NCBI RefSeq assembly: GCF_002095475.1
Contig: NZ_MLFR01000005.1
Span: 62,001-126,000, forward strand
DNA from: Pantoea rwandensis
GTDB lineage: Bacteria; Pseudomonadota; Gammaproteobacteria; Enterobacterales; Enterobacteriaceae
Direction: 5' to 3'
Length of the DNA stretch: 64,000 nt
The translations under genes were made by a program, and so were the position numbers. This document shows positions 1 through 64,000 of the stretch, piece by piece (position 1 is the stretch's first letter; the number at the start of each line of letters is the position of its first letter). The notes under the pieces were generated by a model that was given only the letters and a program-made list of their open reading frames with translations, made no database searches and was not told where the DNA came from.

Positions 1-193
1 CGACAATCCCAATAAACAGAAACTCCGATGCACCTGCCAACACTAAAGTGGAAAGCGCAATAGGCACCCACAACGGGAAGCCATCCGCAGCGGCCAATGA
101 ACCGTAGGAGAGTCCGACAATTCCATCGGCCAGACAAACTAAGAAAATCGCTTTTAACACGCCGCGATCAAGCGGTACTGCACCCAGACGCAT
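1..193 (-). CDS. AzlC family permease (partial, N-terminal 64 codons)
   Basis: This reading frame begins at an ATG at 193 on the minus strand and runs off the left edge, so only the amino terminus is present. The visible protein contains LSYGSLAAADGFPLWVP followed by LVLAGASEFLFIGIV. This is the pattern of the first two membrane segments of AzlC, the large subunit of AzlCD-type branched-chain amino acid exporters in the inner membrane. A GTG lies directly before the ATG and could be the start instead. It is divergent from the XRE/cupin gene at 296, a common partner of azlCD genes. The family call rests on about 64 residues, and the expected AzlD partner would lie outside the window. Confidence 0.75.
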   Translation of the reverse strand, partial: MRLGAVPLDRGVLKAIFLVCLADGIVGLSYGSLAAADGFPLWVPIALSTLVLAGASEFLFIGIV

Positions 194-207
194 CACAATT
201 TGATCTC

Positions 208-278
208 ATATCGAACAGGAAAGCCGTTATAATGAACGCACCCTAATCGTTTTACAAGATGAACAAATTGTTCGATAT
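208..278. promoter_or_regulatory. Divergent operator with a perfect 10-bp inverted repeat
   Basis: ATATCGAACA at 208-217 is repeated as its exact complement TGTTCGATAT at 269-278. The right arm overlaps a second dyad, GAACAAATTGTTC (261-273). The pair brackets the space between the AzlC gene and the XRE/cupin gene, so it is the obvious binding site for the regulator encoded at 296 and a point of autoregulation. This role is inferred. Confidence 0.6.
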
Positions 279-295
279 AAAGAACAGGAGTAATT

Positions 296-844
296 GTGAC
301 GCCACCGATTGATCTCATCTCCGCCGGATTGGTCCGCGAACGTCAGCGTGCTGGACTTTCATTAACTGAAGTCGCGCGCCGTGCGGGCATCGCAAAATCT
401 ACGCTTTCACAGCTTGAAGCAGGTAACGGCAATCCCAGCATTGAGACGTTATGGTCACTGTGTGTCGCGCTGAATATTCCTTTTGCCCGGCTGATGGAAC
501 CGGAAGTGAAGCGCCTGCAGGTGATTCGCCGTGGTGAGGGCATGATGGTGTCGGCAGAACTGGCGGATTACCAAGCCGCGCTGCTGGCAAGCTGCCCTCC
601 AGGTGGTCGCCGCGATCTTTATCTGATCACGAGCCAGCCCGGCGCACCGCGTGCTTCGCATCCTCACCCGCTGGGTTCGGTCGAACACATTATTATCGCG
701 CGCGGTCGTGCCTTGGTCGGCCCCACCGATTCACCGGTGGAACTGCATCCTGGCGACTATATTTGCTATCCAGCCGATGAACCCCACATCTTTGAAGCGC
801 TGGAAGCCGATACCATGGCGGTACAACTTTCAGAGCAGAATTAA
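296..844 (+). CDS. XRE family regulator with C-terminal cupin domain
   Basis: This 182-residue protein has an N-terminal helix-turn-helix (about residues 13-67, containing TEVARRAGIAKSTLSQLEAG) and a C-terminal cupin fold (about 105-180, with HPHPLGSVEHI and PGDYICYPADEPHIF). Such proteins sense small ligands through the cupin and repress an adjacent transporter. The start is a GTG at 296, supported by AGGAG at 286-290. The divergent AzlC gene and the shared inverted repeat between them suggest it controls that exporter and itself. The family call is firm; target and ligand are inferred. Confidence 0.85.
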   Translation: MTPPIDLISAGLVRERQRAGLSLTEVARRAGIAKSTLSQLEAGNGNPSIETLWSLCVALNIPFARLMEPEVKRLQVIRRGEGMMVSAELADYQAALLASCPPGGRRDLYLITSQPGAPRASHPHPLGSVEHIIIARGRALVGPTDSPVELHPGDYICYPADEPHIFEALEADTMAVQLSEQN

Positions 845-931
845 ACATAACAATTTCCTATATTAAAATCCGATGATCGGCGGACTTCACAGTGGCATGC
901 TGTGTTTTTGTAAGCCGATTTTCAGGAACAT

Positions 932-1453
932 ATGGACATTATTCCCGCTCGTCCCCTCCACGCTGCTGCCATTCAGAAAATCTATGCCTGGCATGTACTT
1001 CACGGCACCGCGACCTTCGAAACCGAACCGCCAAGCGAGAGTGAAATGCTTAACCGCATCAAGGATGTACAACAACGCGGTGGTTTCTGGCTGGTGGCGC
1101 AAGAGAATGAGCAGGTGCTGGGTTACTGTTATCTGGCACCCTATCGTCCGCGTTATGCCTATCGTTTTACGCTTGAAGACTCCATCTATCTCGATCACGC
1201 ACAAACGGGACGCGGCGTTGGGCGGGCGCTGTTGCAGAAAGCCATTGCACTGGCCGAAGCGGCAGGATTTCGTCAGATCATTGCCATTGTGGGCGATAGC
1301 GCGAATCAAGGCTCGCTGGGATTACACCAGGCACTAGGCTTTGAGCACACTGGTGTCATGAAGTCAGTGGGGTTTAAACATGGTCGCTGGCTCGACACTG
1401 TCGTGATGCAGCGTTCGCTGGGTGTTGGCAATACCCAACCACCAGAACGTTAA
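932..1453 (+). CDS. GNAT N-acetyltransferase, phosphinothricin acetyltransferase-like
   Basis: The 173-residue protein is a single GNAT domain. The acetyl-CoA loop is visible as GRGVGRALLQKAI, and the C-terminal part (GFEHTGVMKSVGFKHGRWLD) is typical of the Pat/YncA group that acetylates phosphinothricin, methionine sulfoximine or related amino acid derivatives. The start at 932 has AGGAA a few bases upstream. It lies 87 bp after the XRE gene in the same direction, with a leader that does not code for anything I recognise. The exact substrate cannot be told from sequence. Confidence 0.85.
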   Translation: MDIIPARPLHAAAIQKIYAWHVLHGTATFETEPPSESEMLNRIKDVQQRGGFWLVAQENEQVLGYCYLAPYRPRYAYRFTLEDSIYLDHAQTGRGVGRALLQKAIALAEAAGFRQIIAIVGDSANQGSLGLHQALGFEHTGVMKSVGFKHGRWLDTVVMQRSLGVGNTQPPER

Positions 1454-1567
1454 GCGGTCTGCGAGATATCGTCTGCTCGGCTGGGCTTATGACAAATTCG
1501 CACTGCATGCGTGGACGTTGCTGGGTTATGCTGAGACCCGAATCTTAACCCCCAAGGAGACATGGAT

Positions 1568-1753
1568 ATGCCAGAAATCATTGTTTATGCTGCGGAAGGC
1601 CGCACGGTTGAGCAAAAGAAGAAGTTGCTGAAAGCAGTGACCGTCGCAGTGGCGGAATCCTTTGAGATCGATGCAAACTCAGTGACAGTATCGATCATTG
1701 AAACGCCTAAACACCACAAAGCAAAAGGCGGCGTGCCGTTCGATGAGCGTTAA
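1568..1753 (+). CDS. 4-oxalocrotonate tautomerase family protein
   Basis: This 61-residue protein belongs to the tautomerase superfamily, whose catalytic base is the N-terminal proline exposed after removal of Met1. Two in-frame ATGs exist, at 1562 and 1568. Only the second yields Met-Pro (MPEIIVYAAEGRT) and only it is well spaced from AAGGAGA at 1554-1560, so I choose 1568. The length matches the small 4-OT group, and SIIETPKHHKAKGG sits where this family has its C-terminal active-site residues. The substrate is unknown. Confidence 0.85.
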   Translation: MPEIIVYAAEGRTVEQKKKLLKAVTVAVAESFEIDANSVTVSIIETPKHHKAKGGVPFDER

Positions 1754-1762
1754 GTGAATTCA

Positions 1763-1811
1763 GGGCGGCCTAAAGGTCGCCTCCACCCGCAGAATAGACT
1801 ACTTGGGTAGT
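1763..1811. promoter_or_regulatory. Weak terminator hairpin and candidate YegW operator
   Basis: An imperfect stem (GGCGGCC / GGTCGCC, 1763-1780) follows the tautomerase gene and may terminate it, although it lacks a T-run. Just downstream, ACTAC-TTGG-GTAGT (1798-1811) is a short perfect dyad about 60 bp before the GntR gene at 1871 and could be its autoregulatory site. Both roles are inferred. Confidence 0.35.
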
Positions 1812-1870
1812 GACAAAATTCAGTATTATCATTCCCCCTTCGCCGACTTTTTTGAGCATCGCTGCCTGCT

Positions 1871-2611
1871 ATGACCGAACATAATCCGCTGTTTTTGCGG
1901 CTGAGCACGACACTGGCTGATGAGAGCCGCACGCCGCTGTATAAGCGTTTTGCTACTGCGATTAAAGAGGCAGTACGTGACGGGATTCTAGTGCACGAAG
2001 AGATTCTGCCTGGAGAGCGCGAATTCAGCCAATCGTTGAGCATTTCGCGCATCACCGTGCGAAAAGCCATGGACGAGTTGGAAAAGGATGGCGTAGTAGT
2101 ACGTTCACGCGGCTACGGCACGCAGATTTGCAGCCAGTTTGAATATTCGCTGAAAGAACCCAAAGGCCTGTCTCAGCAAGCGGTATTGCGTGGTAAAAAG
2201 CCGGATACCGTATGGATAAATAAGAGCAAGATTCAGTGCAGCGCTGAGATTGGCGAGAAACTGGGGCTGGATAAAGGTAGCGATGTCTACCTGCTGAAGC
2301 GCATTCGCTATGTCGATCAGCAGGCCGTTTCAGTCGAAGAATCTTGGGTGCCTGCGTATTTTATTGCCGATGCCGATGAGATTGGTATTTCGCTGTATGA
2401 CTACTTTCAAAAGCAGCAGATCCTGCCGGTAAAATCTCAGAGCAGAGTGAGTGCTCGCATGCCTGATGAAGCCCTCCAGCAGCAGATTGCCCTCCCCGAT
2501 AACGTGCCTGTCCTGGTGATTAAACAGCTGGCACTCGACGCGCAAGGCAATCCGCTTGAATACAGCATTAGCTACTGTCGCAGCGATATGTACGTGTTTA
2601 TTGCTGAGTGA
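1871..2611 (+). CDS. yegW: GntR family regulator with UTRA domain, YegW-like
   Basis: The 246-residue protein has an N-terminal winged helix (about 20-85, with PGEREFSQSLSISRITVRKAMDELEKDGVVV) and a UTRA ligand-binding domain (about 100-240), the HutC/FarR architecture of GntR regulators. It converges on the kinase gene and overlaps its end by 14 bp. The set kinase, ADP-ribosylglycohydrolase-like protein and nucleoside transporter matches the yegV, yegU, yegT neighbourhood of E. coli, where yegW is the adjacent GntR gene. It presumably controls that operon in response to a nucleoside or its breakdown product; this is inferred from context. Confidence 0.75.
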   Translation: MTEHNPLFLRLSTTLADESRTPLYKRFATAIKEAVRDGILVHEEILPGEREFSQSLSISRITVRKAMDELEKDGVVVRSRGYGTQICSQFEYSLKEPKGLSQQAVLRGKKPDTVWINKSKIQCSAEIGEKLGLDKGSDVYLLKRIRYVDQQAVSVEESWVPAYFIADADEIGISLYDYFQKQQILPVKSQSRVSARMPDEALQQQIALPDNVPVLVIKQLALDAQGNPLEYSISYCRSDMYVFIAE

Positions 2612-3578
2612 TCCTTTGCTGCCAATAGCGGTGCAGCGTGGCGCGGTCTGGTGCACAGTCTCCACCGCGCTGCGAGACAACGTATGAGGCTACAGCGTTT
2701 CCTAAAGCAACGCAGTCCGCCAGCGACCAACCCGAAGCCAAACCAGCCAGCAGTCCCCCCGCGTGGCTGTCTCCTGCGCCAATCGTGTCTACTACCTGTG
2801 TCGGCAATGCCGGGACCCAGCCCTGAGAGTGCGCATCAACAAATCCCGCCCCTTCACTGTCCAAGCGCACGACCATTGCGCTATCAAAGCGTTGATGCCA
2901 TTGCACCATAAGACGCTTTGCATCAAAGGTTTCGCGCTGGGTAAGACGCTCGTGCCACAGCAGTTCTGCCTCCTGTCTGTTCACTGTAATCAGTGGTTTT
3001 AACGCCATAATCCGAGCAAACTGCGCATCACCGATATCAGCCAAACGCGGGCCGAAATCCACCAGCAACTGATAGCTTTGCGTCTGCTGTTCAAGCCAGT
3101 CGATCAAAACATCGCCGCTTTTACTGGTGAGCTGGTAGCCAGACAGGTAGATCCAGCGCTGCGGGGGTTGGGGTATGGCGCGCAGCAGCTCAGCATCCCA
3201 CAGATTTTCTACCCCACTGACAGACAGAAACGTACGTTCGCCGTCCGGTTCCACCAGCGCCAGACACCAGCCGTTATCGCCTTTGCTGGTTTCCAGCACA
3301 CTATGAATGCCATATTCAGTTAGCTTCTGACGTACGATACTGGCCCAGGTGCCATTACCAAGCGGCAACGCGTTATGGGAGGGAATGCCCAGCCGATGCA
3401 GCGCAATGGCCACATTCAACGCGCAGCCACCAACGTTGACGCCCTGCTGGTGGAGTTCAATGTCACTACCACGGTGAGGCAGTGAGTACGCGTCGGCAAT
3501 CACGTCCACCACTGCTGCGCCAATTACACACACCGGCAAACGTCCCTCCAACCGGTTCAGGTCATCAGGCGTCAGCAT
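2598..3578 (-). CDS. yegV: PfkB family sugar/nucleoside kinase, YegV-like
   Basis: This 326-residue ribokinase-family enzyme carries both PfkB signatures: the glycine-rich N-terminal segment GGCALNVAIALHRLG and the C-terminal DTIGAGDSHAGG, with the catalytic aspartate in GAGD. I place the start at 3578 (MLTPDDLNRLEGRLPV), because an upstream in-frame Met at 3644 would add 22 residues lying inside the previous gene. The start overlaps the end of the yegU-like gene by 14 bp, which suggests translational coupling. It probably phosphorylates a nucleoside or pentose released in the same pathway; the substrate is not known. Confidence 0.8.
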   Translation of the reverse strand: MLTPDDLNRLEGRLPVCVIGAAVVDVIADAYSLPHRGSDIELHQQGVNVGGCALNVAIALHRLGIPSHNALPLGNGTWASIVRQKLTEYGIHSVLETSKGDNGWCLALVEPDGERTFLSVSGVENLWDAELLRAIPQPPQRWIYLSGYQLTSKSGDVLIDWLEQQTQSYQLLVDFGPRLADIGDAQFARIMALKPLITVNRQEAELLWHERLTQRETFDAKRLMVQWHQRFDSAMVVRLDSEGAGFVDAHSQGWVPALPTQVVDTIGAGDSHAGGLLAGLASGWSLADCVALGNAVASYVVSQRGGDCAPDRATLHRYWQQRITQQ

Positions 3579-4593
3579 AAGCGGCCTCACGCAGCTGGCG
3601 GAAACGCGTGAAAGCACGGCTGTAGCGCGTGAAGTCCAGCGCATTTGCGGCGTCCAGCTCCGCTTTCAGCTGGGTATCAATGCCGTCGATGCCGTGCAGC
3701 GCGCCGCAAATAGCCACCGCCATTGCACCGATGGTATCGGTGTCACCGCCCAAGTTCGCGCAAAGGATCGCGCAGCGATTTGGATCGGTATTAGCCAGCT
3801 CAACCATGGCAATAGCGGCAGGTACAGATTCAATGGTGCTAGTGCCGGTACCCACCAGGTCATAAATTTGCTGCATAGTGGACTCCATCCCTCTGCCCTG
3901 CCCCACGACACTGATTGCCAGTTCAAGACGAGCCGCCATAGAAGCGCTAAAAGTGGTGACGCGTTTCTCCTGTGCTGCCCGTGCAATAGTGGGTAATTCA
4001 TCGCGGATGGTAGCCCAACTTGCGCCATCAATGGCACGCGATACCGCCCAAGCGATCACTGTTGCGCCAGCAATGGCAACATCCGACTTGTGCGTAGGGC
4101 TAGATGCCAACGCCACCGCATCAATAAAGCTGCTAAGGTCCCGCGCCGGCAGCAAGCAGCCCAACGGAGAGACGCGCATCGCCGCGCCGTTGGTCATGCC
4201 ATTATTTTCCAACTGCGACACTGGCGTGCCGTTCTTAAGGGCATTCAGCGCGATTTTTGAGGTTGGGCCGAGCACGTTTTTATTGAAGGCATCAAAGTCT
4301 TCAGCCCAGCTCAGGATGTTGGCACCAATGGTTTCCGCATTAATGTCACCCTCATGCGTCAGAATGGCATCGGCCAAGGCCAGCGCCATGGAGGTGTCAT
4401 CAGTGAATGCTGCTTGCCCGAAATAGCAGGCGGCATTGTTTTCTGCCGGCCCCGGTAAAAAGCGGTCAATCCAACCAAAATGTTGCTTCACACGGCTGCG
4501 CGGCCATAATTCCGATGGCATCCCCATCGCATCGCCCAGCGCCTGGCCGTAAAACGCGCCCAAAATCCGTTTTTCCTGGTTTGTCATCGTCAT
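3565..4593 (-). CDS. yegU: ADP-ribosylglycohydrolase (DraG) family protein, YegU-like
   Basis: The 342-residue protein shows the metal-binding landmarks of the DraG/ARH fold: GDAMGMPSELW near the start, FTDDTSMALALAD around residue 65, and GGDTDTIGAMAVAICGA near the C terminus. Family members use two Mg ions to cleave N-glycosidic bonds. Between a nucleoside transporter and a ribokinase-type kinase, a nucleoside or ADP-ribose-like hydrolase role is more likely than protein de-ADP-ribosylation, but this is inference. It is the middle gene of the operon, 11 bp after the transporter. Confidence 0.8.
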   Translation of the reverse strand: MTMTNQEKRILGAFYGQALGDAMGMPSELWPRSRVKQHFGWIDRFLPGPAENNAACYFGQAAFTDDTSMALALADAILTHEGDINAETIGANILSWAEDFDAFNKNVLGPTSKIALNALKNGTPVSQLENNGMTNGAAMRVSPLGCLLPARDLSSFIDAVALASSPTHKSDVAIAGATVIAWAVSRAIDGASWATIRDELPTIARAAQEKRVTTFSASMAARLELAISVVGQGRGMESTMQQIYDLVGTGTSTIESVPAAIAMVELANTDPNRCAILCANLGGDTDTIGAMAVAICGALHGIDGIDTQLKAELDAANALDFTRYSRAFTRFRQLREAAYADA

Positions 4594-4604
4594 GATTACT
4601 TCTC

Positions 4605-5879
4605 TTATTTATGGCTGTCAGCGGTTGCTGATTGCTCGAAGGCGGTTAATTCATCACTGCGTTTTTTACCGTCGCGGAACAGCACAATGAAGGCGATGGT
4701 GATAATGATGATCATCACGCTGCCAAACATCCACATGCCCGCCCAGTTAAACGTCTGCCCGTTACGCGGTTGGTCATAAGCGAACATCTCCTGCATCAGA
4801 TAACCGCCTAAACGGTAACCCAGCAGACTACCAATGCCCTGACATGCCAGCGTAATCAAACCCTGCGCGGCATTGCGCATTGCCACAGGCGCTTTCTTAT
4901 CCACGTAAATGTAGGCTGTGATGAAGTAGAAGTCGTAGCTAACACCATGTAACAGGATGCCCATAAACAGCATGCCGAGGGTCAACATATTCTGATCACC
5001 ACCGAACACGAAGAAGATGTAACGCAGTGCCGCGGTGGTTAGGCCAAGTAGCAGCACTTTGCCGATACCAAAGCGTTTGATGAAGAACGGCAACGCTAAC
5101 AGGAAGAAGATTTCTGAAACCTGGCCCAGCGTCATCCAACCGGTGGCATGGGGCAGACCCACTTCTGTCAAATAGCCTTCGGCGAAGATGTAATAAAACG
5201 CCAGCGGCATACTGAACAGGAATGAACAGACGAAGAATACCAGGAAGCTGCGATCCTTGAGCAGGTGCAATGCATCCAGCCCAAGAGCCACTCGCAGGCT
5301 GAATTTACCGGTACTTTTGGGTTCAGTTGCAGGCAACTTCAAGGCAAAGATGCCGAGCACCAGTGAACTGGCTGCGGTAATCAACAGCGGAATATTACTT
5401 GCTGAAATATCACCGAACCCCATCAGCGGCGGCAAGAATCCGCAGGCAATACCGGATGCAATCCAGCCTAAGGTGCCCATCACGCGCACGCGTGGATAGT
5501 CGCGCTCGACGTCTCCAACATGTGAAAAGGCGATACTGTTAGTCAGGGCGATGGTTGGCATGTAAGTCAGTGCATACAGCAACAGCAATGGGAAAAAGCC
5601 ACTAAAGTGTGTTTGCTGCGCGGCGAAGTACATCAGAACCGATCCGACGATCATGAGAATCGACAGAACCTTCTGCGCCTGGAAGAAGCGGTCTGCAAGC
5701 GATCCTACGAGGATCGGAGACAAGATGGCGGCAATCGAGGTACAGGCGTAGCACCAAGCAATCTCAACCGGCGAGAAGCCGTTTTTGCTGAGAAAAGCCC
5801 AGAGCGGTACAAACCATGCTCCCCAGATAAACCACTCGAGAAACATCATGAAGGATAATTTTGGGATTGTTGTTTTCAT
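4605..5879 (-). CDS. yegT: Nucleoside transporter, NHS/NupG type MFS, YegT-like
   Basis: This 424-residue inner-membrane protein has about 12 hydrophobic segments and opens with MKTTIPKLSFMMFLEWFIWG, the conserved N terminus of NupG/XapB/YegT nucleoside-proton symporters. I use the ATG at 5879 rather than the in-frame Met at 5912, because it matches the family's N terminus and is preceded by GGAG. It is the first gene of the three-gene operon (transporter, hydrolase, kinase), which fits uptake followed by cleavage and phosphorylation of a nucleoside. Confidence 0.8.
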   Translation of the reverse strand: MKTTIPKLSFMMFLEWFIWGAWFVPLWAFLSKNGFSPVEIAWCYACTSIAAILSPILVGSLADRFFQAQKVLSILMIVGSVLMYFAAQQTHFSGFFPLLLLYALTYMPTIALTNSIAFSHVGDVERDYPRVRVMGTLGWIASGIACGFLPPLMGFGDISASNIPLLITAASSLVLGIFALKLPATEPKSTGKFSLRVALGLDALHLLKDRSFLVFFVCSFLFSMPLAFYYIFAEGYLTEVGLPHATGWMTLGQVSEIFFLLALPFFIKRFGIGKVLLLGLTTAALRYIFFVFGGDQNMLTLGMLFMGILLHGVSYDFYFITAYIYVDKKAPVAMRNAAQGLITLACQGIGSLLGYRLGGYLMQEMFAYDQPRNGQTFNWAGMWMFGSVMIIIITIAFIVLFRDGKKRSDELTAFEQSATADSHK

Positions 5880-6050
5880 TGAAAGAGGACTCCCCGGTGT
5901 AGGTGAGGCCAATCTAACACCACTAACAATACCTTTATAATACCATTAGCGGATTATTTGAGCTGCTCCACAACAATTTTAACGGAGAATTAACAGCAGG
6001 TAGGGAGAAGATGTGAGGTTTATGGGCGCGCAACACGCGCCCACTGGGTA
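5880..6050. promoter_or_regulatory. Promoter region of the yegT-like operon plus a GC-rich hairpin
   Basis: The space upstream of the nucleoside operon is AT-rich (5925-6000). The perfect 7-bp stem GGGCGCG/CGCGCCC (6024-6042, loop CAACA) lies just beyond the stop of the aldehyde dehydrogenase and may end its transcript. It has no T-run on either strand, so it is at best a weak or factor-assisted terminator. Confidence 0.4.
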
Positions 6051-7427
6051 TTAGCGGCGATTTTTCCAAACGGTTTGGATATTACAAAATTCATGTACAC
6101 CAAAGCTTGAAAGCTCGCGGCCATAACCGCTTTTCTTCACTCCACCGATAGCCACACGAGGATCTGATGCTCCGTTGCCGTTGATGAACACAGCGCCCGT
6201 TTCCAGTTTTTCTGCCAATTCATTGGCAACCGCTTCATTACCGCTCCACACTGTGGCACTTAACCCAAACTCGCTGTCATTAGCCAGTTCTAAAGCATGT
6301 TGTGCATCACGAGCCACCGTGATCGCTGCCACCGGTCCAAAGATCTCCTGCTGGAATGCGGTCATTTCTGGTGTGACGTCAGCGAGGATCGTCGGCGCGT
6401 AGTAGTTACCCACACCCTCGATCTTATGGCCACCGATAACCAAACGCGCACCTTGCTTGATGGTCTGCTGAACCTGGTTGTCTAGCTCATCACGAAGATC
6501 GTAACGTGCCATAGGTCCAATATAGGTTTCCTCGTTCAGCGGATCGCCGATCTTCAGCGCTTGCACAGCTGCGCTAAAACGCGCCTCAAACGCTTCTGCG
6601 ACACTTTCTTCGATAATGAACCGTTTGGCTGCCATACATACCTGTCCGGTGTTCTGGTAGCGTCCTGTGACCGCTGAGGCAACTGCTGCGTCCAGATCAG
6701 CATCTGCAAGCACGATAAACGGATCTGCTCCGCCGAGTTCAAGCACGGTTTTCTTGAGAACAGCACCCGCTTGGGCTGCAATCGCACCACCCGCTCGTAC
6801 ACTCCCGGTGACAGCGACTGCTGCAATGCGCGGATCCTTGATTGCCGTAGAAACGCCTTCGTTATCGACGTTGATCACAGTGAAGCCACCTTTTGGCAAA
6901 TCGGTAGCATCAAACAGTTCTGACATTAGGTTTGCTGATCCCATAACACTTGGCGCATGTTTTAGTACGTAAGTGTTACCTGCCAAGAGCATGCTGACCG
7001 CACCGCGCAGAACTTGCCAATAGGGGAAATTCCACGGCATAACGGCAAGGATTGCACCCAATGGACGGAATGACTGCCATGCTTGCTGATTTTCCACCAG
7101 CGTTGGTTTGTCTGCCAATATGCCTGGACCCTGTTCTGCATACCAGTCACAGAGATTGGCACACTTCAAGACTTCAGCGCGTGCTTGAGCGATAGGTTTA
7201 CCCATCTCCAGTGTTGCCATTTGTGCGAGTTGGTCCTGACGTTGGCGAATTTGCTCTGCTAATTGGCGCAGCACCTGAACACGCTGTTCCATGCTGGTGG
7301 TTTTCCAGGTTGAAAATGCTTCAGCGCTGGATTGCAGTGCCGCTTCAAGTTGCGCAGCAGTCTGTAAGGGATAGGTTGCGATGACTTCGCCAGTAGTTGG
7401 ATTACGTGAGATAACGTTGTCAGTCAT
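6051..7427 (-). CDS. sad: NAD(P)-dependent succinate-semialdehyde dehydrogenase, Sad/YneI-like
   Basis: This 458-residue aldehyde dehydrogenase has the expected landmarks: MPWNFPYWQV near residue 130, the catalytic glutamate in LELGGADPF, and the nucleophilic cysteine in NTGQVCMAAKRF. Length and motif wording are closest to the E. coli Sad (YneI) group, which oxidises succinate semialdehyde to succinate. It is a single minus-strand gene, separated from the nucleoside operon by about 170 bp, with its promoter in the region before the plasmid origin. I am confident of the superfamily and moderately confident of the substrate. Confidence 0.8.
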   Translation of the reverse strand: MTDNVISRNPTTGEVIATYPLQTAAQLEAALQSSAEAFSTWKTTSMEQRVQVLRQLAEQIRQRQDQLAQMATLEMGKPIAQARAEVLKCANLCDWYAEQGPGILADKPTLVENQQAWQSFRPLGAILAVMPWNFPYWQVLRGAVSMLLAGNTYVLKHAPSVMGSANLMSELFDATDLPKGGFTVINVDNEGVSTAIKDPRIAAVAVTGSVRAGGAIAAQAGAVLKKTVLELGGADPFIVLADADLDAAVASAVTGRYQNTGQVCMAAKRFIIEESVAEAFEARFSAAVQALKIGDPLNEETYIGPMARYDLRDELDNQVQQTIKQGARLVIGGHKIEGVGNYYAPTILADVTPEMTAFQQEIFGPVAAITVARDAQHALELANDSEFGLSATVWSGNEAVANELAEKLETGAVFINGNGASDPRVAIGGVKKSGYGRELSSFGVHEFCNIQTVWKNRR

Positions 7428-7639
7428 AAGATGCCTTCGTCATAGGTTATGGGGTGAATATGTGTCTCACCTTACGCCCGACAATGATTGATGAAAAATG
7501 AATAATAGTGAGGAAGTTGTTCTCATCGGATGAAAAAGAAAGATCTTCTTCGCATAGAATTAATGTTTTCGCGACGTTGATGATGCCAGCTTACATGAGC
7601 AGCATATTCTGACAGTTTCCTGTGTCAGATACTGATTCT

Positions 7640-7728
7640 TCATAGGGTTATCCAGTTATACAGTGAATAGATCTCTATTAAAGATCATAAAGAGATCTTA
7701 AAGAGATCCTAAGAGATCCCCGATCGTC
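7640..7728. other. Origin: GATC-rich 11-bp repeats and DnaA-like boxes
   Basis: Six GATC (Dam) sites fall within 56 bp (7670, 7683, 7694, 7705, 7715, 7722). Four sit in an approximately 11-bp direct repeat of the type AAGAGATCCTA, so they face the same side of the helix. A DnaA-like box, TTATCCAGT (7648-7656), precedes them, and a second near-consensus box, TCATCCACA (7879-7887), lies just before repA. Plasmid P1 oriR has the same order: DnaA boxes, GATC repeats, iterons, then repA. This is most likely the unwinding region. Confidence 0.75.
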
Positions 7729-7765
7729 GCAAGCCGCACCACACAAGGCCTGAGAAGGTGATCGT

Positions 7766-7865
7766 GTTCACTATAATCAGAAAAACGTTCACTATAGACA
7801 GTATAATATTCACTATAGACTGTAGAATGTTCACTATAAACAGTGTTAATGTTCACTGTAATCAG
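7766..7865 (-). repeat. Five origin iterons at 21-22 bp spacing, overlapping the repA promoter
   Basis: Five 15-bp iterons begin at 7766, 7787, 7808, 7829 and 7851. On the minus strand they read CTGATTATAGTGAAC, CTGTCTATAGTGAAC, CAGTCTATAGTGAAT, CTGTTTATAGTGAAC and CTGATTACAGTGAAC. The 21-22 bp spacing is two helical turns, as expected for cooperative Rep binding on one DNA face. They lie directly upstream of repA, so the same binding should also repress repA. Confidence 0.85.
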
Positions 7866-7905
7866 AAATCGATCCTTTTCATCCACAGAATGAAGATCTC
7901 AGGCT

Positions 7906-8835
7906 ATGGCAGATAAAGAGAGTGAAAACAAAGCGTTACTAGAACCTTTTCTGTCGGTGACAAAAAATAGCGGTGAGGTTATTCAACTCCACCCTAATAA
8001 AAATAACACCGTACAACCGGTCGCCTTAATGCGCCTGGGTCTGTTCGTTCCTACATTGAAGTCTACCGCGCGAGGGAAATCCGGTGCGATGGCTTCAACG
8101 GACGCTACAAAAGAGCTGAAGAACCTCTCGCTGGTGAAAGCTGAAGGCTATGAAAAAATTACCATTACCGGCGCGAGGCTGGATATGGATAATGATTTCA
8201 AAACTTGGGCTGGCATTATCCAGTCCTTTTCGCGTTATCCCTCAAAGGGCGACACCGTGACGCTGCCGTTCATCGATTTCGTGAAGATGTGCGGGATCCC
8301 ATCGGCAAACTCGTCAGCGGCCTTACGTAAGCGTTTAGATGCCTCATTACGACGCATTGCAACCAACACGTTGTCCTTTGAAGGTAATGGCAAAGCGTAT
8401 CATACCCACCTTGTGCAGTCGGCGTATTACGATCGTGAAAAGGATCTGGTGCGTATACAGGCCGATCCTAAGTTATTTGAGTTGTATAACTTCGACCATA
8501 AGGTGCTTTTACAATTACGCGCTATCTCGCGCCTCAAGCGTAAGGAGTCAGCGCAAGCGCTGTATACCTACCTTGAAAGCTTACCGACCAATCCTGCACC
8601 TATTTCGCTTGCTCGCTTGCGTATGCGTTTAAACCTAGGGTCAAAGACGACCACCCAGAACCATGTGGTCAGACGCGCAATGGAGCAGTTAAAAGAGATT
8701 GGTTACCTGGATTATTCAGAAGTGAAGCGTGGCCGCTCTGTGTTTTTCATCATCCATAGCAGGACACCAAAACTCGACGGCATCAGCAATCTGGAGAGTA
8801 TCGACTCGCTGGATGAAATCGAGTTCGAAGACTGA
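7906..8835 (+). CDS. repA: Plasmid replication initiator RepA (Rep_3 / RepFIB type)
   Basis: This 309-residue initiator has the two winged-helix layout of the Rep_3 family. Recognisable parts are the N-terminal [22 protein letters not shown], the central [20 protein letters not shown], and the C-terminal winged helix with [17 protein letters not shown]. Proteins of this family bind iterons as monomers to open the origin and as dimers to repress themselves and couple origins. Five iterons and a Dam-site cluster lie immediately upstream and a large iteron array lies downstream, which confirms the role. The start at 7906 gives the expected N terminus. The family call is firm. Confidence 0.95.
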
Positions 8836-8842
8836 AGTTCAC

Positions 8843-10556
8843 GTTCACTGTAATCAGCAATCCTCTCTGTGGCAGTGTCACTTAAGCGTAAAAAGTGACA
8901 TTTGCCCCTCTCCATCTGTTCACTGTAATCAGCGGTTCACTCACCATTCACTGTAATCAGTGTCGTTCACTGTAAACAGTAACTCGCGTTTCGCATAGCC
9001 AAAAACCTTATTGACGAAGCTCTATAGCAACGATGTTTTGCACCAAATATTGATAGTGAGTACTTACCAGGTGGCTTTATTTAAATGATCAGCCGTGTTT
9101 GAAGGCTCTTTTACTGATTACAGTGAACATGGTTTTACTCTCATGACTTCGGCTGATTACAGTGAATCCTGTCTTACTGAAAGGTACTGATTACAGTGAA
9201 CGCAATGATTCAACATCATGATTTAAATCTATTTTTATCTTATTCTCGGTAATTGTTCACTGTAATCAGCATTACACCTGTAAAGGTAAACAGTAAAAGT
9301 GACAGGGTTGGTCACCTTTGCTGATTACAGTGAATCTATGCCTCATTTACCGATTACAGTGAACGTACCACCAGGAGCCGCTGTGGCCGGATGCACCCCC
9401 ATCTTTCTAGCGTCACGCTGTCACTGATTACAGTGAATCTCCTTTCGCCCTGCCCTCTTCCATCGTTGCGCTATTGACGATCAATCCGCTTATCTTGGAT
9501 CCAATTACTGATTACAGTGAACGTTAATTTTGAGTTCAGAGCGGGTTAATCTTGCTGATTACAGTGAACGGTACGAATGGTGTTTTGCACTACGCTAGGC
9601 GTTAACGACGCGGAGCGTTGCTGATTACAGTGAACGATCTGTGATGAAGTCGGGATGCCTATTGCCGCATGGGTGCCTTAAATCCAAAGCCACTTTCGTG
9701 ACTGATTGCTGATTACAGTGAACGATCTGCGATGAAGTCTGGATGCCTCTTGCCGCATGAGCGTCTTAAATACACAGCCATTTTCGTGACTGATTGCTGA
9801 TTACAGTGAATGTTTAGCTAAGCAAGTCAGCCGTGCTTTTGACGGGAATCTTACCTCCCCTGCCCTTACTCATGGCAAAGCTGAACATGAGTCTACTGAT
9901 TACAGTGAACGTTACCACTACCGTTCGCTGACGTTTACTGATTACAGTGAATGGTTTCCGGGAGGAACCTATAATCCTTTGTCCTGTCATCAGCAACTCG
10001 CTCTGCAAGATTTACTGACTATAGTGAACGTAAGAAGGTAGTCTGATTTGGGTTACTGATTACAGTGAATGCTTGATGGCATCGTCATCACTTTTACTGA
10101 TTACAGTGAACGCCGCAAAAATCAGAAGGAGGTTCGATTGCTGATTACAGTGAATGTTGATGATTCGAGCTTCAGCAACAAGGTGTTTTACTGATTACAG
10201 TGAACATTCGGTTTCCACATCCGCATAAGCACCTCCCTCTTCTCTTTAGCAATGTCTACTCCAGCATCTACTGATTACAGTGAACGTTAGCCGATGTATT
10301 GCTGATTACAGTGAATTTTTCACTGATTGCAGTGAATGTTTGCTGTTTATAGTGAATCTTTTACTGATTACAGTGAATAGCATAGAAAACGAAGCCTATC
10401 TCCTGCGTGTGCACTCAATACCGAAGCTTATTGCGAGGCATTTCGGGTGCAATGCTGATTACAGTGAATGTTTGGCCTGTGTCACCAGTGGATACTGATC
10501 ACATTTGGAGCAATTTTTTCTGGGCGATTAAAATGCGTTCACTGATTACAGTGAAT
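8843..10556. repeat. Incompatibility (incA-like) array of about 30 iterons
   Basis: About 30 copies of CTGATTACAGTGAAY lie between repA and parA. Five are on the minus strand (8843, 8918, 8946, 8965, 9255). Twenty-five are on the plus strand (9114, 9153, 9187, 9321, 9350, 9424, 9508, 9555, 9621, 9709, 9797, 9896, 9938, 10015, 10056, 10097, 10141, 10191, 10271, 10302, 10323, 10343, 10364, 10455, 10542). Spacing is irregular and the sequence between copies is not conserved, except for an 88-bp duplication. I see no gene here. Such arrays titrate Rep and hold copy number down; in P1 the equivalent incA has nine copies. Confidence 0.9.
9621..9796 (+). repeat. 88-bp tandem duplication inside the iteron array
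   Basis: The segment 9621-9708 (iteron followed by GATCTGTGATGAAGTC...) is repeated at 9709-9796 with about a dozen substitutions, and the next iteron starts at 9797. The exact 88-bp period and the conserved spacer show that at least part of the array grew by tandem duplication. Confidence 0.85.
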
Positions 10557-10633
10557 CTTTCCATTAACCTACTCTTACTCAAGGTGTTTTCTGAATACCT
10601 ATTGTTCCTCATCAGAAGAGATAGATTTGCCTC

Positions 10634-10668
10634 ATGTGCAGGATTTCGGTATAAAGTCATAAATCCTA
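10634..10668. promoter_or_regulatory. parOP-like operator upstream of parA
   Basis: An interrupted inverted repeat lies immediately before parA: CATGTGCAGGATTT (10633-10646) pairs with AAATCCTACATG (10661-10672), broken by two extra bases in the left arm. In P1 the ParA protein represses its own operon from a large dyad at the same place, so this is the likely autoregulatory operator. Confidence 0.6.
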
Positions 10669-10684
10669 CATGTGTGGAGCAAGT

Positions 10685-11884
10685 ATGGCTAACGATGAGA
10701 AGCAAGTTTTGAAGGTCGCACAACGTTCAGAAAGAATGCTGATGAGCCTGACAGAACAAATTCAGGCGCAAAAAGAAGAGTTGAAGGAAAACACTTTTTA
10801 TCAGGTTTACGCCAAAGCTGCGTTAGCCAAACTGCCTAAATTGACGCGTGCGAGCGTTGATTACGCCGTAAATGAGATGGAAGAAAACGGTTATCCGTTT
10901 GATAAGCGTGCTGCAGGTAGCTCAACGAAGTACGCCATGTCGATTCAGAACATTATCGACATTTACCATCATCGTGGCGTACCTAAGTACCGTGATCGCC
11001 ATTCGGAAGCTTTTACCCTGTTTGTCGGCAACCTTAAGGGTGGCGTGTCTAAAACGGTTTCAACGGTATCGCTTGCTCACGCATTGCGCGCTCATCCGCA
11101 CTTGCTCTATGAAGACCTGCGTATTCTGGTTATCGACCTTGACCCACAATCCTCCGCGACGATGTTCCTTAATCATGAGCGTTCGGTTGGGTTGGTTGAA
11201 GCGACGGCTGCGCAGGCGATGCTGCAAAATGTCGGTCGTGAAGAGTTGCTGAACGAGTTTATCGTGCCCTCCATCATACCGGGTGTGGATGTGCTGCCTG
11301 CTTCTATCGATGACGCCTTTATAGCTTCACGTTGGGAAGAATTGTGTGCTCAACATCTGTCGACACAAAACGTGCATGCAGTGTTGTATGAAAACGTCGT
11401 GGCTAAGCTGAAGAAAGATTATGACTTCATCTTTATCGACAGTGGCCCACACTTGGATGCTTTCTTGAAAAATGCCATTGCGGCTTCCGATCTGTTGATG
11501 ACGCCGGTTCCCCCAGCGCAAGTGGATTTCCACTCCACACTCAAATATCTAACGCGTTTGCCGGAACTGATTGGCATTATTGAGGAATCAGGTGCCGCCT
11601 GCCGCTTACAAGGCAATATCGGCTTTATGTCCAAACTCTCCAATAAAGCGGACCATAAGCTCTGTCATAGCTTGGCTAAAGAGATTTTTGGCGGGGATAT
11701 GTTGGATGCTGCGCTACCACGACTTGATGGCTTTGAGCGTTGCGGAGAATCCTTTGATACCGTGATTTCAGCTAATCCATCAACTTATGTAGGTAGCACC
11801 GAAGCCCTGAAAAACGCGCGCTCAGCAGCGGAAGATTTCGCTAAAGCCGTGTTTGATCGTATTGAATTTATTCGCCTGAACTGA
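10685..11884 (+). CDS. parA: Partition ATPase ParA (P1/P7 type)
   Basis: The 399-residue protein has an N-terminal DNA-binding extension (about 1-105) and a deviant Walker ATPase. The P-loop reads NLKGGVSKTVSTVSLAHAL, Walker A' is VIDLDPQSSATM, and Walker B is FIFIDSGPHLD. These match the large Type Ia ParA of phage P1 (398 residues) almost word for word. The start at 10685 (MANDEKQ) is chosen over an in-frame ATG at 10670 because GGAG at 10676-10679 is correctly spaced only for the later one. With ParB and parS it moves plasmid copies over the nucleoid and also represses the operon. Confidence 0.93.
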   Translation: MANDEKQVLKVAQRSERMLMSLTEQIQAQKEELKENTFYQVYAKAALAKLPKLTRASVDYAVNEMEENGYPFDKRAAGSSTKYAMSIQNIIDIYHHRGVPKYRDRHSEAFTLFVGNLKGGVSKTVSTVSLAHALRAHPHLLYEDLRILVIDLDPQSSATMFLNHERSVGLVEATAAQAMLQNVGREELLNEFIVPSIIPGVDVLPASIDDAFIASRWEELCAQHLSTQNVHAVLYENVVAKLKKDYDFIFIDSGPHLDAFLKNAIAASDLLMTPVPPAQVDFHSTLKYLTRLPELIGIIEESGAACRLQGNIGFMSKLSNKADHKLCHSLAKEIFGGDMLDAALPRLDGFERCGESFDTVISANPSTYVGSTEALKNARSAAEDFAKAVFDRIEFIRLN

Positions 11885-11891
11885 GGTTACT

Positions 11892-12863
11892 ATGAGCGCA
11901 AAAAGAATCACGATTGGCCGAACCTTCAGCCAGACACCTTTGCAAACTGAGGATGCTTCAGAAGGCCATTCTCAGACATTTATCCTATCGACCGGGAAAC
12001 GTGCCCTGTTCACCTTAGAGCACATCACGGCGAAGGAAATTGAAGAAAGAACCTATGTGGTCATGGAAACCAATGGCCGAGATCAATCTGGTCTGACGCC
12101 AGAGTCGCTTCGCGATATCATTCGTACCATCAAGTTGCAGCAGTTCTTCCCGGCTATTGGTGTACTGCGTGGTGACCGCATTGAGATTCTTGACGGCTCT
12201 CGTCGCCGTGCGGCCGCTCTACACTGTAAAACTGGCCTGGATGTGCTGGTGACTGAGGTGGCTATCTCCGCTGAAGAAGCCCGTCGTTTGGCGCAAGACA
12301 TCCAGACAGCGCGTGAACACAACCTGCGTGAAGTAGGCATGCGATTGATGTCGTTGAAGGAGAGCGGTCTGTCGCAGAAGGAGATTGCACAAAGCGAAGG
12401 ATTATCTCAGGCCAAGGTGACACGTGCCTTGCAAGCTGCTAGCGTCCCGCTGGAGCTGGTGACGCTGTTTCCAAACCACTCTGAATTGACCTATCCAGAT
12501 TACAAAACGCTGTTGCAGGCTTTTGAGAAGTTGCAGGAGACCGGTCAAACGGTTGAAGCCCTCATTGATACCATCGGGATGGATGTTGATACCGTTTGTG
12601 CCCGCGATGGCTTAGCAGAAGATGAAGTGAAGAACGGTATTCTGCGCTTGGTACGAAATGGCAGCCAGACGCTGATTCAGTCACCTGAAAAAGATAAAGC
12701 CGTTGCCACACCTTTATGGAGTTTCGCAGATAAAGACCGTTACGCTCGCAAGAAAACGCGTGGCCGTATGTTTAGCTACGAGTTTAATCGCCAGTCCCGC
12801 GAACTGCAGGAAGAGCTGGATAGAGTGATAAACGAGACGCTCAATAAATATCTCAATCAATAA
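11892..12863 (+). CDS. parB: Centromere-binding protein ParB (P1/P7 type)
   Basis: The 323-residue protein starts 7 bp after parA. It has the ParB nuclease-like/N-terminal region (GDRIEILDGSRRRAAALH), a central helix-turn-helix (SQKEIAQSEGLSQAKVTRAL), and a C-terminal dimerisation domain (after about residue 270, ending YEFNRQSRELQEELDRV). P1 ParB, 333 residues, binds two motif types in parS: heptameric A boxes through the helix-turn-helix and hexameric B boxes through the dimer domain. Both box types are present in the DNA just downstream, so the assignment is well supported. Confidence 0.93.
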   Translation: MSAKRITIGRTFSQTPLQTEDASEGHSQTFILSTGKRALFTLEHITAKEIEERTYVVMETNGRDQSGLTPESLRDIIRTIKLQQFFPAIGVLRGDRIEILDGSRRRAAALHCKTGLDVLVTEVAISAEEARRLAQDIQTAREHNLREVGMRLMSLKESGLSQKEIAQSEGLSQAKVTRALQAASVPLELVTLFPNHSELTYPDYKTLLQAFEKLQETGQTVEALIDTIGMDVDTVCARDGLAEDEVKNGILRLVRNGSQTLIQSPEKDKAVATPLWSFADKDRYARKKTRGRMFSYEFNRQSRELQEELDRVINETLNKYLNQ

Positions 12864-12871
12864 GCGAAATG

Positions 12872-12893
12872 CCGCCTTCGGGCGGTTTTTTTT
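12872..12893 (+). terminator. Rho-independent terminator of parAB
   Basis: CCGCC, TTCG loop, GGCGG, then a run of eight T starts 9 bp after the parB stop codon. This is a textbook intrinsic terminator. Confidence 0.9.
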
Positions 12894-12909
12894 CGCCCTT
12901 TTCAGCTCT

Positions 12910-12994
12910 TCGCCATAGCGATTTCACCGCTAACTGTATGAAAAATCACAAACAGGTGATGAAATTTCAGGCTGAAATCGCCAAAGATTTCACC
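12910..12994 (+). other. parS: parS partition site 1 (P1 architecture)
   Basis: In order: box B TCGCCA (12910-12915); box A GATTTCACC (12920-12928); an A-rich spacer (12935-12960) in the position of the IHF site; facing A boxes ATTTCAG-GCTGAAAT (12964-12978); box B TCGCCA (12978-12983); and box A GATTTCACC (12986-12994). This is the same box order and spacing logic as the bipartite, IHF-bent P1 parS, and it sits directly downstream of parB as in P1. Confidence 0.88.
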
Positions 12995-13131
12995 ATGTTG
13001 ACGATGTAAGCGAGGCCATATAGTGCCTGGTGAGTTTGGGGTTGGAGCGAAAGTAACCAAGTGCATGCAAAATCGGCAAAGCGAAATATACGGATTGAAC
13101 AATGCGTTTAATCGACTGCAATTTCAGCAGC

Positions 13132-13225
13132 TCGCCAAGGTGATTTCATACGTAATGTGTTGAAAATAAACAAATATTAAAAGAAATTTCAGGGTGAAAT
13201 CGCCAAGTTTCGCAAGCATTTCAAC
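13132..13225 (+). other. parS: parS partition site 2 (second tandem copy)
   Basis: A second set of boxes follows about 220 bp later: TCGCCA (13132-13137), GATTTCAT (13142-13149), an AT-rich spacer (13150-13185), ATTTCAGGGTGAAAT (13186-13200), TCGCCA (13200-13205) and a degenerate CATTTCAAC (13217-13225). The layout copies site 1 with sequence drift in the outer boxes. The right half, the strong ParB-binding part in P1, is the better preserved half. Confidence 0.8.
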
Positions 13226-13273
13226 TCTGACTAATCCTCGCTAACTCGGTTTAGCCAGATGATATTCAACGAT

Positions 13274-13297
13274 TTATCCACAGAAAAGGTGGATAAC
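13274..13297. other. Inverted pair of DnaA boxes
   Basis: A consensus DnaA box, TTATCCACA (13274-13282), faces GGTGGATAA (13289-13297), the complement of TTATCCACC, 6 bp away. The pair lies between parS site 2 and the sulfur island. It could be a secondary DnaA loading site, or simply a stem-loop ending the minus-strand gene at 13310. Confidence 0.5.
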
Positions 13298-13309
13298 TTT
13301 CATTGTAGG

Positions 13310-15244
13310 TTAGGCTGATAATGCGCCCGCAGAAGGCAATTGCCATACCGCGTCACGAATGCGTACAGGCTTACTCATCAAACCAAGAGCATAAAAGCGA
13401 TCAGCAATGATTTGCTGCTCTTTGATAACCTCAAAAGCCATTGCGCGGGTTTTATGGCTACGACGTCCGAGTGCCCTTTCAACGGATGACACCTCCAAAC
13501 CCAACTCTTGCGCCAACAAGCTGGCCGCTTCATGACGATGGCTATCCATAAACAATCCTGTTTGCTGCAAGCTTTCAATTAATTGCTGCGCGATGTCATC
13601 GTTCTGCGAGACGAAATCACGGCGTGCGAGGTAAAATTGATGATTGCGGACACGACCTTCACCATTGACCAATACCCTCAAGTCAGGATGGCTTTCAGCC
13701 GCACTGAGCAGCGGATCCCACATCATCCACGCATCAACCGACAGATAATCGCTGGCTGTTAATGGATATTTGGGTGGCGCGTAAATAACTTTAATCTCAT
13801 CTAAAGCAATACCGGCCTCTTCAAGCAACTGCAGCAGTAGCCAGTGAACGTTTGAACCTTTATTGACTGAAATGCGTTTGCCACGTAAGTCATTGAGGGA
13901 GTGAATTTCACTATTCCGCGGCACAACGATGCCCACACTGCTTGGTGCGGGTGGCTCCCAGGCAATATAGGTGACTGCATTACCGCTGGCTTGGGCGAAT
14001 ATCGGAGGGACTTCTCCCGTGGTGCCAAAGTCGATCTCGTTATTTTGCAGTGCGTACAGCAATTGGGGGCCAGCAGGAAACTCACTCCATAGTACGCTGA
14101 CACCTTGTTGAGAAAAACGCTGTTCGAGGCTCTGGCGCGCTTTTAACACACCCAGATTGCCGAATTTTTGATAGCCAATACGCAGTTCGCGCTCTTGCTC
14201 TGCAAAAGGTGTCAAGCACACTGGCGCTTGGCCCATGGCTTTCCGACGACCTTTTATCACGCCTTGGTTGGCCATATGGGTACGCAAGGTATGACGACTG
14301 ATACCCAGCAGCGTAGCCGCCTGAGTTTGATTCTGTTCGGTAAACGCCAATGCATTATTGATTAAGCTGGCGACCACACGGTCAAACAGCTGATGGGGTT
14401 GATCAGAAAGCTGCTGGCGCAAAAAGCTATCCAACGTGGAGTCGGTGGCAGCGATAAAGCCTTGTTCACTGTAACCAGTCAGTCGCAACTGCGCAGGCGT
14501 AAGCGTCTCATCACGGCTCAATAACACAGCATTGTGCAGCGTATTTTCTAATTCGCGAATATTGCCGGGCCAGCTGTACTCTTGCAGCGCTTCCAGGGCA
14601 TCCGATGAGAGACGGCGTGCCGGACGACCTAAACGGCGTGCATACAACGATAAGAAATGGTTGGCCAAGAGTGGAATATCATCGCGTCGTTGACGCAAAG
14701 GGGGTAATGGGACAACAGCAATGTTGAGTCGGTAGAAGAGGTCCTCTCTGAATCGGCGTTCGCGTATTGCCTGCGCTAAATCAACGTGAGTCGCCGCAAT
14801 GACACGCACATCCACTTTGATCGCTTTACGCGAGCCAACGCGAGTGATCTCGCGCTCTTGCAATACACGCAATAACTTCACCTGCAATGAAAGACTGAGT
14901 TCACCAATCTCATCAAGCAGCAGTGTGCCGCCCTGAGCAGCTTCAAACCAGCCAGGGTGGGCCTGAGTGGCACCGGTAAACGCCCCTTTTTCATGCCCAA
15001 ACAATTCTGCCTCAGCAAGACTTTCTGTCAACGCGCCGCAGTTTACGGCCAAAAACGGGCCGTTACGGCGCTGGCTGTGATGATGCAGGTAGCGGGCAAC
15101 CACTTCTTTACCCGTACCCGTTTCCCCCACGATCAGAACTGTCGCATCAGTGGGCGCGAATTTATCGAGTAGTGATTGAAAGGCGAGTGAGGCCGGATCG
15201 ACTAAACGTGGTGAATCAGTGTGATTGGTGTAAGGAGTAAACAT
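13310..15244 (-). CDS. Sigma-54 activator fused to an SsuA-like sulfonate-binding domain
   Basis: This 644-residue protein lacks a classical N-terminal sensor. It begins with the sigma-54 AAA+ domain: Walker A GETGTGKE (residues 40-47), the sigma-54 contact loop GAFTGA (87-92), Walker B LLLDEIGE (108-115) and LFYRLN. A Fis-type helix-turn-helix follows (about 305-335, [16 protein letters not shown]). The last 290 residues are an ABC-type solute-binding domain ([47 protein letters not shown]) clearly homologous to the SsuA-like protein encoded at 26989. There is no signal peptide, so the binding fold must work in the cytoplasm as the ligand sensor. It is divergent from ssuD, which has a sigma-54 promoter. 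Confidence 0.88.
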
Positions 15245-15322
15245 CGTTTTTTTCCCAGCAGGAGCATCCTCTCAAGCTAACGACTCACATTCACTGTGAA
15301 CAGCAGGAAAAAAGCATAAGCA

Positions 15323-15368
15323 GTTGCATATGCAGCAATAGCTGTCGGCGCAAAGTTGGATATGCAAC
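15323..15368. promoter_or_regulatory. Candidate upstream activator sites of the sigma-54 regulator
   Basis: Two related dyads, GTTGCATATGCAGC (15323-15336) and GTTGGATATGCAAC (15355-15368), lie 32 bp apart, about three helical turns, and roughly 65-110 bp before the sigma-54 promoter. Position, symmetry and phasing are those expected of enhancer sites for the adjacent activator. Confidence 0.6.
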
Positions 15369-15431
15369 AGCGGGGATGTTGTTGCAGACGCTAAATGGCT
15401 GAATTCAAGGATATATTGATAAAAACAAACT

Positions 15432-15447
15432 TGGCACGTATTTCGCT
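15432..15447 (+). promoter_or_regulatory. Sigma-54 promoter of the ssuD operon
   Basis: TGGCACGTATTTCGCT has the -24 GG (15433-15434) and -12 GC (15445-15446) separated by exactly ten bases. It matches the sigma-54 consensus except for C in place of the second T before GC. It lies 70 bp before ssuD and opposite the sigma-54 activator gene. Confidence 0.75.
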
Positions 15448-15516
15448 TACAGCCATATAACCAAATGAACCGTCTTAAATGACCAAATTCTAATAAAGTT
15501 ATATAGGAAAAGCATA

Positions 15517-16689
15517 ATGGCCGATTCCGCAAACAATCCGATTAACGTCTTCTGGTTTCTCCCTACGCACGGCGATGGACGCTACCTTGGTACCACTGAA
15601 GGTGGACGCCCAGTTGATTTAGCCTACTTACAGCAGGTTGCTTTAGCCGCTGACAATCTCGGTTTCTACGGCGTGCTCATCCCGACCGGTAAAAGCTGTG
15701 AAGATTCATGGCTTGTAGCGTCGGCACTCGCGCCCATCACAAAGAGGCTTCGCTATCTGGTTGCCGTTCGTCCCGGTTTGCAGCCACCGACGTTGGCTGC
15801 GCGCATGGCAACCACACTGGACCGTTTGTCCGAGGGGCGACTGCTGATCAACGTGGTCACCGGCGGCGACCCCGTGGAAAACAAAGGCGACGGCATTTTC
15901 CTCAACCACAGTGAACGTTATGAGGTGACCAAAGAGTTTCTGGATGTCTACAGCCGCTTAATGCGCGGCGAGAAAGTTGACTATAAAGGGCAACATATTC
16001 ACGTTGAAGGCGCAGAGGTGTTGTTCCCTCCGGTGCAAGAGAATGGACCTCCGCTGTACTTCGGCGGCTCCTCAGATGACGCCATCGATGTCGCAGCAGA
16101 GCAAATTGATACCTATCTCACGTGGGGCGAACCTCCTGCACAGGTGGCGGAGAAACTGGCAGTGGTGCGCGAACGCGCTGCTGCGCGTGGACGCAAACTG
16201 GAGTACGGCATTCGACTGCATGTGATTGTGCGCGAGACAGAAGAGGAAGCCAAAGCCGCTGCAGAGAAGTTGATTGGGCATTTAGATGAAGACACCATTG
16301 CTCAAGCGCAGAAAATTTTTGCTCGTATGGATTCGGCAGGGCAGGCACGCATGAGCGCCTTGCACAAAGGCTCGCGCGATAATCTCTACATTGCACCAAA
16401 CTTATGGGCGGGCGTCGGATTAGTGCGCGGTGGTGCCGGTACAGCATTAGTAGGCAGCCCTGAGCAAGTGGCAGAACGCATCCGTGAATATCAGGCGTTA
16501 GGTGTGACCAACTTCATTCTGTCGGGCTATCCGCATCTGGAAGAAGCGCATCGTGTGGCAGAATTGCTGTTACCACTGCTGCCTCTGGCAAACGGTCAAC
16601 AGCAGCGTACGCGCACCATCAATACCGGACCTTTTGGCGAAACCATTGGTGGCGATAAGCGCCCATCAAAACAAACGAGCGCCAGCTAA
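15517..16689 (+). CDS. ssuD: FMNH2-dependent alkanesulfonate monooxygenase, SsuD-like
   Basis: The 390-residue luciferase-like enzyme begins [19 protein letters not shown] and contains [29 protein letters not shown] and [15 protein letters not shown], the hallmark sequence of SsuD (381 residues in E. coli). It cleaves alkanesulfonates to aldehyde and sulfite with FMNH2 and oxygen, in the cytoplasm. The ATG at 15517 follows AGGAAA. It is the first gene after a sigma-54 promoter. No SsuE-type flavin reductase is visible next to it, so reduced flavin must come from another gene, possibly elsewhere in the genome. Confidence 0.93.
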
Positions 16690-16703
16690 TGCAGGAGAGG
16701 GCA

Positions 16704-18108
16704 ATGGCGAAGCCAGGTGATTATTGTAGGCGGCGGCTTCAGTGGCACAGCGCTGGCGATTCATCTTGCGCGGACCTCAGCCGCTGCCTTACTGATTACA
16801 GTGGTCGAGCCGCGTGAACGGCTGGGCGGCGGTGTTGCTTATTCGACGCAAGAACCTGCTCACCGTATTAACGTACCTGCATCCCGCATGCAATTGAGCG
16901 GTGAGGAGCAGGGTGCGTTTGATCGCTGGTATCGCCAGCAGCCGGAATGTTCACTGGATTCAGCAGCCCATTGTGTCGATGGTTCAGTCTATCCGCAGCG
17001 CGGGATGTTTGGTCGCTATTTGGCGGAACAGTTTGCGCTTGCGGCAAAACGCTACCCGCATGTCACACTCCGCCATATTCAGGCCAGCGCCGTGGCTTGG
17101 GAAGGTCAGCTGCTACTACTCAGCAATGGTGAAACGTTACAGGGCGATATCCTGGCGTTGGCCATCAGCCACCCACCCCCGTCATTGCCACGCGCATTGC
17201 AGCCTTTTGCCCAGCATCCGGCATTGATTGCCAATCCATGGCAGCGCGGCGTGCTGGATGCCATCGTCCCAGACGCTTCGATTGCCATTATGGGAACGGG
17301 TCTGAGTATGGCCGACGTGGTTGCGTCTTTAGCCACGCGCCATCATCGTGGCCCGTTAACGGCTTTCTCGCGCCGTGGACAGCTTTCTCGCGCCAATCTG
17401 ACAGGTGAGTGGCCTGAATGGACATTAGCGCCGCAGAACGTCGCTGAGGCACGTTTATGGCTGCATCATATTCGCGCCGAAGTCGCACGCGCAGCGGAAC
17501 AACAATTGCCGTGGCAGCGCGTATTGGATGAAGTGCGCGTGCAGGGGCAGGCTATCTGGCAATCATTGCCGCTGCGCGAACAGCAGAAGTTCGTGCGCCA
17601 TCTGCGATCGTGGTGGGATGTGCATCGCTACCGCATTGCGCCCCAAGTCGCCACTGTCATCCGTGAACGTCAACAGCAGGGCAGTTTGCATGTGTTGGCG
17701 GCGAGGCTGCAATCTATCACGGCACGCGGAGATCAACTGGAAGTCACCCTGCATACGCGGCAAGGCGAAACACATACGCAGCGCTTAGATTATCTCATCG
17801 TCACCACGGGACCCGGGCACGATGCGCTGACTGAAAGCCAACCGCTGTTGCAATCGCTCAGTAATCAAGGATTGATTCGTGCCGATCAACTCGGCTTTGG
17901 TCTTGATGTCGATGTACACTCACACGCGCTCACGCAGCAGGGTCTGTCCAATAGCAGACTGCTAGTAGTTGGCCCGGCAGGACGCGCGCGTTTTGGTGAG
18001 CTGATGGGCTTACCCCAAGTTGCGGATCACGCCGCCGCCGTAGCACAACAAATCTTGAATGAACTGGATATCGCGCCTGCCGAGCGATGTCCCCCTCCCA
18101 TTTCTTAA
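16704..18108 (+). CDS. FAD/NAD(P)-binding protein (NAD_binding_9 type), start disturbed by one base
   Basis: The main frame, readable from GTG at 16717 (463 residues), opens with the dinucleotide-binding motif IIVGGGFSGTALAIHLA and carries a second glycine-rich motif, IAIMGTGLSMADVVASL, near residue 190. This is the layout of YdhS-like FAD/NAD(P) proteins. The ribosome-binding site AGGAGAGG (16693-16700) fits an ATG at 16704, but that ATG is out of frame by one base. Reading AAGCCAGGTG as one base shorter would restore MAKPVIIVGGG. Either translation starts weakly at GTG, or there is a one-base insertion. Its place between two flavin monooxygenases suggests a redox role in organosulfur use. 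Confidence 0.75.
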
Positions 18109-18182
18109 TCTCTCAACATCCTAAAAACACACTGACGAACGCTGGGTCGTAGCACGATCACGGCTTCGCTATGGAGATTGCT

Positions 18183-19577
18183 ATGTCATCGCAACGTGAA
18201 ATTCGCTTGAATGCATTTGATATGAACTGTGTCGGACACCAGTCACCGGGGCTGTGGGCACATCCACGTGACCGTTCCTGGCAGTACAAAGATCTGGAGT
18301 ATTGGGTTGATCTGGCGAAGTTGCTGGAGCGCGGCAAGTTTGACGGCCTGTTTATTGCCGATGTGTTGGGTATCTATGATGTGCTGAACGGTAACGGTGA
18401 TGCGGCAATTCGTCAGGCGACGCAGGTGCCGGTTAACGATCCCTTGGCGCTGATTACGCCGATGGCGTTGGTGACCGAGCACCTTGGCTTTGGTCTGACC
18501 GCTTCGTTGTCGTATGAACACCCGTATCCCTTTGCGCGTCGCTTATCGACGCTCGATCATCTCACCAAGGGGCGCATTGGCTGGAATATTGTCACCTCAT
18601 ATCTGGAGAGTGGCGCGCGTAACATCGGGCATCAGACGCAAACCGATCACGACAGCCGTTATGACTATGCCGATGAGTATCTGCAAGTGGTTTACAAACT
18701 GCTGGAAGGCAGTTGGGAGCAGGATGCGGTGCTGCGCGACCGTGAACGTCGTATCTTCAGCGATCCTCGAAAAATCCATCCGATTAACCATCAAGGCACC
18801 TTCTTCAACGTCCCGGGGATTCATCTGTGTGAGCCTTCTCCACAGCGCACGCCGGTATTGTATCAAGCGGGAGCATCAAGCCGAGGTAAGCAATTTGCGG
18901 CGGAGCACGCAGAGTGCGTGTTCGTGGCGGCACCGTCCAAAGTGTTGCTGAAAAAAACCGTTGCGGATATTCGACGTCGTGCAGAAGAAGCGGGACGTGA
19001 TCCGCGCAGCATTCTGATCTTCAACCTGCAAACCGTCATCGTCGGTGAGACCGATGCGGCCGCGCAGGCGAAGTGGAAAGAGTATCAAAACTGGGTCAGC
19101 TACGAAGGCGCATTAGCACTGGTCTCTGGCTGGACGGGTATCGACTTCGGCCAATATCAGCCTGACCAGGTGCTGAAGTATCTGCACACCAACGCCATTC
19201 AATCCGCTGTAGAAACCTTTTCCACCGCCGACCCCGACCGTCAATGGACCGTGAAAGCGTTGGCAGATTGGGTGGGTATTGGCGGCTTTGGTCCATTGAT
19301 TGTCGGCAGCGCGGAAACCGTGGCAGATGAACTGCAAAGCTGGGTTGAAGATACTGATGTGGATGGTTTTAACCTGGCCTACGCCTTAACGCATGAAACC
19401 TTTGAAGATGTGGTTGAACTGCTGATTCCAGAGCTGCAAAAGCGTGGTGTTTACAAGCAGGACTACGCCAAGGGTACGCTGCGCGAGAAGTTGTTTGATG
19501 CTGGGCCTCAGCTTGTTGCTCCGCATCCGGGAGCGGGCTATCGGGTGAGAAGTGCGGTGCAGCAGGAGGTCTCATGA
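18183..19577 (+). CDS. Flavin-dependent monooxygenase, DszA/NtaA/SnaA type (LLM class)
   Basis: The 464-residue luciferase-like protein contains LNAFDMNCVGHQSPGLW, RYDYADEYLQVVYKLLEGSW and YQAGASSRGKQFAAEHAECVF, typical of the subfamily that includes dibenzothiophene-sulfone (DszA), nitrilotriacetate (NtaA) and related monooxygenases. These need FMNH2 from a partner reductase. An ATG at 18171 overlaps the ribosome-binding site itself (GGAG, 18173-18176), so translation should start at 18183 (MSSQREIRL). It lies in the sulfur operon with a four-base overlap into the ABC ATPase gene. A C-S or C-N cleaving role is likely; the substrate is unknown. Confidence 0.85.
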   Translation: MSSQREIRLNAFDMNCVGHQSPGLWAHPRDRSWQYKDLEYWVDLAKLLERGKFDGLFIADVLGIYDVLNGNGDAAIRQATQVPVNDPLALITPMALVTEHLGFGLTASLSYEHPYPFARRLSTLDHLTKGRIGWNIVTSYLESGARNIGHQTQTDHDSRYDYADEYLQVVYKLLEGSWEQDAVLRDRERRIFSDPRKIHPINHQGTFFNVPGIHLCEPSPQRTPVLYQAGASSRGKQFAAEHAECVFVAAPSKVLLKKTVADIRRRAEEAGRDPRSILIFNLQTVIVGETDAAAQAKWKEYQNWVSYEGALALVSGWTGIDFGQYQPDQVLKYLHTNAIQSAVETFSTADPDRQWTVKALADWVGIGGFGPLIVGSAETVADELQSWVEDTDVDGFNLAYALTHETFEDVVELLIPELQKRGVYKQDYAKGTLREKLFDAGPQLVAPHPGAGYRVRSAVQQEVS

Positions 19578-20593
19578 TCGAGATTGAGCAGCTCAGTAAA
19601 CAGTATCGCAGCAGCGACGGGCGCGTGACCGAGGTGTTGAAAGCGATCAACCTGCAGGTTCCGCAAGCCAATATCACGGCTGTGGTGGGGCCGAGTGGGG
19701 CAGGGAAATCGACACTGGCAAAGTGCATCAGCCTGCTGGAGCAACCGAGTGCGGGGAGCATTCGCGTCAATGGTAGCGATCTCTCCAGCCTGAACGGAGA
19801 AGCACTGCGCCGTGCCCGGCGCGCGATTGGCACCGTATTCCAGTCATCTGCACTGCTGCAACGCAAAAGCGCTTGGGAAAATATTGCCTTACCCCTGCGC
19901 TATCTCGGTGTAGTGGAGCGGGATATTGCAGCAAGGGTCGGTGAACTGCTGGAGAGCGTCGGCCTGAGCCACAAAGCTAAGGCATTTCCTGGGCAACTCT
20001 CGGGTGGGCAGCGTCAAAGGATCGGCATCGCGCGAGCTTTGGCGCTACGGCCCTCTGTGCTGTTAGCGGATGAGGCGACCTCAGGACTTGATCCTGAAGC
20101 CACCATCACGGTGCTCGATCTGCTGAAGAAACTACGTGACGACTATAAGCTGGCGATTGTGCTGATCACCCATGAGATGGATGCAGTGCGTCAGGCCGCA
20201 GATGCAGTCGCAGAAATCCGCGATGGGCAAATTGTGCAATACGGTGTGGTCAAGACGCTGCTGGCGCAACCGGATTCGGTGCTGGGACAGCGTCTGTTTC
20301 CGCTGGTGTCACAGCCGGGCGCAGCAGAATTAACGCTGCAACTCAGTTACCGCACCGATGTCACGGTTGCCAGCGATTGGATATCGCGCCTCAGCCAGCA
20401 GTTCGGTTTGCGCATCGATCTGCTCGGCGCGCACGTTGAACAAGTTAACGGCCTGCAAGCGGGTCGCCTTCAGGTGGGCATTCACTTCCAGCAGGAACGT
20501 GTTCCACTGGCACGTTTGCTGGCGCAACTCGAACAGTTCGGATTGGTTGCCAGCGTTTCAGGCAGCGTGTCTCCTTTGCGGGAGGCGGTATGA
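19574..20593 (+). CDS. MetN-like ABC transporter ATPase
   Basis: The 339-residue ATPase has Walker A GPSGAGKST, the signature LSGGQRQRIGIARALA, and Walker B VLLADEATSGLD. A C-terminal extension of about 95 residues corresponds to the NIL ligand-sensing domain of MetN proteins. Its start overlaps the monooxygenase stop (ATGA), and its end overlaps the permease start in the same way. It energises import by the two following gene products. MetNIQ-type systems carry methionine and its derivatives; in this context another organosulfur compound is possible. Confidence 0.88.
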   Translation: MIEIEQLSKQYRSSDGRVTEVLKAINLQVPQANITAVVGPSGAGKSTLAKCISLLEQPSAGSIRVNGSDLSSLNGEALRRARRAIGTVFQSSALLQRKSAWENIALPLRYLGVVERDIAARVGELLESVGLSHKAKAFPGQLSGGQRQRIGIARALALRPSVLLADEATSGLDPEATITVLDLLKKLRDDYKLAIVLITHEMDAVRQAADAVAEIRDGQIVQYGVVKTLLAQPDSVLGQRLFPLVSQPGAAELTLQLSYRTDVTVASDWISRLSQQFGLRIDLLGAHVEQVNGLQAGRLQVGIHFQQERVPLARLLAQLEQFGLVASVSGSVSPLREAV

Positions 20594-21288
20594 GCGTTTC
20601 AGTCATGAGCCAAGACACGCCGTGGGCAGAGATTCCCACCTTGATGCTCCCTGCATTGGGCGAAACGGCATTGATGGTAGGGATAGTGATGCTGTTTGTG
20701 GTGGCATGCGGTGGCGTTGTGGGTGTGGTGCTGTTTAACACCTCCGCACGCGGGCTATTTCCCCATCGCGGTATCCATCGTGTATTGAGTTGGATCGTTA
20801 ACATGGGACGCTCGCTGCCTTTTCTCGTATTAATGGCCGCGATTATCCCGTTCACCTTCTGGCTCACCGGCACCACCATCGGTATTCCTGCGGCGGTCGT
20901 TCCGATGATTGCCGCAGGCATTCCATTCTTTGGGCGATTGGTGGATAACGCGCTGCGCGAATTGCCGAGTGAAGTCACCGCGGTGGGCTTGGTGTGTGGC
21001 GGATCGCGTTGGCAGATTATTCGTTCGGCACAGCTCAGCGAGGCCCTGCCCGCGATTGTCGCGGCGGTCACCCTCAACCTGATTTCGATGATTGAGTATT
21101 CGGCCATCGCCGGCACCATTGGTGCTGGTGGCATCGGCTATTTAGCCGTGGTGTACGGCTACCAGCGCTTCGATAACCACATCATGATCGCCACCATTGT
21201 GGTGCTGATTGCTTTAATCCAAACCATCCAATTTCTCGGCGACCGCTTAGTTGCCGCTTTGCGCCATCCTCAGGGGACATCAATATGA
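20590..21288 (+). CDS. MetI-like ABC transporter permease
   Basis: The 232-residue integral membrane protein has five or so hydrophobic segments and the coupling region GLVCGGSRWQIIRSAQLSEALPAIV, followed by MIEYSAIAGTIGAGGIGYLA, characteristic of MetI. It overlaps the ATPase gene and the binding-protein gene by four bases each, so the three products are made together. Confidence 0.88.
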   Translation: MSVSVMSQDTPWAEIPTLMLPALGETALMVGIVMLFVVACGGVVGVVLFNTSARGLFPHRGIHRVLSWIVNMGRSLPFLVLMAAIIPFTFWLTGTTIGIPAAVVPMIAAGIPFFGRLVDNALRELPSEVTAVGLVCGGSRWQIIRSAQLSEALPAIVAAVTLNLISMIEYSAIAGTIGAGGIGYLAVVYGYQRFDNHIMIATIVVLIALIQTIQFLGDRLVAALRHPQGTSI

Positions 21289-22160
21289 CAACACAAGAAT
21301 TTGAGCTACGTAAATCTCGCCGCTGGCCATGGTTTTTACTGATTATAGTGGTCATTGTCGTCGCGGCTGCCGCCTGGTTCTGGCGCAGCCAGCAGCCGCA
21401 GGCCGTGGTGTTTGGCACCACGTTGCAGATTCACTTTGAACCGGCAATGGCAGGCGAACAAAAGTTGATTGAGTATGTTGGCGAGCACATCGCGCCGGAT
21501 TATGGCCTGAAGCTGGAAGCGGTTGGAGTACAAGATCCGGTGCAAGCTGACCGCGCGGTGGCACAAGGACAATATGCAGCGACGGTTTATCAACACCAGT
21601 GGTGGCTCAAGCAGGTAGTGGATGCCAATGGTTTCAAGCTCACCTCCGCTTTGCCGCTGTTTCAGTGGGCATTTGGCATCTATTCAGATCGTTATAAAGC
21701 GGTAGCCGATCTGCCGCAAGGAGCCACTATCGTGGTCCCCGATGATGGGGCGAACCAAGGCCAGGCGCTCTGGCTGCTGGCACGTCAGGGCTTGATCACG
21801 CTCGATCCTAACGTGGAACCCCGTACCGCTAAGCTAAAGAATATTGTGGGCAATCCGCACGGCTTTGTGTTTAAAGAGCTGGATTTGCTAACGATGCCCC
21901 GCGCACTGAACTCGGTCGATGCCGCCATTGGTTATGTTTCCCAGTTTGATGCCGGAAAAGTACCGCGTGACAAAGGCATTCTATTCCCCCCTGCGCCGCG
22001 TACTTTTGCTTCGCAACTGGTGATTGGTACACCGTACCTGGAGCAGGAAAACATTGTGAAACTCAAGCAGGCGTTTTTCCGATCCGCGCGTCAGCAGTGG
22101 CTGAAAACCACGGATGACCCACTGGTGAAAGGGGTGCTGGTGCCGGTCTCCGCTGATTAA
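21285..22160 (+). CDS. MetQ-like substrate-binding protein with a membrane anchor
   Basis: The 291-residue protein has the NlpA/MetQ fold (IEYVGEHIAPDYGLKLEAVG, VYQHQWWLKQV, IVVPDDGANQGQALWLLARQGLI). The family normally carries a lipoprotein signal, but here there is no lipobox cysteine. Instead a positively charged start (RKSRRW) is followed by a long hydrophobic stretch (about residues 16-36) and a charged exit, which looks like an uncleaved transmembrane anchor. The gene overlaps metI by four bases and is the last of the transporter set before a strong terminator. Confidence 0.85.
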   Translation: MTTQEFELRKSRRWPWFLLIIVVIVVAAAAWFWRSQQPQAVVFGTTLQIHFEPAMAGEQKLIEYVGEHIAPDYGLKLEAVGVQDPVQADRAVAQGQYAATVYQHQWWLKQVVDANGFKLTSALPLFQWAFGIYSDRYKAVADLPQGATIVVPDDGANQGQALWLLARQGLITLDPNVEPRTAKLKNIVGNPHGFVFKELDLLTMPRALNSVDAAIGYVSQFDAGKVPRDKGILFPPAPRTFASQLVIGTPYLEQENIVKLKQAFFRSARQQWLKTTDDPLVKGVLVPVSAD

Positions 22161-22181
22161 TCCTGACGTTAAACAGGCTTA

Positions 22182-22211
22182 CCCGGACACGCGCTGCGCG
22201 TCCGGGTTTTT
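22182..22211 (+). terminator. Rho-independent terminator after the MetNIQ-like genes
   Basis: CCCGGACACGCG pairs with CGCGTCCGGG around a CTG loop (22182-22206) and is followed by TTTTT. It ends the first sulfur operon. Confidence 0.88.
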
Positions 22212-22337
22212 GTGTTTGTGTTTTTAATTATATTATTGATTTATAACAATTAAATATCACTATTTGTTGCTTTGGCACTGATGCTTTAGCGCTTATAACA
22301 ACCTCACCTGCACAACTAAAAAACAACGTGAGGCGTT

Positions 22338-23777
22338 ATGAGTTCCGTTCCTTTAGAAAACACCTTGCCGGCTTCAGAGCCGGTTCGTTCGGTCAGTGAT
22401 GTGGCAAGGCTGATCAACACCCGCAGTGACAAAAACAATTATGCGCGCATGATTGTGTTCCTCGCGCTCGGCGGCGTCTTCCTTGATGCCTACGATCTCA
22501 CCACGCTGTCTTATGGTATCGATGATGTGGTGCGTGAATTCCAGATATCCCCGTTCATCACAGGTTTAGTGACCTCATCAATCATGGTAGGCACCATCGT
22601 CGGCAATCTGATTGGCGGCTGGCTGACGGACAAGTATGGCCGTTACTCGGTGTTTATGGCCGATATGCTGTTCTTCGTGGTGTCCGCCATCGCAGCCGGA
22701 TTAGCACCCAACGTGTGGGTTCTAATTGGCGCACGCTTCTTGATGGGCATTGGCGTAGGCATTGATTTGCCGGTGGCGATGTCCTATCTGGCAGAATTTT
22801 CCAAGTTTGCTGGCAAAGGCAATAAAGCCGCGCGTCTCGCCGCTTGGTGTCCAATGTGGTACGCCGCATCAACGGTGTGCTTCCTGCTGATCTTCGCTCT
22901 CTATTTCTTGTTACCGAAAGAGCATCTTGACTGGTTATGGCGCGCGTCACTGCTGTTTGGTGCCGTACCTGCCTTACTGATCATCGCGGTGCGCAGCAAG
23001 TTTATGAACGAATCGCCGTTGTGGGCCGCCAATCAGGGCGATCTGAAAGCGGCGGTGCGTATTCTGCGCGACTCATACGGTATTCATGCACACGAGGCTG
23101 AGCCAGAAGCGACACCCGTGGAAGCCGCACCGAAAGTGAGTTTCCGCGTGCTGTTCCAAAAACCCTGGCGTGAACGCACCATCGTGGCGGGCGTGATGAA
23201 CATCTGTATCTCTTTCGAATACACCGCGATCGCGTTCTTCTTGCCTTCGATCCTCGCACAGTTCCTTGGCGCGGGGGTATTTGAAACTATCTCCGCATCG
23301 CTAGGCCTGAATGCGCTGTTTGCCTTCACCGGCGGTCTGCTCGGTATGCGTCTGGCATGGAAATATCCGTCGCGCCATGTGGCGATTGCCGGATTTGCTT
23401 TGCAGTTCTTCGCGCTGATTGCGCTGGCGTTAATTGGTCATCCTGAAGCCATCGCTGGCATTGTGTTTGCCGTGCTGATGCTGGGCTTGTGGTTGTTCGC
23501 TGAAGGTTTTGGACCGGGCGCGCAACTGATGGTCTATCCAGCGCTCTCTTATCCGACTTCTATCCGCGCCACGGGCGTTGGTTTTAGTCGTGCGCTTTCC
23601 GGCGTTGGCAGTGCTCTGGCGCTATTTATTCTGCCGATCCTGCAGGCCGCGTTGGGCACCAACATGTTTTGGGTGGTATCGCTTGCCGCCATCATCCCGA
23701 TTTTCTTCCTGCTGGCGGTGCGCTACGAGCCCACCCGTCACGACATCGACGACCTTTCTCATCAGGAGCAACCATGA
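22338..23777 (+). CDS. MFS transporter of the sulfur island
   Basis: The 479-residue protein has 12 predicted membrane segments and MFS signatures: GGWLTDKYGRYSVF in the first cytoplasmic loop and FLDAYDLTTLSYG in the first helix, the aspartate-containing helix of the sugar-porter/aromatic-acid symporter branch. Its stop overlaps the start of the following flavoprotein gene (ATGA), so it probably imports the substrate of that enzyme. The intergenic region before it (22212-22337) carries CGCTTATAAC, also seen upstream of the SsuA-like gene. Confidence 0.85.
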   Translation: MSSVPLENTLPASEPVRSVSDVARLINTRSDKNNYARMIVFLALGGVFLDAYDLTTLSYGIDDVVREFQISPFITGLVTSSIMVGTIVGNLIGGWLTDKYGRYSVFMADMLFFVVSAIAAGLAPNVWVLIGARFLMGIGVGIDLPVAMSYLAEFSKFAGKGNKAARLAAWCPMWYAASTVCFLLIFALYFLLPKEHLDWLWRASLLFGAVPALLIIAVRSKFMNESPLWAANQGDLKAAVRILRDSYGIHAHEAEPEATPVEAAPKVSFRVLFQKPWRERTIVAGVMNICISFEYTAIAFFLPSILAQFLGAGVFETISASLGLNALFAFTGGLLGMRLAWKYPSRHVAIAGFALQFFALIALALIGHPEAIAGIVFAVLMLGLWLFAEGFGPGAQLMVYPALSYPTSIRATGVGFSRALSGVGSALALFILPILQAALGTNMFWVVSLAAIIPIFFLLAVRYEPTRHDIDDLSHQEQP

Positions 23778-24988
23778 GCTTACTTTCGACAGGAACCGAC
23801 TACTCTGCACTGGCAGCGCATTTTCGACCGCTCTTTGCGCGTATCGCTGAGGGGGCAGTGGAACGAGAACGCAACCGCACGTTACCGCATGACGCGCTGA
23901 CATGGCTGAAAGAAGCCGGTTTTGGCACCGTGCGTATTCCAAAAGAGAAGGGGGGCTGGGGCGCATCGCTGCCGCAGCTGTTCCAACTGCTGACAGAACT
24001 GGCAGAAGCGGACTCCAACCTCCCACAGGCGCTGCGTGCCCATTTCGCGTTTGTTGAAGACCGTCTGAACCAGCCGGACAGTGCCGAACGCGACCTCTGG
24101 TTTCGTCGTTTCATCGATGGGGAACTGGTGGGCAGTGGCTGGACAGAAATCGGTGCGGTGAAAATCGGGGATGTAATCACTCGCGTCACGCCAACCTCAA
24201 ATGGCTGGACGCTGAGCGGGGAGAAGTTTTACAGCACTGGCACGCTGTTTGCGGACTGGATTGATGTGTATGCACGACGCAACGATAACCAAGGCGATGT
24301 CATCGCTCTGGTGAATACTCACCAACCGGGTGTGACGCGTGAAGACGACTGGGACGGCTTTGGGCAGCGTTTAACGGGGAGCGGTACCACGCGCTTTGAG
24401 AATGCGCACGTCGAGCAAGAGCACGTGTTTGATTTCGCGACCCGCTTCCGTTACCAAACGGCGTTCTATCAGCATGTGCTGTTGGCGACATTGGCGGGCA
24501 TTGGACGGGCGGTGGCAAGTGACGGTGCGAAAGCGGTGGCCGCACGAAATCGTATTTACAGCCACAGCAATGGTTCGACTTCACGCGAGGATGTGCAGGT
24601 ACTCCAGGTGATCGGTGAGATCACCAGCCTGGCGTTTGCGGTCGAAGCCACAGTGATCCGCGCCGCACATTCACTGCAATCAGCATATGAAGCTCATGTG
24701 AATAGTGATGAAGCAAGACTGGTTGAGGTCAACGCACTAGCGGAAGCCGAAGCCGGGCAGGCACAAGTCATCGCCAGTGAACTGGTTCCGCGTGCCGCCA
24801 CCGAGCTGTTTAACGCGCTTGGCGCGTCGGATACGCGCATCAGCAAAGCGCTTGACCGCCACTGGCGTAATGCGCGTACCGTATCGTCACACAATCCTGT
24901 GATCTATAAAGCACGTGATATCGGCGGCTGGAAGGTTAACGGCACGCCGCCGACGGGGATTTGGCAAATTGGGCGCGGGGAAGGGTAA
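23774..24988 (+). CDS. Acyl-CoA dehydrogenase-like flavoprotein, SfnB/DszC type
   Basis: The 404-residue protein has the acyl-CoA dehydrogenase fold without the usual catalytic glutamate context, and reads like the sulfur-acquisition oxidoreductases SfnB and DszC (GFGTVRIPKEKGGWGASLPQ, WTLSGEKFYSTGTLFADW, FNALGASDTRISKALDRHWRNA). Such enzymes are FMNH2-dependent monooxygenases of thioether or heteroaromatic sulfur. I start it at 23774, inside the MFS stop codon and preceded by AGGAG; a longer upstream extension would overlap the MFS gene out of frame. It completes the second sulfur operon. Confidence 0.85.
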   Translation: MSLLSTGTDYSALAAHFRPLFARIAEGAVERERNRTLPHDALTWLKEAGFGTVRIPKEKGGWGASLPQLFQLLTELAEADSNLPQALRAHFAFVEDRLNQPDSAERDLWFRRFIDGELVGSGWTEIGAVKIGDVITRVTPTSNGWTLSGEKFYSTGTLFADWIDVYARRNDNQGDVIALVNTHQPGVTREDDWDGFGQRLTGSGTTRFENAHVEQEHVFDFATRFRYQTAFYQHVLLATLAGIGRAVASDGAKAVAARNRIYSHSNGSTSREDVQVLQVIGEITSLAFAVEATVIRAAHSLQSAYEAHVNSDEARLVEVNALAEAEAGQAQVIASELVPRAATELFNALGASDTRISKALDRHWRNARTVSSHNPVIYKARDIGGWKVNGTPPTGIWQIGRGEG

Positions 24989-25000
24989 ACATTTCAAACG

Positions 25001-25018
25001 GGGCGGCTTGAGCCGCCC
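25001..25018. terminator. GC hairpin between convergent genes
   Basis: GGGCGGCT-TG-AGCCGCCC forms a perfect 8-bp stem midway between the SfnB-like gene and the LysR gene, which converge. There is no real T-run on either side, so it may act as a bidirectional, factor-assisted terminator. Confidence 0.55.
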
Positions 25019-25022
25019 ACTT

Positions 25023-25877
25023 CTAATACAACGTTTTTAAACTGTCCTGAATCACATTCAGCGCCGTTGTGACATTGGAATTCGGCCGCCGTGTGACAAA
25101 CAATCCATATGTCACTTTTACCGGAGCCTGCGCGAAATTCACCAGACGCATAGTGTCATGACGAATGAGCTCCGCTGGCAGCATGGCGACACCCAATCCG
25201 CCTTCAACAGCGGGGATAATTGCGCCCAGGTTTGAGCTGGTGACCGCGATCCTAAACTCCTTGCCTGCTTCAATTAGCGCATCAAACATCAATCGTCGCC
25301 ATGAACAAGGTTCACCGCAAACAATAGCATCGACCGTCAGCGCGCTATCCCAGGGATAGTCAATTCCGCACACCCAATGCAGTTCGATCTCCCAACTGGT
25401 TAACGGGTCTTCGCTGAAACCGGCGGTCAAACCCAATACCATATCAAACGCGCTCTCCTGCCAACGTCTGGCGAGGATGTGATCGCTTTCAATGGATAGC
25501 TCGATGTGCAGGCCCGGACACAATCTTCTCAGCCTGCCAAGTGCAAAGGGGAGCAAGCTCGAAGCCACATCTTCGGACATACCGATGCGAAGCGTTCCGG
25601 CGGGCGTGCTCTCACTGAGTTGTGCCAGTGCCATTTCACCTAATGCCAGAATACGCACAGCAAAACTGAGCAACACTTCGCCCTCTTTAGTGGGCACTAC
25701 GCCTCGTCCGGTGCGGCGTAGCAAACGCTGACCCGTGTGTTCCTCCAGTCGGCGAATCTGGGCGCTGAGGGCTGATTGCGCACGTCCTGCCTGTTCGGCC
25801 GCGCGCGTCAGGCTACGATGATGGCAGACGGCGACAAAGGTGCGTAGCAGGGCAGGTTCAAAATTGTCAGATATCAT
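25023..25877 (-). CDS. LysR family regulator
   Basis: The 284-residue protein has the LysR winged helix at the N terminus (LLRTFVAVCHHRSLTRAAEQAGRAQSALSAQIRRLE, about residues 10-45) and a periplasmic-binding-protein-like effector domain (about 88-284). It is divergent from the quinone-oxidoreductase-like gene at 25986, its most probable target, and it lies inside the sulfur island. The effector is not predictable. Confidence 0.88.
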   Translation of the reverse strand: MISDNFEPALLRTFVAVCHHRSLTRAAEQAGRAQSALSAQIRRLEEHTGQRLLRRTGRGVVPTKEGEVLLSFAVRILALGEMALAQLSESTPAGTLRIGMSEDVASSLLPFALGRLRRLCPGLHIELSIESDHILARRWQESAFDMVLGLTAGFSEDPLTSWEIELHWVCGIDYPWDSALTVDAIVCGEPCSWRRLMFDALIEAGKEFRIAVTSSNLGAIIPAVEGGLGVAMLPAELIRHDTMRLVNFAQAPVKVTYGLFVTRRPNSNVTTALNVIQDSLKTLY

Positions 25878-25985
25878 GGTGGGATTATGTCTGATACATG
25901 TGAAAGCAGCCTACCAACATATCATCAACCTCGTTACGCTTTTACCCATTGGGTGTGATTAATCCTACGAAAATGGAGAGATAAA

Positions 25986-26948
25986 ATGAAAGCAGTCAGT
26001 TACCCGCAGCCGGGCGGCCCAGAAGTCTTGCAACTGGTTGATATTGCGGAACCTGAGATCAAGTCGAATGAACTGCTGGTGGCGGTAGAAGCCATCAGTA
26101 TTGAAGGTGGCGACATCATTTCGCGCAACAGCCAGCGCTTGCAGGCGGGAGAAACACTGGGCTATGCCGCGGCCGGAACCATTCTTGAAGTGGGAGCAGA
26201 AGTCACCGAATTTGTCGTGGGGCAAAAAGTCGCGACCTTCAACTGGCGTGGCGCCTATGCAGAACGTCGTGCTGTTGCGGCTTATAACAGTTTCCCGATA
26301 CCAGAGGGGCTTGACCCACGCATTGCTGCCGCTATTCCAGTCGGGCCGGGTACGGCTGCTTGGGCATTTCATTTGGGCAAATTGCAGCCAGGACAAACGG
26401 TCCTGATTCTGGGAGCGGCCGGCGGTGTGGGGATGGCGGCGGTGCAGCTGGCATCTCGCCTCGGTGCAAGAGTGATAGGCACGGGAACCCGGCCAGAGTC
26501 TCTGGAGAAACTGCGTGAGTTTGGTCTTAGCGATGCGATTGTGGTGGGCGAGAATCAAGCCGGTGAACAAGTGCGTGAGTTGCTGGGCGGAAACAAAGTC
26601 GATTTGCTGATAGATACCATCGGCGGTGATGCGCTGCCTGATGGTATTGAAGTGCTAAAAGAGGGAGGAACGGCGATTCTGATCGGCATTCTCGCCGGGC
26701 GTAATCAGATGATTGATGCGGAGTATCTGTTGCTGCATCGTATTACGTTGATCGGATGCTTGCTGGGTCCAGAATGGGGCGAAAAACAGATTGCCCGCGA
26801 TTTGGTGAATGAACTGATGGTGATGGCGGCCAAAGGCGAACTGATCGTGCCTATCGATAGTACTTTCCCGCTGGAACAGGTGGTTGAAGCCCACCTGCGC
26901 GCCGAAACGCGTGGGCGATTAGGGAGAGTATTCATTACAGTAGAGTAG
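25986..26948 (+). CDS. Medium-chain zinc-type alcohol dehydrogenase / NADPH:quinone oxidoreductase
   Basis: The 320-residue enzyme has the MDR fold: an N-terminal GroES-like domain (LGYAAAGTILEVGAEVTEFVVGQKVA) and a Rossmann domain with VLILGAAGGVGMAAVQLA around residue 145. The catalytic and structural zinc cysteines are absent, which places it with the zinc-free quinone oxidoreductase/enone reductase group. AGGAG-like GGAGAG precedes the ATG. It is divergent from a LysR gene. Confidence 0.88.
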   Translation: MKAVSYPQPGGPEVLQLVDIAEPEIKSNELLVAVEAISIEGGDIISRNSQRLQAGETLGYAAAGTILEVGAEVTEFVVGQKVATFNWRGAYAERRAVAAYNSFPIPEGLDPRIAAAIPVGPGTAAWAFHLGKLQPGQTVLILGAAGGVGMAAVQLASRLGARVIGTGTRPESLEKLREFGLSDAIVVGENQAGEQVRELLGGNKVDLLIDTIGGDALPDGIEVLKEGGTAILIGILAGRNQMIDAEYLLLHRITLIGCLLGPEWGEKQIARDLVNELMVMAAKGELIVPIDSTFPLEQVVEAHLRAETRGRLGRVFITVE

Positions 26949-26951
26949 AGC

Positions 26952-26967
26952 GCGGCCCTTGGGCCGC
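26952..26967. terminator. Hairpin between convergent quinone oxidoreductase and ssuA-like genes
   Basis: GCGGCCC-TT-GGGCCGC forms a perfect 7-bp stem between the two convergent stop codons. No long T-run is present, so its strength as a terminator is uncertain. Confidence 0.5.
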
Positions 26968-26988
26968 CCGCTACAATTCTGGCAGAGT

Positions 26989-27936
26989 TTACTTTTTATC
27001 CAGTGACCAAGTCGCGCTACGGACATCCACTTTCACCGGCAACAGTCCTACGCGGGTGAAAGTGTCTGCTAACGCTTGCTGCTCATCAAACACCTGCGGC
27101 GTCATGCGCGTGGCACCGTAAGGCAGTCGTTTTAAGGTGGTTTGCCAGATGGTTTTATCCAATCCGGTTGATTTAGCCAGGATACCTGCCGCTTCATCCT
27201 GATGCGCATTTGCCCAGTCACTCAATTTACTCAATTCATCGACCACCTGTTTTGCCGTGTCAGGGTGGCCTTCAGCGAATGGACGGCTGGCAAGATAGAA
27301 GGTGTAATGCGGCACTAAACCTTCAGCATTACGGATTTCGCGCGCATCGGCGTTGGCTTCAACCTCGGCGAGATACGGATCCCAAATGACCCATGCATCT
27401 ATCGCACCTTTCTGGAAAGCAGCACGGGCGTCGGCCGGGGGCAGATAGATAGGCTTCACATCCTTATAATTTAATCCGGCATCTTCCAGTGCTTTCACCA
27501 GTAGGTAGTTCACGTCAGAACCTTTATTCAGCCCAACGCGCTTCCCTTTCAAATCTGCCACGCTTTTAATCGGTGAATCTTTTGGCACGACAATCGCTTC
27601 GGTTTTTGGGTTAGCGGGTGAGTGGCCGAGGTAGATCAAATCAGCTTTGGCAGCCTGCGCGAAAGCGGGTGGTGCATCTCCGGTGGCGGCTAAGTCGATG
27701 CTGCCCACGTTCAACCCTTCGAGCATCTGCGGTCCAGCCGGGAATTCCACCCAACGCACATTGATACCTTCTTTCTTCAAGGTTTCATCCAGCGTGCCAC
27801 GATACTTCAGCAACGCGAAGATATTGGCTTTTTGATAGCCGATGGTGACAGTTTCTGGGTTGGCAGCCCAAGTCAGTGAGGAGAGCAGGCTGAAGCTCAG
27901 CGCCAGCGCGCTTAGAACAGGCAATTTTGTTTTCAT
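26989..27936 (-). CDS. Aliphatic sulfonate ABC transporter binding protein, SsuA-like
   Basis: The 315-residue protein begins with a Sec signal peptide (MKTKLPVLSALALSFSLLSS then TWAA) and continues with the SsuA fold: VTIGYQKANIFALLKYRG, EFPAGPQMLEGLNVGSIDLAATGD, GLNKGSDVNYLLVKALEDAGL. It would capture sulfonates in the periplasm. I start it at 27936, 30 bases after an earlier in-frame Met, because that gives the normal signal peptide. No SsuB or SsuC gene accompanies it in this window, so its membrane partners must lie elsewhere. The sigma-54 regulator's C-terminal domain is a homologue. Confidence 0.9.
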   Translation of the reverse strand: MKTKLPVLSALALSFSLLSSLTWAANPETVTIGYQKANIFALLKYRGTLDETLKKEGINVRWVEFPAGPQMLEGLNVGSIDLAATGDAPPAFAQAAKADLIYLGHSPANPKTEAIVVPKDSPIKSVADLKGKRVGLNKGSDVNYLLVKALEDAGLNYKDVKPIYLPPADARAAFQKGAIDAWVIWDPYLAEVEANADAREIRNAEGLVPHYTFYLASRPFAEGHPDTAKQVVDELSKLSDWANAHQDEAAGILAKSTGLDKTIWQTTLKRLPYGATRMTPQVFDEQQALADTFTRVGLLPVKVDVRSATWSLDKK

Positions 27937-28159
27937 GATGAGTCTCTCTAGGTTTTTGCTCACCATAACAAAGCGCTTATATAACCAATAAATAACTAAT
28001 TTCGATCGCTTATAACTGAATTTTTGTGATCGCGATCATTCACTGTAATCAGCATGTCACCAAAATTTGCATAGATGCCCGGATAATTAGCACGGTAATA
28101 ATTTGTATAACAAATCAAAATGTCATATCGATATGCTTCTGTCAGGATAGGCACTTACG
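27937..28159. promoter_or_regulatory. Divergent control region with an exact iteron copy
   Basis: Between the SsuA-like gene and the FUSC gene lies AT-rich DNA with AGCGCTTATATAAC (27972-27985) and CGCTTATAAC (28007-28016). An exact copy of the plasmid iteron sits on the minus strand at 28038-28052 (ATTCACTGTAATCAG on the plus strand). It is about 17 kb from the origin array. Confidence 0.6.
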
Positions 28160-30244
28160 TTGCCTGCTAAGGGTTTCTTTCGCTCTATGAAGTGGTTTTC
28201 ACAAAGTGCAGTGTTGTTCTCTGCCAAAACTTGTCTTGCCGCCTTTCTGGCCTTTTATATCGCTCTGGAACTGAATCTTGATAAACCGGCCTGGTCACTG
28301 ACTACAGTGTACGTTGCGTCGCAGCTCTATTCGGGTTCAACGGTCTCCAAGTCGGTGTTCCGTTTGTTCGGCACCGTACTCGGTGGATTATTCACATTAC
28401 TGATTTATCCCATCACGGTTCAGTCTCCGATGATGTTCAGCCTGTGCATTTCACTGTGGGTGGCGGTATGCCTATACCTGTCATTGCATGACCGCACGCC
28501 GAAAAGTTATGTGTTTATGCTTGCCGGATACAGCGCCGCCATTATGGGCTTTCCCGATGTCACCTCACCGTCAGAAATCACTTACACCGTGATTTCGCGT
28601 ATTGAGGAGATCACAGTAGCGATCATCTGTAGCAGCTTGGTACATCGTCTGATCATGCCAGTGACGATGCGCAATCTACTCGAGCAGAGTGTCAGCCTGT
28701 GGTACCAAAATGCCCGTAAGCTGTGCAGCGAGCTGGTTACGGTGATGCCAGCTGATAAATCGGTAGAACGAGAAGATATTCTGGTTCAGATGGCGAACTA
28801 TCCTCTCAACGTCGAAACCCTGATTACACACTGTGTATATGAAGGCGATGCCGCGCGACGTCTGGTGCGGTTGGTCAGCGTGCAGTATCAACACCTCTCC
28901 TATTTGATCCCGACGCTAACGGCAATTGAATCACGTCTCAATTTGTTGGCACAGCAGGAAATCCGCTTTCCGGACTATGTGGCTGAGGCGTTCCAGCAGT
29001 TTTTGTTATGGCTAAATGGCAATGATCAGGTCCAGGTGCACGATGTCCTCACCGTTGCACAGGCGCAGTTGAAACAGGCCTGGCAGGAAGGGCGACTCAA
29101 TAGTGAAGAGAGTATTTTGTTGATTGGATTGCTGGAGCGCCTGCTTAACTTCGTGCGTATCGCTAATGCCTATCACAGCGTCAGCGAGCGCGTGAGTGAG
29201 TGGACACCGACCGTCAAGCCGGGAAAAACCGTGCGTGCGCATAAGCATGTCGATAAAGGTTTGCTGCTGCTCTCCTGCTTTACTGCGTTTCTTGCCACCT
29301 TCGGCACCTGCTTGTTCTGGATCGGCAGCGGCTGGAAAGATGGCTCGACTGCGCCGATGATGGCGGCGGTACTCTGCTCCTTCTTTGCCGGGCTGGATAG
29401 CCCCATCGCGCCAATGAAGCTATTTCTGAAGGGTGTCTTGATCTCAATGGCAATAAGCCTGCTTTACGTTACCGTGTTGATACCACAAGCGGTAACGTTT
29501 GAAGCGATGATCATCTGCCTCGCGCCCGGGTTATTTGCGCTGGGATTGGTGATTGCCAACCCGGCAACCAATTTGATTGGCCTGATCGTCGCCACGCAGA
29601 TTCCGGGGCTGATTGGCATGAGTCATAATTTCAAACCCGATCTTCTGCTTATAGTGAACGCAATGATTTCGACGCTGGTGGGCATTGTCATCGCCCTGGT
29701 ACTGACGTTGCTAATTCGCAACAAGCGTCCATCGTGGACGGCGAAACGCACGCTGCGTAAAGGGATCCGCGATTTACTGCAGTTTATCGCTGCGCTGCGC
29801 CTCAACACGGTAACGATGACGGCGCGCCAGCAATTTGTGGCGCGTACGCTGGATAAGGTCAACATTATTCTGCCACGTAAGCGCGTCGATCCCTCACCCG
29901 ACCTGGTTTCCGGCGGCAATCTGATTGCCGAAGCCTGGCTTGGTGCCAACTGTTACGACTATTACACGCGGCACAAGGCGCTGCTGACAGAGAATGGCAT
30001 TGAGAGTGCGGCGATGTTCCATGAGCTGAGTGTGTTCCTCAAACACAGGCTGAAATCCCTGCAGACACAGCCCCATCCGGCGTTGTTGCATGAACTTAAT
30101 CGCCTGCTGTTGGGTTTAGAGGCGCGAACATTACAGGAACAGGCGTTGTTTGCGCCGATGTTCCATCTGTTCAATATCCGCTTATCGTTGTTTCCCTCAG
30201 CGCGCTGGCCGGAAAACGCGCCACTTGAGGTCGATCGCGCATAA
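28160..30244 (+). CDS. FUSC family efflux protein, AaeB-like
   Basis: The 694-residue inner-membrane protein has two repeated halves, each a cluster of hydrophobic segments followed by a soluble region, the FUSC layout of AaeB (aromatic carboxylic acid efflux). FSAKTCLAAFLAFYIALELNLDKPAWSLTTVYV is the conserved first unit. The longest frame starts at a TTG (28160) with AGGATAG before it; an ATG at 28187 (MKWFSQ) is the main alternative. An AaeA-like membrane fusion partner is not seen next to it. The family is firm, the substrate inferred. Confidence 0.82.
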   Translation: MPAKGFFRSMKWFSQSAVLFSAKTCLAAFLAFYIALELNLDKPAWSLTTVYVASQLYSGSTVSKSVFRLFGTVLGGLFTLLIYPITVQSPMMFSLCISLWVAVCLYLSLHDRTPKSYVFMLAGYSAAIMGFPDVTSPSEITYTVISRIEEITVAIICSSLVHRLIMPVTMRNLLEQSVSLWYQNARKLCSELVTVMPADKSVEREDILVQMANYPLNVETLITHCVYEGDAARRLVRLVSVQYQHLSYLIPTLTAIESRLNLLAQQEIRFPDYVAEAFQQFLLWLNGNDQVQVHDVLTVAQAQLKQAWQEGRLNSEESILLIGLLERLLNFVRIANAYHSVSERVSEWTPTVKPGKTVRAHKHVDKGLLLLSCFTAFLATFGTCLFWIGSGWKDGSTAPMMAAVLCSFFAGLDSPIAPMKLFLKGVLISMAISLLYVTVLIPQAVTFEAMIICLAPGLFALGLVIANPATNLIGLIVATQIPGLIGMSHNFKPDLLLIVNAMISTLVGIVIALVLTLLIRNKRPSWTAKRTLRKGIRDLLQFIAALRLNTVTMTARQQFVARTLDKVNIILPRKRVDPSPDLVSGGNLIAEAWLGANCYDYYTRHKALLTENGIESAAMFHELSVFLKHRLKSLQTQPHPALLHELNRLLLGLEARTLQEQALFAPMFHLFNIRLSLFPSARWPENAPLEVDRA

Positions 30245-30337
30245 GTGTGCCGCAAACCCTGTATTTGAGCTGGGGGCATGCACCAGACTGACAAATCCCG
30301 TACAGTGCTGAACAGGCTTGATAAAGGATAATCGCAG

Positions 30338-31033
30338 ATGAAAATGATCGGTTTGATCGGTGGGATGAGTTGGGAATCGACGGCGCTCTACTATCGCATC
30401 ATCAATGAACAGGTGAAGCAGCAACTTGGCGGATTACACTCGGCGCGCAGCCTGATGTACAGCGTCGACTTTCAGGAAATTGAGAAGCTGCAAGTGGCGG
30501 GAGAATGGCAGCGAGCCGGCGAGATTCTGGCAGAAGCAGCGCGCAGTCTGGAAAAGGGCGGGGCGGACTTCATTGTGCTCTGCACTAACACCATGCACAA
30601 AGTCGCTGACCAGATTACCGGTGCTGTGGATATCCCGCTGCTCCATATCGCCGATGCGACTGCTCAGCGTATTCAATCCGCTGGCGTGAAGCGCGTGGGC
30701 TTACTGGCGACGGCATTCACTATGGAGCAGGAATTCTATAAAGGCCGTTTGGCACAGTCTGACATTGAAGTGTTGGTGCCCGATGCACCCGGCCGTAAAA
30801 CGGTGCACGACATCATTTATCAGGAGTTATGCCTCGGTATTATTCGTGAGGAATCGCGCGCGCAGTACCGTAAAATTATTGCTGAGCTGGTGGAGCAAGG
30901 CGCAGAAGCGATCATTTTGGGTTGCACTGAAATCACCTTGCTGGTGCAGGCCGAAGATGCCAGTGTGCCGCTGTTTGATACCACGTTGATCCACGCTGAA
31001 GACGCGGTGAAATTGGCATTGGCAGTAAAATAA
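30338..31033 (+). CDS. Aspartate/glutamate racemase family, YgeA-like amino acid racemase
   Basis: The 231-residue protein starts MKMIGLIGGMSWESTALYYR and contains both catalytic cysteines of cofactor-independent racemases, in IVLCTNTMHKVAD (about residue 84) and IILGCTEITLL (about residue 197). The wording is that of YgeA, a broad-specificity amino acid racemase. AAAGGA lies upstream of the ATG. It converges on an operon holding a D-amino-acid-type enzyme, so the two may work on related substrates. Confidence 0.88.
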   Translation: MKMIGLIGGMSWESTALYYRIINEQVKQQLGGLHSARSLMYSVDFQEIEKLQVAGEWQRAGEILAEAARSLEKGGADFIVLCTNTMHKVADQITGAVDIPLLHIADATAQRIQSAGVKRVGLLATAFTMEQEFYKGRLAQSDIEVLVPDAPGRKTVHDIIYQELCLGIIREESRAQYRKIIAELVEQGAEAIILGCTEITLLVQAEDASVPLFDTTLIHAEDAVKLALAVK

Positions 31034-31124
31034 CTAGCCTGCTAATTATTTTATGTGTTATTATTTATTCATTGAAGGCACAACGTCTGACCCCGAATGG
31101 TCGTACAAGGATGTGCCAGAATGG

Positions 31125-31148
31125 GCTGCCAATATTGGCAGCTTTTTT
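31125..31148 (+). terminator. Rho-independent terminator after the racemase gene
   Basis: GCTGCCAA-TA-TTGGCAGC followed by TTTTTT, about 90 bp after the racemase stop codon. Confidence 0.85.
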
Positions 31149-31152
31149 GTGG

Positions 31153-32423
31153 TCAAAATGCTGTTTCCAGTGAATCTGTGACGCAATAATCATCATCCAC
31201 CAGCGGCAGATAGCGCCATTTATCAAATGCAGTACAAGGATGAGAAATACCGCATCCTACCCAGTCACCCGGCTGCAGCCCTTCATCATCAGGCAGTAGG
31301 AGATAGGCGTGCTGATCGTTTACGTCGCTGATGCGCAAATGCGCGGCTGAACGGGGTTCACTGCCGTCTGCGTTGCGGATCCACAGCGGATTCGGCAGGT
31401 CCTGATCGAAAGGCACGTCACGTCGACCAAAGTCGATAAACGCTAAGCCCGGTTCAGGACGGGATAACACCCGACCCCAAATCTCCAGTGCCGCGTCGAA
31501 ATGATGGCTGGCGCCAGGTTGAGCAAACGGCGCAATACGCGCATACAAACCGCTGTCGTGTGCCATATAAGCACCTGAACGGATTAACGGCGTCATCGGC
31601 AGTGGCAGGGTAGTAGCGGTAAAGCACTCGGTGACCACGTCAAACCATGCGCCGCCGCCAGCACTGAGGATGATATGTTCACTGCTGAACAACTGTTTTT
31701 CAGCCAGTAGCGCAGCGGTGCTCACCATCATCTGGCAATACTCTTTTACCCGCCGTACGCCCTCAGCATCGCGCCCGGCCCCTAAGGCGCCTTCATAACC
31801 CGCCACACCCACCAACTGAAGTGCAGAACTGGCTTTGATCGCTTCGGCAATCTTCAGGGCTTCTTGCTGTGAGCGGCAACCGGTTCGCCCGCCACTGACC
31901 GACATTTCCAGCAGCACCGAAATTTGTACATCACCGAGATGCTGCTCCAGCAGTTTTACTCCCTGCAGTGAATCGACATAGCACAGGAAGCCATGATCAG
32001 GATGCTGCTGCTGCCACTGCGCAATCCAGCGAATGCCTGCCGGATCGACCAGTTCATTGGCGAGAAACACATTGCGAATACCAACTGGCGCAGCGCACGC
32101 ACTTGCGCTGGCGTAGCGGCACCCAGTCCCCAGGCGCCGCCCTCGGTGATTGCACGGCGTAACACTGCGGGCGACATTGAGGTTTTACCGTGCGCCGCCA
32201 ACATGATGCCCTGTTCCCGACAGAAGGCAGCCAGCTGGCGCAGGTTATTCTCCAGCGCTGACTGCTTCATTATCATTAACGGCGAGAAGACCTCGTCACT
32301 GTTAAACACCGCAGTACCCTGTGCTAACGGCGAATTCCCCGCACCCGCAACCGATTTAAAACGTGGTGCGGCTTGTTGTGCATCCAGTAAACCATCCGCG
32401 TGCAGCGGAAAGCGAATCGACAT
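31153..32423 (-). pseudogene. D-threonine aldolase / D-serine dehydratase-like PLP enzyme, frameshifted
   Basis: Two overlapping frames together encode one protein of about 423 residues. The first half (from 32423) holds the PLP lysine region AAHGKTSMSPAVLRRA and ends out of frame after QVRALRQL. The second half begins in another frame with NVFLANELVDPAGIRW and runs to 31153 with the C-terminal domain, including HPCTAFDKWRYLPLVDD. Adding one C beside 32081-32082 restores QLGIRNVFLANEL. The family cleaves or deaminates D-hydroxy amino acids. It is the last gene of an operon with a transporter and RidA. Whether the shift is real or a read error cannot be told here. Confidence 0.8.
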
Positions 32424-32434
32424 AGTGGCTCCTG

Positions 32435-33172
32435 TTAGTGCTCAAGCACGCGCGATAAGAATTGTTGCGTGCGCGGATTCTGCGGGTTCACAAAGAGTTG
32501 CTCAGGTGAACCTTGTTCAGCAATGACGCCCTGATCCATAAACACCACGCGATCGGCGGTTTTACGCGCAAAGCCCATTTCATGCGTCACTACCACCATG
32601 GTCATGCCTTCACGCGCCAGACTGCGCATCACTTCCATTACCTCGCCGACCAGCTCAGGGTCGAGTGCGGAGGTGGCTTCATCGAAGAACATGATTTTCG
32701 GTTCCACCGCCAATGCACGTGCAATGGCGACGCGCTGCTGCTGACCACCGGAAAGTTGCGCCGGATAATAATGTGCACGCTCGGCCAGCCCTACACGCGT
32801 TAGGGCCGCCATGCCACGTTTGTTGGCCTCCGCTTCAGAGAGCTTTTGCGCTTTGATCAACGCCAGAGTGACGTTGCCTAACGCGGTTTTGTGGGGGAAC
32901 AGGTTGAACTGCTGGAACACCATGCCGACGTGACCGCAAATTTCACTGCTGCGTTTACGGTCGTGCAGAGGCACTTTATTGACCCAGATTTCGCCGCCAT
33001 CAGCGGTTTCTAAACCGCTCATAATGCGCAGTACGGTGCTTTTTCCTGAACCGGATGCACCAATCAACACCAGCACTTCGCCAGGTGAAACTTCCAGACT
33101 GATCTCTTTCAGCACCTGCGTCGGGCCAAACGATTTTGAAATGCGGCTCAGCGTAATCGCGGATTGGCTCAT
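32435..33172 (-). CDS. Polar amino acid ABC transporter ATPase (GlnQ/HisP type)
   Basis: The 245-residue ATPase has Walker [10 protein letters not shown], the signature [16 protein letters not shown], and Walker [15 protein letters not shown], typical of amino acid importers. I begin it at 33172 ([10 protein letters not shown]), preceded by AGGAG and overlapping the permease stop by four bases, and not at 33226. It is the fourth ABC component of the operon. Confidence 0.9.
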
Positions 33173-33813
33173 GATATTTGGCTCCTGGTTTGATGATGTT
33201 GAACCCAACGAGAAAGCGGGAAGCAAATGGCGAAGTAGAGCAGGGCAACCAAGCCGTAAATCACCACCGGTTGTCCAATGCGGTCGACAATCGCCTGGCC
33301 CTGATGCATCAGTTCGGACATGCCGATCATGCTGACGATCGAGGTGTCTTTAATCAGCGAAAGATACTGACCCGCCAGCGGCGGCAACACGATGCCACGG
33401 GTTTGGGGCAGCACTACGCTCATGAAGGTTTGACGTTTGGAAAGCCCAAGGATCCACGACACTTCCCACTGACCTTTCGGTACGGCTTCAATCCCGGCGC
33501 GGAACACTTCGGCGATATAGGCACCTTGATAGATGCTTAAGCCGAGGATCCCAGCGGCAAACAGATTGATCTCATAACCGAAATAGGCCACGCCGAAGTA
33601 GATAAACATCAGCGTGATCAGCACTGGTGTGCCGCGAAACAGTTCGGTATAGATCACCGCGATTTGCTTAGCAACCGGCAGTCGGCTGGTTCTCAGCACG
33701 GCAGCCAGTAAACCCAGCAGGGTACTACCGATGATGGCGGCGATGGACAGCAACAGCGTGATACCCAATCCTTTTAGCAGGATGGGGAAGGAGCTGATAA
33801 TTAACTCGCTCAT
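33169..33813 (-). CDS. Amino acid ABC transporter permease (HisM/GlnP type)
   Basis: The 214-residue protein has the usual hydrophobic segments and the EAA motif region [29 protein letters not shown] of polar amino acid permeases. It overlaps both neighbours by four bases, so it is translationally coupled within the transporter. Confidence 0.9.
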
Positions 33814-34547
33814 AACGCATTCTCCCGTTTCACTGGATTAGTCAGCCATTTTTTTGCCCACCACCAAGCGGACTTTTTTACTGGTGTCACCAGCGGCGGA
33901 TGGAACATGCGCCGTCCAGCTACCGTGCCCAGCCAGGAGAACAGATTGCTCAGTACCAGATAGACGAGTGCGACCACGCTAAAGGTCTGGATATAAAGCA
34001 AGGTTCGGGCGTTGATGACCGTGGCGGTCCCGGTCAGTTCCGGCAGGGCGATCGCGGAAAGTAACGAGGTGCCAAGCAGTAACTGAATCAGGTTGTTGAT
34101 GATCGCCGGCCATACTGCGTGCGCTGCCTGTGGCAACACCACACTGAGAAAAATCTGCCGACGCGGAATACCGAGAATGTATGCCGCCTCTAGCTGGCCT
34201 TTTGGCACGGATTGAATCCCGGCGCGAAAGGTTTCAGACAGGTAGGCGCCGACGTTAACGCCCAGCGCCAACACACCGGCGGTAAAGGCGCTCATGGTGA
34301 TGCCCAACGAGGGCAGTCCAAAGAAGATGATAAAAATCTGCAGCAGAACCGGCGTGTTGCGAATGAATTCAACATAACAGTGACTGATCCAACGCAGTGG
34401 AGCCACGGGCGATGATTTCGCTAATGCCGACAACAAGCCCAACGCCACCGCCAGCACGAATGCCAACAGTGTCACCTGTAATGTCAGCCACGCGGCCTCC
34501 AGGAAGGTATCGGCGTAGCGCCACAGGGTTAGCCATTGATAATTCAT
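33810..34547 (-). CDS. Amino acid ABC transporter permease (HisQ/GlnP type)
   Basis: The 245-residue protein is the second permease, with VEFIRNTPVLLQIFIIFFGLP and the EAA region SVPKGQLEAAYILGIPRRQIFLSVVLPQ. The start is placed at 34547 (MNYQWLTLW), preceded by AGGAG; a longer in-frame extension upstream would have no ribosome-binding site and would cross the hairpin at 34565-34589. Confidence 0.9.
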   Translation of the reverse strand: MNYQWLTLWRYADTFLEAAWLTLQVTLLAFVLAVALGLLSALAKSSPVAPLRWISHCYVEFIRNTPVLLQIFIIFFGLPSLGITMSAFTAGVLALGVNVGAYLSETFRAGIQSVPKGQLEAAYILGIPRRQIFLSVVLPQAAHAVWPAIINNLIQLLLGTSLLSAIALPELTGTATVINARTLLYIQTFSVVALVYLVLSNLFSWLGTVAGRRMFHPPLVTPVKKSAWWWAKKWLTNPVKRENAL

Positions 34548-34564
34548 AATTTGGCTCCTTCGTA

Positions 34565-34589
34565 CGGCGCGGCATTCACTGCCGCGCCG
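34565..34589. promoter_or_regulatory. Strong stem-loop between binding-protein and permease genes
   Basis: CGGCGCGGCA and TGCCGCGCCG form a perfect 10-bp stem with a 5-base loop, 8 bp after the binding-protein stop codon. There is no T-run. A stem here would stabilise the upstream mRNA and give more binding protein than permease, as in other ABC operons. Confidence 0.7.
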
Positions 34590-34597
34590 CCGTTTAA

Positions 34598-35422
34598 TCA
34601 AAATTGCGGGTTCAGCGGGTAACGCGGTTTGCTGCCAAACCATTTCTGATACAGCTGGGCGTTTTCACCCGATGCATTAATCTCAAAAAGGAATTCATTT
34701 AGATAGTTGGTCCACACCTGATCACCTTGTTTCACACCGAAGGCGTTATATTCCAACGGAACCAGCGCCTCGTTGGTGACGGTCAGCGTAGGGTCCAGCT
34801 TGGCTTGGTAAGCAAGGAAGTTGTTATCTTCGATCATCGCATCGGCCTGACCCTGCTTCACGGCGAGGATCGCGGCTTGCGATGAATCGTATTCCTGGAT
34901 TTTCACGTCAATGCCAAGGTTGCGGACTTCATCCCCGTTGGTGGAACCCTTCACCGTGGCGATGGTTTTGCCTGCCATATCATGGGCTGATTGAATGCCG
35001 CTGTTTTTGCGCACCAACATCGCTTCACTCGCCACCACGTACGGGTTGGTGAAGCCAATCTCTTTGGCACGTTCCAGATTGCGAGTGAAGTTACAGAACA
35101 CGACATCGACTTTATTGGTTTGCAGGTTTGGAATACGGTTGGCGCTGGTGGTGTTGACCATCTCCAGTTTCACGCCCATCTCTTTGGCGAGTGCTTTCGC
35201 TAAATCGACGTCATATCCGTCCGGGTTGCCGTCTTTGTCATAAAAACCAAAGGGGGCAAAGCTCAGGCAATCACCGACACGCAGCGTGCCGCGTTGCAGT
35301 ACGTTTTGCAGAGCCGATTGCGGTGCGGCACCCGCTTCTTTTTTTTCTTCGGTGGGTGTGCAGCCAGCTAAAACCAGCAATGCCAGCGCAGCGGCGCCGA
35401 ATTTAAGCGATGTTGTGTTCAT
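34598..35422 (-). CDS. Amino acid ABC transporter binding lipoprotein
   Basis: The 274-residue protein has a lipoprotein signal with lipobox LVLAGC (Cys21) and the family 3 solute-binding fold (LRVGDCLSFAPFGFYDKDG, PDGYDVDLAKALAKEMGVKLEMV, DAMIEDNNFLAYQAK). It is the binding component of the downstream permeases and ATPase. The early aspartate and the FAPFG stretch are where this family binds the amino and carboxyl groups of the ligand. Which amino acid it binds is unknown; the neighbouring enzyme suggests a D- or hydroxy-amino acid. Confidence 0.9.
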   Translation of the reverse strand: MNTTSLKFGAAALALLVLAGCTPTEEKKEAGAAPQSALQNVLQRGTLRVGDCLSFAPFGFYDKDGNPDGYDVDLAKALAKEMGVKLEMVNTTSANRIPNLQTNKVDVVFCNFTRNLERAKEIGFTNPYVVASEAMLVRKNSGIQSAHDMAGKTIATVKGSTNGDEVRNLGIDVKIQEYDSSQAAILAVKQGQADAMIEDNNFLAYQAKLDPTLTVTNEALVPLEYNAFGVKQGDQVWTNYLNEFLFEINASGENAQLYQKWFGSKPRYPLNPQF

Positions 35423-35559
35423 TTTATGCTCTCTATAAAATGGTTATGAGTCGGCGTAATGCCGATATTTCACAGCAAAATGAAAAGCATCAATTAATAA
35501 CAGGCTGTCCTGGTGTTGGCGAAGAAATAGAATTCGTCAGCCTGTTTTAACCGTAATAA

Positions 35560-35952
35560 TTATTTACGATCGGCGCGGAAGCATTTGAAATCCACTTCCA
35601 CTTTGCAGTCGACCACTAAATCCTGCACGCTACAAATACGTGCCGGTGGGTTGCCGCTGAATATCTCACTGAAAACTTTATTAAAGGAACTGAAATAACG
35701 CGCGTCGGTTAACACTGCGGTGACGTGCACCACATCCTCCACGCGATAGCCGGCCTCGCGCATGATGGTCAGACAGTTATCGAACGCTAACTGCGTCTGT
35801 TCAATGATGCCGCCTTCCACTACCTCACCGTCGCGCATCGGCGTCTGGCCCGAGATAAACAGCCAGCCATCAGCTTCTACCGCACGGGCGAACGGCAATT
35901 TTTGCCCGCCGGTACCTGTTCCGCCTTCAATGCCATAACGCTTAATCGCCAT
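35560..35952 (-). CDS. RidA family enamine/imine deaminase
   Basis: The 130-residue protein is a YjgF/YER057c/UK114 protein, with FISGQTPMRDGEVVEGG and ARICSVQDLVVDCKVEVDFKCFRA. RidA proteins hydrolyse the reactive enamines released by PLP-dependent dehydratases. It is the first gene of the operon that ends with the D-serine dehydratase-like enzyme, which makes this role likely. The arginine in PPARICSVQ is the expected catalytic arginine. The start at 35952 (MAIKRYGI) follows GAGG. Confidence 0.88.
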   Translation of the reverse strand: MAIKRYGIEGGTGTGGQKLPFARAVEADGWLFISGQTPMRDGEVVEGGIIEQTQLAFDNCLTIMREAGYRVEDVVHVTAVLTDARYFSSFNKVFSEIFSGNPPARICSVQDLVVDCKVEVDFKCFRADRK

Positions 35953-35989
35953 GCAATTTTGCCTCATTTGTGGGTCTGTCAGTTTGTCT

Positions 35990-36017
35990 GGTATATCAGA
36001 CTCAAGTCTGCAATACC
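35990..36017. promoter_or_regulatory. Palindromic operator upstream of the RidA operon
   Basis: GGTATATCAGACT and AGTCTGCAATACC are 11/13 complementary arms separated by CA. It lies 38 bp upstream of the RidA start, in the 383-bp region shared with the divergent IclR gene, and is the best candidate for the IclR binding site. The rest of the region (36018-36335) is AT-rich with no gene. Confidence 0.65.
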
Positions 36018-36335
36018 GGATAGGGCAAGATTTGCACAGTGGATTTGCTTTTGCAATATGTCACCCGCTATTTAATTTTTTGTGATGTCGTCGGGATCGC
36101 AAAATAAAATTCAATGCGTGTCATTGTTTAAAAATAATGTGACCTTTGTCGTGATTTATTAAGTGTGAGTGAAACAGGTATGCGCCAAAATGAGGCCCCA
36201 AAATAGAACGCTGTAATATAACGGGCGTGACTATTTTTTATTTTTACAGGGATGGGTAATTATTGTGTTGGGGTGTATGATGCTTTTCTTTTTTAGCATA
36301 TTCCAATCGCACCAATGCAACAGGGGAGTGAGCAA

Positions 36336-37091
36336 ATGCCGGATGAGAAACCTTCACGGGCACGCGGTGTTGACCGGGTTATTGATATTTTCCGACAGTT
36401 GCATGCTGCTCGTCAGCCAATGGCGATGCGCGATCTGATCGATGCCACAGGCGCACCGCGTTCCAGTGTCTATGAGTTAGTGAGTCTATTAAGTGAAGCG
36501 GGACTGGTGGAATTAGATGCCGAGGGTGCGGTGTTCTTTGGGCGTGAGATGCACTATTACGGTGCAGACTACATGGCGCACAATGACCTTATCCGCCGTG
36601 CCCATCAGTTGATGGTGGAGATTGTGGCGCGCCACGGCGAAACCGTGCAACTTTGCATGCTGGAAGGCAACAAATACACCGTGGTACTGTCCGAGAGCAG
36701 TAATGCTCACCCTTTCAAAATCACCTCAGATATCGGTGTGCGTGTGCCTATCACCTGGACCGCCACCGGGCGTTTGCTGCTGAGTAACTGGTCTGACAGT
36801 GCGATTCTCGATTTGATCCCGGAAGAAGATTATCGCCTCGCCAGCGGCCAGATTCTTGATAAAAGAGCGTTTCTTGATGAGATCCATCATGCAGGCAAGC
36901 TGGGCTATTGCATGACAGAAGGCCTGTCTGAAAGCTTTACCTGCTGCATGGCAGCGCCAATTCGATCTCGCAGCGGTCAGGCGGTGGCGGCGATCTGCTT
37001 TATGGTCAGCCGTGATACGCCACAGGAGCGTCGTCAGATGCTGTTGCAGGAGTTGATTACCTCCGGGCAGAAGCTGTCAGATTTTACCTGA
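36336..37091 (+). CDS. IclR family regulator
   Basis: The 251-residue protein has an N-terminal winged helix (MAMRDLIDATGAPRSSVYELVSLL, about residues 30-55) and the IclR effector domain with VRVPITWTATGRLLLS and ESFTCCMAAPIRSRSGQAVAAI. The start at 36336 follows GGGGAG. It is divergent from the RidA/ABC/PLP-enzyme operon and very likely controls it. The ligand is presumably an amino acid or keto acid of that pathway. Confidence 0.88.
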   Translation: MPDEKPSRARGVDRVIDIFRQLHAARQPMAMRDLIDATGAPRSSVYELVSLLSEAGLVELDAEGAVFFGREMHYYGADYMAHNDLIRRAHQLMVEIVARHGETVQLCMLEGNKYTVVLSESSNAHPFKITSDIGVRVPITWTATGRLLLSNWSDSAILDLIPEEDYRLASGQILDKRAFLDEIHHAGKLGYCMTEGLSESFTCCMAAPIRSRSGQAVAAICFMVSRDTPQERRQMLLQELITSGQKLSDFT

Positions 37092-37101
37092 TGCATTTCC
37101 A

Positions 37102-37126
37102 GGTGCGCATAAATGCGCACCCTACG
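37102..37126. repeat. REP-like palindrome after the IclR gene
   Basis: GGTGCGCAT-AA-ATGCGCACC, followed by CTACGA. The trailing CCCTACGA is shared with the larger inverted repeat at 39782-39815, so both belong to one REP-like family. It could also end the IclR transcript. Confidence 0.65.
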
Positions 37127-37216
37127 AAAAACCAACCCCATCCTCTTTGACTCAATCCGTTACAACCCATTGCCCTGATGTTTATTTTTGTCACTTAAGG
37201 TTGTGTTAAGGTAATT

Positions 37217-37235
37217 GATAATAATAACTATTCTT
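37217..37235. promoter_or_regulatory. Candidate Fur box
   Basis: GATAATAATAACTATTCTT matches 14 of 19 positions of the Fur consensus and lies about 20 bp upstream of the exported binding-protein gene at 37255. Iron control is therefore likely but not proven. Confidence 0.5.
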
Positions 37236-37254
37236 TTTACCACGGAGTTTTAGG

Positions 37255-38361
37255 ATGAAAACGCGCCTGCTTTTGGCAATGGGGTTACTGGCTTCCACGG
37301 CGGCTTCGGCTACCACCTATCCGCTGACCGTCACCGATATGGATGGTCACACGCAAACCATCAACAAAGAACCCCAACACATTATCCTGCAGGATGGCCG
37401 CGACATTTTGACGCTGGCGCTGCTGGATCGTGATGACCCTTTCAAACGTGTTGTGGCGTGGAATAACTTGCCGAAAAAACAGGACACGCAAACCTGGGAT
37501 ATGTTGAAGGGCAAATGGCCAGAAGCGACAAAAATTGTCGATATGGGCTTCAGCGATCAAGGACAGGTCAATCTGGAAAGCGTATTGGCGCAGAAACCAG
37601 ATTTGATGATTGCTCAGCTGCGTGCAAAACCGGCGCTAGAACAATCGGGCGTGCTGAATACCTTAAACAATCTGCATATTCCCGTGGTCTTCGTGGATTA
37701 CGAACTGCATCCCGCGCAGAACACTGCGCCGAGCGTTACCTTGCTGGGTAAAGTGCTGAACCGCGAAACTCAGGCCAAGGCCTATACCGATTTCTATCAG
37801 CAAAAGTTCGATCGCCTTACCAAAGGCGTTGCTGAGGTGAAGAACAAACCGACCGTCTTCATCGAGCCGATTGCCGGTAACAGCGATAATTGCTGCTTTA
37901 CTCACAGCCACAACGGTTGGGGCGGATTGGTCGAAGCGGTCGGTGGTAAAAATATCGGTTCAGAATTGTTACCGGGCAACGTTGGATTCATTGCGTTAGA
38001 AAAAATCATCGCGATGAAACCTGACGTTTACATCATGACCGGTTCTAAACGTCCGAACACCAATGTGCTGCCATTTGGCTATGGCGTGCAGCCAACCGAG
38101 GTCAAAGCAACCTTCCAGACGCTGTTGAAGCGCACCGGACTGGCGCAGATTGAACCCGTGAAAAACGGCCGGGTGTATGGCGTCTACCATCATTTCTATA
38201 ACCATCCATACAACATCGTTGGTATGGAGATTCTGGCAAAAGATCTCTATCCGCAGCAGTTTGCCGATCTCACGCCGACTGCGGACTTCCGCACTATCGT
38301 GAAGACCTTCACCAAACTGCCAGATGACGCGATCGATCTGAGCTATCCCGACAATAAGTAA
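37255..38361 (+). CDS. Periplasmic binding protein of the iron-siderophore/cobalamin (TroA-like) class
   Basis: The 368-residue protein has a clear Sec signal peptide (MKTRLLLAMGLLASTAASA) and a FecB/BtuF-like fold: YPLTVTDMDGHTQTINKEPQHIILQ at the start, VNLESVLAQKPDLMIAQLRAK, and FIALEKIIAMKPDVYIMTGS. It stands alone, with no permease or ATPase nearby, so it must feed a transporter encoded elsewhere. The Fur-like box upstream points to ferric siderophore or haem uptake. A CC pair in DNCCFTHSHNGWGG with two histidines is worth noting as a possible metal site. Confidence 0.8.
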   Translation: MKTRLLLAMGLLASTAASATTYPLTVTDMDGHTQTINKEPQHIILQDGRDILTLALLDRDDPFKRVVAWNNLPKKQDTQTWDMLKGKWPEATKIVDMGFSDQGQVNLESVLAQKPDLMIAQLRAKPALEQSGVLNTLNNLHIPVVFVDYELHPAQNTAPSVTLLGKVLNRETQAKAYTDFYQQKFDRLTKGVAEVKNKPTVFIEPIAGNSDNCCFTHSHNGWGGLVEAVGGKNIGSELLPGNVGFIALEKIIAMKPDVYIMTGSKRPNTNVLPFGYGVQPTEVKATFQTLLKRTGLAQIEPVKNGRVYGVYHHFYNHPYNIVGMEILAKDLYPQQFADLTPTADFRTIVKTFTKLPDDAIDLSYPDNK

Positions 38362-38370
38362 TTCCCTCAG

Positions 38371-38395
38371 GCGGGCCTTTTCTGGCCCGCTTCTT
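38371..38395 (+). terminator. Rho-independent terminator after the binding-protein gene
   Basis: GCGGGCC-TTTTCT-GGCCCGC followed by TTCTTCTTT, just after the stop codon at 38361. Confidence 0.75.
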
Positions 38396-38443
38396 CTTTG
38401 CCGCCACAACAAACTTTTCTCTGACATCATGACAACTGCAATT

Positions 38444-38461
38444 GTTATGTTATAACATAAC
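38444..38461. promoter_or_regulatory. Candidate Zur box
   Basis: GTTATGTTATAACATAAC is a perfect 18-bp palindrome about 60 bp before the CobW gene. Its core ATGTTATAACAT is the recognised centre of enterobacterial Zur sites such as that of ykgM. Confidence 0.78.
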
Positions 38462-38522
38462 TAAAATAAGAGTGAGGATAGTACGCTATCGCACTCGCTT
38501 ACGTCATTTTGCAGGAGTCGCA

Positions 38523-39734
38523 ATGTCATCTTTATCCCCCAATTTCAAAAAACTGCCGGTCACCGTGCTTTCTGGCTTTCTCGGTGCGGGAAAAACCACG
38601 CTGCTTAACCATATTTTGAATAACCGCGAAGGTCGTCGCGTGGCGGTGATCGTCAACGATATGTCTGAAGTGAACATTGACGCTGCGCTCGTGCGAGAGG
38701 GTGGTGCGGAGTTATCGCGTACTGATGAGAAGCTGGTGGAAATGAGCAACGGCTGCATCTGCTGCACGCTGCGTGAAGATTTACTGCTGGAGGTCGATCG
38801 CTTGGCCAAAGACGGTCGATTCGACAATCTGGTGATTGAATCCACCGGAATTTCCGAACCCTTGCCGGTAGCCGAAACCTTCACCTTTGCTGACGAAGAC
38901 GGGCAAAGCCTGTCCGAAGTTGCCGCGCTGGATACCATGGTTACGGTGGTGGATGGCTTCAATTTCCTGCGCGACTATGAATCCAATGAAAGCATTCAGT
39001 CACGCGGTGAGTCGCTGGGTGAAGAAGATCAGCGCACCGTGGTTGACCTGCTGGTGGATCAGATTGAATTTTGCGACGTGTTGATTCTGAACAAAACCGA
39101 CCTGATTGATGAGGCGGAAAAAGCCCGCTTGATGGCGATCCTGCATTCACTGAATCCGCGCGCGCGTATCGTGACGTCTGAATTTGGCAAAGTCGCACTC
39201 GATCAGGTCCTGAATACCGGTTTGTTTGATTTTGACGCAGCATCGCAGGCACCAGGCTGGTTGCAAGAACTGCGCGGTTCGCACACACCAGAAACCGAAG
39301 AGTACGGTATTCGCAACTTTGTGTTCCGCGCACGCCGTCCGTTTCATCCCACGCGCTTTGCCGACGTTATCGAGGGCGATCTGCAAGGCGTGGTGAGATC
39401 GAAAGGGTTCTTCTGGCTTGCCAGTCGCCCGCATTACGCCGGTTCATGGTCACAAGCGGGCGGAGTGACACGTCAGGGCTTAGCGGGGATGTGGTGGGCA
39501 AGCGCGCCAAAAGAGCGCTGGCCGGAAGATCCCGAAACGCTGGAATACATCATGCAGAACTGGGTTGAGGGCACGGGCGATGCGCGTCAGGAGATCGTCT
39601 TCATCGGCATTGAAATGGATGAGGCCGGTCTGCGCAACAAGCTGGAAAACGCACTGCTTACCGATGAAGAGATGGCTCAGGGGCCAGAAAACTGGGCCGA
39701 ATACCCGGATCCGTTTGAACCCTGGTTCCACTGA
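38523..39734 (+). CDS. CobW/COG0523 GTPase, zinc chaperone-like (ZigA/YeiR type)
   Basis: The 403-residue GTPase has the G1 loop [15 protein letters not shown], the metal-binding motif GCICC (in [15 protein letters not shown]), the G3 region [11 protein letters not shown], the G4 motif NKTD, and a CobW C-terminal domain. Such proteins deliver zinc to client enzymes when zinc is scarce. The start at 38523 is preceded by AGGAG; the extra 27 codons upstream include the Zur box and are not translated. A second CobW paralogue follows in the same direction. Confidence 0.9.
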
Positions 39735-39781
39735 TCACAGGCTATAAATCGTATCTGTATAGCGGATCGCCTTAAGGGGCA

Positions 39782-39815
39782 CCCCTACGAAATCTACACA
39801 GGACAATCGTAGGGG
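39782..39815. repeat. REP-like inverted repeat between the two CobW genes
   Basis: CCCCTACGA (39782-39790) and TCGTAGGGG (39807-39815) are perfect 9-base arms. The element continues to GGCCATTTATGGC and shares CCCTACGA with the REP-like palindrome at 37102. Confidence 0.65.
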
Positions 39816-39862
39816 GGCCATTTATGGCAACCAACATACGGCTACGATGCTAAGAGAAAATA

Positions 39863-41053
39863 ATGCAAAAAATTCCTCTCACCATCCTCAATGGTTTCCT
39901 CGGCGCAGGCAAAACCACACTGCTCAAGAGCCTATTGATTCAGGCGCATAAAAAGCAACTGGCGGTCTGCGTGATCGTCAATGATATGAGCGAGTTGGAT
40001 GTCGATGGTGTGCTCATCGCCAACACCGAGATCGTTAACGCCAGCAAACATAATTTCATCACGCTCTCTGCTGACAGTATCAGTAGTCGCAGCGGTATCG
40101 AAAAGCTGCATGCTGCGCTGACACCCCTATTGGGCGCCCATCGACCAGACATAATCCTGCTGGAAACCTCTGGCAGTAGTCATCCTTTACCGCTGGTGCG
40201 TTACTTTCGTGATCATCCAGAGATACAACTTCACGGGTTCTTATCGCTGGTCGACAGCGTGATGTTGAATGACGATTACCAGCAGGGCGAGGCGCTGATC
40301 CCACGCCTGCAGGGCAATCTCAGCCGTGGCGAACGGCGCATCGAGAACCTACTGGCAGAACAAGTGATGTTTTGCAGCCATTTGCTGCTGACCAAAAATG
40401 ATCGGCTGCCTGTTTCCAGTATTTCCCGTATTGCCCAGGCGATTCATCCTTTGAATCCTTATGTGGCGGTGATGGCGGTGCCATGGGGAAATTTGTCACT
40501 GAGCGAATTACTGGCGATGCCCGCTTACGATTACCAACGTGTCGCGGGGCTGATTGACGAACTGGCAGAGGAGGTGGATGCCATTAATCCCACCGCGTGG
40601 CAAATGGTCTCAGAAGTGATTCATGACGATAGGCCCTTTCATCCACAGCGTCTGTGGGATACCTGCCACCATTTTATGGGTGCGGGCATCTATCGCAGCA
40701 AAGGGTTTTTCTGGTTGCCGACGCGCGATGATCTGGCGCTGTTATGGAATCAAGCCACCGGCAGCATCAGTCTGGAATTTATCAGTTACTGGAAAGCTGG
40801 GATTCTTGAGCACCGTGACAGTCCACTCACCGCAGAAGAGCGAGCTGCAGTCCAGCAGGCAGTAGCGAAAATGCCGGGACGATTTGGCGATCGACGTTGC
40901 AGTTTAACGGTCATTGGCGAGCCGAGTGAGGTGAAAGCGTTCACCGCCGCCCTGAATCGCTGCTTTCTCAATGAAGACGAGATTGCATGGTGGCAAAGCG
41001 GCGGTGAATTTGCCGATCCCTGGCCGCAGCGCGTGGCGCGAGTAACTGCCTGA
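39863..41053 (+). CDS. CobW family GTPase paralogue lacking the CxCC motif
   Basis: The 396-residue protein keeps the G1 loop [30 protein letters not shown] and the CobW C-terminal domain ([14 protein letters not shown]). At the position of the family's GCICC metal motif it reads DSISS (in LSADSISSRSGIEK), so all three cysteines are replaced by serines. In the COG0523 family that motif is the zinc-binding element, so this paralogue should have lost or altered metal binding at that site. It follows the canonical CobW gene and is probably in the same zinc-limitation group. Confidence 0.85.
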   Translation: MQKIPLTILNGFLGAGKTTLLKSLLIQAHKKQLAVCVIVNDMSELDVDGVLIANTEIVNASKHNFITLSADSISSRSGIEKLHAALTPLLGAHRPDIILLETSGSSHPLPLVRYFRDHPEIQLHGFLSLVDSVMLNDDYQQGEALIPRLQGNLSRGERRIENLLAEQVMFCSHLLLTKNDRLPVSSISRIAQAIHPLNPYVAVMAVPWGNLSLSELLAMPAYDYQRVAGLIDELAEEVDAINPTAWQMVSEVIHDDRPFHPQRLWDTCHHFMGAGIYRSKGFFWLPTRDDLALLWNQATGSISLEFISYWKAGILEHRDSPLTAEERAAVQQAVAKMPGRFGDRRCSLTVIGEPSEVKAFTAALNRCFLNEDEIAWWQSGGEFADPWPQRVARVTA

Positions 41054-41054
41054 A

Positions 41055-41282
41055 TTAACTGCCTAACGCACGCAGTTGGGTACAGAACGGACACTGACAG
41101 CCAGAAACCGACTTTATCAGCTGAGAGTGAAACTCTGCTGTCGCCATAGGCTGCGTCAGGTCGACGTTGGCCACTGCGGTGTCCGGCTTCTGCGCCAGTT
41201 TTAACGTATCAATCTTTGCCTGAAAAGCGCCCGCTTTCGCTGATGCAATGGCGATGAGCAGGAGAGGAACAGTGGTCTTCAT
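41055..41282 (-). CDS. Small exported protein with a C-terminal CxCxxC motif
   Basis: This 75-residue protein starts with a signal-peptide-like segment (MKTTVPLLLIAIASAKAGA) and ends with SGCQCPFCTQLRALGS. I do not recognise the family. The cysteine pattern could bind zinc or form a disulfide in the periplasm. GAGG precedes the ATG with good spacing, and the gene is divergent from the DksA2-like gene across a Zur-like site, which suggests a role in zinc limitation. The stop codon lies 1 bp after the end of the convergent CobW gene. Confidence 0.55.
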   Translation of the reverse strand: MKTTVPLLLIAIASAKAGAFQAKIDTLKLAQKPDTAVANVDLTQPMATAEFHSQLIKSVSGCQCPFCTQLRALGS

Positions 41283-41311
41283 CGCAGCAACCTCAATGAA
41301 TGATTATGAAT

Positions 41312-41333
41312 TGTAACGATATAACATATTACA
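41312..41333. promoter_or_regulatory. Second candidate Zur box (divergent)
   Basis: On the minus strand, TAATATGTTATATCGTTACA carries the left Zur half-site ATGTTATA followed by a degenerate right half. The outer ends, TGTAA and TTACA, are symmetric. It lies in the 72-bp region between the small exported protein and the DksA2-like gene. It is weaker than the site at 38444. Confidence 0.5.
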
Positions 41334-41354
41334 GGGCAGTTAAGGAATTTCAAC

Positions 41355-41774
41355 ATGACCAAACCCACAGCAGGAGAGCAGCAAAACCTTCTCAGTATGC
41401 CGCCAGAAGAGTATATGAATGCTCACCAAAGTGATTTCTTTCTGCGCTTATTGCGACACGAACGTCAGGAACTGCTCGAACATATCGACTACCTGAAAAC
41501 CCAATTGCAGCGCAATGAACAGCAGGGGGATGAAGCGGACAAAGCGATACGTGAAGAAGAACTGCGTTTCTTGTTTCGTCAGATCGATCGCGAAAGCCGC
41601 TTGTTACCAAAAATTGATGCGGCAGTGCAGCGCATCCATCAAGGTGAATACGGCTACTGTCGTGAAACGGGTGATCCCATTGGCCTGGCTCGCCTGCTGC
41701 TCCGCCCCACCGCTGAACTCTCTATTGATGCCAAGATCAAGCAGGAACGAGTCGAAGCACAGTATCGGAAATAA
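41355..41774 (+). CDS. DksA2-like transcription factor lacking the zinc finger
   Basis: The 139-residue protein has the DksA coiled coil (FFLRLLRHERQELLEHIDYL and EELRFLFRQIDRESRLLPKIDAAVQRI) with the tip acidic residues. At the C terminus, where DksA has four zinc cysteines, it reads YGYCRETGDPIGLARLLLRP, with only one cysteine. This is the pattern of DksA2, the zinc-independent paralogue made under zinc starvation that substitutes for DksA in ppGpp responses. AAGGA precedes the ATG and a Zur-like site lies upstream. Confidence 0.88.
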   Translation: MTKPTAGEQQNLLSMPPEEYMNAHQSDFFLRLLRHERQELLEHIDYLKTQLQRNEQQGDEADKAIREEELRFLFRQIDRESRLLPKIDAAVQRIHQGEYGYCRETGDPIGLARLLLRPTAELSIDAKIKQERVEAQYRK

Positions 41775-41780
41775 AAATCA

Positions 41781-41800
41781 CCCAGAGCGCAGGCTCTGGG
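41781..41800. terminator. Hairpin between the dksA2-like gene and the methyltransferase gene
   Basis: CCCAGAGC-GCAG-GCTCTGGG is an 8-bp stem between two convergent genes. On the minus strand it is followed by TGATTTTTATTT. An iteron-like 15-mer with one mismatch (CTGATTACTGTGAAC, 41803-41817) adjoins it and runs into the end of the methyltransferase gene. Confidence 0.65.
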
Positions 41801-41806
41801 TACTGA

Positions 41807-42478
41807 TTACTGTGAACGTCCCAACCACATGGAGATTTCCACGCCATCATTAAAAGGCAAGGACAAATAGCCGTTTCCGCTGTGCACACGTGCCAGATAT
41901 TCCGGGCTGAAGTCTGCATCGTCGGCGATGATCAGCGCACCAGGACGCAAATAAGGCTCAACCAACCCCAGAATCTCTGGGTAAATCGCTTTCGCACCAT
42001 CCAGCACCAACATATCGATCGATGTCGGCATCTCTTCGCTCAAGGTATGCAGTGCATCGCCAACGCGGACTTCAATCAAATCACTCACGCCCGCATCAGC
42101 AAAATGATTACGTGCTAGGGCAACCTTGCCCGGTTCGAATTCACTGGTAATGATTTGACCGCCGCCGTTATCGCGCACCGCCGCGGCCAGATGTAGCGTC
42201 GAAATGCCGAATGATGTGCCGAACTCAACGATAGATTGTGCTCTGCTGCTGCGCGCCAGCATATACAGCAGCTTGCCGGTCTCACGTGATACCGCCAGCG
42301 GCACATTTTTCAAGTGGCCATAGAGTTCCAGGTAATCGGTTTTACTCTGCATCAGGCGATTTTGTTCTTCATCAGACATGGCATGAAAAGCCTCATTTGT
42401 CGGATGAGCCATGTTGTCGGCCAGTTCAAAGAGATAGTTAAGCAGTGGCGCTAAAGGCGCAGACGTTAAAGTATTCAT
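41807..42478 (-). CDS. SAM-dependent O-methyltransferase family 3-like protein
   Basis: The 223-residue protein carries the class I SAM-binding motif VEFGTSFGISTLHLAAAV (about residues 70-87), the acidic residue in IITSEFEP, and the post-motif DMLVLDGAKAIYPE with the metal-binding acidic residues of catechol O-methyltransferase-like enzymes. I start it at 42478 (MNTLTSAPLAPLL), preceded by GGGGAAA, and not at 42532. It is divergent from a TetR regulator and is its likely target. Substrate unknown. Confidence 0.85.
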   Translation of the reverse strand: MNTLTSAPLAPLLNYLFELADNMAHPTNEAFHAMSDEEQNRLMQSKTDYLELYGHLKNVPLAVSRETGKLLYMLARSSRAQSIVEFGTSFGISTLHLAAAVRDNGGGQIITSEFEPGKVALARNHFADAGVSDLIEVRVGDALHTLSEEMPTSIDMLVLDGAKAIYPEILGLVEPYLRPGALIIADDADFSPEYLARVHSGNGYLSLPFNDGVEISMWLGRSQ

Positions 42479-42559
42479 GATGTTTCCCCGTGGATTAATC
42501 TGTGCGATCAGAATACGATGAATCATTCGCATTTCACTATTCGTGTTCAGGAGTAGCCA

Positions 42560-43198
42560 GTGGCTGAGCGTCGTAACACTAAGATTTCAGAGAGAAAAAG
42601 GCCGCAACAAGCGCGATCCAGTGAGCTGGTTTCGGCGATATTGCAAGCCGCTACTCAGGTTTTGGAACAGGAAGGCGCCACGCGATTTACCACGGCACGC
42701 GTGGCGGAACGCGCAGGCGTCAGTATTGGATCGCTGTATCAATACTTTCCCAATAAAGCGGCTATTCTTTTCCGTTTGCAGAGCGAGGAATGGCAGCGAA
42801 CCGGCGATCTCTTGGGTTCGATCCTGCGTGATAGCACCGTCTCCGCTCGCCAGCGTCTACACCAGCTCACGCGGGCTTTTTTACACTCCGAATGTGAAGA
42901 GGCGGCGATGCGCACCGCGCTCAATGACGCGGCGCCACTGTATCGCAATGCGCCAGAAGTGGCGGCCGCGCGTGCAGCGGGGGAAAATGTGATGAGTGAT
43001 TTCTTTTTTGAATTACTGCCGCAGTGGGATGAAAAAGAGCGTCTGCGCGCCGCAGATTTGATCAACAGCACGCTGGGGAATGTCGGTAAGCATTTTTCAG
43101 AATCACCACGCTCTGACGCTGAAATTCAGGCCTACGCAAGTGACATGGCTGACATGTTCTGTGCCTGGATCAGGGAAAAAGGGGCGGATTTGCAGTAA
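42560..43198 (+). CDS. TetR family regulator
   Basis: The 212-residue protein has the TetR helix-turn-helix (FTTARVAERAGVSIGSLYQYFPNKAAILF, about residues 40-70) and an all-helical C-terminal ligand domain with a tetracyclin repressor-like pattern. The start is a GTG at 42560 preceded by AGGAG at 42549-42553. It is divergent from the methyltransferase gene. The 80-bp gap contains an imperfect dyad, CGATGAATCATTCG (42516-42530 region), that may be its operator. Confidence 0.88.
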   Translation: MAERRNTKISERKRPQQARSSELVSAILQAATQVLEQEGATRFTTARVAERAGVSIGSLYQYFPNKAAILFRLQSEEWQRTGDLLGSILRDSTVSARQRLHQLTRAFLHSECEEAAMRTALNDAAPLYRNAPEVAAARAAGENVMSDFFFELLPQWDEKERLRAADLINSTLGNVGKHFSESPRSDAEIQAYASDMADMFCAWIREKGADLQ

Positions 43199-43334
43199 AA
43201 CATGGGCCTGGAAATCTCTGAAAGCAGTAAACAATCTCATTATTCGCATTCTCATTAATCCACACCGCGAGTAAGCTTTATGAAAACCTTTTCAAGCCGG
43301 ATGGAAACACGGCGAGCAGATACGGGAGAGCAAA

Positions 43335-44156
43335 ATGGCAGTGAAAATGATTGCGGTGGATATGGATGGCACTTTTCTCGACGATAACAAGCAATACAAC
43401 GCGCAGCGCTTTGCGCGCCAGTACGCGTTGCTGAAAGAGAAAGGCATTCGCTTTGTGGTCGCTAGCGGTAATCAGTATTACCAATTGCAGCGCTATTTCC
43501 CTGAGATAAAAGATGAAATCGCGTTTGTTGCTGAGAATGGCGCTTGGGTATCAGACAGCAATGAAGAGATCTTCTGCGGCGAATTAGCGCCAGAACGTGT
43601 GCACCAAATTCTGGATATTCTGGCGAGAGAGCCGGACATCAGCACGGTGGTGTGTGGCCGTAACGGTGCCTATGTTCATACCTCGATGCCGGAAGAGGTG
43701 ATTGCGATGTTAGCCAATCACTACCATCGCCTTGAGAAGCGCGACAATTTGTATGATATCGATGACACCATCTTCAAATTTTCACTCAATCTGGCACACG
43801 AAGGGGTGGATGCTTTAATGGGGCGCCTGCATGCGGAACTGGGCGCGATTGAAAACATTATGCATCCCGTCTCGAGTGGCTTTGGTTTCGTCGATTTGAT
43901 CATTCCCGGTTGCCATAAGGCACATGGCATTGCGCTACTGCAGGAAAAATGGGGCATCGACGATTGCGAAGTCTTGGCGATTGGCGATAGCGCCAACGAC
44001 CTCGAAATGCTGCGTCAGGCGTGCTACAGCTTTTCGATGGCCAATGCATCCACACCTGTGGCCGCCGTTGCGCGTTATAAAACCGATAGCAATAACGACG
44101 AGGGTGCGCTTAACGTGATTGCACGCTTGTTGGCCCGCGAAGAGCCGTTTGGCTAA
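43335..44156 (+). CDS. HAD-family sugar phosphatase, YbiV/SupH-like
   Basis: The 273-residue Cof-type HAD phosphatase shows motif I DMDGTFLDD, motif II VVASGNQYYQLQRYFPE, the lysine of motif III in HKAHGIALLQ, and motif IV IGDSANDLEML. Its wording follows E. coli YbiV closely, a sugar-phosphate phosphatase. It stands alone, with AGGAG-like GGGAGAG before the ATG. Confidence 0.9.
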   Translation: MAVKMIAVDMDGTFLDDNKQYNAQRFARQYALLKEKGIRFVVASGNQYYQLQRYFPEIKDEIAFVAENGAWVSDSNEEIFCGELAPERVHQILDILAREPDISTVVCGRNGAYVHTSMPEEVIAMLANHYHRLEKRDNLYDIDDTIFKFSLNLAHEGVDALMGRLHAELGAIENIMHPVSSGFGFVDLIIPGCHKAHGIALLQEKWGIDDCEVLAIGDSANDLEMLRQACYSFSMANASTPVAAVARYKTDSNNDEGALNVIARLLAREEPFG

Positions 44157-44250
44157 TTTCTCGCGGCAGAGTTTATCGAGCCAAGGCTAAACTTTCAGCT
44201 GGGCGATCGATTCTGCCGCGACGTTTATCAATTTGGGTATTTGCATTCAT

Positions 44251-44292
44251 TTGACTACCCGTTTGCATTTTACTTGACCATCGCCAACAAAA
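44251..44292 (-). repeat. 42-bp repeat, copy A (inverted relative to copy B)
   Basis: Read on the minus strand, this element begins TTTTGTTGGCG and ends GGGTAGTCAA. It matches 46355-46396 on the plus strand at 39 of 42 positions. The two copies face each other around a 2.06-kb block. They look like terminal or internal relics of an insertion element; no transposase survives. Confidence 0.8.
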
Positions 44293-44377
44293 TGCGGCCA
44301 AGTTGACTGGCAGCTGTGAGCGAACAGCAGACTTTATTGAATCTATTCGATATATTTCATAACTCGTTATAGACACA

Positions 44378-45118
44378 TCAGTAATGTACCAGGCCGCCGT
44401 CTACAGCATACTGGCTGCCAGTAACATAGGATGCGTCATCGGACAGGAGGAAGAGTGCAACCGCAGCGGCTTCTTCTGCTGTGCCCGCGCGACCTAAAGG
44501 AACCTGGCTTACCACGAAATCTTCAAACTGCTGACGCGACTCCTCTGGCATAAAGTGCCTGAAATTAGTTTCAATTGGGCCCGGCACCAAAGTGTTGGCG
44601 CGGATGCCACGTTCGGCCAGAGCAGATGCCCAGCTTTTGACCATAGCGATAACGGCGCCTTTCGTCGCTGCATACAGGCTTGTCATAGCCGCACCTTCGT
44701 AAGTTGAAGAGGACGAAGTAACTAGAACGGATGCACCTGAATTAAGTGATTTTGATAGGGCGGCAAGCTGTAACATCGGGCCGCGCACATTTGCGTTCAT
44801 CATGCGATTAAAAGAATCCGCCGTTACAGATTCCGGAGAGCTGACCTCCGCGAAGCCAGCATTGAGCCATAATCCATCAAGTGAACCCCAATCGCCAATA
44901 GCTTCCTTAAGCGCATTGATGTCAACTTCGCTTGCAGAATCACTTTTCAAAATAAGTGATGTTTTAGGCAGCAGAGTACGGGCGCGTTCCAGTCTTTCTT
45001 CACTCAGTCCTGTAATAGCTACATCACCACCTTCAGTGATAATGCGCTGCGCGCCTGCCAGCCCCATGCCACTTGTACCACCCGTGATCAGTATACGTTT
45101 ACCCTGAAATCTGCCCAT
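44378..45118 (-). CDS. Short-chain dehydrogenase/reductase
   Basis: The 246-residue SDR has the NAD(P) motif TGGTSGMGLAGAQ, NAG in LNAGFAEV, and the catalytic Ser-Tyr-Lys set in VTSSSSTYEG and LYAATKGAVIAMV. The start is taken at 45118 (MGRFQGKR), after AGGA, and not at 45151. It is the main gene of the block enclosed by the 42-bp inverted repeats. The substrate cannot be predicted. Confidence 0.88.
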   Translation of the reverse strand: MGRFQGKRILITGGTSGMGLAGAQRIITEGGDVAITGLSEERLERARTLLPKTSLILKSDSASEVDINALKEAIGDWGSLDGLWLNAGFAEVSSPESVTADSFNRMMNANVRGPMLQLAALSKSLNSGASVLVTSSSSTYEGAAMTSLYAATKGAVIAMVKSWASALAERGIRANTLVPGPIETNFRHFMPEESRQQFEDFVVSQVPLGRAGTAEEAAAVALFLLSDDASYVTGSQYAVDGGLVHY

Positions 45119-45151
45119 GCTTAGTCCTTTTGTTGGCGGAGGAATGAGCAT

Positions 45152-45454
45152 TTACCTTACGTAAACAAAACACTGTTAGTCATCTATTTCATTACGCAAC
45201 TAAGGGATTACTGATTGAAATACTGCTTCTGGCACAAAGCGTACTGACGGCAGGCCAGGGTCTGCTATGAGCAAGAAACATAAGTCGCTGCTGAGTGAGC
45301 TGGAATTGAGCTATGGTGGTTCGGCGGACGAGAAGAACAGTCCGCATTCAAAAATCTTTCTCATGTTTCCGCTTTCGTTGTCGATAACCTGATTGCTGGC
45401 TGAGTGATGATTTCACTCAGCATTTCTTTTTTTATTAAGGCGATAAGGATATTT
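45152..45454. other. Gap before bor: gene remnants and an orphan terminator
   Basis: This stretch holds a short frame from 45267 to 45392 (MSKKHKSLLSELELSYGGSA...) that I cannot identify. A good intrinsic terminator follows: GCTGAGTGA (45399-45407) pairs with TCACTCAGC (45413-45421) and is followed by TTTCTTTTTTT. A terminator without a convincing gene in front suggests the end of a deleted gene. Confidence 0.5.
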
Positions 45455-45745
45455 ATGAACAAGTTTTGTGTTGCGGCGTTATTGGCTCTGAGTTTAACCG
45501 GCTGTGCGCAGCAGACTTTCGTTATGAAACAGAATCAAGTTGGCGCGGCGACAAAAACTACCAGCCAGCCGTTCTTTGTATCAGGTATCGGTCAGCGCAA
45601 GAGCATTGATGCGGCGCAGGTGTGCGGCGGCCAGGAAAAAGTTAATCGGGTTGAAGTGCAGCAGACGTTTGTTAATGGCTTACTGAGCGTGGTGACGTTT
45701 GGTATCTACACGCCACGTGAAGCGCGCGTTTACTGCGCCATCTGA
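45455..45745 (+). CDS. bor: Bor/Iss family outer membrane lipoprotein
   Basis: This 96-residue protein has a lipoprotein signal ending LSLTGCAQQTF and then FFVSGIGQRKSIDAAQVCGGQEKV and QQTFVNGLLSVVTFGIYTPREARVYC, which is the lambda Bor / Iss sequence pattern over its full length. Bor is a phage lambda lysogenic-conversion gene whose product is surface exposed and linked to serum resistance. The start at 45455 is preceded by AAGGA. No other lambda-like gene surrounds it, so it looks like a single gene captured from a prophage. Confidence 0.92.
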   Translation: MNKFCVAALLALSLTGCAQQTFVMKQNQVGAATKTTSQPFFVSGIGQRKSIDAAQVCGGQEKVNRVEVQQTFVNGLLSVVTFGIYTPREARVYCAI

Positions 45746-46354
45746 TAAGACCTCAGGCCGGTTCACCGGCCTAATCCTGTGCCTATTATTAAATCACATT
45801 AGTATATTGTAACTATTAAATTCTGCTGTAGCACCGCTGCGCGACATTCGCCCTTACTGAAGCCATAAAAGCTTGTCGAATGTCTCAGGGCGTGAAGCGG
45901 ACGTCAAAATCATAGCGACAGGGAAGTTCTTGCCACCTTAAACATAACATCTCTTTCGCGCCCCGCCTGATACGCCCTCATTGCAATCCTGGCGCAATCG
46001 GGTTGTTTCCAGCACCTTTACCCGGCTTAATCCCTGAAAACAACCCTGAAGAGTACGGCGCGTATGAATGGTTATGCAGTGAAGACAGTTTTCCATCGAT
46101 TAGTGCTTGCAGATGTTGGAAATGTCCGCTCCTGGTACAGAATGTGTGAAAACCCTGACCTAAAACTGAATTGCACGCATCTACGCAAAATCTGGATTTG
46201 CTCGACTGAGTGGCTGAACCAAATTTTACGTATGAGCGCAGTTTTCACTCCTGTTTATGGCAGTTTTAGCTACCAAAACAGTTTTCACACAGCCTGGGCA
46301 CACAGCAGACGGTCACGCAATGCCATGTATCCCCCCTCAACATCGGCATCAATT
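45746..46354. other. Non-coding relic region
   Basis: About 600 bp without a convincing gene. It contains GC-rich stretches, TGTCCGCTCCTGG and two TTTTCAC-containing segments, and ends in the second 42-bp repeat. An open frame of 115 codons crosses it but has no ribosome-binding site or recognisable family. I read it as insertion-element and intergenic debris. Confidence 0.5.
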
Positions 46355-46396
46355 TTTTGTTGGCGGTGGTTAAGTAAAATGCAAACGGGTTGTCAA
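46355..46396 (+). repeat. 42-bp repeat, copy B
   Basis: The plus-strand copy matches copy A (44251-44292, minus strand) at 39 of 42 positions and shares the core AAGTAAAATGCAAACGGGT. It ends about 10 bp before the MFS stop codon at 46408. Confidence 0.8.
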
Positions 46397-46407
46397 GCCA
46401 CGTGCAA

Positions 46408-47583
46408 TTAAGCTTCACGCCTCGCTAATCTCTTTTCCATACGCTTTATCTGCGCTGGCAAGAGTAATGCGCTGCTAACCACCAGTCCCCAGAATATGAT
46501 CGGTAGTGGCGCTGCTATCTCAAAAGTCATGGCCGAAACAAAAAAGGCAAGGGTGGTACTCAATGACATCAGCGCCGTTTGTAGGGACAGGAAACCAGCC
46601 CGACTGGCCTCATTTGGAAATCTCGCGGTCACACAAGATACCACCACCAATCGTCCGTAAGCCCCGCCCAGAAACAGCCCCATGAAAAGTGCGCTGGCAT
46701 GCAAACCTGTCACGGGAAACAGCATGCTGACCAATAATATCAGCGTTGAGACAATGGCTAAGGTGTAGCTGGACCAGTGAGCCAATAGTTTTCCGGTGAG
46801 TTTTGTCGCCATTAACCCTGCGATGCCACCGATGAAGAACAGCACTGGCAGAGAGGCGCTCACAGCGTGCATGTGTTGGGTCAATAAAGGCACCAAAGCA
46901 GGAATGATGAGCATAGGGGGGAATTGCGCGATGGCGTTCCCGCTGGCGAAAAACATCCATTCTGGCGTCAGCGCTATCGATGATTTAGGGGAGATTTTAC
47001 GCGGAACATCAGGAATAAACCCGGCAATAAGAAGCAAACCTATCAGACACAGCAAGCCAATGAGTCTCGGTGCGCTATACCAGCCGAAATGTGTGCTCAA
47101 AAACAGCATGGTCGGCATCCCTGCAATGCTGACCACAGAGAAAGCGGCAATTACGGTGGCAATCATCCGTGCTCGTAAGGCCGCTGGCGCGAGGCTGATT
47201 AATAAACTCATGCCTACGCCCATGGTTGTTCCCCCCACTAAACCCGCCATAAATCGTAGAACCAGCAGCAGGGTATAATCGCTCGTGAAGGTGATTAGCA
47301 CCGTCAGAACGCCTAAAAGCGCCATATTCCACAGCAAAAATCGTTTGGCGTTAACGCGGTCAATCCATTTCCAAATACATAACCCTGATAGCACTGAACC
47401 CAGGGTGTAAGTCCCCGTGACATAACCTGCATAAGTGACAGGCACTGAAAATTGAGACGCCATGTAGACAAACAGCGGATTAAACATCATGTATTCGAGG
47501 GCATTCGTGAATTGAACAAAGGCGATGATCACAGCGATGCGGATCACAGAGAATGAACCCGCTTGAGGGTTAAGGACAGGCAT
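46408..47583 (-). CDS. MFS transporter (drug/sugar efflux type)
   Basis: The 391-residue protein has 12 hydrophobic segments and resembles the AraJ/YdeA-like efflux branch (FVYMASQFSVPVTYAGYVTGTYTLGSV, FMAGLVGGTTMGVGMSLL). The start is at 47583 (MPVLNPQAG), with GGAG eight bases before it. It is divergent from the LysR gene at 47686, which probably controls it. The substrate is unknown. Confidence 0.85.
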   Translation of the reverse strand: MPVLNPQAGSFSVIRIAVIIAFVQFTNALEYMMFNPLFVYMASQFSVPVTYAGYVTGTYTLGSVLSGLCIWKWIDRVNAKRFLLWNMALLGVLTVLITFTSDYTLLLVLRFMAGLVGGTTMGVGMSLLISLAPAALRARMIATVIAAFSVVSIAGMPTMLFLSTHFGWYSAPRLIGLLCLIGLLLIAGFIPDVPRKISPKSSIALTPEWMFFASGNAIAQFPPMLIIPALVPLLTQHMHAVSASLPVLFFIGGIAGLMATKLTGKLLAHWSSYTLAIVSTLILLVSMLFPVTGLHASALFMGLFLGGAYGRLVVVSCVTARFPNEASRAGFLSLQTALMSLSTTLAFFVSAMTFEIAAPLPIIFWGLVVSSALLLPAQIKRMEKRLARREA

Positions 47584-47685
47584 AGTTTGCTCCATTACGT
47601 TACAGGAGGCTTAGTCTATTGCCCGTGCATCATTATGATTAGAGAGATAAAGTGAGATGATTAATTATCATAAATGGGATAATGG

Positions 47686-48600
47686 ATGCGCAGTAAAATC
47701 GATTTAAATGTCTTACGTGTATTCGTCACCGTGGCAGAGAAAGGCAGTTTTATCGGTGGGGCGCGGGCACTTAATATGCCGGCATCGAATGTGAGTCGAC
47801 AAATTTCCCAACTGGAAGAACGGTTGGGGATGCGACTATTACAGCGAAGTACGCGTCACATGAAGCTTACCGACGCAGGGCAGATGTTTTTTGACAGCAT
47901 GCGCCCCTTGTTGGACTCGGTGAATGAGACGGAAGCCAGGTTAAGCCACGAGAAAACTGAACCGGAAGGATTGCTACGCGTGTGTTTACCGAGTGGCGTA
48001 GGCCCGGTGGTGTTTGGCAATCTTCTGGCTGACTTTGCACTGCGGTATCCCAAGATAGAACTCCACTGTATGACCAACCTTCAGGGGGCTGATGCCCTGT
48101 GGGAAGACTGCGATGTTGTGATTGATATTAGTCGCGGCGCTCGTGCCAGCAGTGATGTGATTGCTCAACAGCTGGTCTTATTGCCCTGCCAGATTGTTGC
48201 GGCGCCCACTCTGCTCCAAAGGTTCCCAAGACCTACGCACACAGAGCAATTGCTGGCTCTGCCCTGTATCACTACCGTTAGCGCTCTTCAGGGACAGGCA
48301 TGGCAATTTCTCACAGCAGGAAAAGGGTTTCGACATATCAATGTGACCAGCCCGTTCCGTGTCGACAGCGGTGAGATGGCACTGCAAGCGGCACTGAAAG
48401 GTGTAGGATTTGCCATCCTTTCAGCGCAGGCTTGTGAACCTTATATTCGTGACGGGCGGCTGGAAGTGATTGAACTTGAGCTGACTCCTGCCCCCCTTGA
48501 GATCGCGCTACTCTATCAGGAGAGGAGTTTTCTTCCCGCGCGAAGCCGCGCGTTTATTGATTTCCTGCAAGAGGCAGTGCGAAATCAACGGGAAAAGTAA
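47686..48600 (+). CDS. LysR family regulator
   Basis: The 304-residue protein has the LysR helix-turn-helix (VTVAEKGSFIGGARALNMPASNVSRQISQLEERLG) and a C-terminal effector domain of the type seen in AaeR/CrgA-like regulators. It is divergent from the MFS gene with a 102-bp gap of AT-rich DNA. Its 3' end overlaps the convergent epimerase gene by 16 bp. Confidence 0.9.
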   Translation: MRSKIDLNVLRVFVTVAEKGSFIGGARALNMPASNVSRQISQLEERLGMRLLQRSTRHMKLTDAGQMFFDSMRPLLDSVNETEARLSHEKTEPEGLLRVCLPSGVGPVVFGNLLADFALRYPKIELHCMTNLQGADALWEDCDVVIDISRGARASSDVIAQQLVLLPCQIVAAPTLLQRFPRPTHTEQLLALPCITTVSALQGQAWQFLTAGKGFRHINVTSPFRVDSGEMALQAALKGVGFAILSAQACEPYIRDGRLEVIELELTPAPLEIALLYQERSFLPARSRAFIDFLQEAVRNQREK

Positions 48601-49476
48601 CCCGCCTCGCGCATATCCTGCAGTAATCCCGGCCCGGTGGGCTGCCAGTTAAATGTCTGGCGCGTCCATTCACTGGAAGCAGGGCTATCCATGGAGGCAA
48701 AAAACGCCATCCAGCCAAGCCACTCTTTGGCTTCTTCCAGCGTCAGGCTTTTCACCGGCAGGGATAAACCGGTGCCGATGGTTTCGGCGATCTGACGAAA
48801 CGCAATGCCTTCCTCCTGAATCGCATGCAGAATCGTGCCGGCTTCGGCGTGCTCAGCGGCGAGGCAGAACAACTCGGCGGCATCATCACGATGCACTGCT
48901 GGCCAGCGGTTGCTGCCGTCACCGATATACACTGCTGCGCCTTTCTCTTTCGCCATATTAATGATCATCGGCACAAAACCATGATCGCCCGCGCCGTGAA
49001 CGGTCGGTGGTAAGCGCACCAGCGACACGCGTAGGCCTTTGTCAGCCAGAGCGAGTGCGGCGATATTAGAGTCGGAACGCGGGTGGCCGCCAGAAACCGG
49101 TTGAGTCTGCTCAACGGCAAGACGTCCAGGTGACACCAGTGCCGTGCCGGAGGTGACCACCAACGGGCGGTTTGATCCGGCAAGAACTTCGCCCATCGCC
49201 AGAATCGCCTGCTGATCGATAGCTGCCGCATGATCCATCCGGCTGAAATCGTGGATGTAGCCGGCGTGGATAACGCCATCACTCTGCTCAACGGCGCTGC
49301 GCAGGCTGGCGATGTCCTCTAAATCTCCGCGCATCACCTGAACACCTTGCTGTTGCAGTTTCTCTGCCGACGCGTCACTGCGCGCCAGTCCAAGAACATC
49401 CACACCGCGTGCCTGCAGTTTTTTCACAATGGCGGAACCGATAAACCCGCTTGCTCCGGTCACAAAAAAGTCGCAT
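48585..49476 (-). pseudogene. NAD-dependent epimerase/dehydratase with an A6 frameshift at its start
   Basis: The body is an extended SDR (about 295 residues): VTGASGFIGSAIVKKLQARG, then LPPTVHGAGDHGFVPMIIN and WPAVHRDDAAELFCLA. The ribosome-binding site AAGGAG and ATG (49476) are followed by CGACTTTTTTGTGACC on the minus strand. In that frame the protein fails at once; with one T fewer it reads MRLFVTGASGFIG. The extra base is in a run of six (49464-49469). The alternative is a weak GTG start at 49463. It may be a real inactivation, transcript slippage or a sequencing error. Confidence 0.8.
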
Positions 49477-49578
49477 ATTCGTACTCCTTCTCAGGCTGTT
49501 GAAGCACTATGATAAAACTCTGCGGCGCGGCGAAAAGTCGTGAGCTTATACAGGTATATGCACTAACAGGATAACGCC

Positions 49579-50404
49579 ATGACCCTACAAGACGACAATC
49601 TGCTCGGGAACTACCTGCGAGAACGCCGCCAACGGCTGGATGCGGGTAAGCTCGGCTATCCGTTGCTGCGCCGTCGTACACCCGGTTTGCGCCGTGAAGA
49701 GGTGGCGGTGCGCGCCTGTGTCAGCACGACGTGGTACACCTGGCTGGAGCAGGGAAGAGGCGGTGCGCCTTCTGAAGAGGTGTTGGAGCGATTATCCAAA
49801 GCGTTAGAATTGAGTGCCGCCGAGCGCGACCATCTGTTTTTGCTGGCGCAGAATCGTTTGCCGGGCGTCACCTGGCAGTCGGGTGTGGATGTTTCACCCT
49901 CGCTGCAACGCGTACTCGACAGCATGTCGCAAACCCCGGCGCTGGTGAAAACTGCTGAATGGCAGGTCGTTGCCTGGAATCATGCGGCGACTAAAGTGTT
50001 TGTCGATTATGCACAACTGCCACCGGAGCAACGCAACATCCTGCTGATGATGTTCAGCAATGAAGAGATGAAAAAAACGCCTGCCAGATTGGCATCAAGT
50101 CACGCGCGGCCTGGTGGCGAATTTTCGCGCCGACGTGGCGCGCACCGGTGCCAGTGAACATGTACGCGCGCTGGTAGAAGAACTCAGCGAGATGAGTGAA
50201 ACCTTCCGCCAGCTGTGGCAATCGCAAGAGGTAAGCCAGCACGGTGAAGGCATCAAACAGCTGTGGCTACCGGATGAAGGTGTGTTGGAGCTGGAATACA
50301 GCACCTTCGCGGTAGAGGGAAAACCGGGGTTAAGTCTGGTGGTATTCAATCCGCGCTTACCGAGGGATCGAGAGACGGTGGCCCGTCTGATGGCACGTCC
50401 GTAG
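49579..50404 (+). pseudogene. XRE family regulator with MmyB-like ligand domain, frameshifted at A7
   Basis: The first part (from 49579) has the helix-turn-helix of MmyB/PA-type regulators: RTPGLRREEVAVRACVSTTWYTWLEQGR, then LVKTAEWQVVAWNHAATKVF. At 50071-50077 there is a run of seven A. Removing one A continues the frame as MKKRLPDWHQVTRGLVANFRADVAR... to 50404, giving one normal protein of about 274 residues. As written, the protein stops at 50157. It is divergent from the epimerase, its probable target, and both members of the pair carry homopolymer shifts. Confidence 0.82.
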
Positions 50405-50777
50405 CCTGACGCAAGTTGCCTTCCATCGCATCCAGCGCCGCCTGGTTTTCCAGCCCCCACTGATACATCTGTTCAATCGGCGCTGCGAAGGTCAATCCCA
50501 GCGGCGTTAAGCGATAATCCACTTTCGGTGGAACCACATCGTACACATGACGGGCGATCAGACCACGTTGCTCCAGCTCTTTCAGTGTCTGAAACAACAT
50601 CTTTTTTGAAATCCCCTGCAAGCTGCGCTGCAACTCACCGGTGCGCGCACGTTTTTCCGGCCAGTGATAAAGCGCGTGCAGCACCATGCTGCTCCACTTC
50701 AGCGAGAACAGATCCATCAAGCGCCGCGGAGGGGAATCCGCGTAAAAAAACAGCTTACCATCAACCCAGGCTGGCAT
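50346..50777 (-). CDS. HxlR family regulator
   Basis: The 143-residue protein is a winged-helix HxlR regulator (LFSLKWSSMVLHALYHWPEKRARTGELQRSLQGISKKMLFQTLKELEQRGLI). I choose the ATG at 50777 (MPAWVDGKL), correctly spaced from AGGAG, over a GTG at 50786 that overlaps the ribosome-binding site. It overlaps the end of the XRE gene by 59 bp, tail to tail. It is divergent from the alcohol dehydrogenase gene and probably controls it. Confidence 0.88.
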   Translation of the reverse strand: MPAWVDGKLFFYADSPPRRLMDLFSLKWSSMVLHALYHWPEKRARTGELQRSLQGISKKMLFQTLKELEQRGLIARHVYDVVPPKVDYRLTPLGLTFAAPIEQMYQWGLENQAALDAMEGNLRQATDVPSDGPPSLDPSVSAD

Positions 50778-50887
50778 CAGTTTCACTCCTCTATGGTCAC
50801 CAAAAGGTGACTACTATCATTTCTGCACCACGTTGACTATAGTCTGCCGCCTTCAATACTTAAACGCCAGCTCATTGCGGAGGCACT

Positions 50888-51937
50888 ATGAAAATCAATG
50901 CATTAGTCGCACAGGATGCGGAAAAACCACTGGTATCCAGCCAGATCGCGCTACGTTCACTGCAACCGCAGGACGTTAAAATCGATATCCTCTACTGCGG
51001 TGTATGCCACTCCGATCTTCATATGGCGCGGAACGAGTGGGCGGTAAGCCGCTATCCACTGGTGCCAGGCCATGAAATCGTGGGACGCGTGGTAGAAACC
51101 GGCACAGCGGTCACAAACTTCAAGGTCGGTGATGTTGTGGGTGTTGGCGTAATGGTCGACTCCTGTCGCGAATGTCACTTCTGCCAACAGCAAGAAGAAC
51201 AGTATTGCGAAGCCGGTTTTACGCCGACTTACAACGGTATCGATAAGCACACTGGCGACAGCACGTGGGGCGGCTACGCGCAGAATGTGGTGGTCGATCA
51301 GCATTTTGTGGTGTCAGTACCGCAAAACTTGCCACTGGCAGGTGTTGCACCTTTGCTCTGCGCAGGTGTCACCGTATGGTCGCCGTTACGTCATTTTAAA
51401 GTACAAGCGGGCGATAAAGTCGGCGTGGTCGGCTTAGGCGGCTTGGGTCATATGGCGGTCAAACTGGCGAGCGCGATGGGTGCGGAAGTCACGTTGTTCA
51501 CCACCTCTCCGGAGAAGGGCGTTGATGCACGCCGTCTCGGCGCAAGCCGTGTTGTCGTGTCGCGTGATGATGCGCAGATGGCAGCGGCGCAAACCTCTCT
51601 CGATTTCATTATCGACTGCGTTTCCGCGCCACACGACCTCGATCCGTACCTCGCGACCTTAAAAACCAATGGCCGCCTGGTGCTGGTGGGGATTCCTGAG
51701 CAGCCTCATCAGTCTCCCGACGTGACGCCGATGGTGTTCCGTCGTTTAAGCATCAGCGGTTCATCGATTGGCAGTATTCAAGAGACGCAGGAGATGTTGG
51801 ATTTCTGTGGCGAACACAACATCACAGCGGACATTGAATTAATTGCTGGAGAGACGGTGGAAAATGCCTTTGCGCGTATGCTGAAGGGCGATGTGAAGTA
51901 TCGCTTCGTCATTGATATGGCGGCTACCCGCTGGTAA
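50888..51937 (+). CDS. yahK: Zinc-dependent alcohol dehydrogenase/aldehyde reductase, YahK-like
   Basis: The 349-residue cinnamyl-alcohol-type dehydrogenase has catalytic zinc ligands in YCGVCHSDLH and PGHEIVGRV, a structural zinc loop SCRECHFCQQQEEQYC, and the NADP motif GVVGLGGLGHMAVKLA. It follows the E. coli YahK sequence along its length. YahK reduces a wide range of aldehydes with NADPH. It is divergent from an HxlR regulator, a common arrangement for electrophile-responsive reductases. Confidence 0.9.
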   Translation: MKINALVAQDAEKPLVSSQIALRSLQPQDVKIDILYCGVCHSDLHMARNEWAVSRYPLVPGHEIVGRVVETGTAVTNFKVGDVVGVGVMVDSCRECHFCQQQEEQYCEAGFTPTYNGIDKHTGDSTWGGYAQNVVVDQHFVVSVPQNLPLAGVAPLLCAGVTVWSPLRHFKVQAGDKVGVVGLGGLGHMAVKLASAMGAEVTLFTTSPEKGVDARRLGASRVVVSRDDAQMAAAQTSLDFIIDCVSAPHDLDPYLATLKTNGRLVLVGIPEQPHQSPDVTPMVFRRLSISGSSIGSIQETQEMLDFCGEHNITADIELIAGETVENAFARMLKGDVKYRFVIDMAATRW

Positions 51938-51943
51938 AAATCT

Positions 51944-51968
51944 TGGCGATTTCAGGCTGAAATCGCCA
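51944..51968. other. Symmetric parS-like element, distant from the partition locus
   Basis: A 25-bp palindrome reads TGGCGA, then ATTTCAGGCTGAAAT, then TCGCCA. These are facing box B motifs around facing box A motifs of the P1 parS type. Twenty consecutive bases (51949-51968) are identical to parS site 1 (12964-12983). It also lies 7 bp after a stop codon and could be read as a terminator stem, but it has no T-run. Confidence 0.6.
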
Positions 51969-51977
51969 GATTAAAAC

Positions 51978-52895
51978 TTAATCAAGCTGCGTTTTTGAAC
52001 TGAGGGAAAAGTGCTGCACCAGTTGCGCCGCGTTGAGATTGTCATGGTGAGACAAACCCGCGGCGACAATTTCCAGTACATTCTGACCGCAGGCGACGTA
52101 AAGCGGATCGGTAGAAATGATCTTGCCCGGTGCATATTGATGCGGCTGGGCAACCACGCGACTTTTCCACACGATAAAGCGCTGCTCGCCAATGAGACTG
52201 TAAGCACCAGGCCATGGATAGGCTACACCGCGAATCAAACAATGAATCTCATCCGCAGACTGCTGCCAGTGAATCTGCCCATCCTCAGGTTTACGCTGTC
52301 CAGGTTCGCTCGCCAGACGCTCATCTTGGGCGCGCTCGATCAAACTTCCTGCCTGCAAGCCACGTAACCACTGCGGCATATGTTCGCGTGTAGTGCGCAC
52401 CAGTTTGCGGTGCAGTGACAGCGCGTCATCTTCATCAGTAATGGCGACACGGTGTTGTGCCAGAATCGGACCACCATCAGGGGTGGGGTTAATACGATGC
52501 AGCGTCACGCCGGTTTCGCGTTCATTGCGAATAATGACCCAATTAAGATGGGCACGACCGCGATAGGCAGGCAGCAGTGAAGCGTGGACATTGAACGCCC
52601 CCTTTTTCGCCGTGGCGATCAACGCGGGGCAGAGTGCTTGCCGATATGACAAGGTGAAAATCGCATCCGGTTGCAGGGCAGCGACCTTAGCAACCCATTC
52701 TGGGGTATTGATATCATCCGCATAAAACACCGGGATCTGTTGCTGCTGCGCCAGCGTTTCGACCGAGTCAAAGAAGCTATTCTCCTGACTGGCCCCCGCA
52801 TGGGTGAAGACGCAAGCCACTTCGCATCCCACTTCCTGCAAACTCTCCAGCGCTGCGCACCCCATTTCGTGATACGCATATAACACCACTTTCAT
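51978..52895 (-). CDS. Formyltransferase, stand-alone ArnA N-terminal-like protein
   Basis: The 305-residue protein is a formyltetrahydrofolate-dependent formyltransferase, with the catalytic Asn-His pair in GAFNVHASLLPAYRGR and the aspartate in NPTPDGGPILAQ, followed by a C-terminal OB-like domain. Its wording (YAYHEMGCAAL, TGVTLHRI, RRPEDG-like RKPEDGQIHW) follows the formyltransferase half of ArnA, which formylates UDP-Ara4N in polymyxin resistance. The decarboxylase half of ArnA is absent and no arn operon is near, so it probably formylates another amino sugar or amine. Confidence 0.85.
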   Translation of the reverse strand: MKVVLYAYHEMGCAALESLQEVGCEVACVFTHAGASQENSFFDSVETLAQQQQIPVFYADDINTPEWVAKVAALQPDAIFTLSYRQALCPALIATAKKGAFNVHASLLPAYRGRAHLNWVIIRNERETGVTLHRINPTPDGGPILAQHRVAITDEDDALSLHRKLVRTTREHMPQWLRGLQAGSLIERAQDERLASEPGQRKPEDGQIHWQQSADEIHCLIRGVAYPWPGAYSLIGEQRFIVWKSRVVAQPHQYAPGKIISTDPLYVACGQNVLEIVAAGLSHHDNLNAAQLVQHFSLSSKTQLD

Positions 52896-53038
52896 AGTCC
52901 CGCCTGTGAATACTGATTAACGTTCGCTGCCAAGCATAGCAGGGGAAGATTATGCTTGGCTTAAACCACCGCATTTGAAATGTGTTCTGTTTTCTGCGCA
53001 CTATATGGCCCCGTTTTATTGTTCTGGCAGGAGGCCAA

Positions 53039-53674
53039 ATGCATTCCCTCGAACTTCATTTTATCAACGCCCGTCAGTCACTTTCCGCAAAACAGCATGA
53101 GATAAGCACGGCGTTGCAACATACGTGGCAGTTGGCCAATACGCATCTCGACTTTAATGCGTTAGATGTCGTGGTTAAAGCGGGACAGTTTGTGCTGGAG
53201 GGTAAGGGATGTCTGGGGTACACCCCGGAGCCAGGCCTGGTCTATCTCACTGTGGATCCGCAAAGTCAGGATCTTACGCAAGAGAGCCTTAGCCGCATGT
53301 TTGCTCATGAACTGCATCATGCCGCGCGTTGGGACGGCCCCGGGTACGGACGTACATTAGGCGAAGCGCTGGTGTCTGAGGGTTTGGCGGGTCACTTCTC
53401 ATTGGATGTGTGTGGCGGCGAACCCGAGCCATGGGAAACGTTGGAGAGCGCGATGCTCAGCCCGTTTATCAACCGGGCTTTAGAACAGTGGTCACAACAC
53501 TGGTACGACCATAATGCCTGGTTCTTTGGCTCGGGTGACATGCCGCGCTGGTGCGGATATTCACTCGGCTTTGCGTTGATAGCAGCCTATTTGCGTGACC
53601 ATCCGAATCAAAACGCGGCTCGATTATCTGGCGAAGATGCATCTCAATTTCAGGCGTATCTTGTGCGCAGTTAG
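53039..53674 (+). CDS. Putative Zn-dependent protease (DUF2268-like), HExxH
   Basis: The 211-residue protein contains HELHHAARW at about residue 95, a gluzincin-type HExxH zinc motif, followed by a glutamate-containing GEALVSEGLAGHF. That spacing suggests DUF2268-type predicted Zn-dependent proteases. Its start at 53039 (MHSLELHF) follows GGAGG. There is no signal peptide. It is a single gene, and its stop codon lies inside the first copy of a 33-bp tandem repeat. Confidence 0.75.
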   Translation: MHSLELHFINARQSLSAKQHEISTALQHTWQLANTHLDFNALDVVVKAGQFVLEGKGCLGYTPEPGLVYLTVDPQSQDLTQESLSRMFAHELHHAARWDGPGYGRTLGEALVSEGLAGHFSLDVCGGEPEPWETLESAMLSPFINRALEQWSQHWYDHNAWFFGSGDMPRWCGYSLGFALIAAYLRDHPNQNAARLSGEDASQFQAYLVRS

Positions 53675-53729
53675 CATTCAACTGCAACCATGCATATGCG
53701 CAGTTAGCATTCAACTGCAACCATGCATA
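53664..53729 (+). repeat. Perfect 33-bp tandem duplication across a stop codon
   Basis: The 33 bases 53664-53696 (beginning TGCGCAGTTAGC) recur exactly at 53697-53729 and start a third, broken copy. The first copy contains the stop codon of the HExxH gene (53672-53674). A recent slippage duplication is the simplest explanation. Confidence 0.9.
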
Positions 53730-53759
53730 TTGCATACTGCCGATATTATTGTTCCGACT

Positions 53760-54200
53760 TCACTGTGCCGGGAACTGGCCAATTTGTTGGAATAAAGCCA
53801 TCCAATCTTCCATATGCCAAGTGGTGGTCACGCGCTCGCCGTTGAGTAAGTGAAACTCATGCAGGCGCACACTAATGCGACGGCCAGTTGGCGCAATCCC
53901 CATAAACTCACCTTGGTGCGTACCGGTAATTTCAGCGCGCACGGCAATCTTTCCAGGCTCCTGTAGCATGTCGTGCACGATGATGTTGATATCCGGGAAC
54001 GCGGCGATAAAGCTTGCCAGCAAAGGTTTAAATCCTTCTGGTCCCGGACCTTGGCCTGGCGCCAGTGGGATGTCATCCCAATCTTGTGTAACCGCCAGAT
54101 CCAGTAGATCGGGGTTCTTGTCACTAAAAGCACGATAGAGGTTTTCCACCGCAGTGCGTTCAGTTTGCAGACGTTGGTTGAGTGGTTGTGTCGCAGACAT
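53760..54200 (-). CDS. SnoaL-like ester cyclase family protein
   Basis: The 146-residue protein is of the SnoaL/polyketide-cyclase-like fold: VENLYRAFSDKNPDLLDLAVTQDWDDIP, GFKPLLASFIAAFPDINIIVHDM, GTHQGEFMGIAPTGRRI. Such small proteins often act on hydroxylated or aromatic molecules. It is divergent from the LysR gene at 54312, a typical regulator-target pair. Its specific reaction is unknown. Confidence 0.85.
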   Translation of the reverse strand: MSATQPLNQRLQTERTAVENLYRAFSDKNPDLLDLAVTQDWDDIPLAPGQGPGPEGFKPLLASFIAAFPDINIIVHDMLQEPGKIAVRAEITGTHQGEFMGIAPTGRRISVRLHEFHLLNGERVTTTWHMEDWMALFQQIGQFPAQ

Positions 54201-54311
54201 GTTCGAGCCCTTATTGGATTAGTTAACGGTGCATCTCACCGGCTTGTGCAGTATTCCTGAATCTGACACTATCAATCCAACAAATGATTGGTATAAAGTA
54301 CTATACAAAAT

Positions 54312-55223
54312 ATGAATTTTGAAGGGTTCGATCTCAACTTGCTGGTGGCATTCAATGCCTTGATGCTGGAACGCAACGTCACTAAAGCTGCTGCGCTGGC
54401 TGGCGTGAGTCAACCGGCGATGAGTGCTGCACTCTCTCGTTTGCGTCGTGTCTTCGACGATCCGCTGTTTATCCGCAGCGCGGAAGGGCTATTACCCACG
54501 GCGAAAGCGCAGGAGATTGCGATACCGGTGGCCAATGCGTTAGGGCAGGTGCGTCATTTAATGAAGCCTGCGGAAGTCTTTGATCCCACCGCCAAGCAGC
54601 GCAGTTTTACCCTAGGGTTAACGGAGTATCCGATGCATGTGCTGCTACCAGCATTAACCAAAAAGCTGGCGGCAGTGGCACCAAATTGCACCGTTCATGT
54701 GCGTTATTTTATTGATCGTGATGAAGTTGTTGCACTACTCGATGCGGGAAAGATTGATATTGCCGTCGGTGTGCCACCGACCAAAGCAGAGAATCGCATT
54801 CTTTCCCAACCACTGTTACGTGATGACTTTGTGACGCTCGTGGGGCGAGATCATAAAGTCGCGCGTAAGGGTATGGACCTACAGGCATTTCTCTCGATGC
54901 GCCACATCTTAGTGTCACCGGAAGGCAACCATTACGGTTTGGTGGACCAGCAACTGCGTGAGCAAGGTCTGGCTCGTACCATCAGTCTGACGCTGCCCAC
55001 CATGTTTACCGTGCCTGCACTCTTGCCGGGAACGGATTATGTGGCAACAGTGCTGCGCCGCGTGGGCACCACTTCAGCCAGACAAGGTGACATCATCATG
55101 TTTGAACCGCCATTGGCGCTGCCCTCTATTCCTTTTGATTTGCTTTGGCATCGCAGAACGCAGGACAGTGCGGCGCATCAGTGGTTACGCCAACTGATTA
55201 AAGACGTGGGAAACACGATTTGA
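54312..55223 (+). CDS. LysR family regulator (NodD/SyrM branch-like)
   Basis: The 303-residue protein begins MNFEGFDLNLLVAFNALMLE, then ALAGVSQPAMSAALSRLRRVFDDPLFIRS, the pattern of the NodD/NahR-like branch of LysR regulators. It is divergent from the SnoaL-like gene across 111 bp and probably controls it. After its stop codon the DNA becomes strongly AT-rich. Confidence 0.9.
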   Translation: MNFEGFDLNLLVAFNALMLERNVTKAAALAGVSQPAMSAALSRLRRVFDDPLFIRSAEGLLPTAKAQEIAIPVANALGQVRHLMKPAEVFDPTAKQRSFTLGLTEYPMHVLLPALTKKLAAVAPNCTVHVRYFIDRDEVVALLDAGKIDIAVGVPPTKAENRILSQPLLRDDFVTLVGRDHKVARKGMDLQAFLSMRHILVSPEGNHYGLVDQQLREQGLARTISLTLPTMFTVPALLPGTDYVATVLRRVGTTSARQGDIIMFEPPLALPSIPFDLLWHRRTQDSAAHQWLRQLIKDVGNTI

Positions 55224-56033
55224 CTTCTCAGGCATTGTAAGTTTTAAGATTGGTTGCTACTAATTAAGTATGTTAAATATAAATGAACTCATTAAAAAAA
55301 GGTATCCTAAAAGAAATCGCCAGTTTCTTTTTATTACGAATGGAGAATACCTAAAGCTTCTGAATTTTTTAATGTTTAAGATTCGAGATTTAAGCTTTGT
55401 TTTTTCAGTGTCATTTAATGTTGATTCGTTTATTTTCATAAGAATGTTTTTTTCAATTTTATTGAAGGATCGATTCTTGGGTGACTTGAGTAGTTTTCCT
55501 GTAAAAAATGATATTGCAATAATAAAGGCAAAGAATTGAAAGTGTTGGTTGGTTACTCCCCAACAGCCAAGTGCAGTTAGGAAGGACCATTCTGCAACAT
55601 GTTCGTGTTGCAAGTTTTTCCAAAAAAATTCATTTCATGAGCGTAAAGTGAGATGTCCTTTCTGATAATTAAATATGTATTAGAGGGCATGGGTATCCTT
55701 TTTTAAAACAGTAATAAAATATAATTTTAGAAGCTAGCACCATCATCATTTTTATTCAATGATTTTTTGTTGATGTTTTTGGTTAATTTGTGGCTTCTTA
55801 GGTGTTCGCAATGCTGGCATATATTGCATGGTTTTTTAGGTTGTAATTTTATGCATTCCTTGAGGTTGTTTTATTGATTTTAAATAGAGAGATGTGCCGT
55901 CTTAATAGTTACTAAAAGCAATAATTGCCGTTAATGCTTAAACCTGCCACTTTACTGTAAATAATCAAAACAGACCGCAGTTGGCCTTCCGCCGCTTTGC
56001 AAATCCTTTAACATCAGACCAGGAGTAACAGCC
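55224..56033. other. AT-rich 0.8-kb patch
   Basis: GC content drops visibly here compared with both flanks, with long A and T runs. The only candidate gene is a small membrane protein (55260-55613, minus strand). The rest (55614-56033) shows no gene. It looks like recently acquired DNA or the remains of a deleted insertion. Confidence 0.7.
55260..55613 (-). CDS. Possible small membrane protein in AT-rich DNA
   Basis: The frame of 117 codons has two hydrophobic stretches, FFAFIIAISFFTGKLL and FLLGYLFLMSSFIFNIL, joined by a charged, lysine-rich linker. It would start at a TTG (55613) with GGA a few bases before. I do not recognise it. The low GC of its codons makes chance open frames more likely, and an overlapping plus-strand frame (55270-55539) is an alternative. 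Confidence 0.35.
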   Translation of the reverse strand: MQHEHVAEWSFLTALGCWGVTNQHFQFFAFIIAISFFTGKLLKSPKNRSFNKIEKNILMKINESTLNDTEKTKLKSRILNIKKFRSFRYSPFVIKRNWRFLLGYLFLMSSFIFNILN

Positions 56034-56675
56034 ATGCTGGGGATAATCCGCGTATTAACCCATTCAGATCAGCACTTTGTCGAAGAACATGGTCGGCTGA
56101 TTCATCAAGAATACGGGATCAACTCGATAAGCCGTGCTATCCCCGATCAGCACAAAGGCATTTTCGATGACGCCAGTGAAGCACTGGCGGTGCCAAAGAT
56201 CGTCGCGCTCGGTCAGCAGCTGGAGGCCGACGGCTGCAATGCGCTGTTTCTCAGCTGCGCTGCCGATCCAGGCCTGGCGGTACTGCGCGATGCCGTATCG
56301 ATTCCCGTCATCAGCGCCGGTTCGGCCTCGGCAAGTATTGCTCGCATGCTTAAACGCCCTGTGGCGGTAATGGGAATTGGTGCGGCGGCTCCTGCGCCTT
56401 TCCGCCAGCTGCTGGGTGAATCCGTGCGTTATGCGCGTCCGGAAGGGGTGCTGAACACCACTGATCTGTTAAGTGCAGAAGGTCGCGCCAGCGCCTTGGC
56501 CTGCGCTGATACTCTCTATCGCGAGGGCATCGAGGTGATCGCTTTCTCCTGCACGGGTTTTTCTACCATCGCGCTGGGTGACAGTATCCGCCAGCAGCTG
56601 GGGAAAGTGGCGGTGGATGCGGTGAGTGCAGCAGGCCTGTTTATCAGCCAGCTAGCCCCACAATCCGCGCGATAA
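56034..56675 (+). CDS. Aspartate/glutamate/hydantoin racemase family protein
   Basis: The 213-residue protein shows the two half-site cysteines of this superfamily in LFLSCAADPGLAVL and IAFSCTGFSTIAL, and starts MLGIIRVLTHSDQHF. The ATG at 56034 is well spaced from AGGAG. It is a single gene following the AT-rich patch. It is a different subgroup from the YgeA-like racemase at 30338; hydantoin-racemase or AroM-like roles are possible. Confidence 0.82.
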   Translation: MLGIIRVLTHSDQHFVEEHGRLIHQEYGINSISRAIPDQHKGIFDDASEALAVPKIVALGQQLEADGCNALFLSCAADPGLAVLRDAVSIPVISAGSASASIARMLKRPVAVMGIGAAAPAPFRQLLGESVRYARPEGVLNTTDLLSAEGRASALACADTLYREGIEVIAFSCTGFSTIALGDSIRQQLGKVAVDAVSAAGLFISQLAPQSAR

Positions 56676-56812
56676 CCTGCTCGCGCCACCACCCGGCGGC
56701 GCATAACATCCTGTAATCGCTTTTTTGTGATCTCCGCGATAAACAAATCCCGCTTCGCTCCGATAACTCCCTTACCAGAATTTACAAAAACAACATTTGC
56801 AGGAGAGGGAAC

Positions 56813-58648
56813 ATGGGGCTGGTATCCCGTTTACGTAATGTGCGCATCACCCGAAAATTGTCAGCAGGATTTGGCATTGTGTTGCTGTTGGTGGCGTTGG
56901 CTACCGGAATCAGCGTGCAGCGCTTCACGGCTATTCACGACATTTACCAGAAAACCAACCTAATTTATGACATCAATATTGAGGTATTTCAGGCCAAAAT
57001 AAACCGCCTCAAGTATCTGTATGGCGATGATAAATCGGGCAAAGTGATGGCTGATTACGTTACCCATGCCCAGCAGTTGAACCGCGAAGCTCAACAGCTC
57101 TCCTGGACTGACAACTCACGCGCCTTAGTGGATGAACTGGATACCCACCTTGCCAGTTTCCAAAACAGCATCGGCGCGATGACGCAAGCCACTCAGCAAC
57201 TCAGCAGCCTGCGTGCCCAGCTTGATTCGTTGAGCCAGCAGGATATGACCTCACGTTACACTCAGCTGATCCGCACCCCGGTCACTAATCCCGAACTCAC
57301 CAACCAGATTTACGAGCAGCTGTTTGCCATCAGCAATGTGCGCGAAGAAGCCTGGGCGCTGCGCTTTAATGTCACCGACACCTTGCGCAATACGCTGCAA
57401 ATCCACTTCCAGCAAGCGGATCAGGGCATGAAAGCGTTGTTGGCTCAGCTGCCACCGGAACAGCAAGGCGGCTTTACTGCACTGTGGCAGGACACTGAAC
57501 GCTTTAAAGATCTCAGCCTGCAAGCGGCAGACAGCTATGGTCAACTGCGTAGCTCAGAAGACACGGTAAAAGTGGCAGGAGACAAGAGCAGTGCGGTGAT
57601 CAAAAAGATCATCAGCATTGTGAAGGAACGCAACGACGAGTTAGCTAACGGTTCAGCGACCTTATCCCTGTTGATTGGTGGCCTGGCGATTCTATTCGGT
57701 GTGCTGGTGGCGTGGTACATCATCCGCCAAATCACGCGTCCGGTATTCCATAACCTTGAACTGGCGGAGCGTATTGCCAGCGGCGATCTCAGTTCGCAAT
57801 TCACCACGGACCGCCACGACGAATTGGGCAAGCTGACATCGGCCATGGGCCGTATGAACGACCGTTTGCGCAGTATGATCGGTGACGTACTGAGTAGTGT
57901 CAGCAGTGTGTCGCAAGCAGCCAGCGAGATTAATCAGGGTAACCTCGATTTGTCATCGCGCACTGAGCAGCAGGCGGCGGCCGTCGTTGAAACAGCGGCA
58001 AGCATGGAGCAGTTAACCGCTACCGTGAAAAACAACGCTGAGAACGCCCGTCAAGCCAGCCAGATTGCGGCCGAAGCCTCGCACAACGCCAATCAGGGCG
58101 GTAAAGCGGTGCGTGACGTGGTCAGCACTATGGGTGAAATCTCTGATAGCTCGAAGAAAATTGCTGACATCACTGCCGTCATTAACAGTATTGCTTTCCA
58201 GACCAATATCCTTGCCCTCAACGCCGCAGTAGAAGCCGCGCGTGCCGGTGAGCAGGGGCGCGGCTTTGCCGTGGTAGCGAGTGAAGTGCGCAATCTGGCG
58301 CAACGCAGTGCCGGTGCAGCAAAAGATATCGAACAGCTGATCAGCGAATCTGTCAGCCGCATCAGCAACGGCCATCAACAAGTGGCACGTGCGGGTGAAA
58401 CCATGGATCAAATTCTCGGCAGCATCGCGCGCGTGAATGAGATTATGGAGGAGATTTCAGCAGCCTCGGATGAGCAAAGCCGTGGTATTGAACAGATTGC
58501 GCGAGCCGTCGGTGAATTGGACACCACCACCCAGCAAAACGCCACGTTGGTCAGTGCCTCCTCGCATTCGGCGAATTCGCTGGAAGAGCAAGCGATGATG
58601 CTGGAGCGACTGGTGGCGCAGTTCCGTCTGCAGGGAGTAGGGCGCTAA
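56813..58648 (+). CDS. Methyl-accepting chemotaxis protein
   Basis: The 611-residue receptor has transmembrane segments near residues 17-38 and 283-305, a helical-bundle ligand domain of about 240 residues between them (larger than the Tsr/Tar four-helix bundle), a HAMP domain, and the cytoplasmic coiled coil with the conserved hairpin tip [21 protein letters not shown]. The C-terminal NWETF-type CheR tether is missing (it ends LQGVGR). It would report on an extracellular chemical to the chemotaxis system. The ligand is unknown. Confidence 0.93.
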
Positions 58649-58663
58649 ATCTCATAGATTGCC

Positions 58664-58693
58664 AAAAAGGGATCTCATTTGAGGTCCCTTTTT
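58664..58693 (+). terminator. Rho-independent terminator after the chemoreceptor
   Basis: AAAAAGGGA and TCCCTTTTT flank an inner stem CTCA-TTT-GAG. The perfect stem followed by T-run lies 15 bp after the stop codon. The following 58694-59040 is AT-rich and shows no gene. Confidence 0.88.
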
Positions 58694-59040
58694 ACGATTT
58701 AGCATAGTGCTACTGGCGTCGGCTGATAGTGGTCCTGATTTATCTTGAGATGGGTAAGGTGTTGACGCAGTGAAATTTGAATTAGTCTTTAATAAATACT
58801 AATTAATGTAATGGCTTACGATTAATAATCACCTTGTTGAATTATCGATAAGGTTATGAACTTAACGCAAATTATCAATAAAATCAGTACCATCTAGGCA
58901 CTCCTGCATTTGTTTATTGATAGCATCGAAATTTTTTTCGCTAATTTCTAAGCGCAAGGTAAATATTCTTAAAATAATCCGATCCACCCTCCCTTTTTCC
59001 CGTTACACTGCATTTCTTGTCTGTCAGATTTCTCCTATGA

Positions 59041-60117
59041 ATGAATTATTACTCGCCTGATGATAGCCACCTGAAGCGTCGTTCAGAACGCTTCGTGCGT
59101 CGTATGTTTATCATGCGACAGCTCGGCACAATTTTATGTTTCTTCCCGATCCTCTCCGTATTGATGGAGATGCATCGTGGCGCGGCGTTTAGCGCCCTGT
59201 TATTCGTGAATGCATTTATCTGGCCGTGGCTCGCTTATCGCCGAGCCCTGCGCGCTGAAGACCCTACCGGTACTGAACGGCATAACCTGACGCTGGATGC
59301 CGCGTTTGGCGGCATTTGGGTCGCGCTAATGGCACTTAGCCCACTTCCCTCATTTGTGATCATGGCGGTATTGGCCTCGGACCGCTATGCGGCGGGTGGT
59401 GCGGCCCAGCTTATCGCTGCCATGCAGGCCTTTCTCTGCGCGTTCATTTTGGTTTGGCTAGTGGATGGCGCCGGGGTAAATCTGTCGTTTAGCACCCAGA
59501 CGGTGTGGCTGACGCTGCCGCTGGCGACCTGTTATATGCTGGTATTGAGTGTCACCTCGTACAATCTGACCTGGCATTTGCGTAAACGAAACCGCGAGCT
59601 GGAACGCATCGCGTTGATGGACCCCGGCTTGGAAATTCCTAACAGACGCTTGTTTGAACGACGTCTGGAGAGTGAGTTCCTCAGCACCCGTCGAGGTGAT
59701 AGCACCGGGTATCTGTTGCTGATGGATCTTGATTATTTCAAGTCCGTCAATGATACCTGGGGTCATGAAGCGGGCGATTTTTTGCTGGCAGAGATCTCCG
59801 CTCTGCTGCGCAAAGTGGTGGGATTACAGGACATTCCGGCACGTTTTGGTGGTGATGAACTGTGCGTGATTGTCCATCACGCCACCGATGAAACCGTGGT
59901 GGCGCTGGCCGAGCAACTCAAGGACAAAATTGCGCAGGTACGTTTACCTGCATCCGCAGATTTTCATTGTTCCGTGAGTATCGGGATTGCGTCAGCTTCC
60001 GGCGCGGAGTCACTGCGCCACTGGTTACGCCATGCAGATGAGGCGTTATACGAAGTGAAACGCGCCGGGCGCAACGGGGTGCGTCTGTGGCAACCCCCGC
60101 TGGCCGGCGCGGCGTAA
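59041..60117 (+). CDS. Membrane diguanylate cyclase, MASE2-like plus GGDEF
   Basis: The 358-residue protein has several N-terminal hydrophobic segments (about residues 20-175) of the MASE2 type found in AdrA/DgcC, then a GGDEF domain. The active-site loop is RFGGDELCVI, with the substrate aspartate in LLLMDLDYFKSVNDTWGHEAGDFLL. The allosteric RxxD inhibitory site, normally five residues before the loop, reads GLQD, so its arginine is missing. The classical DPLTGLPNRR is altered to DPGLEIPNRR. It probably makes cyclic di-GMP without product inhibition. Confidence 0.88.
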   Translation: MNYYSPDDSHLKRRSERFVRRMFIMRQLGTILCFFPILSVLMEMHRGAAFSALLFVNAFIWPWLAYRRALRAEDPTGTERHNLTLDAAFGGIWVALMALSPLPSFVIMAVLASDRYAAGGAAQLIAAMQAFLCAFILVWLVDGAGVNLSFSTQTVWLTLPLATCYMLVLSVTSYNLTWHLRKRNRELERIALMDPGLEIPNRRLFERRLESEFLSTRRGDSTGYLLLMDLDYFKSVNDTWGHEAGDFLLAEISALLRKVVGLQDIPARFGGDELCVIVHHATDETVVALAEQLKDKIAQVRLPASADFHCSVSIGIASASGAESLRHWLRHADEALYEVKRAGRNGVRLWQPPLAGAA

Positions 60118-60576
60118 TTATTCGAAGGTGGGTTCGCAATCCACCGGGAAGTTGAGTGAATTGGCGATGTAACAGGCTTCATGAGCCTGATGATGAAGCG
60201 CGCTTGCGCGGTCCGCATCTGCCGGATCGCGCAACGTAATGTGCGGTTTCAGTGTGATTTGAGTGAAACGTCCTCGCGCGCCTTCTTGCATGGTCCCCTC
60301 AGCGGCATCCTCATAAGCTTCAATGATGATGCCCGCATCGGCGCATAAATGCAGATACCACAATTTGTGACACGCAGAGGCGGAGGCTAACAGAAGTTCC
60401 TCAGGATTCCAGCGCGTAGCATCGCCACGAAATGCCGGGTCGGCGCTCAAAGGCATCGTGGGTTTGCCATCTGCCAGCATCTCACCGTTACGATCGTAAG
60501 CCGTATAAGAAGACGTGCCTGTACCGCGATTGCCAGTCCAGCGCACGGTAACCTGATAATGGTGTTCCTTGGCCAT
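60118..60576 (-). CDS. OsmC family protein
   Basis: The 152-residue protein has the OsmC/Ohr-type layout: NPEELLLASASACHKLWYLHLCADAG with one cysteine, and later HEACYIANSLNFPVDCEP with the second. OsmC proteins reduce organic peroxides through these two cysteines. I start at 60576 (MAKEHHYQVTV), after GAGG. It converges on the GGDEF gene with no spacer between the stop codons. Confidence 0.88.
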   Translation of the reverse strand: MAKEHHYQVTVRWTGNRGTGTSSYTAYDRNGEMLADGKPTMPLSADPAFRGDATRWNPEELLLASASACHKLWYLHLCADAGIIIEAYEDAAEGTMQEGARGRFTQITLKPHITLRDPADADRASALHHQAHEACYIANSLNFPVDCEPTFE

Positions 60577-60619
60577 ACCTCTGTTCCTCAACATGTCACG
60601 TAATTATAAGTGGGATAAC

Positions 60620-61909
60620 TCACTCTATTTTATCAAGATGATTATCGCCACTTAATGTGTTCAATGCATGTTGAAAGAAATCTCTTCTGCCAAAATTGCC
60701 TGACTTGAGTGCTAGCGCCAGTGGCTGAGTTGAACGACTAAACAAGGCGGGAACGCCAGGATCGATCTCATTCCCCACCTCCAGTGAGCCAAGGTTCAGA
60801 GCACTGACCACCGCACCTGACGTTTCTCCACCGCCAACCACTAACCGCCGAATGCCTGCTTCATAAACCAGTTTGCGCGCAGCATCACCGAAGAGTTGAT
60901 CGAGACGCTGTGAAATACGCTGTTGACCATATTGTTCCTGCGCTTTTTTCACGCTAAGTGGATCGCCGGATGAGTAAACCAGTGGGCAGTCTGCCTGATG
61001 ATCAAGAATAAACTGCACAATATCCTCGGCAGTGATGTTGTTTTGCATCACCTGCTGGATGTCCAGCGCTAACACCGCGGAATGCTGCTGATGGGCTTCT
61101 ATTTGGCCGCGTGTGGCGCCAGAACAGCTGCCAACCAAAATCGCACTTAACCCGTCCACCGCAGGATGTTCCTGGCTCCCACCTTGAGCCAGACCCGCTT
61201 TAATAAAGTTGTGCGGTAACGCTAATGCAATGCCAGAACCCCCGCTGATCAGGGGCAATCCAGCCGCTGCTATACCAATAATGGTGAGATCGTGGTCGCT
61301 TAACGCATCTACAACCACTAATTTCACCTCATCATCATTCTCAAATTGCTGACGAAGTGGCTCGCTGCCCTGAGCCACGTGCTGCCAGGCAATATGGCCA
61401 ACAGGCGTGACAGCTTGTTGCGCTAATAAGCGACGAATATCCGCATCTTTCATCGGTGTGATGGGATGATGCTCCATGCCTGACTCATTCAACGGACGGT
61501 CGTGGACGAACAAATTGCCCTGATAAACCGTACGTCCCATGGTGGGGAAGGCCGGACAGACAATGACCTTTTTTGCCTGCAAGCGCGCGGTGAGTGCATC
61601 CAGTACCGGGCCGATATTGCCCGCGGCAGTGGAATCAAAAGTTGAACAATACTTGAATATAATCTGTGTGCAGCCCTGATCGAGTAACCACTCACAGGCT
61701 GCCAGCGACTGCTCAACGGCATCGGCTGCGGGTATAGACCTCGATTTGAGCGCAATCACTCCCGCTTCAACAGTTGGAGCAGCAGGGTGCTCAGGCACGC
61801 CAAGATATTGCGTCGTGCGCAATCCGCCTTCACCGGTTAACCCCTTGGAGAGTGTCACTGCAATATCACTGGCACCGGTAAAATCATCAGCAATAACGCC
61901 AATCAGCAT
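60620..61909 (-). CDS. otnK: Four-carbon acid sugar kinase family (OtnK / DUF1537)
   Basis: The 429-residue protein has the DUF1537 layout: N-terminal IGVIADDFTGASDIAVTLSKG, FKYCSTFDSTAAGNIGPV, and C-terminal nucleotide-binding RRLVVGGGETSGAVVSAL and VPALFSRSTQPLALALKSGNFG. This family includes 3-oxo-tetronate 4-kinase and related acid-sugar kinases. It overlaps the preceding racemase-family gene by 7 bp and is divergent from an FMN-dependent hydroxyacid dehydrogenase, a pattern expected for tetronate or similar sugar-acid catabolism. Confidence 0.88.
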   Translation of the reverse strand: MLIGVIADDFTGASDIAVTLSKGLTGEGGLRTTQYLGVPEHPAAPTVEAGVIALKSRSIPAADAVEQSLAACEWLLDQGCTQIIFKYCSTFDSTAAGNIGPVLDALTARLQAKKVIVCPAFPTMGRTVYQGNLFVHDRPLNESGMEHHPITPMKDADIRRLLAQQAVTPVGHIAWQHVAQGSEPLRQQFENDDEVKLVVVDALSDHDLTIIGIAAAGLPLISGGSGIALALPHNFIKAGLAQGGSQEHPAVDGLSAILVGSCSGATRGQIEAHQQHSAVLALDIQQVMQNNITAEDIVQFILDHQADCPLVYSSGDPLSVKKAQEQYGQQRISQRLDQLFGDAARKLVYEAGIRRLVVGGGETSGAVVSALNLGSLEVGNEIDPGVPALFSRSTQPLALALKSGNFGRRDFFQHALNTLSGDNHLDKIE

Positions 61910-62568
61910 GATGTTTCTCCCAGCGCGGCGCGCAATTTTTTCACTGCAGCATGCGGTGCGGTCAGGACGGGCACTGACACGCGCTCCCGGACGGCTTCAG
62001 CAGCTTGCGAGGTAGAAAAGTGCGCGAGCATAATCGCATCACAGTGGCTTAGTTGAGGGGCATATTCGGCCACCAACCGATTATGGCTGGCAACATCACC
62101 CTGGCGCAGTAAATCGATCGCATCGGGTACCAACAGGGTTTCCAGTTTAGCGTCAGAACCGCACTGAGCCGCATAGTGATCAAACTCATCGCACATGGTG
62201 ACCAGAGAAGGGCCGAATGTCGCCAACATGCCAATATGTTTGCCTGACTGAAGCGCGGATTCAAACATTGCTTCGTTCGGCTTCAGTACGGGGATTGGCA
62301 GGTCTGCGGCCAGTTGTTCTATTGCCGGGCCAAATGCTGAACAGGTGACTAAAATGCCTTGTGCTTGCATGGCGTAGGCATAGTGCCCGAGCGCGACAAA
62401 GCGTTCGATGAGCTCAGGGGTTAATTGCTCGGTTTTCGCTCGGTCAATTGTCAAACCATCATCCAGCAAATTCACGATTTCCGACTCTGGCCATACGTCT
62501 TTGAAAGCTTGCTGAATAGGCGGCATGGCGACTGGGGTGGCATGCAGTAAAACGATTCGTTGGCTCAT
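61903..62568 (-). CDS. Aspartate/glutamate racemase family protein
   Basis: The 221-residue protein starts MSQRIVLLHATPVAMPPIQQ at 62568, preceded by GGAGATAAAC, and has a cysteine in ILVTCSAFGPAIEQLA corresponding to the first catalytic half. The second conserved Cys position reads IMLAHFSTSQAAE, with histidine and serine and no cysteine, so racemase activity is doubtful. The gene precedes the OtnK-like kinase with a 7-bp overlap. In these operons the product may isomerise or hydrolyse the acid-sugar intermediate. Confidence 0.8.
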   Translation of the reverse strand: MSQRIVLLHATPVAMPPIQQAFKDVWPESEIVNLLDDGLTIDRAKTEQLTPELIERFVALGHYAYAMQAQGILVTCSAFGPAIEQLAADLPIPVLKPNEAMFESALQSGKHIGMLATFGPSLVTMCDEFDHYAAQCGSDAKLETLLVPDAIDLLRQGDVASHNRLVAEYAPQLSHCDAIMLAHFSTSQAAEAVRERVSVPVLTAPHAAVKKLRAALGETSC

Positions 62569-62631
62569 GTTTATCTCCGTTAGCTGCCATAGGCTCGATG
62601 TACTACAGAACACCATACTCAGATAAAAATT

Positions 62632-62653
62632 AAAATGTAAGGGCTTACATTTT
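62632..62653. promoter_or_regulatory. 22-bp palindromic operator of the sugar-acid genes
   Basis: AAAATGTAAG and CTTACATTTT are perfect 10-base arms around GG. A related half-dyad, CTTACTTTT (62747-62755) with AAATGTGAG (62758-62766), lies about 100 bp further. Together they cover the divergent promoter region and probably bind a regulator encoded outside the window. Confidence 0.75.
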
Positions 62654-62772
62654 GCTTGATATGGTGATGATGATCACATAAAAAATCTGAGCGTCTGTCA
62701 GGATATAAAACAGAAAATTTTTGGCCATAAGCAATTTTGATAACGCTTACTTTTTAAATGTGAGAACGCGCT

Positions 62773-64000
62773 ATGACGACTCGTGGAGAGACCACTGCTA
62801 TCAACATCGTACAAAAACCGGAAGCGCAGACGCGTCCGGTCAACACTTTGCCGCGTCATTTTCGCGACCTTCTGGCCTTAGAGGATTTTGAACGCCACGC
62901 GCGTAAGCGCTTGCCGAATATGATTTTTCAATATGTTAAGGGAGGAGTTGAAACAGGAAGGGGGCTTGCGGCTGCCCATGAGGCTTATCAGCAATATCAC
63001 TTCGTTCCGCGCATGTTCCGTGATGTCTCGGGGCGCGATCAACATGTTGAGCTGCTCGGGCATAACTGGTCGCTCCCCTTTGGCGTCGCCCCACTCGGAG
63101 GAGCCTCCTTTGTGAGCTACCGGGCTGACCTGATGCTGGCCAAAGCCGCGCGTGCTAAGAATGTGCCAATGATACTCAGTGCGTCATCCTTGATTCCCCT
63201 GGAAGATATTATTGCCGCAAACCCTGATGCCTGGTTCCAGGCTTATCTCGCGGGGGACCAGCCACGTATTGACCGCCTGCTCGATCGAGTCGAGCGTGCG
63301 GGTTACAAAACGCTGGTGGTGACGGGAGATACCCCAATGTTGGGCAACCGTGAGCACAACACCCGCAGCGGCTTTAGTATGCCCATCAAAATCACCCCGA
63401 AAGTCATGTGGCAGAGCGCTATCAGTCCACGCTGGCTATTGGGCACCGTGGCGCAAACCTATCTCCGTCATGGCGCACCGCACTTTGAAAATACCGATGC
63501 TGAGCGCGGTCCACCGATGATGTCCAACAAGGTGCGAAACACCAACGCACGTGACAAGTTGAGCTGGACGCATGTGGAAGCTATCCGTAAAAAATGGAAA
63601 GGCAATTTGGTGGTTAAAGGATTGATGTCGCCTGAAGATGCCTTTATCGCGCGTGATTTAGGCGCAGATGCCGTGATTCTCTCGAATCATGGGGGCCGCC
63701 AATTGGATTACACCATCCCGCCATTGCATTCCTTGCCGGAGATTGCGGCTGCCAAAGGCAATATGAAGGTGATCATCGACAGCGGCATCCGTCGTGGCAC
63801 CGATGTCATGAAAGCGATGGCGCTAGGCGCTGACTTTGTCTTCTTAGGTCGGCCTTTCCTGTACGGATCGGTTATCGGTGCACAAGCGGGTATTGAGCAT
63901 GCTATGCATATCCTGCGTGATGAAATTGATCGCGATATGGCGCTGCTCGGCGTCACCCGGCCTGATCAACTGAATGCTGCGTTCTTGCGCCGCGCACCCC
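62773..64000 (+). CDS. FMN-dependent alpha-hydroxy acid dehydrogenase (LldD-like), partial
   Basis: The frame runs from ATG 62773 to the window edge (409 codons, no stop yet), close to the normal length of this family. It shows FGVAPLGGASFVSYRADLMLA, VVTGDTPMLGNREHNTRSGF, the lysine in VVKGLMSPEDA, the catalytic histidine in ILSNHGGRQLD, and the C-terminal DSGIRRGTDVMKAMALGADF. Enzymes of this class oxidise lactate, glycolate, mandelate or larger hydroxy acids. It is divergent from the OtnK/racemase pair and shares their operator, so a sugar-acid substrate is plausible. The first 35 residues are an unusual extension. Confidence 0.9.
   Translation, partial: MTTRGETTAINIVQKPEAQTRPVNTLPRHFRDLLALEDFERHARKRLPNMIFQYVKGGVETGRGLAAAHEAYQQYHFVPRMFRDVSGRDQHVELLGHNWSLPFGVAPLGGASFVSYRADLMLAKAARAKNVPMILSASSLIPLEDIIAANPDAWFQAYLAGDQPRIDRLLDRVERAGYKTLVVTGDTPMLGNREHNTRSGFSMPIKITPKVMWQSAISPRWLLGTVAQTYLRHGAPHFENTDAERGPPMMSNKVRNTNARDKLSWTHVEAIRKKWKGNLVVKGLMSPEDAFIARDLGADAVILSNHGGRQLDYTIPPLHSLPEIAAAKGNMKVIIDSGIRRGTDVMKAMALGADFVFLGRPFLYGSVIGAQAGIEHAMHILRDEIDRDMALLGVTRPDQLNAAFLRRAP

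Follow-up and report, generated by a model that had tools for sequence, protein, structure and literature searches.

A candidate distal ParB-loading palindrome on a Pantoea megaplasmid with P1-type partition genes

Dimers of the P1 partition protein ParB contact the A boxes of their centromere, parS, through a helix-turn-helix (HTH) and the B box through a dimer domain, and recognition of the minimal site has been solved structurally. The Spo0J/ParB proteins of chromosomes form a different ParB lineage with a 16-bp site, and the centromere sites of the linear plasmid-prophage N15 are dispersed away from sop. Within P1 parS, the A2-A3 pair and B2 are reported to suffice for ParB binding, and a near-identical copy of P1 parS is described directly 3' of parB on the 0.58-Mb plasmid of P. 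agglomerans L15; a text search of that article found no mention of second, additional or parS-like sites (PMC10999674). P1 ParB dimers are described as able to contact or pair parS half-sites on two DNA molecules, and chromosomal parS of the Spo0J/ParB type as present in several copies, the majority of them within the origin domain (PMC5002424). N15 is described as having four inverted-repeat centromere sites, IR1-4 (PMC7205306). Among repABC replicons, distant centromeres are reported for pAMI4 (3parS) and for chromosome 2 of Allorhizobium vitis, with extra parS separated from the replication gene by 11.5 kb or by 30-90 kb; the 3parS of pAMI4 is bound by RepB and required for stability (PMC9040568). 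Among the open-licence papers listed, judged by title and the first lines of the abstract, none describes such dispersal on LPP-1 or P1-type megaplasmids.

The window analysed here, a stretch of 64,000 nucleotides from Pantoea rwandensis, is part of a megaplasmid with P1-type ParAB, which we take, from DNA matches to large Pantoea plasmids and from features of the group, to be of the LPP-1 type. The hallmarks of the P1 par family are present: ParA has an N-terminal HTH domain, ParB (52.9% identical to P1 ParB) combines an HTH with a B-box-binding dimer domain, and parS of the form B-A ... A-A-B follows parB directly, in two copies (Table 1). A RepA-type iteron array is dense between the replication initiator gene and parA (8900-10700), where 25 of the window's 29 exact copies of GATTACAGTGAA, counted in both orientations, are found. 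The genome also holds a second P1-like plasmid, with a ParB paralogue (46% identical) on contig C2; no core of the type described below occurs near that paralogue in a 6-kb stretch searched with up to two mismatches.

The original prediction had pointed to a 25-bp palindrome with facing B boxes around facing A boxes, 20 bp of it identical to parS site 1 some 39 kb away, and had judged chance identity improbable. Each of these statements holds. The 12-bp arms (51944-51955 and 51957-51968), separated by one nucleotide, are 100% complementary, the 25-mer differs from its own reverse complement solely at the central base, and the boxes can be read as named in the P1 record, in which A boxes are heptameric and B boxes hexameric. 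The core at 51949-51968 repeats 12964-12983 of parS site 1 at a distance of 39.0 kb from the partition locus, and differs from the corresponding core of parS site 2 by one base. When aligned with A2-A3-B2 of P1, the core keeps the six-base words ATTTCA, TGAAAT and TCGCCA intact, and both mismatches fall at the innermost of the seven A-box bases, a position filled by A or C in P1's own A boxes. Read from the minus strand, the same two box positions and a spacer base differ. Thus 17 of the 19 annotated P1 box positions are matched in both orientations, with TCGCCA kept, and the palindrome would qualify as the P1 minimal ParB site (parS-small), an inverted A2-A3 pair with an adjacent B2. It does not amount to a full P1 parS, which has a left B-A arm as well as the right arm; the left arm is missing, since no A or B box word other than the palindrome's own lies within 100 bp either way. 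Nowhere else in the window does the 25-mer recur at up to three mismatches, and 100 shuffles gave 0 matches. From this resemblance and the distribution described below, we consider it likely that this element serves the plasmid's own P1-type ParB as a distal site of loading.

Table 1. Features of the window and of related loci
Feature	Position	Strand	Remarks
Replication initiator, Rep3 family	7906-8835	+	Across parA from parS
parA	10670-11884	+	N-terminal HTH_54 domain, PF18607, E 1.2e-45
parB, P1 type	11892-12863	+	323 aa; Pfam PF08775; residues 136-322 align to P1 ParB structures 2ntz/1zx4, E 1e-59
parS site 1	12910-12993	+	Left B and A boxes, spacer, A-A-B-A; core 12964-12983
parS site 2	13132-13205	+	Left B and A boxes, spacer, A-A-B core 13186-13205
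Zinc-dependent alcohol dehydrogenase gene (adh)	50888-51937	+	6 bp separate its stop codon from the palindrome
B-A-A-B palindrome, 25 bp	51944-51968	.	Proposed distal ParB site
B box TGGCGA, left	51944-51949		
A box ATTTCAG, left	51949-51955		
A box CTGAAAT, right	51957-51963		
B box TCGCCA, right	51963-51968		
A-A-B core	51949-51968	+	20/20 bp as in parS site 1; 18/20 as in P1 A2-A3-B2
A-A-B core, opposite strand	51944-51963	-	17/20 bases as in P1 A2-A3-B2
Formyltransferase-like gene	51978-52895	-	Convergent with adh; palindrome could end its transcript
Regulator-end loci (picked by eye)			L008, L030, L037, L048, L077, L080, L084, L088, L095, L098

The core pattern ATTTCANNNTGAAATCGCCA has 17 fixed bases. 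At equal base frequencies, chance would yield about 0.0007 occurrences over the 5.78-Mb genome, in which the pattern has six exact matches at five places and the reversed control none. On contig C5 these are the parS pair (74964 and 75186), the palindrome (113944-113968) and a further core at 43762, on the far side of parS from the palindrome at 31 kb; the fifth place is C1:115947. Inexact cores occur at C1:389730 (one mismatch) and C17:73915 (two mismatches). The place at C1:115947 has flanking genes in common with places on the parB contig of another genome (G019) and on the plasmid NC_014838, so contig C1 probably belongs to the same megaplasmid as the window.

Similar cores recur in all 14 large plasmid records scanned (13 from Pantoea and one labelled Pseudomonas silvicola; 13 recorded as circular and W14 as linear), with none in the reversed control, and in all 14 a core pair lies just after the ParB coding sequence, ParB being annotated in pieces in W01. 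With up to one mismatch allowed, each record has one to four distal places, 33 in total, at 2.5-404 kb from parB; in 12 of the 33 the best orientation has one mismatch. In the biocontrol strain P. vagans C9-1, the distal palindrome stands at 516690 of NC_014258. Within 90 kb of parS lie 22 of the 33, against 8.6 expected under uniform placement (0 of 100,000 simulations). Over the range of 0.45-0.95 Mb, larger plasmids tend to have more distal places (Spearman 0.76, p 0.0015, a statistic that ignores descent, while the plasmids are related by descent and the counts are not independent). Some of these records seem to duplicate molecules of the genomes considered next (identical coordinates, for example in W04/G040, W05/G039 and W13/G014), and the two sets are not additive. 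One of the records, CP093281.1 (L001, L002), is a plasmid of 952,764 bp entered under the name Pseudomonas silvicola T1-3-2. Its replicon type, cores, adh and parB region are those of the Pantoea megaplasmids, with ParB annotated in pieces and adh unannotated; this suggests host mislabelling or a mixed assembly, plus sequence errors.

Across the genus, presence of the core follows presence of this ParB. Fifty-three of 61 genomes contain the core (reversed control 0 in all 61), and a ParB with 71% or more identity to that of the window is encoded in precisely these 53; the core is found in 0 of the eight genomes that do not encode it, four of which have only a paralogue of about 45% identity and four no match at all. 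Distances were measured along contigs rather than round circles, from the matches listed (four of six for G046) and, for G047-G060, from matches to the pattern without its last base; they omit places with a mismatch, whereas the 14-record count allows up to one mismatch per place. On this basis, and among the matches listed, a core lies beyond 1 kb of parB or off its contig in 49 of the 53 genomes, the other four (G015, G021, G030 and G041) having none beyond 1 kb. Of the 52 genomes in which parB and a core share a contig, 40 have one at over 5 kb from parB on that contig. In the 19 genomes with at most nine contigs (about 98 Mb in total), 0 of the cores listed lie off the parB contig. Fragmentation affects individual cases: G009 is too fragmented for its places to be classified, and in G020 all three places are off the parB contig, two of them, 426 bp apart, being probably the parS pair at a contig break.

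Several genomes depart from the common arrangement. Four core sites stand beside parB in G015 (contig C8, L107) as a tandem array with a spacing of about 166 bp, with no distal exact core among the matches listed, which amounts to local multiplication rather than dispersal. At L012, L013, L014 and L016, the distal cores are just 1.4-8 kb from parB, near iteron-like repeats. In G060 (C5:69192-70159), parB is split into two overlapping pieces, the second with in-frame stops, and the cores are present; this reflects either recent decay or sequencing error.

Beyond the genus, the palindrome itself was found in three of 295 sampled family genomes, namely this one and two from other genera (G186 and G269), and all three encode this type of ParB, most of the other 292 being outside the ParB search. 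Relative to the ParB of the window, that of G269 is 58-59% identical and that of G186 52%. In G186 the cores are 9-11 kb from parB, with none within 1.5 kb of it. In G269 the palindrome, with a different spacer, is the sole exact core beside parB, 70 bp past the stop codon; it occupies the position of parS and is followed by an imperfect fourth A box on the minus strand. This arrangement comes closest to a natural experiment on whether a symmetric site can act as parS. As one observation that would speak against a ParB site, the original prediction had named the 20-mer being widespread in terminators of the host; this was not seen, the core being present in 0 of the eight genus genomes without this ParB and the palindrome in three of 295 family genomes. 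A generic host terminator or repeat, present irrespective of the plasmid, is ruled out by these two scans.

The symmetric B-A-A-B form is confined to distal sites in the genus genomes counted. Among the matches listed, none of the 92 cores that lie 1 kb or less from parB is palindromic, as against 29 of 87 distal places, a denominator that includes 13 places counted as distal merely by sitting on a contig other than that of parB and is slightly too high, because the G020 pair is probably parS cut off by a contig break. This bears on another suggestion of the original prediction, that the element is the footprint of a recombination event by which a piece of parS was copied or moved to this position. 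The 20 bp shared with parS site 1 are in keeping with such a transfer, but donor sites near parB lack the symmetric form, the site after adh persists in plasmids with quite different flanks, and the 60-bp flanks match parS at 11-22 of 60 positions, which is about chance (ungapped, both sites, both orientations). With flank identity to both parS sites at this level, the suggestion is disfavoured, and we regard it as extremely improbable.

What surrounds the distal cores is highly varied. The flanking genes of 76 distal loci (partition-region loci, core-less loci and second fetches of one place excluded) fall into 12 groups with no ORF common between groups, five of the 12 being single loci; the largest group merges several contexts through shared paralogues. 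A site follows adh, 7 to 42 bp behind its stop codon, in 15 of the 20 loci compared (L015, L023 and second fetches left out). The remaining five have no core after adh, and the location is therefore dispensable. The next gene after the site varies as well, being a formyltransferase here and elsewhere a chemotaxis receptor, a trehalase, a nucleotidyltransferase or others. In all 15 sites the 12 A-box bases are invariant and at least one CGCC is kept, while the spacer and the outermost pair vary, a regularity that is partly by construction, as the search accepted at most one mismatch and decayed sites would count as absent. Elsewhere a peptidase gene contains a core, a transporter-component gene has one at its end, and other cores stand between convergent or between tandem genes. 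The place after an SDR gene, with AraC-type and corA genes on either side, has the palindromic form in one plasmid and the single-sided form in another. Given these varied contexts and single-sided forms, the recurring item is the A-A-B sequence and not the hairpin. At the 3' end of a helix-turn-helix regulator gene, the core encodes the last residues and the stop codon (ISA* or ISG*) in 10 of 10 loci (Table 1), and would there be a putative protein-binding site within coding sequence.

The same survey bears on whether the palindrome is a mere intrinsic terminator between convergent genes, with a stem that resembles parS by chance. Its hairpin is stable (-18.7 kcal/mol, z -4.9, plus strand), and a terminator score is obtained on the minus strand only, with five T in the eight bases after the stem (0.5 sites expected in shuffles of the region); the plus strand has no such tail for adh. 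A T-rich tail on one side accompanies 9 of 27 palindromic loci, or 8 of 25 once L113 and L116, duplicates of L035 and L053, are removed; for random positions in the fetched loci the figure is 9.7%. The 27 include L108, a palindrome at a partition locus, and 18 of them have no tail. As read by eye, the core-less adh loci of P. agglomerans, P. anthophila, P. vagans and P. deleyi have a different hairpin-like repeat in that place, but L029 and L103 have a separate GC-rich hairpin of their own, followed by a single-sided core. Many distal cores are single-sided, and of two that were folded neither beats its shuffles (z -0.2 and 0.1). Others lie inside or end coding sequences, and the core is missing from the genus genomes without this ParB. 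Termination as the whole explanation thus fails to account for single-sided cores, in-gene cores and the coupling to ParB, and we judge it very unlikely. Some loci may plausibly use the palindrome for termination as well, in view of the mixed outcome of the tail counts and of the minus-strand score and fold at this locus. Hence the plain stem-loop after adh that the original prediction had allowed for stands as a possible additional role and is very unlikely as the sole account.

A different view would keep ParB as the ligand and assign the sites mainly to local gene control (silencing, anti-silencing or roadblock), with ParB acting in the manner of VirB and not in partition. P1-type ParB is indeed related to VirB (3vwb at E 1e-21), several distal cores adjoin transcription regulators, two of these cores being near siderophore-receptor genes. 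The neighbours nevertheless differ among plasmids, with no common regulon in the regions read, and the distal cores cluster round the partition locus. We consider gene control as the main function unlikely.

The reading we prefer, a distal site for loading of the plasmid's own ParB, corresponds to the distant ParB nucleation site of the original prediction, which had not placed the element in a set. To this reading the A-A-B core, the co-presence with ParB, the recurrence in 14 of 14 plasmid records and the palindrome in the parS position of G269 lend support at the level of sequence comparison. ParB dimers would place their HTH domains on the A boxes and the dimer domain on a B box. Loading and spreading would begin from several places, with the distal sites bridged to the parS pair; bridging comes naturally to a protein whose P1 counterpart contacts half-sites on two DNA molecules. 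One enlarged partition complex could in this way gather the origin region of a plasmid of 0.45-0.95 Mb. The symmetric B-A-A-B form, readable on both strands, may be a stronger binding or loading site for ParB than a single core, and at this locus the hairpin may additionally terminate the minus-strand transcript. Candidate functions of the distal sites are folding of the origin, robustness of partition, or gene control. The scattered cores on related plasmids suggest handling through several centromere sites, as in chromosomes. A more general proposal, which we advance tentatively and at slightly less than even confidence, is that a P1-type system with a single site gave rise, in LPP-1 megaplasmids, to a multi-site centromere like that of chromosomes. 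ParB would join its distal sites, often flanking the replication-partition locus (for example about 37 kb or 31 kb on either side) and with one or two far away in many plasmids, into a single origin domain. Larger plasmids would have more of these sites, and B-A-A-B would be a distinct distal ParB-loading element.

These considerations bear on why large replicons have several dispersed ParB sites and small plasmids often one. The Pantoea megaplasmids offer a natural series for this question, with one ParB family, a graded range of sizes and P1 as a smaller, single-site relative. There is also a practical side: ParB sites function in partition incompatibility (PMC10999674), and extra sites therefore matter for curing these plasmids with P1.

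Compared with known systems, the locus is closest to P1 parS and parS-small and to the Pantoea LPP-type relatives, with which it shares the A and B box words and the A2-A3-B2 order, and its ParB belongs to the P1 par family, where parS likewise stands beside parB. It differs from P1 parS in that the palindrome's core is remote from parB, has B boxes on both sides and has no left arm. Up to one mismatch, the 94.8 kb of P1 contain a single core, as does a 423-kb Klebsiella plasmid whose ParB is related, while a 135-kb Cronobacter plasmid has two cores beside parB and one with a mismatch 4 kb away; wide dispersal is therefore not general for the P1 par family, as judged from this sample of three. 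The distant centromeres of repABC replicons involve another ParB/parS family and are non-coding clusters of two or three repeats, in contrast to single sites spread over the replicon here. N15 resembles the present case in its inverted-repeat sites, four per replicon, but it is a small linear prophage and uses SopB rather than a P1-type ParB. Dispersed parS are thus already known from repABC replicons, N15 and chromosomes; what is new here is their apparent occurrence on a P1-type megaplasmid, and the symmetric B-A-A-B form.
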